From an uncultured Erysipelotrichaceae bacterium (lineage in GTDB: Bacteria; Bacillota_I; Bacilli_A; RF39; UBA660), in contig CACWUS010000013.1 in the NCBI GenBank assembly GCA_902764145.1, forward strand, positions 1 through 38,309: a stretch of DNA of 38,309 nucleotides. Reading direction: 5' to 3'. A program made the position numbers and the translations under genes. The notes beneath the pieces were generated by a model. It did not search any database. It worked only from the letters and a program-made list of their open reading frames with translations, and was not told where the DNA came from. Below, in pieces: positions 1 to 38,309 of this stretch. The stretch's first letter is position 1; the number at the start of each line of letters is the position of its first letter.

Positions 1-59
1 TTAAAGTAAAATTAAAAGGACTGTCGCCTGTACATTATAGGTTACAATCCTCTAATTAG
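1..59 (+). CDS. IS3-family transposase OrfB, C-terminal fragment (cut by window edge)
   Basis: Reading from base 3 gives the last 18 residues KVKLKGLSPVHYRLQSSN and a TAG stop at 57-59. This is the usual end of IS150-type OrfB transposases (DDE integrase, rve domain), which close with a basic stretch, a G-(L/M)-SP core and a YR pair. The catalytic DDE residues are upstream of the window. The fragment is incomplete only because the window starts here; nothing shows that the gene is broken. Confidence 0.85.
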   Translation, partial: KVKLKGLSPVHYRLQSSN

Positions 60-74
60 AAACTATTTATAAAC

Positions 75-99
75 TGTCCAACTTTTGGGGTTCAGTTCA
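75..99 (+). repeat. Right terminal inverted repeat of the left-edge IS
   Basis: On the minus strand this 25-bp segment reads TGAACTGAACCCC then AAAAG then TTGGACA. It aligns without gaps to the left repeat at 38211-38235, with differences only in two bases near the tip and the five-base middle block. It starts 15 bases after the transposase stop codon, as expected for an IS3 right end. Confidence 0.8.
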
Positions 100-152
100 A
101 AATAATCATCTTTTATAATCTACACTTTAAATTCTTAACTAAATATTAAATA

Positions 153-752
153 TTAAAATTTTCCATTAATAAAATAATTTGGATTTAATGATAATCTTTT
201 TGCTCTATTTACTTTTCTTTCATCAGTTACTTTAACATTACGCATAAAATAAAGTGCAACTCTCAAATACTTTACTGCTGTTTCATCACTAATATCAGGA
301 TGTGCTTCTTTTATTTTAGAATAAATAGCTTTTGCTAATTTTAAATCGCAAAATAAATATGTATTAGTTCCTTTTAATGAAAGTTGATTTTTTAATAAAT
401 CATACATTATTCTATCATCTAATTTTAATTCATCTGGAGTTCTACACCATTCCATTAAGTAAAAAGGCATTTCATTTAAACCGCACTTTATACATCCGTG
501 ATAATTATAAGAACGCCCTTCAGCACTATCAGAGTCATGTAATATTGTAACCCAGATATGATTGCAAGATGAATATTCACTAACTTTCATGCTTTTATAT
601 AAGTCTTTTTGTTTATTAGCTAATTCCTCATTTAATTTGCATAAAGAAAAATATTCTTTAATTTTTTCATCTTGAGACAATGCATTAATTTTCTCTGCAA
701 CACATTCTCTTTCTAATGTAACTTTTTCATATTCAGTTTTAAAATCTTCCAT
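153..752 (-). CDS. Zinc-ribbon-like hypothetical protein
   Basis: A 199-residue protein that I do not recognise by name. The first 60 residues are charged and probably helical or coiled coil. A CxH pair (C63, H65) and a CxxC pair (C87, C90, preceded by H85) lie about 22 residues apart and could bind one zinc ion. The C-terminal half is helical and basic, with no signal peptide or membrane helix. The start is ATG at 752 behind a GGGAGG ribosome site, with a promoter at 778-805. It is the last minus-strand gene before the IS at the left edge and appears monocistronic. Zinc binding is inferred from spacing only. Confidence 0.7.
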   Translation of the reverse strand: MEDFKTEYEKVTLERECVAEKINALSQDEKIKEYFSLCKLNEELANKQKDLYKSMKVSEYSSCNHIWVTILHDSDSAEGRSYNYHGCIKCGLNEMPFYLMEWCRTPDELKLDDRIMYDLLKNQLSLKGTNTYLFCDLKLAKAIYSKIKEAHPDISDETAVKYLRVALYFMRNVKVTDERKVNRAKRLSLNPNYFINGKF

Positions 753-777
753 AACTAAAACCTCCCATTACAAATGT

Positions 778-805
778 ATTATAACATCTTTATTGTTTTT
801 TGCAA
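778..805 (-). promoter_or_regulatory. Promoter of the zinc-ribbon-like gene
   Basis: On the minus strand TTGCAA (800-805) is followed after 16 bases by TATAAT (778-783). The start codon at 752 lies about 25 bases downstream, giving a short leader with the GGGAGG ribosome site. It overlaps the 3' end of the upstream gene (stop at 790). Confidence 0.6.
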
Positions 806-1545
806 CCTAAAACATCTTGATTTTTAGTAGAAGTTTGTATTTGTTTTTTTATCCATTCTGGACAATCTTCAATTCTAATAAATGTTTTTTTAAATAATAT
901 TTCTTTATACTCTTCACAAATTTTATTTAGTTCATCACTACAAGATTCAATAGTGATATCTTTTTCGTATGAATAACCAGCTATATTTAGTATATTAAAA
1001 TATTCATCTAATCCTTTTTTATATAAAACAACGCCAAATCTATTTATTGAAACTAAAAAATCTGAATTTATTGGTTTAATTAAATCACAATTTTCTTCAT
1101 AATAAGCTTTATATTTTTCAAAATATGATAACATTTCTTCTAAATAACCACATAATGAAGGTGGTATTTTGTAGTCGCTATCAATTTGTCCCCAAATTCC
1201 TTTATAATATTTTAATTTAACTGTATACCAAGGAAGTATAATTCTACCTTTTTCATCTTTATAACAATAACTAATTGAGATAATACCATCAAATGAATAA
1301 TCATGTATACAAAACATCATATTATTAAATATTGTGTCTAAATAGCTTGAATAATACGCTGGAATATCTCTAAATTCTTTTCGTTTTTCTTTAATAATAT
1401 CTAAAACACTTTTTAAATCGATTAATTCATTGTCATATTCTAATGGTGAATTACTTTCTTCATAAAAATTAATAGTATCTTTAATAATTTTAACAATATT
1501 CTTAATATCTGACTGTGTAATATCTTTAATTCTATCTATTAACAT
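790..1545 (-). CDS. Hypothetical protein (251 aa), downstream of the telA-like gene
   Basis: An unrecognised cytoplasmic protein of 251 residues. It is rich in Lys, Ile, Tyr and Glu, with long predicted helices and no membrane segment, signal peptide or evident metal cluster. Its ATG follows a GAGG ribosome site only 15 bases after the stop of the TelA-like gene, and no terminator lies between, so the two are probably co-transcribed from the promoter at 2535-2540. A link to the TelA-like protein is suggested by position only. Confidence 0.65.
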   Translation of the reverse strand: MLIDRIKDITQSDIKNIVKIIKDTINFYEESNSPLEYDNELIDLKSVLDIIKEKRKEFRDIPAYYSSYLDTIFNNMMFCIHDYSFDGIISISYCYKDEKGRIILPWYTVKLKYYKGIWGQIDSDYKIPPSLCGYLEEMLSYFEKYKAYYEENCDLIKPINSDFLVSINRFGVVLYKKGLDEYFNILNIAGYSYEKDITIESCSDELNKICEEYKEILFKKTFIRIEDCPEWIKKQIQTSTKNQDVLGCKKQ

Positions 1546-1560
1546 ATTAACCTCAATTAA

Positions 1561-2508
1561 TTATAGTTTTAATTCTATATTTTTTTCATTACTTTCTTTT
1601 TCTAAATCAATATTACTAATTTCACTCAAACTTGAAATTATTAACTTAGAAGTTTCAACTAGAGTTTTTTCACTAACACTTCCATTTTTTAGTTCATCTC
1701 TAGCTCTTTGTGACATTTCAATAAGTCCTGATGAATTATTAGTTAATACTTCATTTATTTTCATACTCACTTCTCTACTTAATTCACTACTTTTTTCAGC
1801 ATTTTCAGTACTCATTATTATTAAAATTTGACTTTTCCATAAAGGAATAGTTGTATTTATTAAATAATTAATTCTATCTATAAGAAAATAATTATTATCT
1901 CTAACCATATTCATTTGAGGAATACTTTGAACAGTAATTTGTCTCATTAATCTTAAATCATGAAGTCTTTTTTCAAAATTACTAATAGCATTCATTAAAT
2001 CATTATATAATAACTCATCTTTTTTATTTTTAGCATTTATCGCATCATTATTTGCTTTTTTAAGTATTAAATCACCTGATAATAAATACATATCAAGTTC
2101 ATGTAAGTATTCTGTACTATTAGCATTTAATAATTCTATTAATTGTAAATCTTTTTGAATAGTTATTGTACTTTTTCTTAACTCAACAATTAAATTATCT
2201 ATACAATCTATCATTAAATCATAATTTGGTTTTTCTGTTTCTTCTTCAGTATATCCTAATAGTTTTTTATACCAAGGTAATTTTTTTTGAGTTTGATTAA
2301 TTTTTAATATTTCATTTGTAATTGTTTTAATAAGTTCTTCAATTCTAGATGTTTCCTTACTTTTAGTTTTATTTAATACAATATCATTAATAATGCTAAT
2401 TTTAGATTCGATAATTCTACCAAACTCTAAAATATTGCTTGCATTTGCAATAGAGAAATCTTTAACATATGTATTAATTAACTTTCTTTCATTTTCATTA
2501 AATTGCAT
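1561..2508 (-). CDS. telA: TelA-like (toxic anion resistance) family protein
   Basis: This 315-residue protein matches the TelA/YaaN family (Pfam TelA, PF05816): helical throughout, with the family hallmark near residues 210-235, a segment containing LINTTIPLWKSQI. Members were named for tellurite resistance, but their biochemical role is unclear and many act in cell-envelope stress. It is shorter than YaaN-type proteins (about 380 residues), missing mainly N-terminal sequence. It has no membrane helix and should be cytoplasmic or peripheral. It is divergent from murC across a 139-bp gap and probably heads an operon with the 251-aa gene. The start ATG follows a GGGGAG ribosome site. Family assignment is firm, function is not. 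Confidence 0.8.
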   Translation of the reverse strand: MQFNENERKLINTYVKDFSIANASNILEFGRIIESKISIINDIVLNKTKSKETSRIEELIKTITNEILKINQTQKKLPWYKKLLGYTEEETEKPNYDLMIDCIDNLIVELRKSTITIQKDLQLIELLNANSTEYLHELDMYLLSGDLILKKANNDAINAKNKKDELLYNDLMNAISNFEKRLHDLRLMRQITVQSIPQMNMVRDNNYFLIDRINYLINTTIPLWKSQILIIMSTENAEKSSELSREVSMKINEVLTNNSSGLIEMSQRARDELKNGSVSEKTLVETSKLIISSLSEISNIDLEKESNEKNIELKL

Positions 2509-2534
2509 AATACACTCCCCTTTTGTGGCTATAT

Positions 2535-2540
2535 ATTATA
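2535..2540 (-). promoter_or_regulatory. -10 element for the telA-like gene
   Basis: TATAAT on the minus strand, followed by a short leader and GGGGAG before the ATG at 2508. The -35 region (around 2558-2563, TAGTAT) is a poor match. Confidence 0.45.
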
Positions 2541-2623
2541 TCACAAAAGAATTAAAAATACTAGTATTAATTATCTATTATCCTTTAGTAAATAAAATAT
2601 ATACTAATAATTTAAAAATATAG

Positions 2624-2629
2624 TATAAT
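2624..2629 (+). promoter_or_regulatory. -10 element for murC
   Basis: TATAAT 18 bases before the murC ATG. No clear -35 is visible 17 bases upstream. The predicted transcript would begin close to the AAGGTGA ribosome site, so the leader would be very short. Confidence 0.4.
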
Positions 2630-2647
2630 TAGATTAAGGTGATTTTT

Positions 2648-3943
2648 ATGTTATATTATTTTATTGGAATAAAAGGAAGTGGAATGAGTGCACTTGCATG
2701 TGTTATGCATGATTTAGGATACAATGTAATGGGTAGTGACAAAAAAGATCATTTTTTTACACAAGAAAGTTTAGATAAAAAAGGGATTAAAATTCTTGAA
2801 TTTAACGAAAATAACATTAAAGAAGGAATGACTATTATACAAGGTAATGCTTTTAATGATGATTTTATTGAAGTTAAAAAAGCTCGTGAACTTGGTTTAG
2901 AAATATACTCTTATCAAAGCATGATTGACAAGCTAACTAAAGATAAAAAATTAATAGCTATTTCTGGATGTCATGGAAAAACTACCACTACTACTATGAT
3001 GGCTAAAATGTTTGAGAATAAGGGAATCAGTTACTTAATTGGGGACGGAACTGGACATGCTGAAAAAGAAAATGAATTCTTTGCATTAGAAGCATGTGAA
3101 TTTAAAAGACATTTCTTGTCATATCATCCATATTATGCAGTTATTACAAATGTTGAATTAGATCATACTGATTATTATAAAGATTTGGATGATGTTAAAG
3201 ATGCATTTACTTCTTTTGCTAATAGCGCAAGAAAACTTGTAGTTATGTGTGGGGACGATAAAAATGCTAGAAGCCTAAAGATAAATAAACCTACTCTATA
3301 TTATGGATTCAATGAAAATAATGATGTGATTGCAAAAAACATTAAAGTTAAAGATGAAACAACAACAATAGATGTATACATAAAAAATGATTTTTTTGAA
3401 ACAATAACATTCCCATTTGTGGGTGATCATTTAATATTAAATGCCCTTGCAACAATTACAATTTGTTATTTAGAAAATATAGATAAAGAGGAAATCAAAA
3501 AACAAGCACTTAATATAAAACATGCTAAAAGAAGATTTATCGAAGAAAAATTTAAATCTAATATTATTATTGATGACTATGCACATCATCCAACTGAAGT
3601 AAAAGTTACAATAGAAGCAGCTAAGAAAAAATATCCAGATAGAAAAGTAATAGCAATATTTAAAGCTCACACAAAATCAAGAGTAAAGTATTTTCATAAA
3701 GATTTTGCAGATGCTCTAAATTTAGCTGATAAATGTTATGTAATGCCTATTGGTGAAGATAGAATTGAAATTGGTTATGAAGATGTAACACACTTTGATA
3801 TTCTTAAAGACACTAAGAATGGTGAAGAAATAACACTTGATACTGCTGAAAAACTATTACAATATGAAAACTGTGTACTATTATTTATGAGTAGTAAGGA
3901 TATATATTTCTTAGAAGATAAATATAAAAAACTTGCAAAATAA
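2648..3943 (+). CDS. murC: UDP-N-acetylmuramate-L-alanine ligase (MurC)
   Basis: MurC adds L-Ala to UDP-MurNAc with ATP in the cytoplasm, the first step of peptidoglycan stem-peptide synthesis. The 431-residue protein shows the three Mur-ligase domains in order: an N-terminal Rossmann segment starting GIKGSGMSAL, the ATP loop GCHGKTTTT at about 107-115, the NVELDHTDYY segment in the central domain, and DDYAHHPTEV in the C-terminal domain, all typical of MurC rather than MurD/E/F. I chose ATG 2648 because AAGGTGA sits at the right distance upstream; an in-frame GTG at 2639 overlaps that ribosome site. It is alone on the plus strand, ends in a strong terminator, and is transcribed away from the telA-like gene. 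Confidence 0.92.
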   Translation: MLYYFIGIKGSGMSALACVMHDLGYNVMGSDKKDHFFTQESLDKKGIKILEFNENNIKEGMTIIQGNAFNDDFIEVKKARELGLEIYSYQSMIDKLTKDKKLIAISGCHGKTTTTTMMAKMFENKGISYLIGDGTGHAEKENEFFALEACEFKRHFLSYHPYYAVITNVELDHTDYYKDLDDVKDAFTSFANSARKLVVMCGDDKNARSLKINKPTLYYGFNENNDVIAKNIKVKDETTTIDVYIKNDFFETITFPFVGDHLILNALATITICYLENIDKEEIKKQALNIKHAKRRFIEEKFKSNIIIDDYAHHPTEVKVTIEAAKKKYPDRKVIAIFKAHTKSRVKYFHKDFADALNLADKCYVMPIGEDRIEIGYEDVTHFDILKDTKNGEEITLDTAEKLLQYENCVLLFMSSKDIYFLEDKYKKLAK

Positions 3944-3968
3944 AATACACTTTAATAAGTGTATTTTT
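3943..3968 (+). terminator. Rho-independent terminator of murC
   Basis: A perfect 10-bp stem (AAATACACTT / AAGTGTATTT) with a TAAT loop and a T-rich tail lies directly on the murC stop codon. Its A-rich 5' flank would let it work for the convergent gene too. Confidence 0.85.
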
Positions 3969-3973
3969 ATATA

Positions 3974-4002
3974 TTTAAAAAGGAAGAATTATTCTCTTCC
4001 TT
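3974..4002 (-). terminator. Rho-independent terminator of the 143-aa gene
   Basis: On the minus strand an 8-bp stem AAGGAAGA / TCTTCCTT with a 7-base loop is followed by TTTAAAT. It overlaps the last codons of the gene ending at 3989, so the final residues are encoded in the stem. Confidence 0.7.
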
Positions 4003-4420
4003 CTAATCTACATAATAAGTCAATTTTAAACATTTCTTTTTGAGCATTAGCTTTAGATATCATAATTCCTTTATAAGCAGTTAACTCAGATCTATGACCA
4101 TCTAATAATATATCTTTTGGCTCTAAATTATTTAACATTACAATATTGCTATCTTTATATACAGTATAATTTAATTTTACTTCTCCATAAACTTTAACAA
4201 ATAATGAATCTGTTGGAAGTCTTAAATCATAAGTTTCAGTTTTTTCATGTTTATTAATTGAAACTAATTCTCCAACGAATTCTCCACTTCTTAATTTTGG
4301 ATAAAAATCAAACATTAATTTCTTGTAGGCAACCATATTGTATTTTTTTAAACTTCTCTCTAACTTCTTAAAGTTATTCTCATCTAAATAATCTAAAATA
4401 TATCTACCTTTCATAATCAT
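3989..4420 (-). CDS. Hypothetical protein (143 aa)
   Basis: I do not recognise this protein. It has a helical, basic N-terminal third (residues 1-45) and a beta-rich middle, and ends with a short helix. There is no membrane segment, signal peptide or cysteine cluster. It has its own promoter with full consensus (4449-4477) and a terminator, so it is monocistronic and probably well expressed. Three starts in a row are possible: TTG 4423, ATG 4420 and ATG 4414. AAGGGGG is five bases before ATG 4420, which I chose. It is convergent with murC. Confidence 0.65.
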   Translation of the reverse strand: MIMKGRYILDYLDENNFKKLERSLKKYNMVAYKKLMFDFYPKLRSGEFVGELVSINKHEKTETYDLRLPTDSLFVKVYGEVKLNYTVYKDSNIVMLNNLEPKDILLDGHRSELTAYKGIMISKANAQKEMFKIDLLCRLEGRE

Positions 4421-4448
4421 CAAAACCCCCTTAATGATTTGTACATAG

Positions 4449-4477
4449 ATTATATCATAAATTACTCAATTTGTCAA
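4449..4477 (-). promoter_or_regulatory. Consensus sigma-A promoter of the 143-aa gene
   Basis: TTGACA (4472-4477), 17 bases, TATAAT (4449-4454): an exact consensus match on the minus strand, with the start codon about 29 bases beyond the -10. The strongest promoter by inspection in this window. Confidence 0.85.
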
Positions 4478-4489
4478 ATATTTCTTTAA

Positions 4490-4882
4490 TTATAGCCTTT
4501 TATCTTCCTCTTCTGGAATAATTTCATCAAGGCCTAAATCATCATATGAATCATTATATCCATAGCCGCCATGAGCACCATGTGCTTTTTCTTCTGCATA
4601 TTTATATTCATATGGATAATCATCATAATCAAGTTCAGATAAATCATGATCTCTAATAGTTGTAACAAACTCTTTAACTACATTTATAAGTAATAAATCA
4701 TTTTCTACCATTCCAGTTTCAACATATCTATCTACAACGCTAGATAAATCTTTTTCATACATATTAGCAACCATTTGAATCTCATTGTTATTTCTTAAAC
4801 CTAATTCAAGTTCAATATTCTTTCTAAATACATATTCACAATATTCTACATTTTCAAAATAGTCATCAGGATTAAATTTCAT
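4490..4882 (-). CDS. Hypothetical acidic protein co-transcribed with thrS
   Basis: An unrecognised 130-residue acidic protein. The first 85 residues look helical. The C-terminal tail (about 85-130) is low complexity, rich in Asp, Glu, Tyr, Gly and His (segment HGAHGGYGYND), and is probably disordered. Its ATG is one base from the thrS stop, and its ribosome site GGAAGGAG lies inside the end of thrS, so it is translationally tied to thrS and should fall under the T-box. The sequence gives no function. Confidence 0.65.
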   Translation of the reverse strand: MKFNPDDYFENVEYCEYVFRKNIELELGLRNNNEIQMVANMYEKDLSSVVDRYVETGMVENDLLLINVVKEFVTTIRDHDLSELDYDDYPYEYKYAEEKAHGAHGGYGYNDSYDDLGLDEIIPEEEDKRL

Positions 4883-4883
4883 A

Positions 4884-6647
4884 TTAATTACTCCTTCCTT
4901 TATTTATTATCTCATTTTTTATAAGTTTGATAAAGTCATCTATTTCTAGATTAAATGTTTCGTTACTTCCTCTAAGTCTATAAGAAATTGTATTATTATC
5001 TCTTTCTTTATCTCCAAGAATTAAAGTATATGGTATTTTTGCTATAACACTTTCTCTCATTTTGTAACTTAATTTTTCATCTCTACTATCTAGTTCAACT
5101 CTAATATTGTTTTCCTTTAATAAATCAAATATTTTATTAGCATAATCTAAATGATACTCATTATTTACAGGTATAATATTTATTTGTCTTGGTGCTAACC
5201 AAAGAGGTAAATTTCCCTTAGTTTCTTCTAAAATATAAGCCATAAATCTATCTAATGAACCTAAAATAGCTCTATGAAGTACTACTGGAGTTTTCTTTTC
5301 ACCATTTGAATCTATATATTTTAAATCAAATTTAGCAGGTAAACAGAAATCTAATTGGCAAGTTGAAAGTGTGTATTCATTACCAACGGCAGGTTTAACA
5401 TTAACATCAAGTTTAGGACCATAGAAAGCAGCTTCTCCAATTTCCTCAGTATATTCTATACCAAGTTCATTTAAAACTTCTCTTAGTTCATTTTCTGCTT
5501 TATCCCACATTTCATCATCAGGATGATACTTTTCTTTATCTTCTGGATCTCTAAGAGATAGTACACATCTATAGTCTTTGATACCAAAATCTTTATATAC
5601 ATCAAATATTAAATCAACAACACTTTTAAATTCATCTTTAATTTGCTCTGGTGTTACAAAAAGGTGAGCATCATTTTGGCAGAAATGTCTTCCTCTTTCA
5701 ATTCCTTTAACAGCTCCAGATGCTTCAAATCTAAAGTCATGAGCTATTTCACCTATTCTAATTGGCAAATCTTTGTAAGAATGTAACTTATTTGAATAAA
5801 TCATCATGTGATGAGGGCAATTCATTGGTCTTAATACAAATGATTCACCTTCTAGTTCCATTGCAGGAAACATATTTTCTTTATAATGATCCCAGTGTCC
5901 AGATGTTTTATATAAATCAACTGTACCAACACAAGGAGTAAGAACATGCTGATATCCAAGATTTCTTTCTTTATCTTTAATATAGTTTTCTAATTCTTGC
6001 CAAATAATATAACCATTTGGTAAAAACATTGGAAGTCCACGACCTACTAGATCATCAGACATAAATATTTCTAAATCTTTTCCTATTTTTCTATGATCTC
6101 TTTGCTTAGCTTCTTCAAGTTCTTGCATGTATTCATTTAAATCTTCTTCGTTTTCATAACATACTCCATATATTCTTTGAAGCATCTTATTTTTAGCATC
6201 TCCTTTCCAGTAAGCACCACTTACTTTTAGAAGATGAAAATATTTAATTTCTTTTGTAGAGTTTACATGTGGTCCACGACATAAATCTATAAAGTCTTCT
6301 TGTTTATATGCACTAATTATTGTATCGTTTTCATCCATTCTACTAATTAAGTCTATTTTATATTCATCATCTTTAAACATATCTAAAGCTTCACTCTTAG
6401 ATAATTCTACTCTCTTAATAAGTTTATTATCTTTAGATATTTTTTTCATTTCCTTTTCAATCTTAGGCAAATCTTCTTCTGTTAAAGTAACATCTCCTAA
6501 ATCTATATCATAATAAAAACCTGTATCAATTACTGGTCCTACCCAATATTTAGCATTTGGATATAAATGTTTAATAGCATGTGCTAATAAATGAGCACAG
6601 CTATGATTTAACATATTTAATCTTTCATTATTTTTAATCTCTTTCAT
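4884..6647 (-). CDS. thrS: Threonyl-tRNA synthetase lacking the TGS domain
   Basis: ThrRS charges tRNA-Thr with threonine using ATP. The protein starts almost at the N2 editing domain: HSCAHLLAHA near the start and CRGPH about 120 residues on provide its His/Cys site. The class II core follows, with motif 2 (FRFEASGAVKGIERGR) and the zinc ligands Cys in MNCPHH, His in DAHLF and His in VVLHRAILGS, then the HGTP anticodon-binding domain. The N-terminal TGS domain of ThrRS (about 60 residues) is absent. I chose ATG 6647 (587 aa) because an AAAGGA site precedes it; an upstream GTG at 6677 would add ten lysine-rich residues and overlap the previous gene. It is regulated by the T-box at 7148-7336. 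Confidence 0.93.
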   Translation of the reverse strand: MKEIKNNERLNMLNHSCAHLLAHAIKHLYPNAKYWVGPVIDTGFYYDIDLGDVTLTEEDLPKIEKEMKKISKDNKLIKRVELSKSEALDMFKDDEYKIDLISRMDENDTIISAYKQEDFIDLCRGPHVNSTKEIKYFHLLKVSGAYWKGDAKNKMLQRIYGVCYENEEDLNEYMQELEEAKQRDHRKIGKDLEIFMSDDLVGRGLPMFLPNGYIIWQELENYIKDKERNLGYQHVLTPCVGTVDLYKTSGHWDHYKENMFPAMELEGESFVLRPMNCPHHMMIYSNKLHSYKDLPIRIGEIAHDFRFEASGAVKGIERGRHFCQNDAHLFVTPEQIKDEFKSVVDLIFDVYKDFGIKDYRCVLSLRDPEDKEKYHPDDEMWDKAENELREVLNELGIEYTEEIGEAAFYGPKLDVNVKPAVGNEYTLSTCQLDFCLPAKFDLKYIDSNGEKKTPVVLHRAILGSLDRFMAYILEETKGNLPLWLAPRQINIIPVNNEYHLDYANKIFDLLKENNIRVELDSRDEKLSYKMRESVIAKIPYTLILGDKERDNNTISYRLRGSNETFNLEIDDFIKLIKNEIINKGRSN

Positions 6648-6648
6648 A

Positions 6649-7131
6649 TTATTCAAATCCTTTTCTTTTTTCTTCACTTCTTTTATATTTTTTATGAAGT
6701 ACTACTCCTCTTTTATTTAATTCTCTTCTTGCAGCACATTGGTTTCTACAAGAATTATATTTTCTTTCTAATAAACATCTAAGTTCATATATACTCATAC
6801 TTGCATAATCATGGTATGAGTCGTCAATTTCTCTTTCTTTAACTTTTTCTCTAATAAATGTAGATTCACTATCTAATGTTTCTTCTTTTGGTATATAATA
6901 TGGAATTATGGTTTTACCATCATCAACAAGAATAACATCACCATCGTAAATTAACATAGGATTTTCTCTTATTTTATTAAAAGAACATCTTTTTAAATTA
7001 GGAAATAAAATTTTTACCTCATTGTGGGTGACTTTTTTTAAATCTTTCCCATTTAATGACACAAACCTAGATAAAAACTTAGCTAAGCTTATATCTCCAT
7101 ATTTTTTTGCAAATTCTACATCTTCTCTCAT
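6649..7131 (-). CDS. Hypothetical protein between the T-box leader and thrS
   Basis: An unrecognised basic 160-residue protein. It has several cysteines (a lone Cys near residue 49 and a cluster RCLLERKYNSCRNQC around 117-132), and its C-terminal 35 residues are strongly basic, as in nucleic-acid-binding tails. Its ATG follows AGGAGG 17 bases after the T-box terminator T-run, so it is the first gene controlled by that riboswitch. Its stop is one base before thrS. The position says it is made together with ThrRS in threonine starvation; any role in tRNA or translation is a guess. Confidence 0.7.
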   Translation of the reverse strand: MREDVEFAKKYGDISLAKFLSRFVSLNGKDLKKVTHNEVKILFPNLKRCSFNKIRENPMLIYDGDVILVDDGKTIIPYYIPKEETLDSESTFIREKVKEREIDDSYHDYASMSIYELRCLLERKYNSCRNQCAARRELNKRGVVLHKKYKRSEEKRKGFE

Positions 7132-7147
7132 TAATCCTCCTGAAATT

Positions 7148-7190
7148 AAAAAAAGGAATAGTACAAGGAGTCATAAGACGGTACCATCCC
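7148..7190 (-). terminator. Conditional terminator of the thrS T-box
   Basis: GGGATGGTAC (7190-7181) pairs with GTACTATTCC (7164-7155) over ten base pairs including G-U pairs, followed by seven T (7154-7148). The first arm is part of the T-box antiterminator, so the two structures exclude each other. Confidence 0.88.
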
Positions 7191-7336
7191 TTTATTTATC
7201 TTTATTAAGTTTTGTAACGAAAACTACTCGTAGGTTATTGGCCTCTATAAAATTGGTAGTAATTAATAAATAATCACTTTAGTTTACACCAACCACTAAA
7301 TCTCTTTGCTTCCTTATTTATTAATGTTGTCCAATC
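7148..7336 (-). promoter_or_regulatory. T-box riboswitch (threonine) controlling thrS
   Basis: On the minus strand the conserved T-box GGGATGGTACCGTC lies at 7190-7177. Upstream is a Stem I: base pairing ATTGG (7331-7335) with CCAAT (7252-7256), a 12-bp arm ATTAATAAATAA / TTATTTATTAAT, and a distal loop with AGAGA and GGTTGGTG, all typical of T-box Stem I. The bulge on the 3' side contains ACT and ACC in a row, both threonine codons, so the specifier is Thr whichever register is used. The terminator alternative is at 7148-7190. Uncharged tRNA-Thr should favour the antiterminator and allow transcription of the 160-aa gene, thrS and the 130-aa gene. Confidence 0.92.
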
Positions 7337-7371
7337 ACATTTACAATAAAATATTACCACAACTAGATTAA

Positions 7372-8049
7372 TTAAGCAACATCTTTTTCTAGTAATAAAC
7401 TTTTATCTTTTCTTTTGTTATCTACTAATAATGATAATTTATCTCTTAATAATTCTAATTCATATACATCTAGTTCTGAAATAGCCTTTGCAATATCAGC
7501 ACTTGTTACATCATTTTTAACAACAACATGTTCAACTACTTTATCATCTGTTAAATATGGTGTTAATTCCAATTCTTCTTCTTTAGTAGTTTCTCTTGTT
7601 ATATATTCAACTGGTGTTTCATATGTATCATATAATGAAACATCATTTTTACGTGCTTTATATTTTTCTGGTTTTTCAAAAATAACTTCTGTTTCACTAT
7701 TAACTAAAACATCACTTTTTGCTGAATCATCAATAACTTGTGCTTCAGGAATATCTTTAGGATTATAATAGTTACCATTTCTAATCTCTTCATCCATTTG
7801 TTTTGATATTGAATTCTTTTTATTGCTTATAATTTTTAATGCTTTAGTAAAATAATAAAATGGAATAAAACCTTTTAAAACATTCAAAAGAGAATCGTTA
7901 AAATTATATAAACTATTTCTATTTCTTTTAACGTAACCGCTTGTTTCTAATCTTTCTTCTACTATAGGTTTAATTGATTCAATTACTGCAAGACCAAATG
8001 CTGTAGTAATTAATTGAACAATAGCATAAACTAATAATACTCTATCCAT
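7372..8049 (-). CDS. Hypothetical membrane protein (225 aa) with acidic cytoplasmic tail
   Basis: Unrecognised. Residues 1-25 form a hydrophobic helix and residues 57-70 (LKGFIPFYYFTKALKI) a second, shorter hydrophobic stretch, with a basic loop between. The last 150 residues are charged, Glu/Asp-rich and probably mostly disordered, ending in a leucine-rich helix. It is monocistronic, with its own promoter at 8079-8107, and sits between the thrS T-box and the dnaI terminator. Its architecture (N-terminal helix, GY motif, second stretch with FIP, long charged tail) is similar to the protein at 11484-12092, so the two may be distant paralogues. Confidence 0.65.
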   Translation of the reverse strand: MDRVLLVYAIVQLITTAFGLAVIESIKPIVEERLETSGYVKRNRNSLYNFNDSLLNVLKGFIPFYYFTKALKIISNKKNSISKQMDEEIRNGNYYNPKDIPEAQVIDDSAKSDVLVNSETEVIFEKPEKYKARKNDVSLYDTYETPVEYITRETTKEEELELTPYLTDDKVVEHVVVKNDVTSADIAKAISELDVYELELLRDKLSLLVDNKRKDKSLLLEKDVA

Positions 8050-8078
8050 AAATCTACTCCCCCTTTAAGTGTGAACAT

Positions 8079-8107
8079 ATTATACCAAAAATGATGCTTA
8101 AAGTCAA
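8079..8107 (-). promoter_or_regulatory. Promoter of the 225-aa membrane protein gene
   Basis: TTGACT (8102-8107), 17 bases, TATAAT (8079-8084) on the minus strand, then a leader with AAAGGGGG before the ATG at 8049. Confidence 0.8.
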
Positions 8108-8147
8108 ATTATTATAATTTTTAAGCAGGTAAAATATATATTATCAT

Positions 8148-8171
8148 ATTAAAAGTGCTTATTCAAGCACT
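8148..8171 (-). terminator. Terminator of the dnaB-dnaI operon
   Basis: On the minus strand AGTGCTT / AAGCACT with a GAAT loop followed by TTTTAAT. The stem starts within the dnaI stop codon. Confidence 0.75.
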
Positions 8172-9072
8172 AGTTTCTTTTATTTTTACTAATTAATTTT
8201 TCTTCAATTGTTAAATATTTGATTCTCTCAATTATTCTTTTTGATTTTATAGTGTCTGTTCCACTTGAAGTTTGAGATAATACTGTTTCTAATTCATCTA
8301 AAGTGAAGTTTGATGTGAAAAATGTAGTTAAATTATTATCCATTCTATATTGAACAATAGTTCCTAAAACTTCATCTCTAGACCAAGCAGAATTATTTTC
8401 TGCTCCTATATCATCTATTAATAAAATATCACTATCCATAATTTCATTCATTACTTCATCATAACTATAATCATTGAATGATGCTTTTAATTTAAGAAGT
8501 AATCTAGGATAATAAACATTGACTGTTTTAAACCCTTTATTTGATAATTCATTTAATAATGCACTTAATATATATGATTTACCACTTCCAAAACTACCAC
8601 TTAAATATAAGCCTTTTACTTCTTCATTATTAACTTTTTTCTTTAAGAAATCTTTAATATATTTAAGTATTGAATTTCTTTCTTTTTCACTAGTTAAGTC
8701 ACTTAATGTAGCATTTTTTAAAATAGCAGGAGTCTCAAAGAAAACAGTATTATTTTTTCTAATTGTTTCTTTATAATATTTACATGGTTTATATTCAAAT
8801 TCTATATATTTATCCCTTAAACAAGGATAATAAACATGTCCTTCTACTCTATTCTTACATTTTTCTATGCCTTTACATTTGGAACAATTTTTAAGTTCTA
8901 ATGATGTTTCTTCTAGTTGAGAAGTATATTTCATAAGAATTTCATCGCTTGTTTTAAGCCTTGAACAAACTTTCTTAAATGTATCATCAGTACTAGATAA
9001 TATAAATTCACGTCTTAAATCATTATTAATTTCTTTTTTACTTTTTTTAATTATTGATTTACTTTCTATCAT
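8170..9072 (-). CDS. dnaI: Primosomal protein DnaI (helicase loader)
   Basis: DnaI loads the replicative helicase at the origin and at restart sites, together with DnaB and DnaD, in low-GC Gram-positives. The 300-residue protein has an N-terminal zinc-binding part with Cys at 63, 66, 72, 84 and 97, and a C-terminal AAA+ domain with Walker A GSFGSGKS (about 159-166) and Walker B ILLIDDIG (about 212-219). Length is close to B. subtilis DnaI (311). Its ATG overlaps the dnaB stop by four bases, so the two are coupled. The dnaB-dnaI-thrS neighbourhood is conserved in Bacilli. Confidence 0.92.
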   Translation of the reverse strand: MIESKSIIKKSKKEINNDLRREFILSSTDDTFKKVCSRLKTSDEILMKYTSQLEETSLELKNCSKCKGIEKCKNRVEGHVYYPCLRDKYIEFEYKPCKYYKETIRKNNTVFFETPAILKNATLSDLTSEKERNSILKYIKDFLKKKVNNEEVKGLYLSGSFGSGKSYILSALLNELSNKGFKTVNVYYPRLLLKLKASFNDYSYDEVMNEIMDSDILLIDDIGAENNSAWSRDEVLGTIVQYRMDNNLTTFFTSNFTLDELETVLSQTSSGTDTIKSKRIIERIKYLTIEEKLISKNKRN

Positions 9073-10352
9073 TTTCTAAATTCCTCAATAAAGCTTTTGA
9101 ATTCTTCATCTGACTGGGTATCACTTTCTTCACTATTTATTTCTTGATCTAACCATACTGGTTTTATCTCATTTATCTTTTTCTTTGGTTCATTTTTTGT
9201 CTTCTTCTTATATTCTTTGGCTGCTAAGTCCATGGCTTCACTAGCCGTTTCTATACCGCTTCTCTTCCATTGACCTGCGATAGCTTCAATATATTGTTTA
9301 TTCATTTTATTATTATTTGTTTTAAGTACAAAATCAATTAGTACATTTACAACAGCAGGAGTTAATTTCAAATCTTGAAGTAACATTTCAAGAATTTTCA
9401 TATCTCTATCTGTTGGTTTACCACCTTTATATTTGGCTCTTAAAAATTCAGTTGGAGTAGTATTTTCAAATACTCTAATAATTCTTCCTCTTTTAGAATT
9501 ATCTCCATTAGCACTTTTTAAATATTCTGGCTGTGTTTTGAAAAGCAAACTAGGAAGTCTATTATCATTATTAAATTGATAAAATTTTCTTGTATTTTTT
9601 CTTAATTCTTCTTTATCAATATTACCTTTTTCTGTAAGAGATGCTCTTATTAAATCAGCCATATCAAGAGGATCTATTTCATACAAAAATGACAAATTAA
9701 TTATTAATTCTCTCATAGATTTATTAAGGCATTTTTCATTAAATATATCTTTTGGAAGAGTTGCTATTAATAAATCAAAATCATAGTCCAATTCATATTT
9801 TAATAGTAACTTATTTTTAGAAATAATATCTTCATTTCCTAATTCAAGTAAAGTATAGTTTCTACTTTTATATACACTATCAAAAGGTGCAGTTATTTCT
9901 TCATAATCTTTTAAAGTAATATGTGGTAATTTAAAATAATCATAAAGTCTATTATATTCATTTTTACCAACATTGTTATATAAAACTACATTAAATATCG
10001 GATGATTAAAAAATTCACTAGCAGAAACTGGACTATATAGTTCATAAACATAAGAATTTACTTCTCCTTTATGATAATAAGTTTTCATAAGGCCAATGCC
10101 TTCTAGTCTAAGTCTTGCTTCTTTTATATTATCTAAAGTTATTCCCATACTAGTCATTAAATGATGATGTGTAAGTTCAGAAGAAATAAATGTATTTCTT
10201 GTTTCACTTTGCAATTTCAAGTATAAAACTACTGCTATATTACCAATAATTGGCATATATAAGGTATTTATAACAAGCTTATCTATTTCAGATAATAGGC
10301 TTTTATCTATAACTTGATATATATCAGCAGGATACAATTCAACATTCTTCAT
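9069..10352 (-). CDS. dnaB: Replication initiation and membrane attachment protein DnaB
   Basis: This is the Firmicutes DnaB initiator (not the helicase), 427 residues against about 470 in B. subtilis. It has an N-terminal winged-helix-like region (1-100), a central part, and a C-terminal DnaB/DnaD domain (about 300-390) with the YxxxIAGQWKRSGI segment typical of the DnaD-like C-terminal module. It acts with DnaD and DnaI in helicase loading and origin attachment to the membrane. The tail is Lys/Glu-rich. The start has an AGGTG ribosome site. The next gene upstream ends in a terminator (10396-10418), and a TATAAT at 10373-10378 is the probable promoter. Confidence 0.88.
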   Translation of the reverse strand: MKNVELYPADIYQVIDKSLLSEIDKLVINTLYMPIIGNIAVVLYLKLQSETRNTFISSELTHHHLMTSMGITLDNIKEARLRLEGIGLMKTYYHKGEVNSYVYELYSPVSASEFFNHPIFNVVLYNNVGKNEYNRLYDYFKLPHITLKDYEEITAPFDSVYKSRNYTLLELGNEDIISKNKLLLKYELDYDFDLLIATLPKDIFNEKCLNKSMRELIINLSFLYEIDPLDMADLIRASLTEKGNIDKEELRKNTRKFYQFNNDNRLPSLLFKTQPEYLKSANGDNSKRGRIIRVFENTTPTEFLRAKYKGGKPTDRDMKILEMLLQDLKLTPAVVNVLIDFVLKTNNNKMNKQYIEAIAGQWKRSGIETASEAMDLAAKEYKKKTKNEPKKKINEIKPVWLDQEINSEESDTQSDEEFKSFIEEFRK

Positions 10353-10372
10353 TATGACACCTCATTTCTTTA

Positions 10373-10378
10373 ATTATA
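10373..10378 (-). promoter_or_regulatory. Probable -10 element of the dnaB-dnaI operon
   Basis: TATAAT on the minus strand, 20 bases before the dnaB ATG and just downstream of the preceding terminator. The -35 position (TTTTCT) is weak. Confidence 0.4.
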
Positions 10379-10395
10379 TAATAAATAAAAATATA

Positions 10396-10418
10396 AGAAA
10401 AGAACTTATTAAAGTTCT
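10396..10418 (-). terminator. Terminator of the 264-aa / 72-aa gene pair
   Basis: AGAACTT / AAGTTCT with a TAAT loop, followed on the minus strand by TTTCTT. The stem overlaps the stop codon of the gene ending at 10417 and separates it from dnaB. Confidence 0.75.
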
Positions 10419-10635
10419 ATTCGCTTTTATTAAATAAATTAATAACCTGATCAAATTCTTCTTCACTAAGTAGAGATAAATAATTCTCTTTTTCAACTTT
10501 CCTTATGCAAATGTTTCTACTATTATTTTCTTCACTTAATAATAAGTATTCGACACCATTATGATTAATTTTATTAACTACTATATAGTTTTGTCCATCT
10601 TCAAGTTTAAACATTTCATAATTTTGCAATATCAT
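10417..10635 (-). CDS. Small protein resembling the DUF1292/YrzB family
   Basis: A 72-residue acidic protein with alternating beta strands: a segment like FKLEDGQNYIVVNKINHNG, then VEYLLLSEEN, then a short C-terminal helix. This resembles DUF1292 (YrzB) proteins of Bacillota, whose function is unknown; the match is weak. GTG 10641 is also possible, but AGG lies five bases before ATG 10635. The gene overlaps the end of the 264-aa gene by 20 bases, so it is co-transcribed with it. Confidence 0.6.
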   Translation of the reverse strand: MILQNYEMFKLEDGQNYIVVNKINHNGVEYLLLSEENNSRNICIRKVEKENYLSLLSEEEFDQVINLFNKSE

Positions 10636-11410
10636 CACCACCTAATACATATTCATTATTTTCTAAATCATATATTCCATAATAATCTTCACTTTGACTT
10701 GCTGTATTTTTATATGAGTAAGAATATGTAGGTTTATTATTTTTTTCCTCTTCTTTTTTCTCTTGTTTAATATCATATGAAACTTTACTAATCCAACATA
10801 TTCCAAAAATAATTGCACCAACAATTGCTAATTTTTTAATATCTTCGACATCTAATTGTTTATGAGAACGAATAGCTTCTATTTCAGCTTTCCTTGCTTC
10901 TTTTTTAGCTGTTGAAAAAGATTTTGTCCTATCCATATTTATATAATCTACTATAAAACGATTTAATTCATCATCTTTAATATCTCTTCTTATTGCACTA
11001 ACTAATATTTCATTAGCCATATCTCTTTTATCCCTTTGACTAACATAATAATTGTAAAACATACTACCTGTTTGTTCTTTTTGCCTTGCTATTCTTATTT
11101 CAGTATCATATACAGTAGATACTCTTTCATATATATATTTAAATGCTTCATTATATACATCTGAAAACTCTGGTTTAAATTCCCAATTAGATAAATATCT
11201 ATATATTACTTTATCACATTTTCCACTTTTAATCTTATAATCATCATACTTTTCATATTTTAATAAACTATAAATTTTTTCTGAATATTCATCAATATTA
11301 AAATTACTTTTAAATATTCCATTGATTTCTCTAAAAAAATTTCTTACATATTTTTTAGCATCAATACTTGCTTGTTCATCAATTGCATCTATCAATTCTT
11401 TATTTATCAT
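10616..11410 (-). CDS. Hypothetical membrane-anchored protein (264 aa)
   Basis: Unrecognised. The first 190 residues are charged and mostly helical with no membrane segment. One hydrophobic helix (about 192-210, KLAIVGAIIFGICWISKV) is followed by a 50-residue Lys/Glu- then Tyr/Ser-rich tail. That suggests a protein tethered by a C-terminal-proximal helix. It is first of a two-gene unit with the small DUF1292-like gene, which overlaps it by 20 bases. The ATG follows AAGGAG. Confidence 0.65.
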   Translation of the reverse strand: MINKELIDAIDEQASIDAKKYVRNFFREINGIFKSNFNIDEYSEKIYSLLKYEKYDDYKIKSGKCDKVIYRYLSNWEFKPEFSDVYNEAFKYIYERVSTVYDTEIRIARQKEQTGSMFYNYYVSQRDKRDMANEILVSAIRRDIKDDELNRFIVDYINMDRTKSFSTAKKEARKAEIEAIRSHKQLDVEDIKKLAIVGAIIFGICWISKVSYDIKQEKKEEEKNNKPTYSYSYKNTASQSEDYYGIYDLENNEYVLGGDDIAKL

Positions 11411-11460
11411 AATAATTCTCCTTATAAATTATATTTTACAATACAAATTGTTTCTTTGTA

Positions 11461-11485
11461 AATAAAAAGTGTGAATAATCACACT
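11461..11485 (-). terminator. Terminator of the 202-aa membrane protein gene
   Basis: AGTGTGA / TCACACT with a TTAT loop, followed on the minus strand by TTTTATTT. The stem overlaps the stop codon of the gene ending at 11484. Confidence 0.8.
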
Positions 11486-12092
11486 ATTTAGTTCTAACTT
11501 TAGAGTCTAGTACCCTATCTCTTTCATCTTTTAATCTATTTATTTCTAGTTGTCTATATAAAGAAGCTAATTTTTTGTCTACTTCAATCGTCTTTCTTAC
11601 TAAGTCATTTTTTTGTTCAACATGACCTTCTTCACTTTTTAAAACATCATATAAATGTCTATATTCACGATCCATACTTTCATAGTATTTAATTTGTTCT
11701 ATAGTAGATTTCTTTTCTATAGGTACTTCTTTTATTTCTTCTTTTGGTTTCTTATATTCTTCTTTTTTAATTTCTACTTTTTCTTCTTTTGGACTATTTT
11801 CCTCTTTTTTAGTAACTCTTCCATAAGAAATAAGTTTATTTAATCTTTCATTCATATAAACATTATCATCTTTAGAATAATCATATATACTTGCAAGTAA
11901 ATTTACTCCAGGAATAAATAAATAAGATAATTCTTTTAAATTAGTAAAATATATATCTTTTATACTTCTTTTATCTTTAGTTATTTCATATCCATTCTTT
12001 TCAATATTTTTATTAGCTTTATGATTTTTATATATTACTAAAGAAGATGAAGTAAGTATAGATAATATAGATATCATACTTAAAAAACTCAT
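11484..12092 (-). CDS. Hypothetical membrane protein (202 aa) with charged coiled-coil tail
   Basis: Unrecognised. Residues 1-21 form a hydrophobic helix and residues 52-70 (LKELSYLFIPGVNLLASIY) a second. From about 93 the chain is Lys/Glu-rich low complexity (repeated KEE and KKEE units), then a helical coiled-coil-like end. It resembles the protein at 7372-8049 in layout and in the loop (GY, basic stretch, FIP). It is monocistronic with its own promoter (12121-12149) and terminator. Confidence 0.65.
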   Translation of the reverse strand: MSFLSMISILSILTSSSLVIYKNHKANKNIEKNGYEITKDKRSIKDIYFTNLKELSYLFIPGVNLLASIYDYSKDDNVYMNERLNKLISYGRVTKKEENSPKEEKVEIKKEEYKKPKEEIKEVPIEKKSTIEQIKYYESMDREYRHLYDVLKSEEGHVEQKNDLVRKTIEVDKKLASLYRQLEINRLKDERDRVLDSKVRTK

Positions 12093-12120
12093 AATATTTC
12101 CCCCTTAAAAAACGTGTTAT

Positions 12121-12149
12121 ATTATAACAAAAAATACATAAAAAGTCAA
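12121..12149 (-). promoter_or_regulatory. Promoter of the 202-aa membrane protein gene
   Basis: TTGACT (12144-12149), 17 bases, TATAAT (12121-12126) on the minus strand, followed by a short leader with AAGGGGG. Confidence 0.8.
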
Positions 12150-12152
12150 ATA

Positions 12153-12704
12153 TTAACGATACAAACTAAGTTTATATACTTTTTCAAATCTATAATCTAT
12201 TATTCTATTTTTTTCACTGTAGATGAAAGTTGAAGTGTCTAAATCAGTTATTAAATTACCTTTAGAATCTCTATTAGAAATATTTCCATACATTCCTACT
12301 TTATGCATCCAGTAATAATTATTAATTTTTCTTAAAAAATGGAAATCAGGTGAATTAGCATCTTTATACATAGCTATTAACCAACTTAGATTTTGGTTAT
12401 TATTTGGTATTTTATCAAATTGATTTGATTCTTCAAATTCAATCCCAAGAGCATTTAAATCTAAAAAAAGCCTTTCTTCTAGAGAAAATCCAAACAGATC
12501 AAAATAATCATATTGATAAAAATCACTACCTATAACCCCAACATCATAAGGATATTCAAAACCAAATGACATTAATTTTCCACTTGGAATATCTAAGCCT
12601 AATGCATATGCATAACAGTTAGTTGTTCTGATATTATTCCATTCATTCTCTTTTAATTTAATACTTTCTCTGATTTCTTTATAACTCATTAATAATTTGC
12701 TCAT
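12153..12704 (-). CDS. Possible papain-like Cys/His hydrolase (hypothetical)
   Basis: A 183-residue protein without signal peptide or membrane helix. It contains TNCYAYALG (Cys30), DFHFLR (His122), YYWMHKVG (Trp132, His134) and a later NRDSKGNLITD. An early N-C-Y-A-Y-A-L followed by D-[FY]-H-[FW] and W-x-H-K is the layout of uncharacterised papain-like/NlpC-like proteins, where Cys and His would be catalytic. That reading is inference from motif order. It has its own promoter (12729-12757). The leader between promoter and start contains CCCC and GGGG blocks, and the GGGG is the likely ribosome site. Confidence 0.55.
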   Translation of the reverse strand: MSKLLMSYKEIRESIKLKENEWNNIRTTNCYAYALGLDIPSGKLMSFGFEYPYDVGVIGSDFYQYDYFDLFGFSLEERLFLDLNALGIEFEESNQFDKIPNNNQNLSWLIAMYKDANSPDFHFLRKINNYYWMHKVGMYGNISNRDSKGNLITDLDTSTFIYSEKNRIIDYRFEKVYKLSLYR

Positions 12705-12728
12705 AATAAAACCCCTAAATTGGGGTAT

Positions 12729-12757
12729 ATTATATCAATATTTAACTCGATAATCAA
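12729..12757 (-). promoter_or_regulatory. Promoter of the putative Cys/His hydrolase gene
   Basis: TTGATT (12752-12757), 17 bases, TATAAT (12729-12734) on the minus strand. The -35 overlaps the uvrC stop codon. In the leader ACCCC and GGGGT can pair with a 6-base loop, which could mask the ribosome site. Confidence 0.7.
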
Positions 12758-14520
12758 TCTTCATTATCCATACTATTTAAATATTCATGCAAATCTTCAG
12801 CTACTTTAAGAGGAATATATTTAGATAATTCATTAACATTTGCAGCTTTCATACGAGTAACACTTCCATATTTTTTAATAAGAGTTTTTTTTCTTTTTTC
12901 ACCAAGACCATTTATATTATCGAGTACACTTGAAATACTACCTTTACTTCTAATTTCCCTATGATAGCTTATTACAAATCTATGAGATTCTTCATCTATT
13001 CTTGAAAGTAATCTAAATACATTTGATTTTTTATCAATATTTATTATTTTATAACTATCTCCATCCACAATAGCAGTAGGACTGTGATGATTATCTTTTT
13101 TAACTCCTATTACTTTAATTGGCATATTTAATGATTCTAAGACACTTTTACAAGCGTTTATTTGATTATTAGCGCCATCTACTATAATTAAGTCAGGTCT
13201 TACTAAATCATCTTTTAAAACTCTAAAATAACGTCTATAAATAACCTCTTTCATTGAAGCTACATCATCATTTTTTTCAAAACTTAACTTGAATTTTCTA
13301 TAATTCTTTTTAGAAGGTAATCCATCTATAAAAGATACCATTGCTGAAACTGAAAAAGTACCAAATAAGTTTGAGTTATCAAAAGCTTCAATTATGTGTA
13401 ATTTTGGTAAATCAAGTATTGTTCTTAATTCTTCATTAGCATTAGTAGTTAATTCTTCATTATTATATATTAATTTTATTTCTTTTTCATATTGAGTTTT
13501 AGCGTTATTATAAGCCATATCAAATAGTTTCTTTTTATCTCCTCTTTTAACAGTAATAACATTAGTATCAAGTACTTCTTTAAATAAACTAATATCAACT
13601 ATTTCAGGTACTATTACTTCTTTAGGAACAATATTATGTTTTCTATAAAAAGAAGCTATATAATATTCAATAGTATCTTTTACTTCAGTCATTACTGGTA
13701 TTATTTTAGTATTTATACCAAGAAGCTTTCCTCCTCTTATAAACATACAAACAATACTTACATATGAATTTTCAAAATAGTAATTAAATATATCTCTATC
13801 TTTCATATCTGATATTTCAACATGCTGATTATTAAACAATAACTTAATATAATTTAAGTCTTCTACCAAGCCCTTACATACTTCAAAATTAAGATTCTCT
13901 GAATTAATTTTAATTTTTTCATTTATTCTATCTATTAATAATTTATCATTACCACTTAATATTGATAATATTTCTGCTTTCATTGATGTAGTATCAATAT
14001 TTGGGTATTCACAGTAACCAAGACATTCACCAATATGATAATAAAGACATACTTTTTTAGGCATAGTATCACATTTTTTTAAAGGATATAGTCTATTAAT
14101 TAAATTAACTAGTCTTCTTGCTGCATATTGATTAGGATAAGGTCCAAACAAATAAGACTTTCTTTTATTAGCATTTATCTCCCTTTTAACTATTAATCTT
14201 GGATACTTTTCACGAGTTAATTCTATATATGGATAACTTTTATCATCACGAAGCAATATATTATATTTTGGATCATATTTTTTAATTAAATTAAGTTCTA
14301 AAACAAATGCTTCTGTTTCTGTATCAGTAACTATATATTCAAAATGATCAACTTCACTTACCATTTTTTTAGTTTTACCTGTTACTCTACCTGTAAAATA
14401 ACTCCTAAGCCTATTTTGAAGGATTTTAGCTTTTCCAACATAAATAACTATACCATCAGAATTATACATTTGGTAGCAGCCAGGTTTTCTAGGTACTTCT
14501 TGTAGTTCTTTTTTAAACAT
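12754..14520 (-). CDS. uvrC: Excinuclease ABC subunit C (UvrC)
   Basis: UvrC makes both incisions around DNA damage after UvrA/UvrB. The 588-residue protein shows the GIY-YIG nuclease at the N terminus (PGCYQMY then VIYVGKAK), four cysteines around 155-172 (CDTMPKKVC and GECLGYC) at the family's conserved cluster position, a UvrB-binding UVR segment near 190-225, the RNase H-like C-terminal nuclease (IEAFDNSN, then IIVDGANNQ), and a helix-hairpin-helix end (INGLGEKRKKTLIKKYGS). It follows the 195-aa gene after 18 bases with an AGGAGG-type ribosome site, so the two form an operon. Confidence 0.95.
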   Translation of the reverse strand: MFKKELQEVPRKPGCYQMYNSDGIVIYVGKAKILQNRLRSYFTGRVTGKTKKMVSEVDHFEYIVTDTETEAFVLELNLIKKYDPKYNILLRDDKSYPYIELTREKYPRLIVKREINANKRKSYLFGPYPNQYAARRLVNLINRLYPLKKCDTMPKKVCLYYHIGECLGYCEYPNIDTTSMKAEILSILSGNDKLLIDRINEKIKINSENLNFEVCKGLVEDLNYIKLLFNNQHVEISDMKDRDIFNYYFENSYVSIVCMFIRGGKLLGINTKIIPVMTEVKDTIEYYIASFYRKHNIVPKEVIVPEIVDISLFKEVLDTNVITVKRGDKKKLFDMAYNNAKTQYEKEIKLIYNNEELTTNANEELRTILDLPKLHIIEAFDNSNLFGTFSVSAMVSFIDGLPSKKNYRKFKLSFEKNDDVASMKEVIYRRYFRVLKDDLVRPDLIIVDGANNQINACKSVLESLNMPIKVIGVKKDNHHSPTAIVDGDSYKIINIDKKSNVFRLLSRIDEESHRFVISYHREIRSKGSISSVLDNINGLGEKRKKTLIKKYGSVTRMKAANVNELSKYIPLKVAEDLHEYLNSMDNED

Positions 14521-14538
14521 AAAATCCTCCTTAATAAT

Positions 14539-15126
14539 TTATTTTAATCTTAATGATAATGGTCTATCCTCATCAAGTACTTTATCTCTATTTATTGCAT
14601 TAATAAAATACTTTTTTCCTAGTTTTATTGCTTCTACATTAGAAATATTTTTGTTAAATGTTTCTTCATTAAACCATCTACTATAATAAGTGCTTCTTAA
14701 GAACACATTATAATTATTTTGATTTAATATAACTCTTTCTTCTTTCTCTTCATCAATAATTTCATACAACCCATGTTCAACACTATATTTTGTTATTCCA
14801 ATAGATGGAACAAAATCAAATGAATAATCACTTTCATAAATAAACTTTTGCATTTCTTTATTAAAAGATTCATTTAAAAAAATTGTAATTCTACTTTCAT
14901 CTTTATTAGGATTTTCACTATAGCTAGGATTAATAATCTCGATAGTTGATTCTTCATCTACATCAGTTTTTGATTTGAATACAATACTAATTCTTTTATT
15001 ATTATCTTCATCTTCAAAATTTACACTTTTAACACATTGATAATTATCAAAACAAATTATACTATCAATATCATCAATCAATCCTTTATCATAACTAAGT
15101 CCTTCTAATATTTCTCTTATATTCAT
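14539..15126 (-). CDS. Hypothetical protein upstream of uvrC
   Basis: Unrecognised acidic 195-residue cytoplasmic protein with many predicted beta strands and no signal peptide, membrane helix or metal cluster. It is first in a two-gene operon with uvrC (18-base gap, no terminator), driven by the promoter at 15147-15176. Position alone would suggest a link to DNA repair, but nothing in the sequence supports it. Start ATG 15126 follows GAGGGTGATG. Confidence 0.65.
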   Translation of the reverse strand: MNIREILEGLSYDKGLIDDIDSIICFDNYQCVKSVNFEDEDNNKRISIVFKSKTDVDEESTIEIINPSYSENPNKDESRITIFLNESFNKEMQKFIYESDYSFDFVPSIGITKYSVEHGLYEIIDEEKEERVILNQNNYNVFLRSTYYSRWFNEETFNKNISNVEAIKLGKKYFINAINRDKVLDEDRPLSLRLK

Positions 15127-15146
15127 ACCATCACCCTCTTGATTTG

Positions 15147-15176
15147 ATTATATCATAAATAATATTTAGTTGTTAA
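15147..15176 (-). promoter_or_regulatory. Promoter of the uvrC operon
   Basis: TTAACA (15171-15176), 18 bases, TATAAT (15147-15152) on the minus strand. It shares its -35 region with the divergent yigZ promoter. Confidence 0.65.
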
Positions 15177-15198
15177 ATATTATTAAAAGTTGTAAAAT
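15170..15198 (+). promoter_or_regulatory. Putative promoter of the yigZ-like gene
   Basis: TTGTTA (15170-15175), 17 bases, TAAAAT (15193-15198). The ATG at 15205 is only seven bases past the -10 and has no ribosome site, so the transcript could be leaderless. Confidence 0.45.
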
Positions 15199-15204
15199 TA
15201 ACTT

Positions 15205-15552
15205 ATGAAAAAGATTAGTGATAGTTATTTAGAAATTAAAAAATCAAAATTTATTGGAATTCTTTATGAAGTAAATAGTACTTTAGAAGTAGATAAAATA
15301 ATAAATAGTTTAAGTATTGAACATAAAAAAGCAAGACATATTTGCTATGCATATAAAATAGATGGACAAGAAAAGAATTACTCTGACAAGGAACCAAGTG
15401 GTACCACAAGAGGGCTACTTGATATAATTCACATGAAAAATCAGAATAATATACTAGTTGTTGTTGTAAGATATTTTGGAGGAATTCTTCTTGGAAGTGG
15501 TCCATTAACAAGAGCGTACACAAAGACTGCGGCTATGCTATTCATAGAATAA
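15205..15552 (+). CDS. yigZ: Short YigZ/IMPACT family protein (UPF0029 domain only)
   Basis: The 115 residues match the N-terminal IMPACT domain of YigZ/YvyE proteins: KKARHICYAY, DKEPSGTTRG and the glycine-rich VVRYFGGILLGSGPLTRAY are conserved. The family is about 200 residues with a C-terminal DUF1949 domain, which is missing here; the frame ends with a clean stop right after the IMPACT core. Its function is not settled (the eukaryotic relative regulates Gcn2). No ribosome site precedes the ATG. It is convergent with the spoIIP unit and overlaps its last gene by 15 bases. Confidence 0.85.
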   Translation: MKKISDSYLEIKKSKFIGILYEVNSTLEVDKIINSLSIEHKKARHICYAYKIDGQEKNYSDKEPSGTTRGLLDIIHMKNQNNILVVVVRYFGGILLGSGPLTRAYTKTAAMLFIE

Positions 15553-15876
15553 ACGGCTTAATACTTTAAGCGTTTTTTTAATGCCATCATTCATTATTGA
15601 TTCAACTATTTTATTTAATTTGCTACCACTTCTTGTAATAAAGTTAGAATAATCTTTATATTCTTCAACAACATAATCATTAATTGATACGTTTTTTCCT
15701 TCGCTAACATCTTTTTCAAATTTTTTAATAGCTTCTTCAGTTAATTTAGATTTAGTATAAGCTTTATATTCATATAACCCTGTTTCTTTTGATATATATA
15801 ATATTAAAAATATAACAAATATTAATAATAAAAATTTAATTAGTTTATTATCATGTTTAATTTCTTCCTCTATCAT
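15538..15876 (-). CDS. Small membrane protein downstream of spoIIP (positional YqxA analogue)
   Basis: A 112-residue protein with one N-terminal membrane helix (about 13-28, IKFLLLIFVIFLILYI) and a charged outer part. Its ATG overlaps the spoIIP stop by four bases, so it is translated with SpoIIP. In B. subtilis spoIIP is followed by yqxA, also a small protein with one N-terminal helix and of unknown function; I see no clear sequence match, so the equivalence is positional. Its 3' end overlaps that of the convergent yigZ-like gene and holds the yigZ terminator. Confidence 0.65.
   Translation of the reverse strand: MIEEEIKHDNKLIKFLLLIFVIFLILYISKETGLYEYKAYTKSKLTEEAIKKFEKDVSEGKNVSINDYVVEEYKDYSNFITRSGSKLNKIVESIMNDGIKKTLKVLSRLFYE
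15551..15579 (+). terminator. Terminator of the yigZ-like gene
   Basis: AAACGGCTTAA / TTAAGCGTTT with a TACT loop and one bulged base, followed by a run of T. It lies inside the 3' coding end of the convergent 112-aa gene. Confidence 0.75.
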
Positions 15877-16751
15877 AAATTATTCTCCTTTATATAGTCT
15901 TTTAATGCTATACTTAATACTTTTAATGTATTATTTATTTCTTCAATGGTATTATCTATACCACCAAGTTCTATTAAAATAGCATTATTGCTTAAGTCTT
16001 GATTGAATATAACATCTTTTCTTTTCATTATTCCCCTACTAAGTCCTTTATATTTACTATTAAAATAATTGTTTAAATAATTAGCAAATTTCTCATTTTT
16101 TTTATAATTTTTATGCTTTGTTGTAAGTACAAACATAATTTTTGCATATCTTTTATCATCTTTTTCATATAATGTATATTTTCTTTTAACTGAATCTCTA
16201 TGTATATCTAAAAGTATTTTAAAATTATATTTTTTCATTTCTGAAAGCATATAATGTCTACTTGCTTCATAGCAGCCTTTATAGTCTAAATTATTCTTTT
16301 TTAAATAATTATTAATACTTTTGGTTTGAATAACTGACTCTATTCCATAGTCATTTAAATAATCTTTTAAAATTAAAGAAGCAGTTTTAACACTAGGAGT
16401 TATTGAATAATCACTTATAAATGGTAAATAGTACTTTTCTGTATCATGGGTGTTATAAATATAAACAATTGGAGCAATTACAATATTTTTATCTTCATTT
16501 TCATAAATTATTTCTTTATTAACAAATTTAATTTCACTAATTTTTTTATAATCATTTATCTTTACTAAATTAATGAAATCTTTGTATACATAATTTGTAT
16601 CTAATTCATATTTATGATTCATTCTATCAATAATATTAAATATAATATTTGTATTTAAAAGTAATATAAAATAAATATATATAAATATTAAAAAACATAT
16701 AATAAGTATAAAATATCTGATATTTGTATTTTTAAATTTAAATCTATACAT
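15873..16751 (-). CDS. spoIIP: Stage II sporulation protein P (SpoIIP) amidase/endopeptidase
   Basis: SpoIIP cleaves peptidoglycan in complex with SpoIID/M during forespore engulfment. The 292-residue protein has an N-terminal membrane anchor (about 13-34) and an outer amidase domain with the family motifs VYIYNTHDTEKY (His102, Glu105), LDIHRDS (His184) and ILIELGGIDNTIEE (Glu261), the expected zinc and catalytic residues. It is shorter than B. subtilis SpoIIP (about 400), mainly in the linker. It is divergent from rpsT, as in the conserved rpsT-gpr-spoIIP region of Bacilli, but gpr is absent here. An endospore programme is implied but not shown by one gene. Confidence 0.88.
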   Translation of the reverse strand: MYRFKFKNTNIRYFILIICFLIFIYIYFILLLNTNIIFNIIDRMNHKYELDTNYVYKDFINLVKINDYKKISEIKFVNKEIIYENEDKNIVIAPIVYIYNTHDTEKYYLPFISDYSITPSVKTASLILKDYLNDYGIESVIQTKSINNYLKKNNLDYKGCYEASRHYMLSEMKKYNFKILLDIHRDSVKRKYTLYEKDDKRYAKIMFVLTTKHKNYKKNEKFANYLNNYFNSKYKGLSRGIMKRKDVIFNQDLSNNAILIELGGIDNTIEEINNTLKVLSIALKDYIKENNL

Positions 16752-16816
16752 ATAATCACCATTATTAATATATAACTATTAGTTTTAAAAAATTGTCGAA
16801 TTAGACCTAAAATTCA

Positions 16817-16845
16817 TTGATTTTTTGTTATTTATTTGTTATTAT
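16817..16845 (+). promoter_or_regulatory. Promoter of rpsT
   Basis: TTGATT (16817-16822), 17 bases, TATTAT (16840-16845), with the start codon 28 bases downstream of the -10 and a strong GGAGGTGG ribosome site. Confidence 0.6.
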
Positions 16846-16872
16846 TAAAGAAGTCTTAAGGGAGGTGGAATC

Positions 16873-17124
16873 ATGCCTAATATTAAAAGTGCTAAAAAAA
16901 GAGTACTAGTTACTAAAAAAGAAACATTATTAAATAACGATGTTAAAGCTAGTATGAAAACTGCTATTAAAAAAGTAGAAAAAGCTCAAACTAAAGAAGA
17001 AGCTATGCAATTAGCTAACACTGCTACAAAAAGAATAGATAATGCTCATCAAAAAGGTGTTATTAAAGCTAATACTAGAGATAGATATAAGACAAGATTA
17101 AATAAAATAGTAAATACAAAATAA
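16873..17124 (+). CDS. rpsT: 30S ribosomal protein S20
   Basis: A very basic 83-residue protein starting MPNIKSAKKRV, the normal S20 start, followed by two long Lys/Ala-rich helices and ending in ANTRDRYKTRLNK, as in the family. S20 binds 16S rRNA and helps assemble the small subunit. It is monocistronic: GGAGGTGG before the ATG, a terminator directly after it. Confidence 0.96.
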   Translation: MPNIKSAKKRVLVTKKETLLNNDVKASMKTAIKKVEKAQTKEEAMQLANTATKRIDNAHQKGVIKANTRDRYKTRLNKIVNTK

Positions 17125-17126
17125 AT

Positions 17127-17151
17127 AAGTAGATTTGATTCTACTTTTTTT
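17127..17151 (+). terminator. Terminator of rpsT
   Basis: AAGTAGA / TCTACTT with a TTTGAT loop and seven T. The T-run is followed by TATAAT at 17153-17158, which may serve the next gene. Confidence 0.85.
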
Positions 17152-17173
17152 GTATAATTAAACTGGTGATACA

Positions 17174-18103
17174 ATGAAAAGAACAAGAATATTACTAAGT
17201 ATATTAATCATATTAATAATGAGTATGATTGGATATTATGTATTAACACATTATGATGAAACAATAAAATATACTTCTAAATTAATTAAAAAATACACAA
17301 GAAAAAGTGTTCAAATACCAGAAACTTCATATAATCATAGAACATTTTCTTTTAAAACAGTAAGTGAAACTGATGACTTTAGTCCCAAAAATATAGAAGA
17401 TATTAAAAAAATATACTATACCGTTTTGAATAATGGATGGGAATCATTTACATTCTACTGCGATGTTGAATATGAAAATTGCTTAGAAGATGTACGTACT
17501 ATTGCTAATTCTGATAAAGATGAATATATTTCTCTTATAAATAATTATGTTAGCCCATATAATTCATATAAGAAATATAACACTTTAATTATAGGTGATG
17601 ATGAAATTAATTTAACAGTTGATAAACTATATACAAATGATGAAATTGAAAGGTTAAATAATTATGTATCAACCTTTCTGGAAAAAAACAATATCAGAAA
17701 AGGAAATGTATCAAAAAATGATATTGAGAAGATACACGATCACTTAATAAATATAATTAGTTATGATAAAGAGTTTAATAAAGAAACCGACAAAGAAACT
17801 GAGTCAAATAAAGCATCAAGTGCAATCTTTAATAAAAAAGCATTATGTAGTGGATATACAGATGCATTCTCAATATTCTTAGATAAATTAAATATACCAA
17901 ATTTTAAAATTAACACAGAAGAACATGAATGGAATGTAATTTATTTTAACAAGAAATGGACTCACATAGATGTTACATGGGATGATGATGAAATTAATAA
18001 AAATAACAATAGAAACTTCTTTATGATAACTACTAAAGATTTATTTAGCAAAGATAAAAAAGATCATTTATTTAATGAAGAATTGTTTTTAGAATTAAAA
18101 TAA
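17174..18103 (+). CDS. Membrane-anchored transglutaminase-like protein
   Basis: A 309-residue protein with an N-terminal hydrophobic helix (about 6-24) and no lipobox, so an uncleaved anchor with the rest outside is likely. The C-terminal 120 residues hold a transglutaminase-like core: ALCSGYTDAFSIFLDKLNI (Cys225), HEWNVIYF (His251) and WTHIDVTWDDD (Asp266), in the family order Cys-His-Asp. Bacterial members are proteases or cross-linkers at the cell surface; the substrate is unknown. The middle region is unrecognised. ATG 17174 follows GGTGAT. It ends in a perfect terminator shared with miaA. Confidence 0.78.
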   Translation: MKRTRILLSILIILIMSMIGYYVLTHYDETIKYTSKLIKKYTRKSVQIPETSYNHRTFSFKTVSETDDFSPKNIEDIKKIYYTVLNNGWESFTFYCDVEYENCLEDVRTIANSDKDEYISLINNYVSPYNSYKKYNTLIIGDDEINLTVDKLYTNDEIERLNNYVSTFLEKNNIRKGNVSKNDIEKIHDHLINIISYDKEFNKETDKETESNKASSAIFNKKALCSGYTDAFSIFLDKLNIPNFKINTEEHEWNVIYFNKKWTHIDVTWDDDEINKNNNRNFFMITTKDLFSKDKKDHLFNEELFLELK

Positions 18104-18131
18104 ACTTTCTTGATTACTCAAGAAAGTTTTT
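18102..18131. terminator. Bidirectional terminator between the transglutaminase-like gene and miaA
   Basis: A perfect 12-bp stem AAACTTTCTTGA / TCAAGAAAGTTT with a TTAC loop, T-rich on the plus side and A-rich on the other, so it can stop both convergent transcripts. It overlaps the 3' end of miaA (stop at 18114). Confidence 0.85.
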
Positions 18132-18992
18132 AATTTCATTTAATGTTTCTTCAAAATTGTTGTAATTTACTTTAAACCAAGTAATATCAGTCATTTGATT
18201 TTTAAACCAAGTCATTTGTCTTTTAGCATAATGTCTTGTGTTCTTCTTTATTAATTCTTTAGCCTCATCTAAAGTAATTTTATTTTCAAAATACATTTCT
18301 AATTCCTTGTATCCAATAATACTTGAAAACTTTTTATAGTGCTTTGAATATAAAGACTTAGCTTCCTCAAGTAGTCCTTCACTAAACATCTTGTCTACTC
18401 TAGAATTAATTCTTTCATATAACTCATTTTTAGGAGCATATAAGCCAATTAAATCAAAATCATATATTCTATTATTAATTTCATTTTTATTCTCAATATA
18501 CTTACCAGTTTCATTATAGTAAGTAATATATCTTTCAAGTCTTTGTCTATTGTTTACATGAATATTGTTATTTGGATTAATATTATTAGCCATAGCTTTT
18601 AATTCAGTATTTGTATAATTACTATAATCTACTCTCTTAATTTTAGTTTCTTCTAAATTATAGTCATATAGTAATGCTTTTAAATATAAACCAGAGCCTC
18701 CTACTATTATTACATTTTTATCTTCTTTAATAAATTTATCAAGTAAATTTCTTGCATCTTTTTGATAGTCATATAAGGTATAATCTTGATTTAAAGAAAC
18801 TATATCAAATAAATAATGTTCTATATTATCTTTTTCATTTTCCTTAATTTTAGCAGTAGCAATTAAAGGCTCTTTGTAAACTTGCGTAGAATCTGCATTT
18901 AATATAACTGCATTATATTTTTTAGCTAAATAAATTGAAGCATCGGTTTTACCTGTAGCTGTTAATCCTGCAATTACTATTACTCTACTCAT
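18114..18992 (-). CDS. miaA: tRNA dimethylallyltransferase (MiaA)
   Basis: MiaA transfers a dimethylallyl group to A37 of tRNAs that read UNN codons. The 292-residue protein has the P-loop GLTATGKT near residue 10, the ILNADSTQVYK motif, GGSGLYLKALL near residue 100, and RHYAKRQMTWFKNQ near the C terminus, all characteristic. I chose ATG 18992 (MSRVIVIAG); an in-frame GTG at 19001 has no ribosome site. The start overlaps the stop of the 54-aa gene. It is last in the operon starting at yqeG and ends in a shared terminator. Confidence 0.93.
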   Translation of the reverse strand: MSRVIVIAGLTATGKTDASIYLAKKYNAVILNADSTQVYKEPLIATAKIKENEKDNIEHYLFDIVSLNQDYTLYDYQKDARNLLDKFIKEDKNVIIVGGSGLYLKALLYDYNLEETKIKRVDYSNYTNTELKAMANNINPNNNIHVNNRQRLERYITYYNETGKYIENKNEINNRIYDFDLIGLYAPKNELYERINSRVDKMFSEGLLEEAKSLYSKHYKKFSSIIGYKELEMYFENKITLDEAKELIKKNTRHYAKRQMTWFKNQMTDITWFKVNYNNFEETLNEIKNFLE

Positions 18993-19149
18993 CTCTATCA
19001 CGTCCGTTATATATTTCCCATACTAATCTTTTGCTTTTCTTTTCAACAATATCCCCATCATCATTTAATTCCCAACCATTTTCTTCTAACATTTCAAGCA
19101 AAGCTTCAATAGCATTCTTTAATTCTTTACTTAATTCAATCTCACTCAT
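18985..19149 (-). CDS. Small protein between mutL and miaA (54 aa)
   Basis: An unrecognised 54-residue acidic protein: a helix of about 30 residues (ELKNAIEALLEMLEENGWEL), a short DDGD turn and a basic end. The frame is open to 19197, but ATG 19149 has AAGGAG ten bases upstream and overlaps the mutL stop, so I use it. Its own stop overlaps the miaA start, so it is translationally linked on both sides. Confidence 0.65.
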   Translation of the reverse strand: MSEIELSKELKNAIEALLEMLEENGWELNDDGDIVEKKSKRLVWEIYNGRDRDE

Positions 19150-20911
19150 CAAAAGCATTCTCCTTTGAAAAATTAACTCTCTTAAACATTTTTTCAAGTT
19201 CGTATAGAGGATATTTTATATGAGTTGGTCTTCCGTGAGGACAAGTATATGGAAACTTACATTTAAATAAATTATCAATTATTCTCTCCTGCTCTTCAAA
19301 ACTAATATGAGTATTTGCTTTAACACTCATTTTGCATGCTATTGAAGCAGCCATTGAATCGGTAAATTTAGCTTTATCAAATTTTCCTTTAAATTCACCT
19401 ATTAACTCAAATATTTTTTTAATACTATCATTTTCGAATCCTTCTTTAATCCATGTCGGATGAGATAAAACTCTAAAAGTATTTTTTCCAAACTCTTCTA
19501 TTTCAAATCCTAAATCATTAAGTTCACTAATATTTTCTTTAATATTCATGAATTCATTATGAGAATATTCTAAAGTTAAAGGAATTAACATTTTAGTAGT
19601 ATAAACTTGTTTAGCATTAATAGCATCAACTATTTTTTCATAATTAGCTCTTTCATCGGCAGCATGTATATCAAACATATACATAGTATCTTCATCTTCA
19701 GCTATTAAAAAGGTACCAAGAGCAAGACCAACAGGATGAATTAATTTTTGTTCTCTTTTAACACTTTCTTCATCATAAACAGGAGAGTCAAAATTAAGTC
19801 TAATTTCTTCAATTTTTCTCTCTTCATTAACTTCTTCATTTATAGTAGGATTAATGCTGTATTCGTCAAATTCTTCATTAATAATCGGAGTATTATAACT
19901 AACTTCCTTATATGATTTAAATGTATTATCTGAATTATTTAATGCATCTCTAATAGTATTAAAAAGTAGATCAGTTAAACTTTCTAATTTAGAAAACTTA
20001 ATATCTTGTTTAGTTGGATGAATATTAACATCTATTAAAGTTGGATCAGTTTCAATATTAATAACAACTATTGGATATTTGTTATCAGCAAGAACTCTAT
20101 GATATGCATCCTTAATAGTTCTAATTACACTAGTATTACTTACCACTCTACCATTAACAAGAGTAATCATATTATTTCTACTAGATTTAGCTATATTTAA
20201 ATTACTAATATATCCAGATATAACATAATCATAATTTTCTGCATTAATTTGTATCATATTTTTAGTAGTATTAATTCCAAAAATCTCATGAATAGTTTTA
20301 TACAAGTCTCCACTACCTGATGTTTTTAAAACTTGTTTTTCATCATTAATAAGTTCAAATGAAATATCAGGATGTGATAAAGCAATTTTTTCAATAAATG
20401 ATACACTATTAGCAAGTTCAGTATGTAAACTCTTTAAAAATTTAAGTCTAGCAGGAGTATTATAAAAAAGTTCTGTTACTTCAATAATAGTACCACGTCT
20501 CATACTGCCAATTTTTTCTTCAATTATTTTACCAGCTTTCACACGTACATATGTACTTTCTTTTGAATCATATGTATCTAAGACTGTATTACTAACTGCA
20601 CTAATAGCTGCAAGTGCTTCACCACGAAATCCAAGTGTATTAATAAAATATAAATCATTTTCACTCTTTATTTTACTAGTGGCATGTCTACTAAAACATA
20701 AAATAGCGTCATCCTTAGACATGCCAATACCATCATCTACTACTCTAATTAGCTTGACTCCACTTTCAAGTAATTCTATTTTAATATTTTTAGATTCAGC
20801 ATCTATACTGTTTTCAACTAATTCTTTTACAACATTAGCAATTTTTTCAACTACTTCCCCAGCGGCTATTTTATTAATTAGGGTATCCCCCATTACTTTA
20901 ATCTTTCCCAT
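19142..20911 (-). CDS. mutL: DNA mismatch repair protein MutL
   Basis: MutL couples MutS recognition to strand removal. The 589-residue protein has the GHKL ATPase motifs at the N terminus (NKIAAGEVVE, ELVENSIDA, DDGIGM, GFRGEAL) and a C-terminal endonuclease domain with DIHAADERANYE, ACKMSVKAN and CPHGRP, which make up the metal site of nicking MutL proteins (the usual Gln of DQHA is Ile here). mutS is not in the window. The ATG follows directly on the yqeH stop. Confidence 0.95.
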   Translation of the reverse strand: MGKIKVMGDTLINKIAAGEVVEKIANVVKELVENSIDAESKNIKIELLESGVKLIRVVDDGIGMSKDDAILCFSRHATSKIKSENDLYFINTLGFRGEALAAISAVSNTVLDTYDSKESTYVRVKAGKIIEEKIGSMRRGTIIEVTELFYNTPARLKFLKSLHTELANSVSFIEKIALSHPDISFELINDEKQVLKTSGSGDLYKTIHEIFGINTTKNMIQINAENYDYVISGYISNLNIAKSSRNNMITLVNGRVVSNTSVIRTIKDAYHRVLADNKYPIVVINIETDPTLIDVNIHPTKQDIKFSKLESLTDLLFNTIRDALNNSDNTFKSYKEVSYNTPIINEEFDEYSINPTINEEVNEERKIEEIRLNFDSPVYDEESVKREQKLIHPVGLALGTFLIAEDEDTMYMFDIHAADERANYEKIVDAINAKQVYTTKMLIPLTLEYSHNEFMNIKENISELNDLGFEIEEFGKNTFRVLSHPTWIKEGFENDSIKKIFELIGEFKGKFDKAKFTDSMAASIACKMSVKANTHISFEEQERIIDNLFKCKFPYTCPHGRPTHIKYPLYELEKMFKRVNFSKENAFDE

Positions 20912-21913
20912 TTAAATCATACTCTTTCTTTTAGTAAGTAATTTATTATCAAGTGTATGTACTCGAACGCTACCTACTTTAGTTATTCTAATAAAACCAA
21001 GACCATTTATAATAATATCGGTTGGCTCATTAATCTCATAGTTAATACTAGGCAATATCTTAAGTTTGTCATTTTTAGATTTTACTTTTTCATATCTTAA
21101 TTTATCATTCATAAAGAAACTAAAACTATTAGTTTTATCTCCAATGTTTTCTATTCTTAATATGTCATTTACTACTACAGCGTAATTACTTCTAACTTGA
21201 AATGTCTTAACTTTTATTTCTTTTTTAGGATAAAATTTAACTACTTTAGAATAATCAACAAAATTATATATAGCATTATTATCTATAAAACCAGGAGTAT
21301 CTACAATAGTAAGTTTATTATCAAGTTTAATTGTAATATATGAAGCAGTTGTATTTGGAATAGAACTTGTTGTAATAGTAGGCTTCTTAAGATTACTTGT
21401 AAGTAAATGATTAATAAATGTACTTTTACCTGCATTAGTAAATCCTACTATATATATCCTTTTAACATTATCTCTTCTTATATTTTCTAAAAACTTATCA
21501 ATATTATAATTTTTTAAAGATGAAATGCACATTATATTATTAGTATCTATAATATTATTTTTTACATATTCTATTATTTTCTTTTCTTTTAAACTTTTAG
21601 GCAAAATATCTTTTTTAGTAATCAAAATATATTTATTATTTTTAAATTTGTTAATATATTTTTTGATACTATCACTAATATTAAGAGAATCTATTAAAAA
21701 TGCAACACTTGCATATATATCACTATTAATATTTCTTATGATGCCATCAGTATCTATTTTTTTATCAAGTACACTATATTCTCCATAATGCATTATTTTA
21801 AAGCATCTTTCACAATAATCACTTTTATCATAAACACTAGATTTAACAAAACCATCAGCATCTATATTATCAGTTTGTAAAACACTACCACAGCCTAAAC
21901 ATTTTTTATTCAT
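20912..21913 (-). CDS. yqeH: Circularly permuted GTPase YqeH
   Basis: YqeH assists 30S subunit assembly. The 333-residue protein has an N-terminal zinc finger (Cys5, Cys8, Cys34, Cys37) and a permuted GTPase domain with G4 (ITKKD) before G1 (GFTNAGKST) and G3 (DTPG), followed by a C-terminal treble-clef/TRAP-like region. B. subtilis YqeH is about 366 residues, so this one is trimmed. It overlaps the end of yqeG by eight bases and runs directly into mutL. yqeG-yqeH is a conserved pair in Bacillota. Confidence 0.92.
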   Translation of the reverse strand: MNKKCLGCGSVLQTDNIDADGFVKSSVYDKSDYCERCFKIMHYGEYSVLDKKIDTDGIIRNINSDIYASVAFLIDSLNISDSIKKYINKFKNNKYILITKKDILPKSLKEKKIIEYVKNNIIDTNNIMCISSLKNYNIDKFLENIRRDNVKRIYIVGFTNAGKSTFINHLLTSNLKKPTITTSSIPNTTASYITIKLDNKLTIVDTPGFIDNNAIYNFVDYSKVVKFYPKKEIKVKTFQVRSNYAVVVNDILRIENIGDKTNSFSFFMNDKLRYEKVKSKNDKLKILPSINYEINEPTDIIINGLGFIRITKVGSVRVHTLDNKLLTKRKSMI

Positions 21914-22430
21914 AATATTTCCCCTTTATAAATAAATCTTTGCTTGCTAGTCTATCATATATAAATTTTTCTGCTATTCGATTAAATATAGTAATACTAT
22001 AATCATGTGGTGTTAGTGGATTTACAAGTATACTTGTTATATCTAATTTGTTCGCACCATAAATATCAGTTAAGAGTTGATCTCCTACTGCTGCTACTTC
22101 TGTACTTTTATATTTAAATTTATCCATAATTCTTTCATATTTATTCTTACTTGGCTTTAATGAAAAAGCACAAGCATCAACATTTAAATAAGTTTTAAAT
22201 GGCTCTATTCTACTCTTAGTACTATTAGACATAATAATAATTTTAAAGCCCTTATCTTTAAGTTCATCAAATAATTTTTTAACTCTTTTAGTTGCTTTTT
22301 TTACATGAGGAGGTGCTATTGTATTATCTAAATCAAAAATAATACAACGTACTCCTTTTTTATATAACTTATCATAGTTAATATAATAAATACTTTTTTG
22401 ATAAATATCAGGCATATACTTTTCTACCAT
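21906..22430 (-). CDS. yqeG: HAD-superfamily phosphatase YqeG
   Basis: A 174-residue YqeG-type HAD phosphatase with motif I FDLDNTIAPP (both Asp residues present), motif II IIMSNSTKSR, motif III Lys in FSLKPSK, and motif IV VGDQLLTDIYGAN. Related proteins include phosphatidylglycerophosphate phosphatases, so a role in lipid synthesis is possible but not shown. It is first gene of the operon to miaA. ATG 22430 follows AAGGAAG. Confidence 0.9.
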   Translation of the reverse strand: MVEKYMPDIYQKSIYYINYDKLYKKGVRCIIFDLDNTIAPPHVKKATKRVKKLFDELKDKGFKIIIMSNSTKSRIEPFKTYLNVDACAFSLKPSKNKYERIMDKFKYKSTEVAAVGDQLLTDIYGANKLDITSILVNPLTPHDYSITIFNRIAEKFIYDRLASKDLFIKGKYYE

Positions 22431-22449
22431 ACTAACACTTCCTTATAAA

Positions 22450-22455
22450 ATTATA
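22450..22455 (-). promoter_or_regulatory. -10 element of the yqeG-yqeH-mutL-miaA operon
   Basis: TATAAT on the minus strand with the ATG 20 bases downstream. No -35 can be recognised (T-rich, overlapping the preceding terminator tail). Confidence 0.45.
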
Positions 22456-22467
22456 TCAATTTTTAGA

Positions 22468-22494
22468 AATAAAAAAAAGACTTATTTAAGTCTT
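22468..22494 (-). terminator. Terminator of the tandem membrane protein genes
   Basis: AAGACTT / AAGTCTT with an AAAT loop followed by eight T on the minus strand. The stem includes the last codons of the 151-aa gene. Confidence 0.85.
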
Positions 22495-22508
22495 CTTTGA
22501 TATGCTTC
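22482..22508 (-). repeat. 27-bp direct repeat, copy 1 (3' end of paralogue B)
   Basis: Identical to 22947-22973. Both encode the C-terminal YQRRLK and stop. Only this copy has the additional arm that makes a terminator. Confidence 0.75.
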
Positions 22509-22937
22509 AATTGATCTATTATATTTACCAAGATCAATAGTGTCATCTACTATTGATTTAGCAAGAATTAATGAAGCAGTTGTTCCAAATGATGCTGCTA
22601 AAATTATAGCAATTATTTTTTCAACTGACATAATATCTGTTGGCATTTCTCCATATATGATATTAATAAAATTTGTAAGGCCATAAGCTCCAACTCCAAT
22701 ACTAGCTGCAGAAGATGGTATTTCCCATTTAAGTCTATCTACAAAATATTTTCTTGCTTCTATCATTAATGGTAGATATTTGCCATCATTTAATTTTGAT
22801 ACTGCTTCATCAGCACTAGTTATTTGATTTTGTGCTTCTTCTATCATTGAATTTGCTAATTCTTTTTCACATTCTAATTCCTGTATTTTTTCTTCATAAG
22901 ATAAATTACTAGCACAAATACTATCAATATTTCTCAT
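22482..22937 (-). CDS. Two-helix membrane protein, tandem paralogue B (151 aa)
   Basis: Unrecognised. A coiled-coil N terminus (about 10-60, Glu/Lys-rich) is followed by two hydrophobic stretches (about 75-93 and 107-130), then a short basic end IEAYQRRLK. The previous gene (22947-23432) has the same layout and the same C-terminal nine residues, so the two arose by duplication. The gap is nine bases, with a GAGG ribosome site, so they are co-transcribed. Function unknown. Confidence 0.65.
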   Translation of the reverse strand: MRNIDSICASNLSYEEKIQELECEKELANSMIEEAQNQITSADEAVSKLNDGKYLPLMIEARKYFVDRLKWEIPSSAASIGVGAYGLTNFINIIYGEMPTDIMSVEKIIAIILAASFGTTASLILAKSIVDDTIDLGKYNRSIEAYQRRLK

Positions 22938-22946
22938 ATTTCCTCC

Positions 22947-22973
22947 TTATTTAAGTCTTCTTTGATATGCTTC
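22947..22973 (-). repeat. 27-bp direct repeat, copy 2 (3' end of paralogue A)
   Basis: Identical to 22482-22508, but not followed by a pairing arm, so it is not a terminator here. Confidence 0.75.
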
Positions 22974-23432
22974 TATTTCATTATCATATCTAACGTAATT
23001 AATAAAATTTTTTACACATAATATTGCACATACTGCTGCTCCAACTGGTATAAAGTAACAACCACCAACATACAATAAATATTCAGCTAACTTAGTGATA
23101 TCTAAATTGCCATTTAGATATTGTTGCCACATATAATAAGTCTCAGCTCCTCCTACACCAGATGCAAACATTTGTATAAAGGCTCTTTTTAAACTACCAT
23201 CTTGTTCTTTAACCATTTTTTCTAAGTAAGAACCTTTTCTAAGCTTTTCAATAGCTTCATTATTATCATTATATGCTTTAATAATTCTTTCTTTTTCGCT
23301 TTGTAAATATTGCAATTTTTTTTCATATGATTTTGCACTAGTACAAAGTGATTCCCTGTTTCCTATAGTTTTAATATTTTCTTTATCTTCCTCTAAATAT
23401 GGAAAAAAGATTGGAATAAATAATGGATCCAT
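22947..23432 (-). CDS. Two-helix membrane protein, tandem paralogue A (161 aa)
   Basis: Unrecognised. A short hydrophobic start, a coiled-coil stretch (about 30-65), two membrane segments (about 83-104 and 118-145) and the basic end IEAYQRRLK shared with its downstream paralogue. Both are small proteins with a coiled coil facing one side of the membrane and could oligomerise together; this is inference. It has its own promoter (23459-23487) and a G-rich ribosome site of eight G. Confidence 0.65.
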   Translation of the reverse strand: MDPLFIPIFFPYLEEDKENIKTIGNRESLCTSAKSYEKKLQYLQSEKERIIKAYNDNNEAIEKLRKGSYLEKMVKEQDGSLKRAFIQMFASGVGGAETYYMWQQYLNGNLDITKLAEYLLYVGGCYFIPVGAAVCAILCVKNFINYVRYDNEIEAYQRRLK

Positions 23433-23458
23433 AATTTCCCCCCCTTAAAAACAAGCAT

Positions 23459-23487
23459 ATTATACCATAAATTTAATAAGAATTCAA
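23459..23487 (-). promoter_or_regulatory. Promoter of the tandem membrane protein genes
   Basis: TTGAAT (23482-23487), 17 bases, TATAAT (23459-23464) on the minus strand, then a short leader with AAGGGGGGGG. Confidence 0.75.
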
Positions 23488-23515
23488 TAAAAAGACTTAG
23501 CTATGCGCTAAGTCT
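23488..23515 (-). terminator. Terminator after the obg-linked 321-aa gene
   Basis: A 9-bp stem AGACTTAGC / GCTAAGTCT with a 5-base loop, followed by TTTTTA on the minus strand. It overlaps the stop codon at 23501. Confidence 0.85.
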
Positions 23516-24466
23516 ACCATATTTTTGCTCTAATCCTAATGAAATTATCTCATCTATATAATCATATATACTCATAAATTCTACATAATGACAATCTCCA
23601 AAATCTGATATTTCAAAATTAAATCCATAATCAATTAAGAATGGTCTTAATAATCTATCTTGCCATCTTTCTCCTCTGTATAAGATTCTCATTCTACCAT
23701 TATGTGCTATTTGCATCCAACCTAAAACTTCCACTGCAAAGCTTTCATCCCAATCTCCACTGGAAAATCCATGAGCAGCTAAATAATTGTCATATAATTT
23801 TTTCATAACATCATATGCATCTTTATTATACTTTTCAAGCCCTGCAAAGAAAACTTTAAATAACTTTGCATGATCTTGTCTTACTCCTCTAGTACCTTCA
23901 GTAGTATCAACATATTGACTTAAAAGTTCTCCATTAGGTAGCATCCAACCTCTAAAAGATGAGCTACCATTAACGCTTCTAATATCAGATAAAAATTTTT
24001 CTATAATTGGATTTGCTCTTTTTGGTTCTTCATTTTTTATAGGTGTACTTACTTGTTTATTATTAGTATCTATAGTTATTGGTTGAATTGGACGAGTTAC
24101 TGGAACACTCGCTGGATTTGGAGTATTTCCTTTAACATTATTAATTCTTGTTCCAATACTTCTAATAGTTGCATCATATTGAGGATTAGTAGCCATAGAT
24201 ACAAGTGTTAATATATCATTATTACTTAAATTGGTAATTCCTTGATTACTTAAAAACATAGAAAGCAATCTTAATTTTTCAACTTCATATGGAGTTAATG
24301 TTGAAATTAAAGAATCAACAATATTACCATAACTACCAATTTTAACATCATCATTATTATAATACAAAGTATCTTTACTACCACCTAACATAGGATCTTT
24401 AAAAATATAATAGTCTTTGTTAATAATATTATTGTATTTAATAAGTTTATCATTATTAGTGAACAT
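23501..24466 (-). CDS. Hypothetical protein (321 aa) coupled to obg
   Basis: Unrecognised. An N-terminal part (1-110), a Pro/Thr/Asn-rich linker (about 110-150) and a C-terminal domain (about 165-321) with conserved-looking Trp, Gly, Asp and His: GWMLPNGELLSQYV, RQDHAKLFK, LGWMQIAH, ILYRGERWQDR. No membrane helix or signal peptide. Its ATG shares one base with the obg stop codon (TAATG), so translation is coupled to Obg. The two-domain layout with a linker suggests an adaptor or regulator, but nothing identifies it. Confidence 0.65.
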   Translation of the reverse strand: MFTNNDKLIKYNNIINKDYYIFKDPMLGGSKDTLYYNNDDVKIGSYGNIVDSLISTLTPYEVEKLRLLSMFLSNQGITNLSNNDILTLVSMATNPQYDATIRSIGTRINNVKGNTPNPASVPVTRPIQPITIDTNNKQVSTPIKNEEPKRANPIIEKFLSDIRSVNGSSSFRGWMLPNGELLSQYVDTTEGTRGVRQDHAKLFKVFFAGLEKYNKDAYDVMKKLYDNYLAAHGFSSGDWDESFAVEVLGWMQIAHNGRMRILYRGERWQDRLLRPFLIDYGFNFEISDFGDCHYVEFMSIYDYIDEIISLGLEQKYGRLSA

Positions 24467-25749
24467 TAATATAACCTCTCTTCATATTCAAATTCTTGAT
24501 CAAGTATTCTAACTGTGTCTCCTTCTTTAGCACCAAGACTTTTAAGTTCATCATCTACACCCAAATTCTTAAGTTTACGCGCAAATCTAAGTGCACTTTC
24601 ATCAGAATTAAATCTTGTCATCTTTAATAATTTTTCTAATTCTTTTCCACTAACTTCCCATGTATGTTCACCAGGATGAGTTATTTTATATGGCTTTTCA
24701 TGCTTGAATTCATATAATACATAATCTTCAAATTCATTCTTTTCAAATACTTCTTCTTCTGGTAAACTTTCAAGTAATTCTTTTAATTTAAATATTAATT
24801 CTTTAGTACCAGCGTGGGTAGCAGCGCTTATTTCTATAACATCTATGTCTGGATAAGCACTTTTAAATCTTTTTAAATTCTCTTTAGATTCTTCTAAGTC
24901 CATTTTATTAGCAACTACTATTTCTTTCTTTTTATATAAGTTTTCATCATATTTTTTAATTTCATTTCTAATAATTTTATAGTCTTCTACAACGTCTCTC
25001 ATATCAACTTGAGCCATATCAAGAACATGACATACTACTTTGCAACGACTAGCGTGACGTAAGAATTTATCTCCAAGGCCTACACCTTCTGATGAACCTT
25101 CAATAAGTCCTGGAAGATCTGCGACTACAAAGCTATAATCTCCTGCTTTAACAACACCTAAATTTGGAGTAAGTGTTGTAAAATGATAATCAGCTATTTT
25201 AGGTTTAGCAGCACTAATTACACTAATTAGTGAACTTTTACCAACTGATGGAAAACCAACAAGACCAACATCAGCAAGTAAATGAAGCTCACAAGATATA
25301 TTTCTCTCTTCCCCTGGTTCTCCAAGTTCACTAGTGTATGGTGCTTTATTTTTATTTGTCATAAAAGCTGCATTTCCTTTTCCACCTCTACCACCATGAG
25401 CTACTACGCATTCTTGTTTATCTTGTGTTAAATCACAAATAATTAAATTAGTATCAGTATCTTTAATAGTAGTACCAACTGGAACAACTATAACTAAATC
25501 TTTAGCACTTTCTCCAGTTTGATTTCTACCTCTTCCCATAGTTCCAGAATCAGCTTTTATTATTTTCTTATATCTTAAATCAATAAGTGTTCTAAGTCCC
25601 TTATCTGCTTTAAAAATAATATTCCCTCCATGTCCTCCATTACCACCATCAGGTCCACCTAGAGGTACATATTTTTCACGTAAAAATGAAGTACATCCAT
25701 CTCCACCTTTCCCAGCAACTAATTTAAGATTAACTTCATCTATAAACAT
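24466..25749 (-). CDS. obgE: GTPase Obg/CgtA
   Basis: Obg is an essential GTPase in 50S assembly and the stringent/stress response. The protein has the glycine-rich Obg fold (AGKGGDGCTSF, GGPDGGNGGHGGN), the G domain with G1 GFPSVGKSSL, G3 DLPG and G4 NKMD, and the C-terminal OCT domain (about 345-427, with KPYKITHPGEHTWEVSG). I chose ATG 25749 (MFIDEVNLKL, 427 aa), which has AAGGGG six bases upstream. The frame runs up to 25773, which adds eight residues and overlaps the -10. It is followed by the 321-aa gene with a TAATG overlap. Confidence 0.94.
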   Translation of the reverse strand: MFIDEVNLKLVAGKGGDGCTSFLREKYVPLGGPDGGNGGHGGNIIFKADKGLRTLIDLRYKKIIKADSGTMGRGRNQTGESAKDLVIVVPVGTTIKDTDTNLIICDLTQDKQECVVAHGGRGGKGNAAFMTNKNKAPYTSELGEPGEERNISCELHLLADVGLVGFPSVGKSSLISVISAAKPKIADYHFTTLTPNLGVVKAGDYSFVVADLPGLIEGSSEGVGLGDKFLRHASRCKVVCHVLDMAQVDMRDVVEDYKIIRNEIKKYDENLYKKKEIVVANKMDLEESKENLKRFKSAYPDIDVIEISAATHAGTKELIFKLKELLESLPEEEVFEKNEFEDYVLYEFKHEKPYKITHPGEHTWEVSGKELEKLLKMTRFNSDESALRFARKLKNLGVDDELKSLGAKEGDTVRILDQEFEYEERLY

Positions 25750-25773
25750 ATTAATCCCCTTCTTTACAAACAT

Positions 25774-25802
25774 ATTTTATCACAAAAAACTAAATATTCC
25801 AA
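25774..25802 (-). promoter_or_regulatory. Promoter of obg and the 321-aa gene
   Basis: TTGGAA (25797-25802), 17 bases, TAAAAT (25774-25779) on the minus strand. It sits in the gap to WG6 with no terminator, so read-through from the WG operon is also possible. Confidence 0.6.
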
Positions 25803-25804
25803 TA

Positions 25805-27934
25805 TTATAACTTTCTTATTAGTTTATATGTTCCAATTATTGATTTATAACTATCATCACCCAAATATACTGGTGTACTACTAGTAAACTCACCTAGATT
25901 GTGACTACCAAATACACATCCATCTAATTTATATACTAAATCTGGATCAATTTTAGCATTTGTTTTACTTAAATCAAGGCCACTTATATTTGCTAAAATA
26001 AAATTAATATCACTTAAATCTAAATAATTTAACATACCCTTATATTCATCTTTTATTTCAAAGTGAAACAAATTATCACCATCATCAACCATATAAAATA
26101 ACTCTTCTTTAGTTATTGGCTTTTTCATAAATCTTTTATCTACTAAACAATAACTTTCTAATACACTAGCATTCTTATCTACTTTTTTTAAAACGTAATC
26201 TCTATTGCTATCAAGTTCTCTTCTAAAGTTTTCTTCTTTATTATGATTAAAATAATAATCAAGATAATCTATACCAGCTAAATAAGAATTTTCTGAAGGA
26301 AGTGATTTTATTGTTGTATCAAATAATATTTTTTCTCCTTCATAAGTTATTAATAATAAATTATCAGATAACTTACTTATTTCAGAATTAATAACAGGTA
26401 TAACTATTTCTCCATCAATTGATACTATTCCTTTATGTTCAAAGTCACATGCTAAAAAGAATTTATCATTAATAGGAGTAACAATATAAGGTATTTTTTT
26501 AATTATACCATTACGTATAATAACACTACCAAATTTATTTTTAAATTTTCCATAAAATACATTTTTGTCATTTGACCTTATATATTTTAATGATTCTATC
26601 TCATCTAATGCATCTTCATTAGTTGGATAAGTAAATAATTTTTTAAAATATGATAGTTCATTTAAATATGGGCGATTATTTTTATCATAATTTTTTCTTT
26701 CATAAACAGTATATTCTAAATATCTATAGTTATCATTTGATTCTAAATCAATTTTATAATTTCCTGCTATGAAAATATTATCTTTTGGAAACATACAATA
26801 ATCAAAACATTCACCATCAAACAATTCATTAAATGATGTATCTAGATAAACATATTTACCATTTTCAAGACTAGCAATTAATATATCATTATCTTTTTCA
26901 TAAAAAATTTTTTTATATTTAGGATTAATTCTAAGTAAATTACCACTATAGTCATAATAATCATTACCAAATATTATTAAGTTATCTAATATAACTGCTT
27001 TTTCATAATATTTTGGACTAATTATGACTTTTCCTTCTCTATTTACAACTCCATATCTTCTTCTTTTATCTTTTATTTCAGTTATTTCAGTTAGAAATAT
27101 TCCATCATAAAATCCATGAGAATTTCTAGCTATACGATAACAATAATTTTCATAACTACCAGAAAAATATGGCTCTATTAAAACATTTCCTGCTTCATCT
27201 ATTAGACAAGGATCATAACCATCTTCAAACCTTCTTTTAACATTTACAATTGCTGTATATCTAAATCGTTTTTTATCATAAATAAAAGCTTCATCAAACA
27301 TTGGATAAGTATATTCTCCGTTTATTCCATATCCTAAATCTAAATCTTTAAAAGCAAGTTTAATATCATCACCATTTGAATTATAAGCATCAGTATAATA
27401 ATAATTTTTACCATCAGCACAACTTATAGTACCATTTTCAGTAATATAAACAGGTTCACTTTCAACATATGAATGACTTAACTTTTTATTAATTAGCATA
27501 GCTGGAGTTGAACCTATAATATAATATCTACCTTTTATATCTTTTGCATATCCAAGACCACTATCAAACATTTTAATTTCTTTATATTTACATGGTAAAT
27601 TAATTCTACCTATTAAGCCATAAAGGATAGGATTATATCTAACAAATGGATTATTATTTTTTTTAGCAACAATTCTAACACTATTTTTAACACTACTAAT
27701 ATAAACATAGTTATCTTTTGTAACTCTATGTCCTTCGTTGTTAATAAGAGTAACCATACCGCCCTCTAATTTTTCAATAGCAAGATGATCATCATCAAAA
27801 TCTGAAACATTTAAAAACTTTGGATCAATTATTATTTTTCCAATACTATTCATAAAACCATACAAATTTGAATTTTTATCTTTAAACTTAATAAGTCCAT
27901 GCTTAAGCATAGAAATATCATCGATATTGTTCAT
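25805..27934 (-). CDS. WG-repeat protein 6 (709 aa) with C-terminal IDPxxVY module
   Basis: One of six paralogues. WG repeats (Pfam WG_beta_rep, PF14903; related to KWG) are short beta units, often forming propellers. The clearest is at 24-40 (LYGFMNSIGKIIIDPKF), with weaker ones at YGVVNREGKVIISPKYY near residue 295-310 and VSIDGEIVIP near 500. It has the family signature late in the protein as ESNDNYRYLEY. The last 76 residues are a pentapeptide-like segment (LDLSxxNF, GLDLSKTNAKIDPDLVY, LDGCVF). No signal peptide or membrane helix, so cytoplasmic. Function unknown. It is last of the five-gene WG operon; AAAGGATG precedes the ATG, 15 bases after WG5. Confidence 0.85.
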   Translation of the reverse strand: MNNIDDISMLKHGLIKFKDKNSNLYGFMNSIGKIIIDPKFLNVSDFDDDHLAIEKLEGGMVTLINNEGHRVTKDNYVYISSVKNSVRIVAKKNNNPFVRYNPILYGLIGRINLPCKYKEIKMFDSGLGYAKDIKGRYYIIGSTPAMLINKKLSHSYVESEPVYITENGTISCADGKNYYYTDAYNSNGDDIKLAFKDLDLGYGINGEYTYPMFDEAFIYDKKRFRYTAIVNVKRRFEDGYDPCLIDEAGNVLIEPYFSGSYENYCYRIARNSHGFYDGIFLTEITEIKDKRRRYGVVNREGKVIISPKYYEKAVILDNLIIFGNDYYDYSGNLLRINPKYKKIFYEKDNDILIASLENGKYVYLDTSFNELFDGECFDYCMFPKDNIFIAGNYKIDLESNDNYRYLEYTVYERKNYDKNNRPYLNELSYFKKLFTYPTNEDALDEIESLKYIRSNDKNVFYGKFKNKFGSVIIRNGIIKKIPYIVTPINDKFFLACDFEHKGIVSIDGEIVIPVINSEISKLSDNLLLITYEGEKILFDTTIKSLPSENSYLAGIDYLDYYFNHNKEENFRRELDSNRDYVLKKVDKNASVLESYCLVDKRFMKKPITKEELFYMVDDGDNLFHFEIKDEYKGMLNYLDLSDINFILANISGLDLSKTNAKIDPDLVYKLDGCVFGSHNLGEFTSSTPVYLGDDSYKSIIGTYKLIRKL

Positions 27935-27949
27935 AATATATCATCCTTT

Positions 27950-29935
27950 TTATTTAAATCTTAATATATGTTTAATTGTTCCATCTTCATTTACTAATTC
28001 AAATCTAGTAGAATCATAATAATCTAAACTATTATTATTTGTAACATTAAGTAGATTTTCTTTTTCAAATTCACAATCACTAATTTTACCTTTATATACA
28101 ACTCTTGGATCTATAATAGCATTAGTGTTTACAAAACTAATTCCTGTTATATCAACATTTTTAAAAGTAAAAATACTTAAATCAAAATATGGTAAAAATG
28201 GTATTAGTTCTCTTCTAATAATAAGATGGTCATCTTGTTTTTCAAAAAACACTTCATATGGAATAGTTATTTTATTATTTTTATTTGTTAAATAGAAGTT
28301 TTCTATAGGCCTAGTTATATAGTTTTCTTTTTCATTGCTTTCAAAACTTATTAGCATCCTATCTCTTGGACTAGATAATTCATATATCATGTTATCTATA
28401 CTATTTCCATGTATTCCATTATTAAAACAACCAAGATTTATATCACTAAATTCTCTATCATCTAGGTGTAACATTATATATCTATTTCTACTCGATACAA
28501 ATATTGTTTTTTTATCTAAAAATTTGATTAAGAAATTATCACAAGGTAATATTTCATTTCCATCTTCATCAAGTAATCCGTATCTATCATCTTTTTTTAT
28601 TATAAAGTATCCATTTTGATAATTTATGTTCTCACAATCAACATCTATTCTTTTCGATATTTTATGTGTTTTTTTATCAATTTTAACTATTATATGATAT
28701 CTATCACTTACTTTTCCAATTATAAATCCATCAGCAGAATAATTTTCTACACTTGTAAATACTTCATCTACATCACTATTTGGAAAACTTATTTCACTAT
28801 TAGAAAACATGATTGTAAATCTATCATATTCATATGGATCATTACTACTAGAACAAATATCCTTAGTACTCTTAAGTCCTGATTTAAAATTCTTATGTTC
28901 ATAATTGTTTTCGCTAAACGAAGGATACAACTTAACAAATCCATCTTTACTTTTTTGAGTATAACATTGACTATCAATAAAAGAAGGAATGTAAGAACTT
29001 ACATAAACATCATCTTCCATATAATAAACAATTAATTCATTATCTGTATATTCATATGAAGTAATACCAAAAAGAAGTCCTTCTCCTTTTAAATTATAAA
29101 ATGAATATTCATCATAAACATTTTTTATACAAAGTACATTACCTAATAATTCTACACTAACTGAATTTTCAAAAATCAAATGTTCTCCATCACTAAAATA
29201 AATATCAACAGAAGTAAGTCTTGGATCACAAATACTTACAATATATTTATTTAATCTTTTAATCTTAATATCATCTGAATAATAAAATGAATGTTTTTCA
29301 TTTTTAAATTCAATAATACCAGAAAATTTATTAATCATTTGAAACCAACAAGTAGAATAATTTTCATGTCTTTTGGTAATTACAAATGTATTATTTCTTC
29401 CTTCATATACACTATCATCAAATTCAGGAATAACATCAAATAATATATGATCAGAATTTATAAATGGTTCTACTTCTGCATAAACAATAGTGTCTAATTT
29501 ATACATTGATTCAAATGTTTTTTTAACATCTGGGTAATTTCTTCTAGTTATAGTTAAATCTCCATTATTATGAACAAGATAATATCTTTTACCAAATGGA
29601 CTGTTTACTACAACACTTGCTATGTAAGAACTATATTTATCAGAATCTCCACCATATGGAATCCATTCTAAAAAATTATACTTTCTTTTTATTATTTGAG
29701 CCTTATTAACAATATCTTCTCCATATTTATTGATAATTATTTCTTCATTAGTGCCTTCTTTAATTCCTTTAGCATAACCTTGTTCAGTGAAATCACTTAC
29801 ACTCTTAAAAATAGGATTTATAACAATTTTTCCTTCTCTATCCATAAATCCCCATAATTCATTTTCATCTTGAAATGCTGCAAGATTATAATGAAACTCT
29901 CTAATATTAATTATTGTAAAATCTCCATCTCCCAT
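27950..29935 (-). CDS. WG-repeat protein 5 (661 aa) with C-terminal IDPxxVY module
   Basis: WG unit LWGFMDREGKIVINPIF at 28-43, a more degenerate middle, and RYGLLDEDGNEILPCD near residue 470. The shared signature appears as SSSNDPYEYDRF, followed some 60 residues later by NYSADGFIIG. The C-terminal module starts near 580 (YFDLSIFTF, GISFVNTNAIIDPRVVY, ISDCEF). The protein is acidic and Tyr/Asn-rich, with no signal peptide or membrane helix. An AGGAG site lies in the 9-base gap after WG4. Function unknown. Confidence 0.83.
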   Translation of the reverse strand: MGDGDFTIINIREFHYNLAAFQDENELWGFMDREGKIVINPIFKSVSDFTEQGYAKGIKEGTNEEIIINKYGEDIVNKAQIIKRKYNFLEWIPYGGDSDKYSSYIASVVVNSPFGKRYYLVHNNGDLTITRRNYPDVKKTFESMYKLDTIVYAEVEPFINSDHILFDVIPEFDDSVYEGRNNTFVITKRHENYSTCWFQMINKFSGIIEFKNEKHSFYYSDDIKIKRLNKYIVSICDPRLTSVDIYFSDGEHLIFENSVSVELLGNVLCIKNVYDEYSFYNLKGEGLLFGITSYEYTDNELIVYYMEDDVYVSSYIPSFIDSQCYTQKSKDGFVKLYPSFSENNYEHKNFKSGLKSTKDICSSSNDPYEYDRFTIMFSNSEISFPNSDVDEVFTSVENYSADGFIIGKVSDRYHIIVKIDKKTHKISKRIDVDCENINYQNGYFIIKKDDRYGLLDEDGNEILPCDNFLIKFLDKKTIFVSSRNRYIMLHLDDREFSDINLGCFNNGIHGNSIDNMIYELSSPRDRMLISFESNEKENYITRPIENFYLTNKNNKITIPYEVFFEKQDDHLIIRRELIPFLPYFDLSIFTFKNVDITGISFVNTNAIIDPRVVYKGKISDCEFEKENLLNVTNNNSLDYYDSTRFELVNEDGTIKHILRFK

Positions 29936-29944
29936 GGTTAACTC

Positions 29945-31789
29945 CTAATTTTCTTTATTAAATATTGGTCTTAGTACTTTATTTATATCTTGATTCAAGT
30001 AAGTTTCTACTCTTTCAACTATTCTATAATCATTATTTAAAATACATATAGATTCAAATTGATAGCTATTATCATCAGTTCCTTTAACTTTTACTATATT
30101 TTCATCAATTACTTCTATTTGATTATACAAATAATTAAATACATCAGCTCCATACCTACTAATTAATCCCATATTACCTTCTTTATCTGTATAAACAATA
30201 AAGCCATGATTATTTTCATCTACTTTAGCAGCATTAATTTCTCTTATAAGATTCCCTTTTGTATCAAACATATAATAAGTATCATTAACTGACATAGCAA
30301 ATAAATATCCATGCGATGAATAATTATGAACAAACTTAAATTCACCATACTCATATGGATCAAAAGTACATATAGTGTTTAAATTTTCATCAATTATGCT
30401 ATATTCAATATATTTATATGGTTGATTTGATTCGGTTTCTTCTTTGTATTCACCAACTACTGATATTCCATTTTTAAAGTACTGTACATAATCATAACTT
30501 TTTTTAACTTTTTGTTTTTGATCAAAATCTGAGCTTATAAAAGCATATTTGCCATTTTTTAATCTAACAATTACATAGTTTTCATCACTATCATGTATAC
30601 CGTCAATATCACAGTTAATATCAAGTCTTTTTCTTTTAGAATTATATAGTTCATTATCTAATAAATACATTCCATTATTTAGTAATACAATACTTTTATA
30701 TGATATAGCAAGTTGTTGACCTTGAACACTAAATAATCCTAAATTATTAGTTTCTTTATTTTTAACAATAAAATTATCATTATCGACTCTTAAAATTTCA
30801 TATCTATCATAATCATATGGACCAATTATAATAGAACCATATTTATTTATAACACTAACATATTTAAAGAAATTATCAGTAGTAGTTACAACCATTGCAT
30901 TAATAACTCCATATTCACCGATTTTAAAGTCTTCTGCATAGTAGAATCCTTTATCATAACTATAAACATAACTAGTAGTATCTAAAAAGTTCCAATTAAC
31001 GCCTGTAATCTTTGATATATCTTTTCCAGTTAAAGATGGATATGCATTATCATTAACATAAAATTCATGATGAACAGCTCCTTGGATTGCAAAACCATTA
31101 CTAAATAATGATAGTGGTTTACCAGCACAATTTAATAATTCACCTTTTTCATTCATATAATAATATTCATCAATATCGCATCTAACAATAGCATAACCTT
31201 CTTTAAATTTACTAGCTTCTTGAAAATATTTTTGAATTTTCTTACCCTTAGAATTTACATAATAATATTTACCTGTTGGATCTTTAAATAAAAACATATT
31301 TTCACTAAATCCAACTATTGAATCATTTTCATTACTCAAATATATTTGATTACCATATTTATCAATAATTTCAACTCTATTATTATATCTTGCATATGCA
31401 TATCCATTTTTAAAAGAACCTACAAAATCAAATATTGGTAAAACTAATACAGTGCCATCCTTTTCAATAAATCCCCATTTACCTTCCTTAGTTTTAAATG
31501 CAGCGATACCTTCACTAAACTGTAATACATCACTTACTTTATAATGGCTAAGTTTAAAATTAAAAGTTTCTATTCTATCACCATTTTTATCTATAACAAA
31601 AATATCACGTCCATCATTTACAAACGCAGCACCATCTTTAAATTCACTTGCATCTTTATATTTAGGCTTTATTACTATTTTATGTTTTTCATCAATGTAT
31701 CCCCATAATTCATTATCTTTGCTTTGGAATGGAGCAAGCCCATCATAAAATTTACCTACGTTTTTAATATAATTTCTTTTAAATAACAT
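29945..31789 (-). CDS. WG-repeat protein 4 (614 aa), without IDPxxVY module
   Basis: Regular WG units: ELWGYIDEKHKIVIKPKYK at 28-45 and KWGFIEKDGTVLVLPIF at 104-120, each followed by a F(K)(D/N)G(A/Y)A(F/Y) strand, then further units containing IIDKYGNQIY and YVNSKGKKIQ. The signature is ETESNQPYKYIEY, followed by HNYSSHGYLF. It ends without the pentapeptide-like module found in WG1, 2, 5 and 6. No membrane or export signals. ATG 31789 follows AGGGG; the gap to WG3 is 30 bases with no terminator. Confidence 0.85.
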   Translation of the reverse strand: MLFKRNYIKNVGKFYDGLAPFQSKDNELWGYIDEKHKIVIKPKYKDASEFKDGAAFVNDGRDIFVIDKNGDRIETFNFKLSHYKVSDVLQFSEGIAAFKTKEGKWGFIEKDGTVLVLPIFDFVGSFKNGYAYARYNNRVEIIDKYGNQIYLSNENDSIVGFSENMFLFKDPTGKYYYVNSKGKKIQKYFQEASKFKEGYAIVRCDIDEYYYMNEKGELLNCAGKPLSLFSNGFAIQGAVHHEFYVNDNAYPSLTGKDISKITGVNWNFLDTTSYVYSYDKGFYYAEDFKIGEYGVINAMVVTTTDNFFKYVSVINKYGSIIIGPYDYDRYEILRVDNDNFIVKNKETNNLGLFSVQGQQLAISYKSIVLLNNGMYLLDNELYNSKRKRLDINCDIDGIHDSDENYVIVRLKNGKYAFISSDFDQKQKVKKSYDYVQYFKNGISVVGEYKEETESNQPYKYIEYSIIDENLNTICTFDPYEYGEFKFVHNYSSHGYLFAMSVNDTYYMFDTKGNLIREINAAKVDENNHGFIVYTDKEGNMGLISRYGADVFNYLYNQIEVIDENIVKVKGTDDNSYQFESICILNNDYRIVERVETYLNQDINKVLRPIFNKEN

Positions 31790-31819
31790 CTACATACACC
31801 CCTAATAATATCCAAGTCT

Positions 31820-33676
31820 TCATCTTTCTTGTTCTATCAAATTTAACGATAATCTATTAATTTTAATAAAACTTCTATATTGTAAATCATCACTTTCTTC
31901 ATGATTTTTTATATTATAGATTATTGTCCTACTTGAATTTTTAACCAATATTAATTCATCACTTAGTATACAAATTTCTATATTGTCCATTGCACAATTA
32001 ATATCAAATTTATTTAAATTTATATCGAACAATATATCTGATGAATTAATATTACTTACTACTATATAACCATTATCATATTTAATTTTTTTACACTCTA
32101 ATCTTACTATTTTATTATTTCTTACATTTATTAAATAACTTGTTTCTTTATCATTTAGTCTTACTTCAAATAATTCACCATGTATTTGTTTTACATATTC
32201 AATATTATGAATATGTTCATTTGGTAAAGTATATTTAATACCATTTTCATCTAATATATGGTATTCATCATATTCATATGGATCATTTGATTCAGTATCT
32301 ATTTTTCTATTTCTACATACTGCATAGCCATCATGAAAGAAACTTCCCATATCAAATTTTAAACCGTTAAATAATTCTTTACCATTAGAATCTAAATACA
32401 CTTTTTTATTATAACTAGGATTATCTGCAATTACAGCAAAGCTGCCTTCCATTCCTTCAACTTTACTATAAGGTTCAAAGCTACTATTATTATTTACTCC
32501 ATTTCTTGGTACAAAATACATATGATAAGTTTTAAAATACGCAAGATTATTTTCTAGCATTTCTGCTTCACGAGTAACAGCAGGAATTATCCATTTTCCA
32601 TCTTTATCTATTAATCCTACTTTTACTCTTCCATATTCTTCTTTACAAATATTAAATGTTCCATTTTTATTTGGATAAATACGAGTTTCTCTATAGAGTT
32701 TACTATCTAAAATAGGTCCATATATAATTTCTTTATTTTTGGCTAGAAAAATATAAAATTCATTAACGTTATCTGGATTAGTAACTTCTACTATATGAAA
32801 AATATCATCACCATAACAAATTTCATTAATATAATCAAATTCAAAAAAACTACATTCATTATATCCATACTTAAATTTAAATACTAAATTTTTTCCTTTT
32901 TCATCAAATATTGCATATTTATTATCTAATTTACAAATTGCATAACCATTATTAAATGGATAAACTTTATCAGCTGTAATATAAGTTTTAATATTAAATC
33001 TAGGATTAAATAACATATACATTCTTTCATTTCGTTTAGTTACTAAAATTACTCCATTATTAGTAGGTAATATTTCATCATATTCACAAGGAATGACTTC
33101 ATTTCCATTGTTATCAATAACTCCATATGAATACATTTCTTTAAAATCTTCAAAAACTTCTACTGTAATTTTACATTCTCCTACTACTGCATAGTGATCA
33201 ATAAAGTCATTAATAAAAGCATAATCTTTTTTAGTTAATCTTTTATTATTTTTATCAATTATAGTGTATTTGCAATTTCTTTGATTTACAATTGCAACAC
33301 CATTTTTAAAGTCACCAACTTCTCTGTATTCTGGCTTAATTACAACTTCTCCATTTTCATCTATGAATCCCCATAAATTATTTTCATCTTTAATGGCGGC
33401 ATATCCTTCACTAAATTTTCTTACTTCAATTATCTTAATATCTTTAGGTTCATAATTATCCAAGAATACTCTTTTTCCATTAGTATCAATTAAATAACTA
33501 TCATTAAATATATTTTTAACAACAGCAACTCCATTACAAAATGGTTTTACTTCTTTAAATTTTGCTTTAATTACTATATTATTATTTTCATCAACAAATC
33601 CATATAGTCCTCTATCATCTTGGTAATAAGCAAGACCATTACTATATTTATCAGAAACACTTACAATCTTACTCAT
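31820..33676 (-). CDS. WG-repeat protein 3 (618 aa), without IDPxxVY module
   Basis: The most regular member: WG units at 24-41 (LYGFVDENNNIVIKAKF), 101-117 (LWGFIDENGEVVIKPEY), about 184-199 (YGVIDNNGNEVIPCEY) and about 353-366 (VGLIDKDGKWIIPA). The signature is TESNDPYEYDEY at 461-472. The C-terminal module is absent; the last 100 residues are divergent and Asn/Ile-rich. No export or membrane signal. Its ATG overlaps the stop of WG2 by four bases (ATGA), so translation is coupled. Confidence 0.87.
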   Translation of the reverse strand: MSKIVSVSDKYSNGLAYYQDDRGLYGFVDENNNIVIKAKFKEVKPFCNGVAVVKNIFNDSYLIDTNGKRVFLDNYEPKDIKIIEVRKFSEGYAAIKDENNLWGFIDENGEVVIKPEYREVGDFKNGVAIVNQRNCKYTIIDKNNKRLTKKDYAFINDFIDHYAVVGECKITVEVFEDFKEMYSYGVIDNNGNEVIPCEYDEILPTNNGVILVTKRNERMYMLFNPRFNIKTYITADKVYPFNNGYAICKLDNKYAIFDEKGKNLVFKFKYGYNECSFFEFDYINEICYGDDIFHIVEVTNPDNVNEFYIFLAKNKEIIYGPILDSKLYRETRIYPNKNGTFNICKEEYGRVKVGLIDKDGKWIIPAVTREAEMLENNLAYFKTYHMYFVPRNGVNNNSSFEPYSKVEGMEGSFAVIADNPSYNKKVYLDSNGKELFNGLKFDMGSFFHDGYAVCRNRKIDTESNDPYEYDEYHILDENGIKYTLPNEHIHNIEYVKQIHGELFEVRLNDKETSYLINVRNNKIVRLECKKIKYDNGYIVVSNINSSDILFDINLNKFDINCAMDNIEICILSDELILVKNSSRTIIYNIKNHEESDDLQYRSFIKINRLSLNLIEQER

Positions 33677-35820
33677 AGTATTAACTTCCTTTCATGTCCT
33701 TTTTCTACTAATTCTCCATCTATAATAGTACCTTCACAAGAAATTCCCAATTCTTTTAATTTAGACTTATGAATAGTTAAATTACTTGAGTTTAATTTAC
33801 AACCATCTAAACTTCTATTATATACAATTTGTGGGTCTATAAATGCATTAGTTTCACTAAAATCTATACCTCTTACATCTATACCATAAAATGAATTTAC
33901 ACTTAAATCAAAATACTTTAGTTTATCTTTAATTTCGCCAATAATTTCACAACATTCACTTCCATTATCAGTCTTTTTTATACACAAACTCCAAGTATTA
34001 AGAAGTGGTTTTATTTTAGTATGATTTTTATCTACTAATATATATCTTTTAATATTTGTATATTCCTGAGTTACATCTCTACATAATATTTTTTCTCTTT
34101 TACTTAAATCTGAACCTAACTCTCTAATAAATGGTTCAACAATATTCCAATAACCATAATTTATTGTATGAGGAATAGAATTAATATCTACTACTTCTGC
34201 ATTTGAAAAACTAATAAATATAGTTTCATCATGGGTAGTAACAGTAAAACACTTATCACTTAAGAATTCGTAATCAATGAAGCCCATAGAATAGTTTCCA
34301 TTAAAGATATCACATCCATTTTTATCAAAAAAATTATATGTATATGATTTATCATCTTCTTTATATGAAGCAATAAATATACCATTTTTATATATTAAGT
34401 TGTCACACTCAATATTAAATATTTCCTTACCATTTAAACCAATTACTGAAAACTCTTTTTTATTTAAATATTTTGCTATAAAGAATCCTTTATCTGCATA
34501 ATTTTCAATACTTTCAAATGAATTTAATGGATTATACTCTGGATATCCAGAAATTACAGCACCATGAATATTAACTATAATATGTGCAAAATAATGATAT
34601 GGATTATTCATAGAATAGTCTGTTTTATTAATTTCAAGAACTGCATAACCATTAACAAATCCAGTTGTATTATCATATTGTATATTTTTAATTACTCTTT
34701 TACCTTTTCTATCAATAATCTCACTTTTTAATTTTTTATTTTCATCATAATATTCTGCGACTAAATATTCATCATTTTTATTTCCAATAACATTTACATA
34801 TTCTTTGTCCGTATTTAGTAAATTACCTTTTTCATCATATAAATTATAGTGTCCTACATACCCAACTATTAATCCAGAATCACATACTTTAATATCATTG
34901 CATTCACCAACTATATAGTTACCATTCATATCATACAAACTACATAAATCATACCTTCTAGATTTTATTAAATACATGTTATTATTTGTTTCTGATATTA
35001 TATAAGATTGAAAAGGTGCTGATAATAATATATGTCCTTTTCTATCAATTAAACACATACTTTCTGGATAACTTTTATCTAATGCTATTGCTCTTAAATC
35101 CACAAATCCTTTAGATATTTCTAATGCTTTAAAATTCGTAACTGGAGTAAACATCAAAACATGACCTGATTCAATATTAACATATGCCCTATTACCTTTT
35201 AAGTCACTTGGATTTATATATGCTTCACCATCATGAGAATATTTAACATCATTTCTATCATCTGGAATTTCTTGAGTGGACATTTCAAAAATTCTACTTG
35301 TAGGCCTACCATATTTTGCATTTGAATTACCATTATAAAAATAATAATATTTCTCATAACCTTTATATTTTCCAGAAGTAATTATAATTTTACCGACACC
35401 ATTACTTATTTCATCATAAATAAATGGTTCTACTTCTTTACCATTAGTATTTAGTATTCCATACTTTTTACCTTTTTTAGCTACAATAAAGTCTCCATCA
35501 AAATACATATCATCATAAAGAGAAGAAATATTGTTTCCATTTTCATCAATTAATCTATATCTTCTACCATCAGCTTTTTCCATTACTATTGCTCTTAATT
35601 GATTATTAAAAGATTTAAAATTTCTAGCATTTAAATATTTTGGAGGAATAACAACTAAACCTTCTTCATTTATATATCCAAAATAACCATCAGAATTCAT
35701 AAATAATGCTAATTTATAATCTGAATCACTAGAAAAAAATGGTGATACTCTTTTTAAAATTATATTACCATTGGTACGATATTTAAAATCTATTCTACGT
35801 GAAGAATCACTTTTAGCCAT
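33673..35820 (-). CDS. WG-repeat protein 2 (715 aa) with C-terminal IDPxxVY module
   Basis: Close relative of WG1 along its whole length. Unit YFGYINEEGLVVIPPKY at 46-62, a second at about 118-135 (KYGILNTNGKEVEPFIY), then degenerate units such as CLIDRKGHILL and LYDEKGNLL. The signature is DYSMNNPYHYFAH, followed by ENYADKGFF. The C-terminal module starts near 633 (YFDLSVNSF, GIDFSETNAFIDPQIVY, LDGCKL) and ends CEGTIIDGELVEKGHERK, almost the same as in WG1. It heads the five-gene operon, with a good promoter at 35848-35876 and AGGGGG before the ATG. Confidence 0.86.
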   Translation of the reverse strand: MAKSDSSRRIDFKYRTNGNIILKRVSPFFSSDSDYKLALFMNSDGYFGYINEEGLVVIPPKYLNARNFKSFNNQLRAIVMEKADGRRYRLIDENGNNISSLYDDMYFDGDFIVAKKGKKYGILNTNGKEVEPFIYDEISNGVGKIIITSGKYKGYEKYYYFYNGNSNAKYGRPTSRIFEMSTQEIPDDRNDVKYSHDGEAYINPSDLKGNRAYVNIESGHVLMFTPVTNFKALEISKGFVDLRAIALDKSYPESMCLIDRKGHILLSAPFQSYIISETNNNMYLIKSRRYDLCSLYDMNGNYIVGECNDIKVCDSGLIVGYVGHYNLYDEKGNLLNTDKEYVNVIGNKNDEYLVAEYYDENKKLKSEIIDRKGKRVIKNIQYDNTTGFVNGYAVLEINKTDYSMNNPYHYFAHIIVNIHGAVISGYPEYNPLNSFESIENYADKGFFIAKYLNKKEFSVIGLNGKEIFNIECDNLIYKNGIFIASYKEDDKSYTYNFFDKNGCDIFNGNYSMGFIDYEFLSDKCFTVTTHDETIFISFSNAEVVDINSIPHTINYGYWNIVEPFIRELGSDLSKREKILCRDVTQEYTNIKRYILVDKNHTKIKPLLNTWSLCIKKTDNGSECCEIIGEIKDKLKYFDLSVNSFYGIDVRGIDFSETNAFIDPQIVYNRSLDGCKLNSSNLTIHKSKLKELGISCEGTIIDGELVEKGHERKLIL

Positions 35821-35847
35821 TTTAACCCCCTAATAAAAGTGAAATGT

Positions 35848-35876
35848 ATTATAACATAAAAATTCAATTTTGTCCA
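35848..35876 (-). promoter_or_regulatory. Promoter of the WG2-WG6 operon
   Basis: TGGACA (35871-35876), 17 bases, TATAAT (35848-35853) on the minus strand. The start of the transcript, ATTTCACTTTT and a G-rich ribosome site, is nearly the same as at the WG1 promoter. Confidence 0.8.
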
Positions 35877-35906
35877 TTTTTATATAATTTATAAATTATA
35901 TAAAAA
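35877..35906 (-). terminator. 30-bp perfect AT-only palindrome after WG1
   Basis: Five T, then ATATAATTTATAAATTATAT, then five A: a perfect inverted repeat directly after the WG1 stop and directly before the -35 of the next promoter. It could fold as a weak terminator for WG1, or act as a protein or DNA-structure site. It has no GC pair, so its strength as a terminator is uncertain. Confidence 0.5.
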
Positions 35907-35907
35907 T

Positions 35908-38019
35908 TTATAATGTGAGTTTTCGCTCATATTCTTTTTCTACTAGTTCTCCATCAATTATTGTTCCTTTGCATGAAACTCCCTCTAAACAATAATTTGA
36001 AACTAAGTTATCACTTCTTAATATACATCCGTCTAAATTCTTGTTATATACAGTTTGTGGATCAATAAGAGCATTGGTTTCACTAAAATCAATACCACTC
36101 ACCATAACATCACTAAAATCAAAATTAGCTAAATCAAAATACTTTAAACAAGGTTTTAATGAATCTATAATTTCATAACATCCATCTAATCCCATAACTG
36201 CTCTATTAGTTACCATATTACATATTGATTTTTCCCTATTTGGTTCTTCTATTCTATATAAATCATTTTTAACTAGTCTAAAGCTTTCAACATCATCGCT
36301 TAATTTAACAAGTAATTTTTCTCTACCATTAATATAATTACCTAGTCTTTTTAATGTAAAATATTCTGGATTATATGGACCATTAGATTCAATTTGAGGA
36401 AAATCTTCTACACTTATTTGCTTTTGATTATCTATTAAATTAATAAAAAGAGTTTCATTATCTCCAAATATAACTAAAATATTATCATTTTTAAACTCAT
36501 ATCCATGAAAAACATTATCAAAATATTCAAGATCAAAAATATCTTTACCATTCATATCATAAAATTTATAATTAATTTCATCTTCATTAGGAATCTCTGC
36601 TATAAAAACACCATTTCTATATTCTAAAAATTCTGCATTTACGCTAAATATTTCATTGCCATTTAAATCAATTACACTGCATTTATCATAGTTTTCATAC
36701 ATACAAATAAAGAAACCATAATCAGCATAATTATGAATATCAGAAAAAGATTGTAAAATATCATCTTTTGGAAAAGAACAAACAACACTTTTATCTTCCT
36801 TAACTATAAAATGCCTAGTATACTCAAGTGGATCATTCATGGAATAATCCATTTCCGTGCGTGATAAAACAAAATATCCATTTTCATATTCACTAGCATA
36901 ATCATAATCAAATCCAAAATTTACTCTATTACCTGTATTAGTTATTACTTCTCTTTTTCTCTTATTATCACTATAATAATCAGCTACTAAATATTTATCT
37001 TCTTCAGTACCGAATATATATACATAATCTACATAACTTCTAAGAAGAAGACCATTCTTATCAAATATCGAATAAATTCCATTTAAGTTTTTAACTAATA
37101 TTAAACCTGAACTAGTAATTGTTATATCGTAACTTCCATCTATGATTAATTGTCCATCCATATCATATAAAAATCTAACGCCAGTTTTTTTATTTATTAA
37201 AAAATACATATCTTCAAAAAAAGCATCTTCAATTGTATATTCTTCCGCATTTTCCTTTAATAATTTATAACCATCTGGATCAATTAAACATATTTCATTA
37301 CTTTTTTTATCAATAGCTATTGCTCTTAATTCAATAAACATTTTTGATGATTCCATTTTTTTAAAGTTAGTAACTACTTTATAATCATATAATACTTTAT
37401 CAATATCAATATTAACATATACTTCTTCATTATATGAATGCTTCTTACTAAAAAAAGCATGTTCTTGTGCATCAAATATAGGTTCAACATAATTCTTAAC
37501 TTGTGTTGTCATAAAATCTGCTACTGAAATAGGTTTTCCATATTTAGCATTTTTAATTCTTTTTACAACACTGTCATAAATAATATCAAATGCTTCTCTA
37601 TTTTTATATCTTCCTCTATCATATGTAAAAGTACATATATCATTTCTAATTTCATTATAAACAGCTGGAACTATTACTTTTCCATTTTTATCTATAATTC
37701 CATACCTAGGATACTTATATACTTTAATACGATTGTTTTCAAATTTTATATCATCATAAAAACTAGATTTTCTATTTCCTTTTTCATCAATTAATATATG
37801 TCTTCCATTAAAAATAGTACCTTTTGCTACTACGCTTCTTAGTTCTCCTCTAACTTCAAAAAAGTCACTCGCATAATAGTAAATTGGAGGAATAACTACT
37901 TGACCATATTCATTAATATAACCATAATTATTTGTTTTTTCATCTCTAAAAACAGCCAATTTATATTGACTATTTTCGGGCTTGAAATCACCAATTTCAT
38001 TAATTTTATATTCACTCAT
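35908..38019 (-). CDS. WG-repeat protein 1 (703 aa) with C-terminal IDPxxVY module
   Basis: First of the array. Units YGYINEYGQVVIPPIY at 32-47 and YGIIDKNGKVIVPAVY at 106-121, then weaker repeats (CLIDPDGYKLL, FLYDMDGQLII, SIFDKNGLLL, SVIDLNGNEIF, FYDMNGKDIF), so much of the chain follows the repeat rhythm. The signature is DYSMNDPLEY at 391-400, followed by HNYADYGFF. The C-terminal module from 623 has YFDLANFDFS, GIDFSETNALIDPQTVY and LDGCIL. No signal peptide or membrane helix. It has its own promoter (38046-38074) and is separated from WG2 by 87 bases with a palindrome. Function unknown. Confidence 0.86.
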   Translation of the reverse strand: MSEYKINEIGDFKPENSQYKLAVFRDEKTNNYGYINEYGQVVIPPIYYYASDFFEVRGELRSVVAKGTIFNGRHILIDEKGNRKSSFYDDIKFENNRIKVYKYPRYGIIDKNGKVIVPAVYNEIRNDICTFTYDRGRYKNREAFDIIYDSVVKRIKNAKYGKPISVADFMTTQVKNYVEPIFDAQEHAFFSKKHSYNEEVYVNIDIDKVLYDYKVVTNFKKMESSKMFIELRAIAIDKKSNEICLIDPDGYKLLKENAEEYTIEDAFFEDMYFLINKKTGVRFLYDMDGQLIIDGSYDITITSSGLILVKNLNGIYSIFDKNGLLLRSYVDYVYIFGTEEDKYLVADYYSDNKRKREVITNTGNRVNFGFDYDYASEYENGYFVLSRTEMDYSMNDPLEYTRHFIVKEDKSVVCSFPKDDILQSFSDIHNYADYGFFICMYENYDKCSVIDLNGNEIFSVNAEFLEYRNGVFIAEIPNEDEINYKFYDMNGKDIFDLEYFDNVFHGYEFKNDNILVIFGDNETLFINLIDNQKQISVEDFPQIESNGPYNPEYFTLKRLGNYINGREKLLVKLSDDVESFRLVKNDLYRIEEPNREKSICNMVTNRAVMGLDGCYEIIDSLKPCLKYFDLANFDFSDVMVSGIDFSETNALIDPQTVYNKNLDGCILRSDNLVSNYCLEGVSCKGTIIDGELVEKEYERKLTL

Positions 38020-38045
38020 AGTTATCCCCTTAAAAAGTGAAATAT

Positions 38046-38074
38046 ATTATAACACAAAAATATTTTAATGTCTA
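38046..38074 (-). promoter_or_regulatory. Promoter of WG1
   Basis: TAGACA (38069-38074), 17 bases, TATAAT (38046-38051) on the minus strand, followed by ATTTCACTTTTT and AAGGGG before the ATG at 38019. It starts three bases after the stop of the truncated upstream frame. Confidence 0.8.
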
Positions 38075-38076
38075 TT

Positions 38077-38210
38077 TTAAAATAAATAATCTACTAACAA
38101 TTCGCTTATCGCTAATATATTCCATAACAAACTTATTATCTTTCTTCTAAATAATTTTGATTTTTTATCAATATAATTCTTTTTCCTTGTATAAAAAAAG
38201 ATGTATTTTT
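38077..38210 (-). pseudogene. C-terminal remnant of a gene cut by the IS
   Basis: A minus-strand frame is open from the IS boundary to TAA at 38077-38079 (44 full codons) and has no start of its own. It encodes a basic stretch (FFYTRKKNYIDKKSKLFRRK) and a hydrophobic end (SLLWNILAISELLVDYLF), like the tail of a membrane-associated protein. A stop-free run this long is uncommon in such AT-rich DNA, and it ends just before the WG1 promoter as a real upstream gene would. The product is not recognisable. Confidence 0.4.
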
Positions 38211-38235
38211 TGATATGAACCCCGTTTCTTGGACA
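38211..38235 (+). repeat. Left terminal inverted repeat of the right-edge IS
   Basis: Reads TGATATGAACCCC, GTTTC, TTGGACA. It matches the repeat at 75-99 in the outer TGA, the TGAACCCC block and the TTGGACA block. Confidence 0.8.
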
Positions 38236-38254
38236 TAAGAAACGAGGTTTTATT

Positions 38255-38309
38255 ATGGCTAAAATAAATTATGAAGAAAGAATTAATTTATATTATGATA
38301 GAAAGAACG
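38255..38309 (+). CDS. IS3-family transposase OrfA, N-terminal fragment (cut by window edge)
   Basis: ATG 38255 opens a frame starting MAKINYEERINLYYDRKN, the usual start of the helix-turn-helix DNA-binding OrfA of IS3 elements. GAGG lies seven bases upstream. The frame continues past the window end with no stop. Confidence 0.8.
   Translation, partial: MAKINYEERINLYYDRKN

Follow-up and report, generated by a model that had tools for sequence, protein, structure and literature searches.

The thrS locus and its T-box leader

The window (the whole stretch of 38,309 nt analysed here, from an uncultured Erysipelotrichaceae bacterium) carries a T-box leader, the gene of a 160-residue protein designated P0001 and thrS, in that order of transcription (Table 1). 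A sequence-only reading of this DNA had described a complete threonine T-box leader whose first gene ends one base before thrS, and both statements were borne out. The P0001 open reading frame (ORF) has an AGGAGG four bases ahead of its ATG, and its TAA stop codon (6651–6649) is separated by one base from the ATG of thrS, for which the ORF list also offers a GTG at 6677, upstream of this ATG, as an alternative start. The synthetase (ThrRS) possesses the tRNA_SAD, core and anticodon domains of Pfam and no TGS domain. Of 51 loci for which at least 1.9 kb had been fetched, 16 have the 225-residue gene upstream of thrS; in the window it lies upstream of the T-box.

Table 1. Features of the thrS locus in the window
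Feature	Position	Strand	Evidence
thrS, threonyl-tRNA synthetase without TGS domain	4884..6647	-	TIGR00418, 695 bits; Pfam domains
P0001, 160-aa protein of a thrS-linked family	6649..7131	-	ORF; dN/dS
Intrinsic terminator of the T-box	7148..7191	-	Minimum free energy -14.4 kcal/mol, with T-run
T-box leader (RF00230), Thr	7163..7347	-	Infernal E 3.4e-7, 39.8 bits; recognisable in 15/15 same-genus loci printed
T-box core UGGUACC	7180..7186	-	Sequence; UGGU pairs with tRNA 3' ACCA
Specifier codon ACU (inferred)	7258..7260	-	TTACT in 15/15 genus leaders
225-aa gene	7372..8049	-	No Pfam, NCBIfam or PADLOC match

The default Rfam scan of the window listed no T-box, the leader's 39.8 bits falling short of the gathering score of 93; the E value in Table 1 comes from a 901-base search, and the match stops within the terminator. 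Comparison of the 15 leaders of the same genus showed that the terminator folds in all of them and that UGGN is present in all, as is TTACT in the specifier region, with the next triplet (ACC in the window) differing in three. For 11 of these leaders the antiterminator comes out as the minimum-energy form of its piece; for the other four, among them the window's own, a different hairpin of that piece is predicted. In one of the 15 loci (L035, genome G014) the T-box reads UGGC in place of UGGU, and the terminator still folds.

The specifier ACU agrees with the regulated synthetase, thrS, in all 15 leaders. Both tRNA-Thr(UGU) and tRNA-Thr(CGU) of the organism's own genome end in ACCA, matching the UGGU of the T-box; these were the threonine isoacceptors seen among the tRNA matches (30 of 32 of which had loci). 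The T-box leader before P0001 and thrS is real, and control of P0001 by this threonine T-box is likely.

A thrS-linked protein family

A single-sequence search of 100 genomes, the organism's own among them, matched 21 at E up to 0.1, of which 16 were credible (G000, 11 more genomes of its genus, G032, G040, G042 and G052), with thrS adjoining the gene in all. G052 was kept despite its E of 0.0994, being matched by later profiles, while G005, G064, G080, G088 and G089 (E 0.02 or more) were taken as chance. A profile of 13 sequences then matched 43 of 386 genomes of the taxonomic family, and three of these (G107, G206, G437) were dropped as their matches were ribosomal protein L20 by reading. 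This left 39 homologues directly upstream of thrS and one true homologue elsewhere (G173), lying approximately 12.7 kb from thrS without a T-box match. The thrS locus of G173 (L190) has a 66-residue charged ORF between its TGGTACC motif and thrS. A profile of 24 sequences against 395 genomes of the class gave ten matches, from which G499 was dropped (E 9e-4, an internal stop, a 407-aa frame), and no credible homologue outside the family. It added G060, with the gene directly upstream of thrS; G101, where a TGGTACC motif (the sole mark by which the T-box was judged) lies between homologue and thrS; and G178, where the homologue's locus holds neither thrS nor the motif.

In total, 43 genomes have a credible homologue by these whole-genome profile searches, 40 of them directly upstream of thrS, one with the T-box motif between and two elsewhere, so that the gene is linked to thrS in 41 of the 43 when the arrangement in G101 is counted in. 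Placement under a threonine T-box, as earlier proposed, is thus supported and recurs across genomes, and the contrary case, homologues found mostly away from thrS and without a T-box, did not materialise. Among the 39 thrS-linked genomes of the 386-genome search, TGGTACC lies at most 72 nt upstream of the ORF start, or a few bases inside it, in 35; in one it is 243 nt off and in three it was not found, one of these (L096) having 66 upstream bases only. As far as searched, the P0001 family is limited to one family of small-genome uncultured bacteria.

A separate profile scan was made upstream of thrS in 56 family loci, namely the organism's own and those of 55 relatives out of the 56 in which thrS was matched (G048, whose match begins at a contig end, was left out; thrS went unmatched in G005, G036, G044 and G050). 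Here 26 members were found between T-box and thrS and two (G018, G023) directly upstream of the T-box, with 28 loci having no member in the stretch read; G021, a weak partial profile match, was counted outside the family. This count looked near thrS only and is therefore no test of linkage. Of 24 loci with the gene in this position and 1.9 kb or more fetched, 10 showed neither dnaI nor the 225-residue neighbour in the stretch, and the gene was still beside thrS. Altogether, the homologue lies outside the T-box transcript in five genomes, upstream of the T-box or its motif in G018, G023 and G101 and elsewhere in G173 and G178.

Two side observations were made during these searches. The L20 proteins (by reading) in L122, L123 and L124 have a C-terminal extension of the YSKMTVAEL...KKAEL type, which may resemble SAP/Rho_N helices, and in L122 and L123 the S2 protein, too, has such a tail at its end. 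Besides a normal thrS, G009 and G014 each have a second ThrRS-like match (G009:C35:6635-7978 and G014:C35:37175-38524), corresponding to approximately residues 146–593 of P0002 and 46–47% identical.

P0001 consists of an N-terminal domain of approximately 75 residues (about residues 12–85) and a C-terminal part that is variable in length. Residues H36, G64 and Y78 are invariant across the 24 aligned members and V69 and D71 nearly so, all of them in the N-terminal domain, while identity to P0001 falls as low as 17% within this set. The dN/dS ratio is 0.14 (G010/G013), 0.18 (G016/G013), 0.19 (G010/G016) and 0.25 (G000/G007) in close pairs and 0.26 to 0.81 in the remaining, more diverged pairs printed. 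Purifying selection in close pairs, together with recurrence across genera, identifies P0001 as a real gene. It evolves far faster than thrS: for the pair G000/G007 its dN of 0.24 is approximately 24 times the value of 0.010 obtained with the N-terminal part of thrS.

The protein had been called basic and rich in Cys and Lys. Its basic character stands (pI 9.2, with 21 of 24 homologues at 8.5 or more), whereas richness in Cys was overstated, there being four Cys in the 160 residues and 0–5 in the 24 homologues, at positions that are not conserved. The threonine content is 3.4% in the 24 homologues, 4.1% in the genes of the window and 3.8% in the 41 ORFs taken from the family search, among which one genome counts twice. 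A Thr-poor composition as the mark of a starvation gene was dropped from consideration since this reduction is not clear; nor is there any enrichment.

No match to P0001 was found in Pfam or NCBIfam. Pfam and PHROGs searches over the 24 members gave scattered single-member matches (best E 0.0038 and 0.0019), and a sequence search of the PDB gave weak ones to ubiquitin (E 0.018) and RsiG (E 0.29), all taken as chance. The full-length AlphaFold model (pLDDT 45.5) was left unused. A two-sequence model of residues 12–90 (pLDDT 68) has four short helices and a hairpin; with it, Foldseek reached a best E of 0.89, many of the top rows being winged-helix or ribosomal chains, and VIA-align found no chain at Z 2 or more among 603. 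A winged helix, hinted at by the Foldseek rows, is unsupported by VIA-align, and the search for an RNA-binding fold proposed by the sequence-only reading established none.

The absence of TGS from this ThrRS raises the idea that P0001 is its trans-acting replacement. In all 56 family thrS loci the nearest in-frame ATG lies approximately 12 residues ahead of HSCAH, too close to this motif for TGS to fit in, while 16 of the 20 thrS read outside the family (36 found) have an N-terminus of TGS length. Against this, profile comparison with the TGS domain of ThrRS gave hhalign probabilities of only 0.09% and 0.04%, so P0001 was rejected as a detached TGS domain; in 28 of these 56 loci without TGS the stretch read holds no member of the P0001 family; and thrS without TGS also occurs outside the family (4 of 20). 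We regard such a replacement as highly improbable. What remains of the comparison is that TGS is missing from ThrRS here and P0001 is the next gene upstream, with no profile similarity between the two.

Fast divergence, patchy presence and a fixed site would also suit a toxin–antitoxin or anti-phage element. PADLOC, a search for defence genes, gave no match for P0001, no relative was confirmed in the viral contigs searched, and comparison with Phd/YefM antitoxins, an idea taken from a by-eye pattern and a poor model, was rejected at hhalign probabilities of 0.56% and 0.21%. An element of this type appears very unlikely.

Variable content before synthetase genes

T-box and thrS are separated by a slot of variable content rather than by one constant gene. 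Measured from where the T-box match ends, thrS begins after 30–83 nt in loci without an insert and after about 220–920 nt in those with one. Within the same genus, the T-box stands directly before thrS in G002, G008, G011 and G017, and a fifth genome holds another ORF there; as some sister genomes do without it, the P0001 gene is dispensable. ORFs of 161–313 aa that the family profile does not match occupy the slot in G012, G021, G029, G041 and G059, short ORFs of 46–77 aa occupy it in seven genomes, and in G057 the 221 nt between T-box and thrS hold no ORF that reaches 45 aa. In a poorly supported ThrRS tree (57 rows, strong support for one inner branch), presence of the gene requires 15 changes; shuffled labels need only slightly more, 18.5 on average, and 23 of 500 shuffles came out equally low.

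The very short ORFs that fill the slot in seven genomes, and the distance from ORF stop to thrS start (estimated at 101 nt in one of the 39 thrS-linked genomes and at -44 to +28 nt in the other 38), are what would be expected of a cis-acting leader ORF, in which the act of translation and not the product tunes thrS through translational coupling. Such an ORF would not account for purifying selection at the level of residues in close pairs, with three residues invariant in 24 members, nor for a gene outside the T-box-to-thrS interval in five genomes, and Thr is not enriched. We consider it unlikely, if less so than the TGS or defence proposals.

Other T-box units of the clade were also inspected. 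The organism's own genome has 12 T-box matches, before aspS, asnS, leuS, valS, pheS, lysS, ileS, alaS, trpS, tyrS, proS and thrS, and at six of these an extra ORF lies ahead of the synthetase. Before asnS it encodes an ASCH protein, before leuS what its sequence marks as a membrane protein, before valS an HD protein, before lysS a protein without assigned identity, before tyrS a dUTPase and before thrS P0001 itself. Some of these are housekeeping enzymes without an evident amino-acid link. In five other genomes (56 T-box matches, 30 with loci) an ORF is interposed at 16 of the 30 loci by reading. Of the six valS units seen, four (G000, G011, G040, G047; the organism's own is one of them) have an HD-type protein ahead of valS, that of G034 having a different short ORF and that of G052 no insert. 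All five leuS units seen, G040 (L151) included, carry a membrane-type ORF before the synthetase gene. The interposed products named overall were an HD hydrolase, a dUTPase, ASCH, HAD, deoC, a transporter and a membrane protein, the names outside the own genome being given by reading.

As some gene is interposed at about half of the clade's T-boxes read, position alone is no argument for a threonine role. P0001 may accordingly be an unrelated small gene riding in the thrS transcription unit, its linkage inherited and not functional. The interposed ORFs at 6 of 12 own T-boxes and 16 of 30 loci elsewhere point this way, as do the short and the non-family ORFs found in the slot. The gene's position beside thrS where its usual upstream neighbours were not found, and its occurrence elsewhere in 2 of 43 genomes only, speak weakly against it, and this argument from constancy loses force because a leuS-linked membrane protein and a valS-linked HD protein are constant in a similar way. 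Such a passenger is a fully plausible account, falling somewhat short of an even chance.

Possible roles of P0001

The reading put first here, though of no greater weight, is that P0001 is a lineage-specific, T-box-controlled accessory of ThrRS or tRNA-Thr. Starting from the leader, the gene, its linkage and the purifying selection shown above, we judge the accessory and passenger readings equally likely. For an accessory count the linkage to thrS in 41 of 43 genomes at identities down to 17%, the pair kept without its usual neighbours in 10 of 24 loci, the three genomes in which the gene is next to the thrS unit though upstream of the T-box or its motif, the leader with its terminator, selection in close pairs and the basic character of 21 of 24 members. 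Counted against it are patchy presence, a dN approximately 24 times that of the N-terminal part of thrS in G000/G007, the unrelated genes at other synthetase T-boxes, the two homologues away from thrS and the lack of a recognisable RNA-binding fold. Two results in particular weaken a threonine-specific reading, namely fast evolution with patchy presence and the commonness of interposed genes at T-boxes. Of the interpretation first put forward, the T-box placement is upheld, whereas a role in threonine use or in translation on starvation finds no such support, there being no family or fold match and no clear reduction in Thr.

On this reading, accumulation of uncharged tRNA-Thr would cause the leader to antiterminate, and P0001 and thrS would be transcribed together, with translation of thrS probably coupled to the end of P0001. 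The product, a small and usually basic factor, would then most likely act on ThrRS, on tRNA-Thr or on the starving translation machinery. A more specific proposal, to which we give a distinctly lower probability, is that P0001 is a fast-changing, T-box-induced modulator of ThrRS or tRNA-Thr in threonine starvation, and one of several passengers that make synthetase operons into amino-acid-specific starvation regulons.

A catalogue from 2008 (PMC2494555) includes T-box operons in which the synthetase gene is not first, as well as T-boxes ahead of genes of unknown function. The protein family of P0001 is new, whereas its operon is of a known kind: the locus resembles the T-box synthetase operons of Firmicutes in its T-box with terminator before thrS and differs from them in that its first gene belongs to a new family and in that a gene is interposed at about half of the T-boxes read. 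A possible precedent for its mechanism, drawn by analogy, is anti-TRAP (rtpA/yczA) of Bacillus subtilis, a small protein whose level uncharged tRNA raises via a T-box (PMC11255114). The likeness would lie in a small protein driven by a T-box; anti-TRAP binds zinc and belongs to the Trp system, whereas P0001 has no conserved Cys and is linked to thrS. Literature listings and the opening parts of abstracts named no thrS-linked protein of the P0001 kind, which does not prove that none is in print.

An action of P0001 on ThrRS or tRNA-Thr, if borne out, would make it a synthetase partner induced by starvation, of a kind for which no description was found in the literature searched. More broadly, the genes interposed at about half of the clade's T-boxes read are candidate starvation genes, each tagged by the amino-acid shortage that would induce it.
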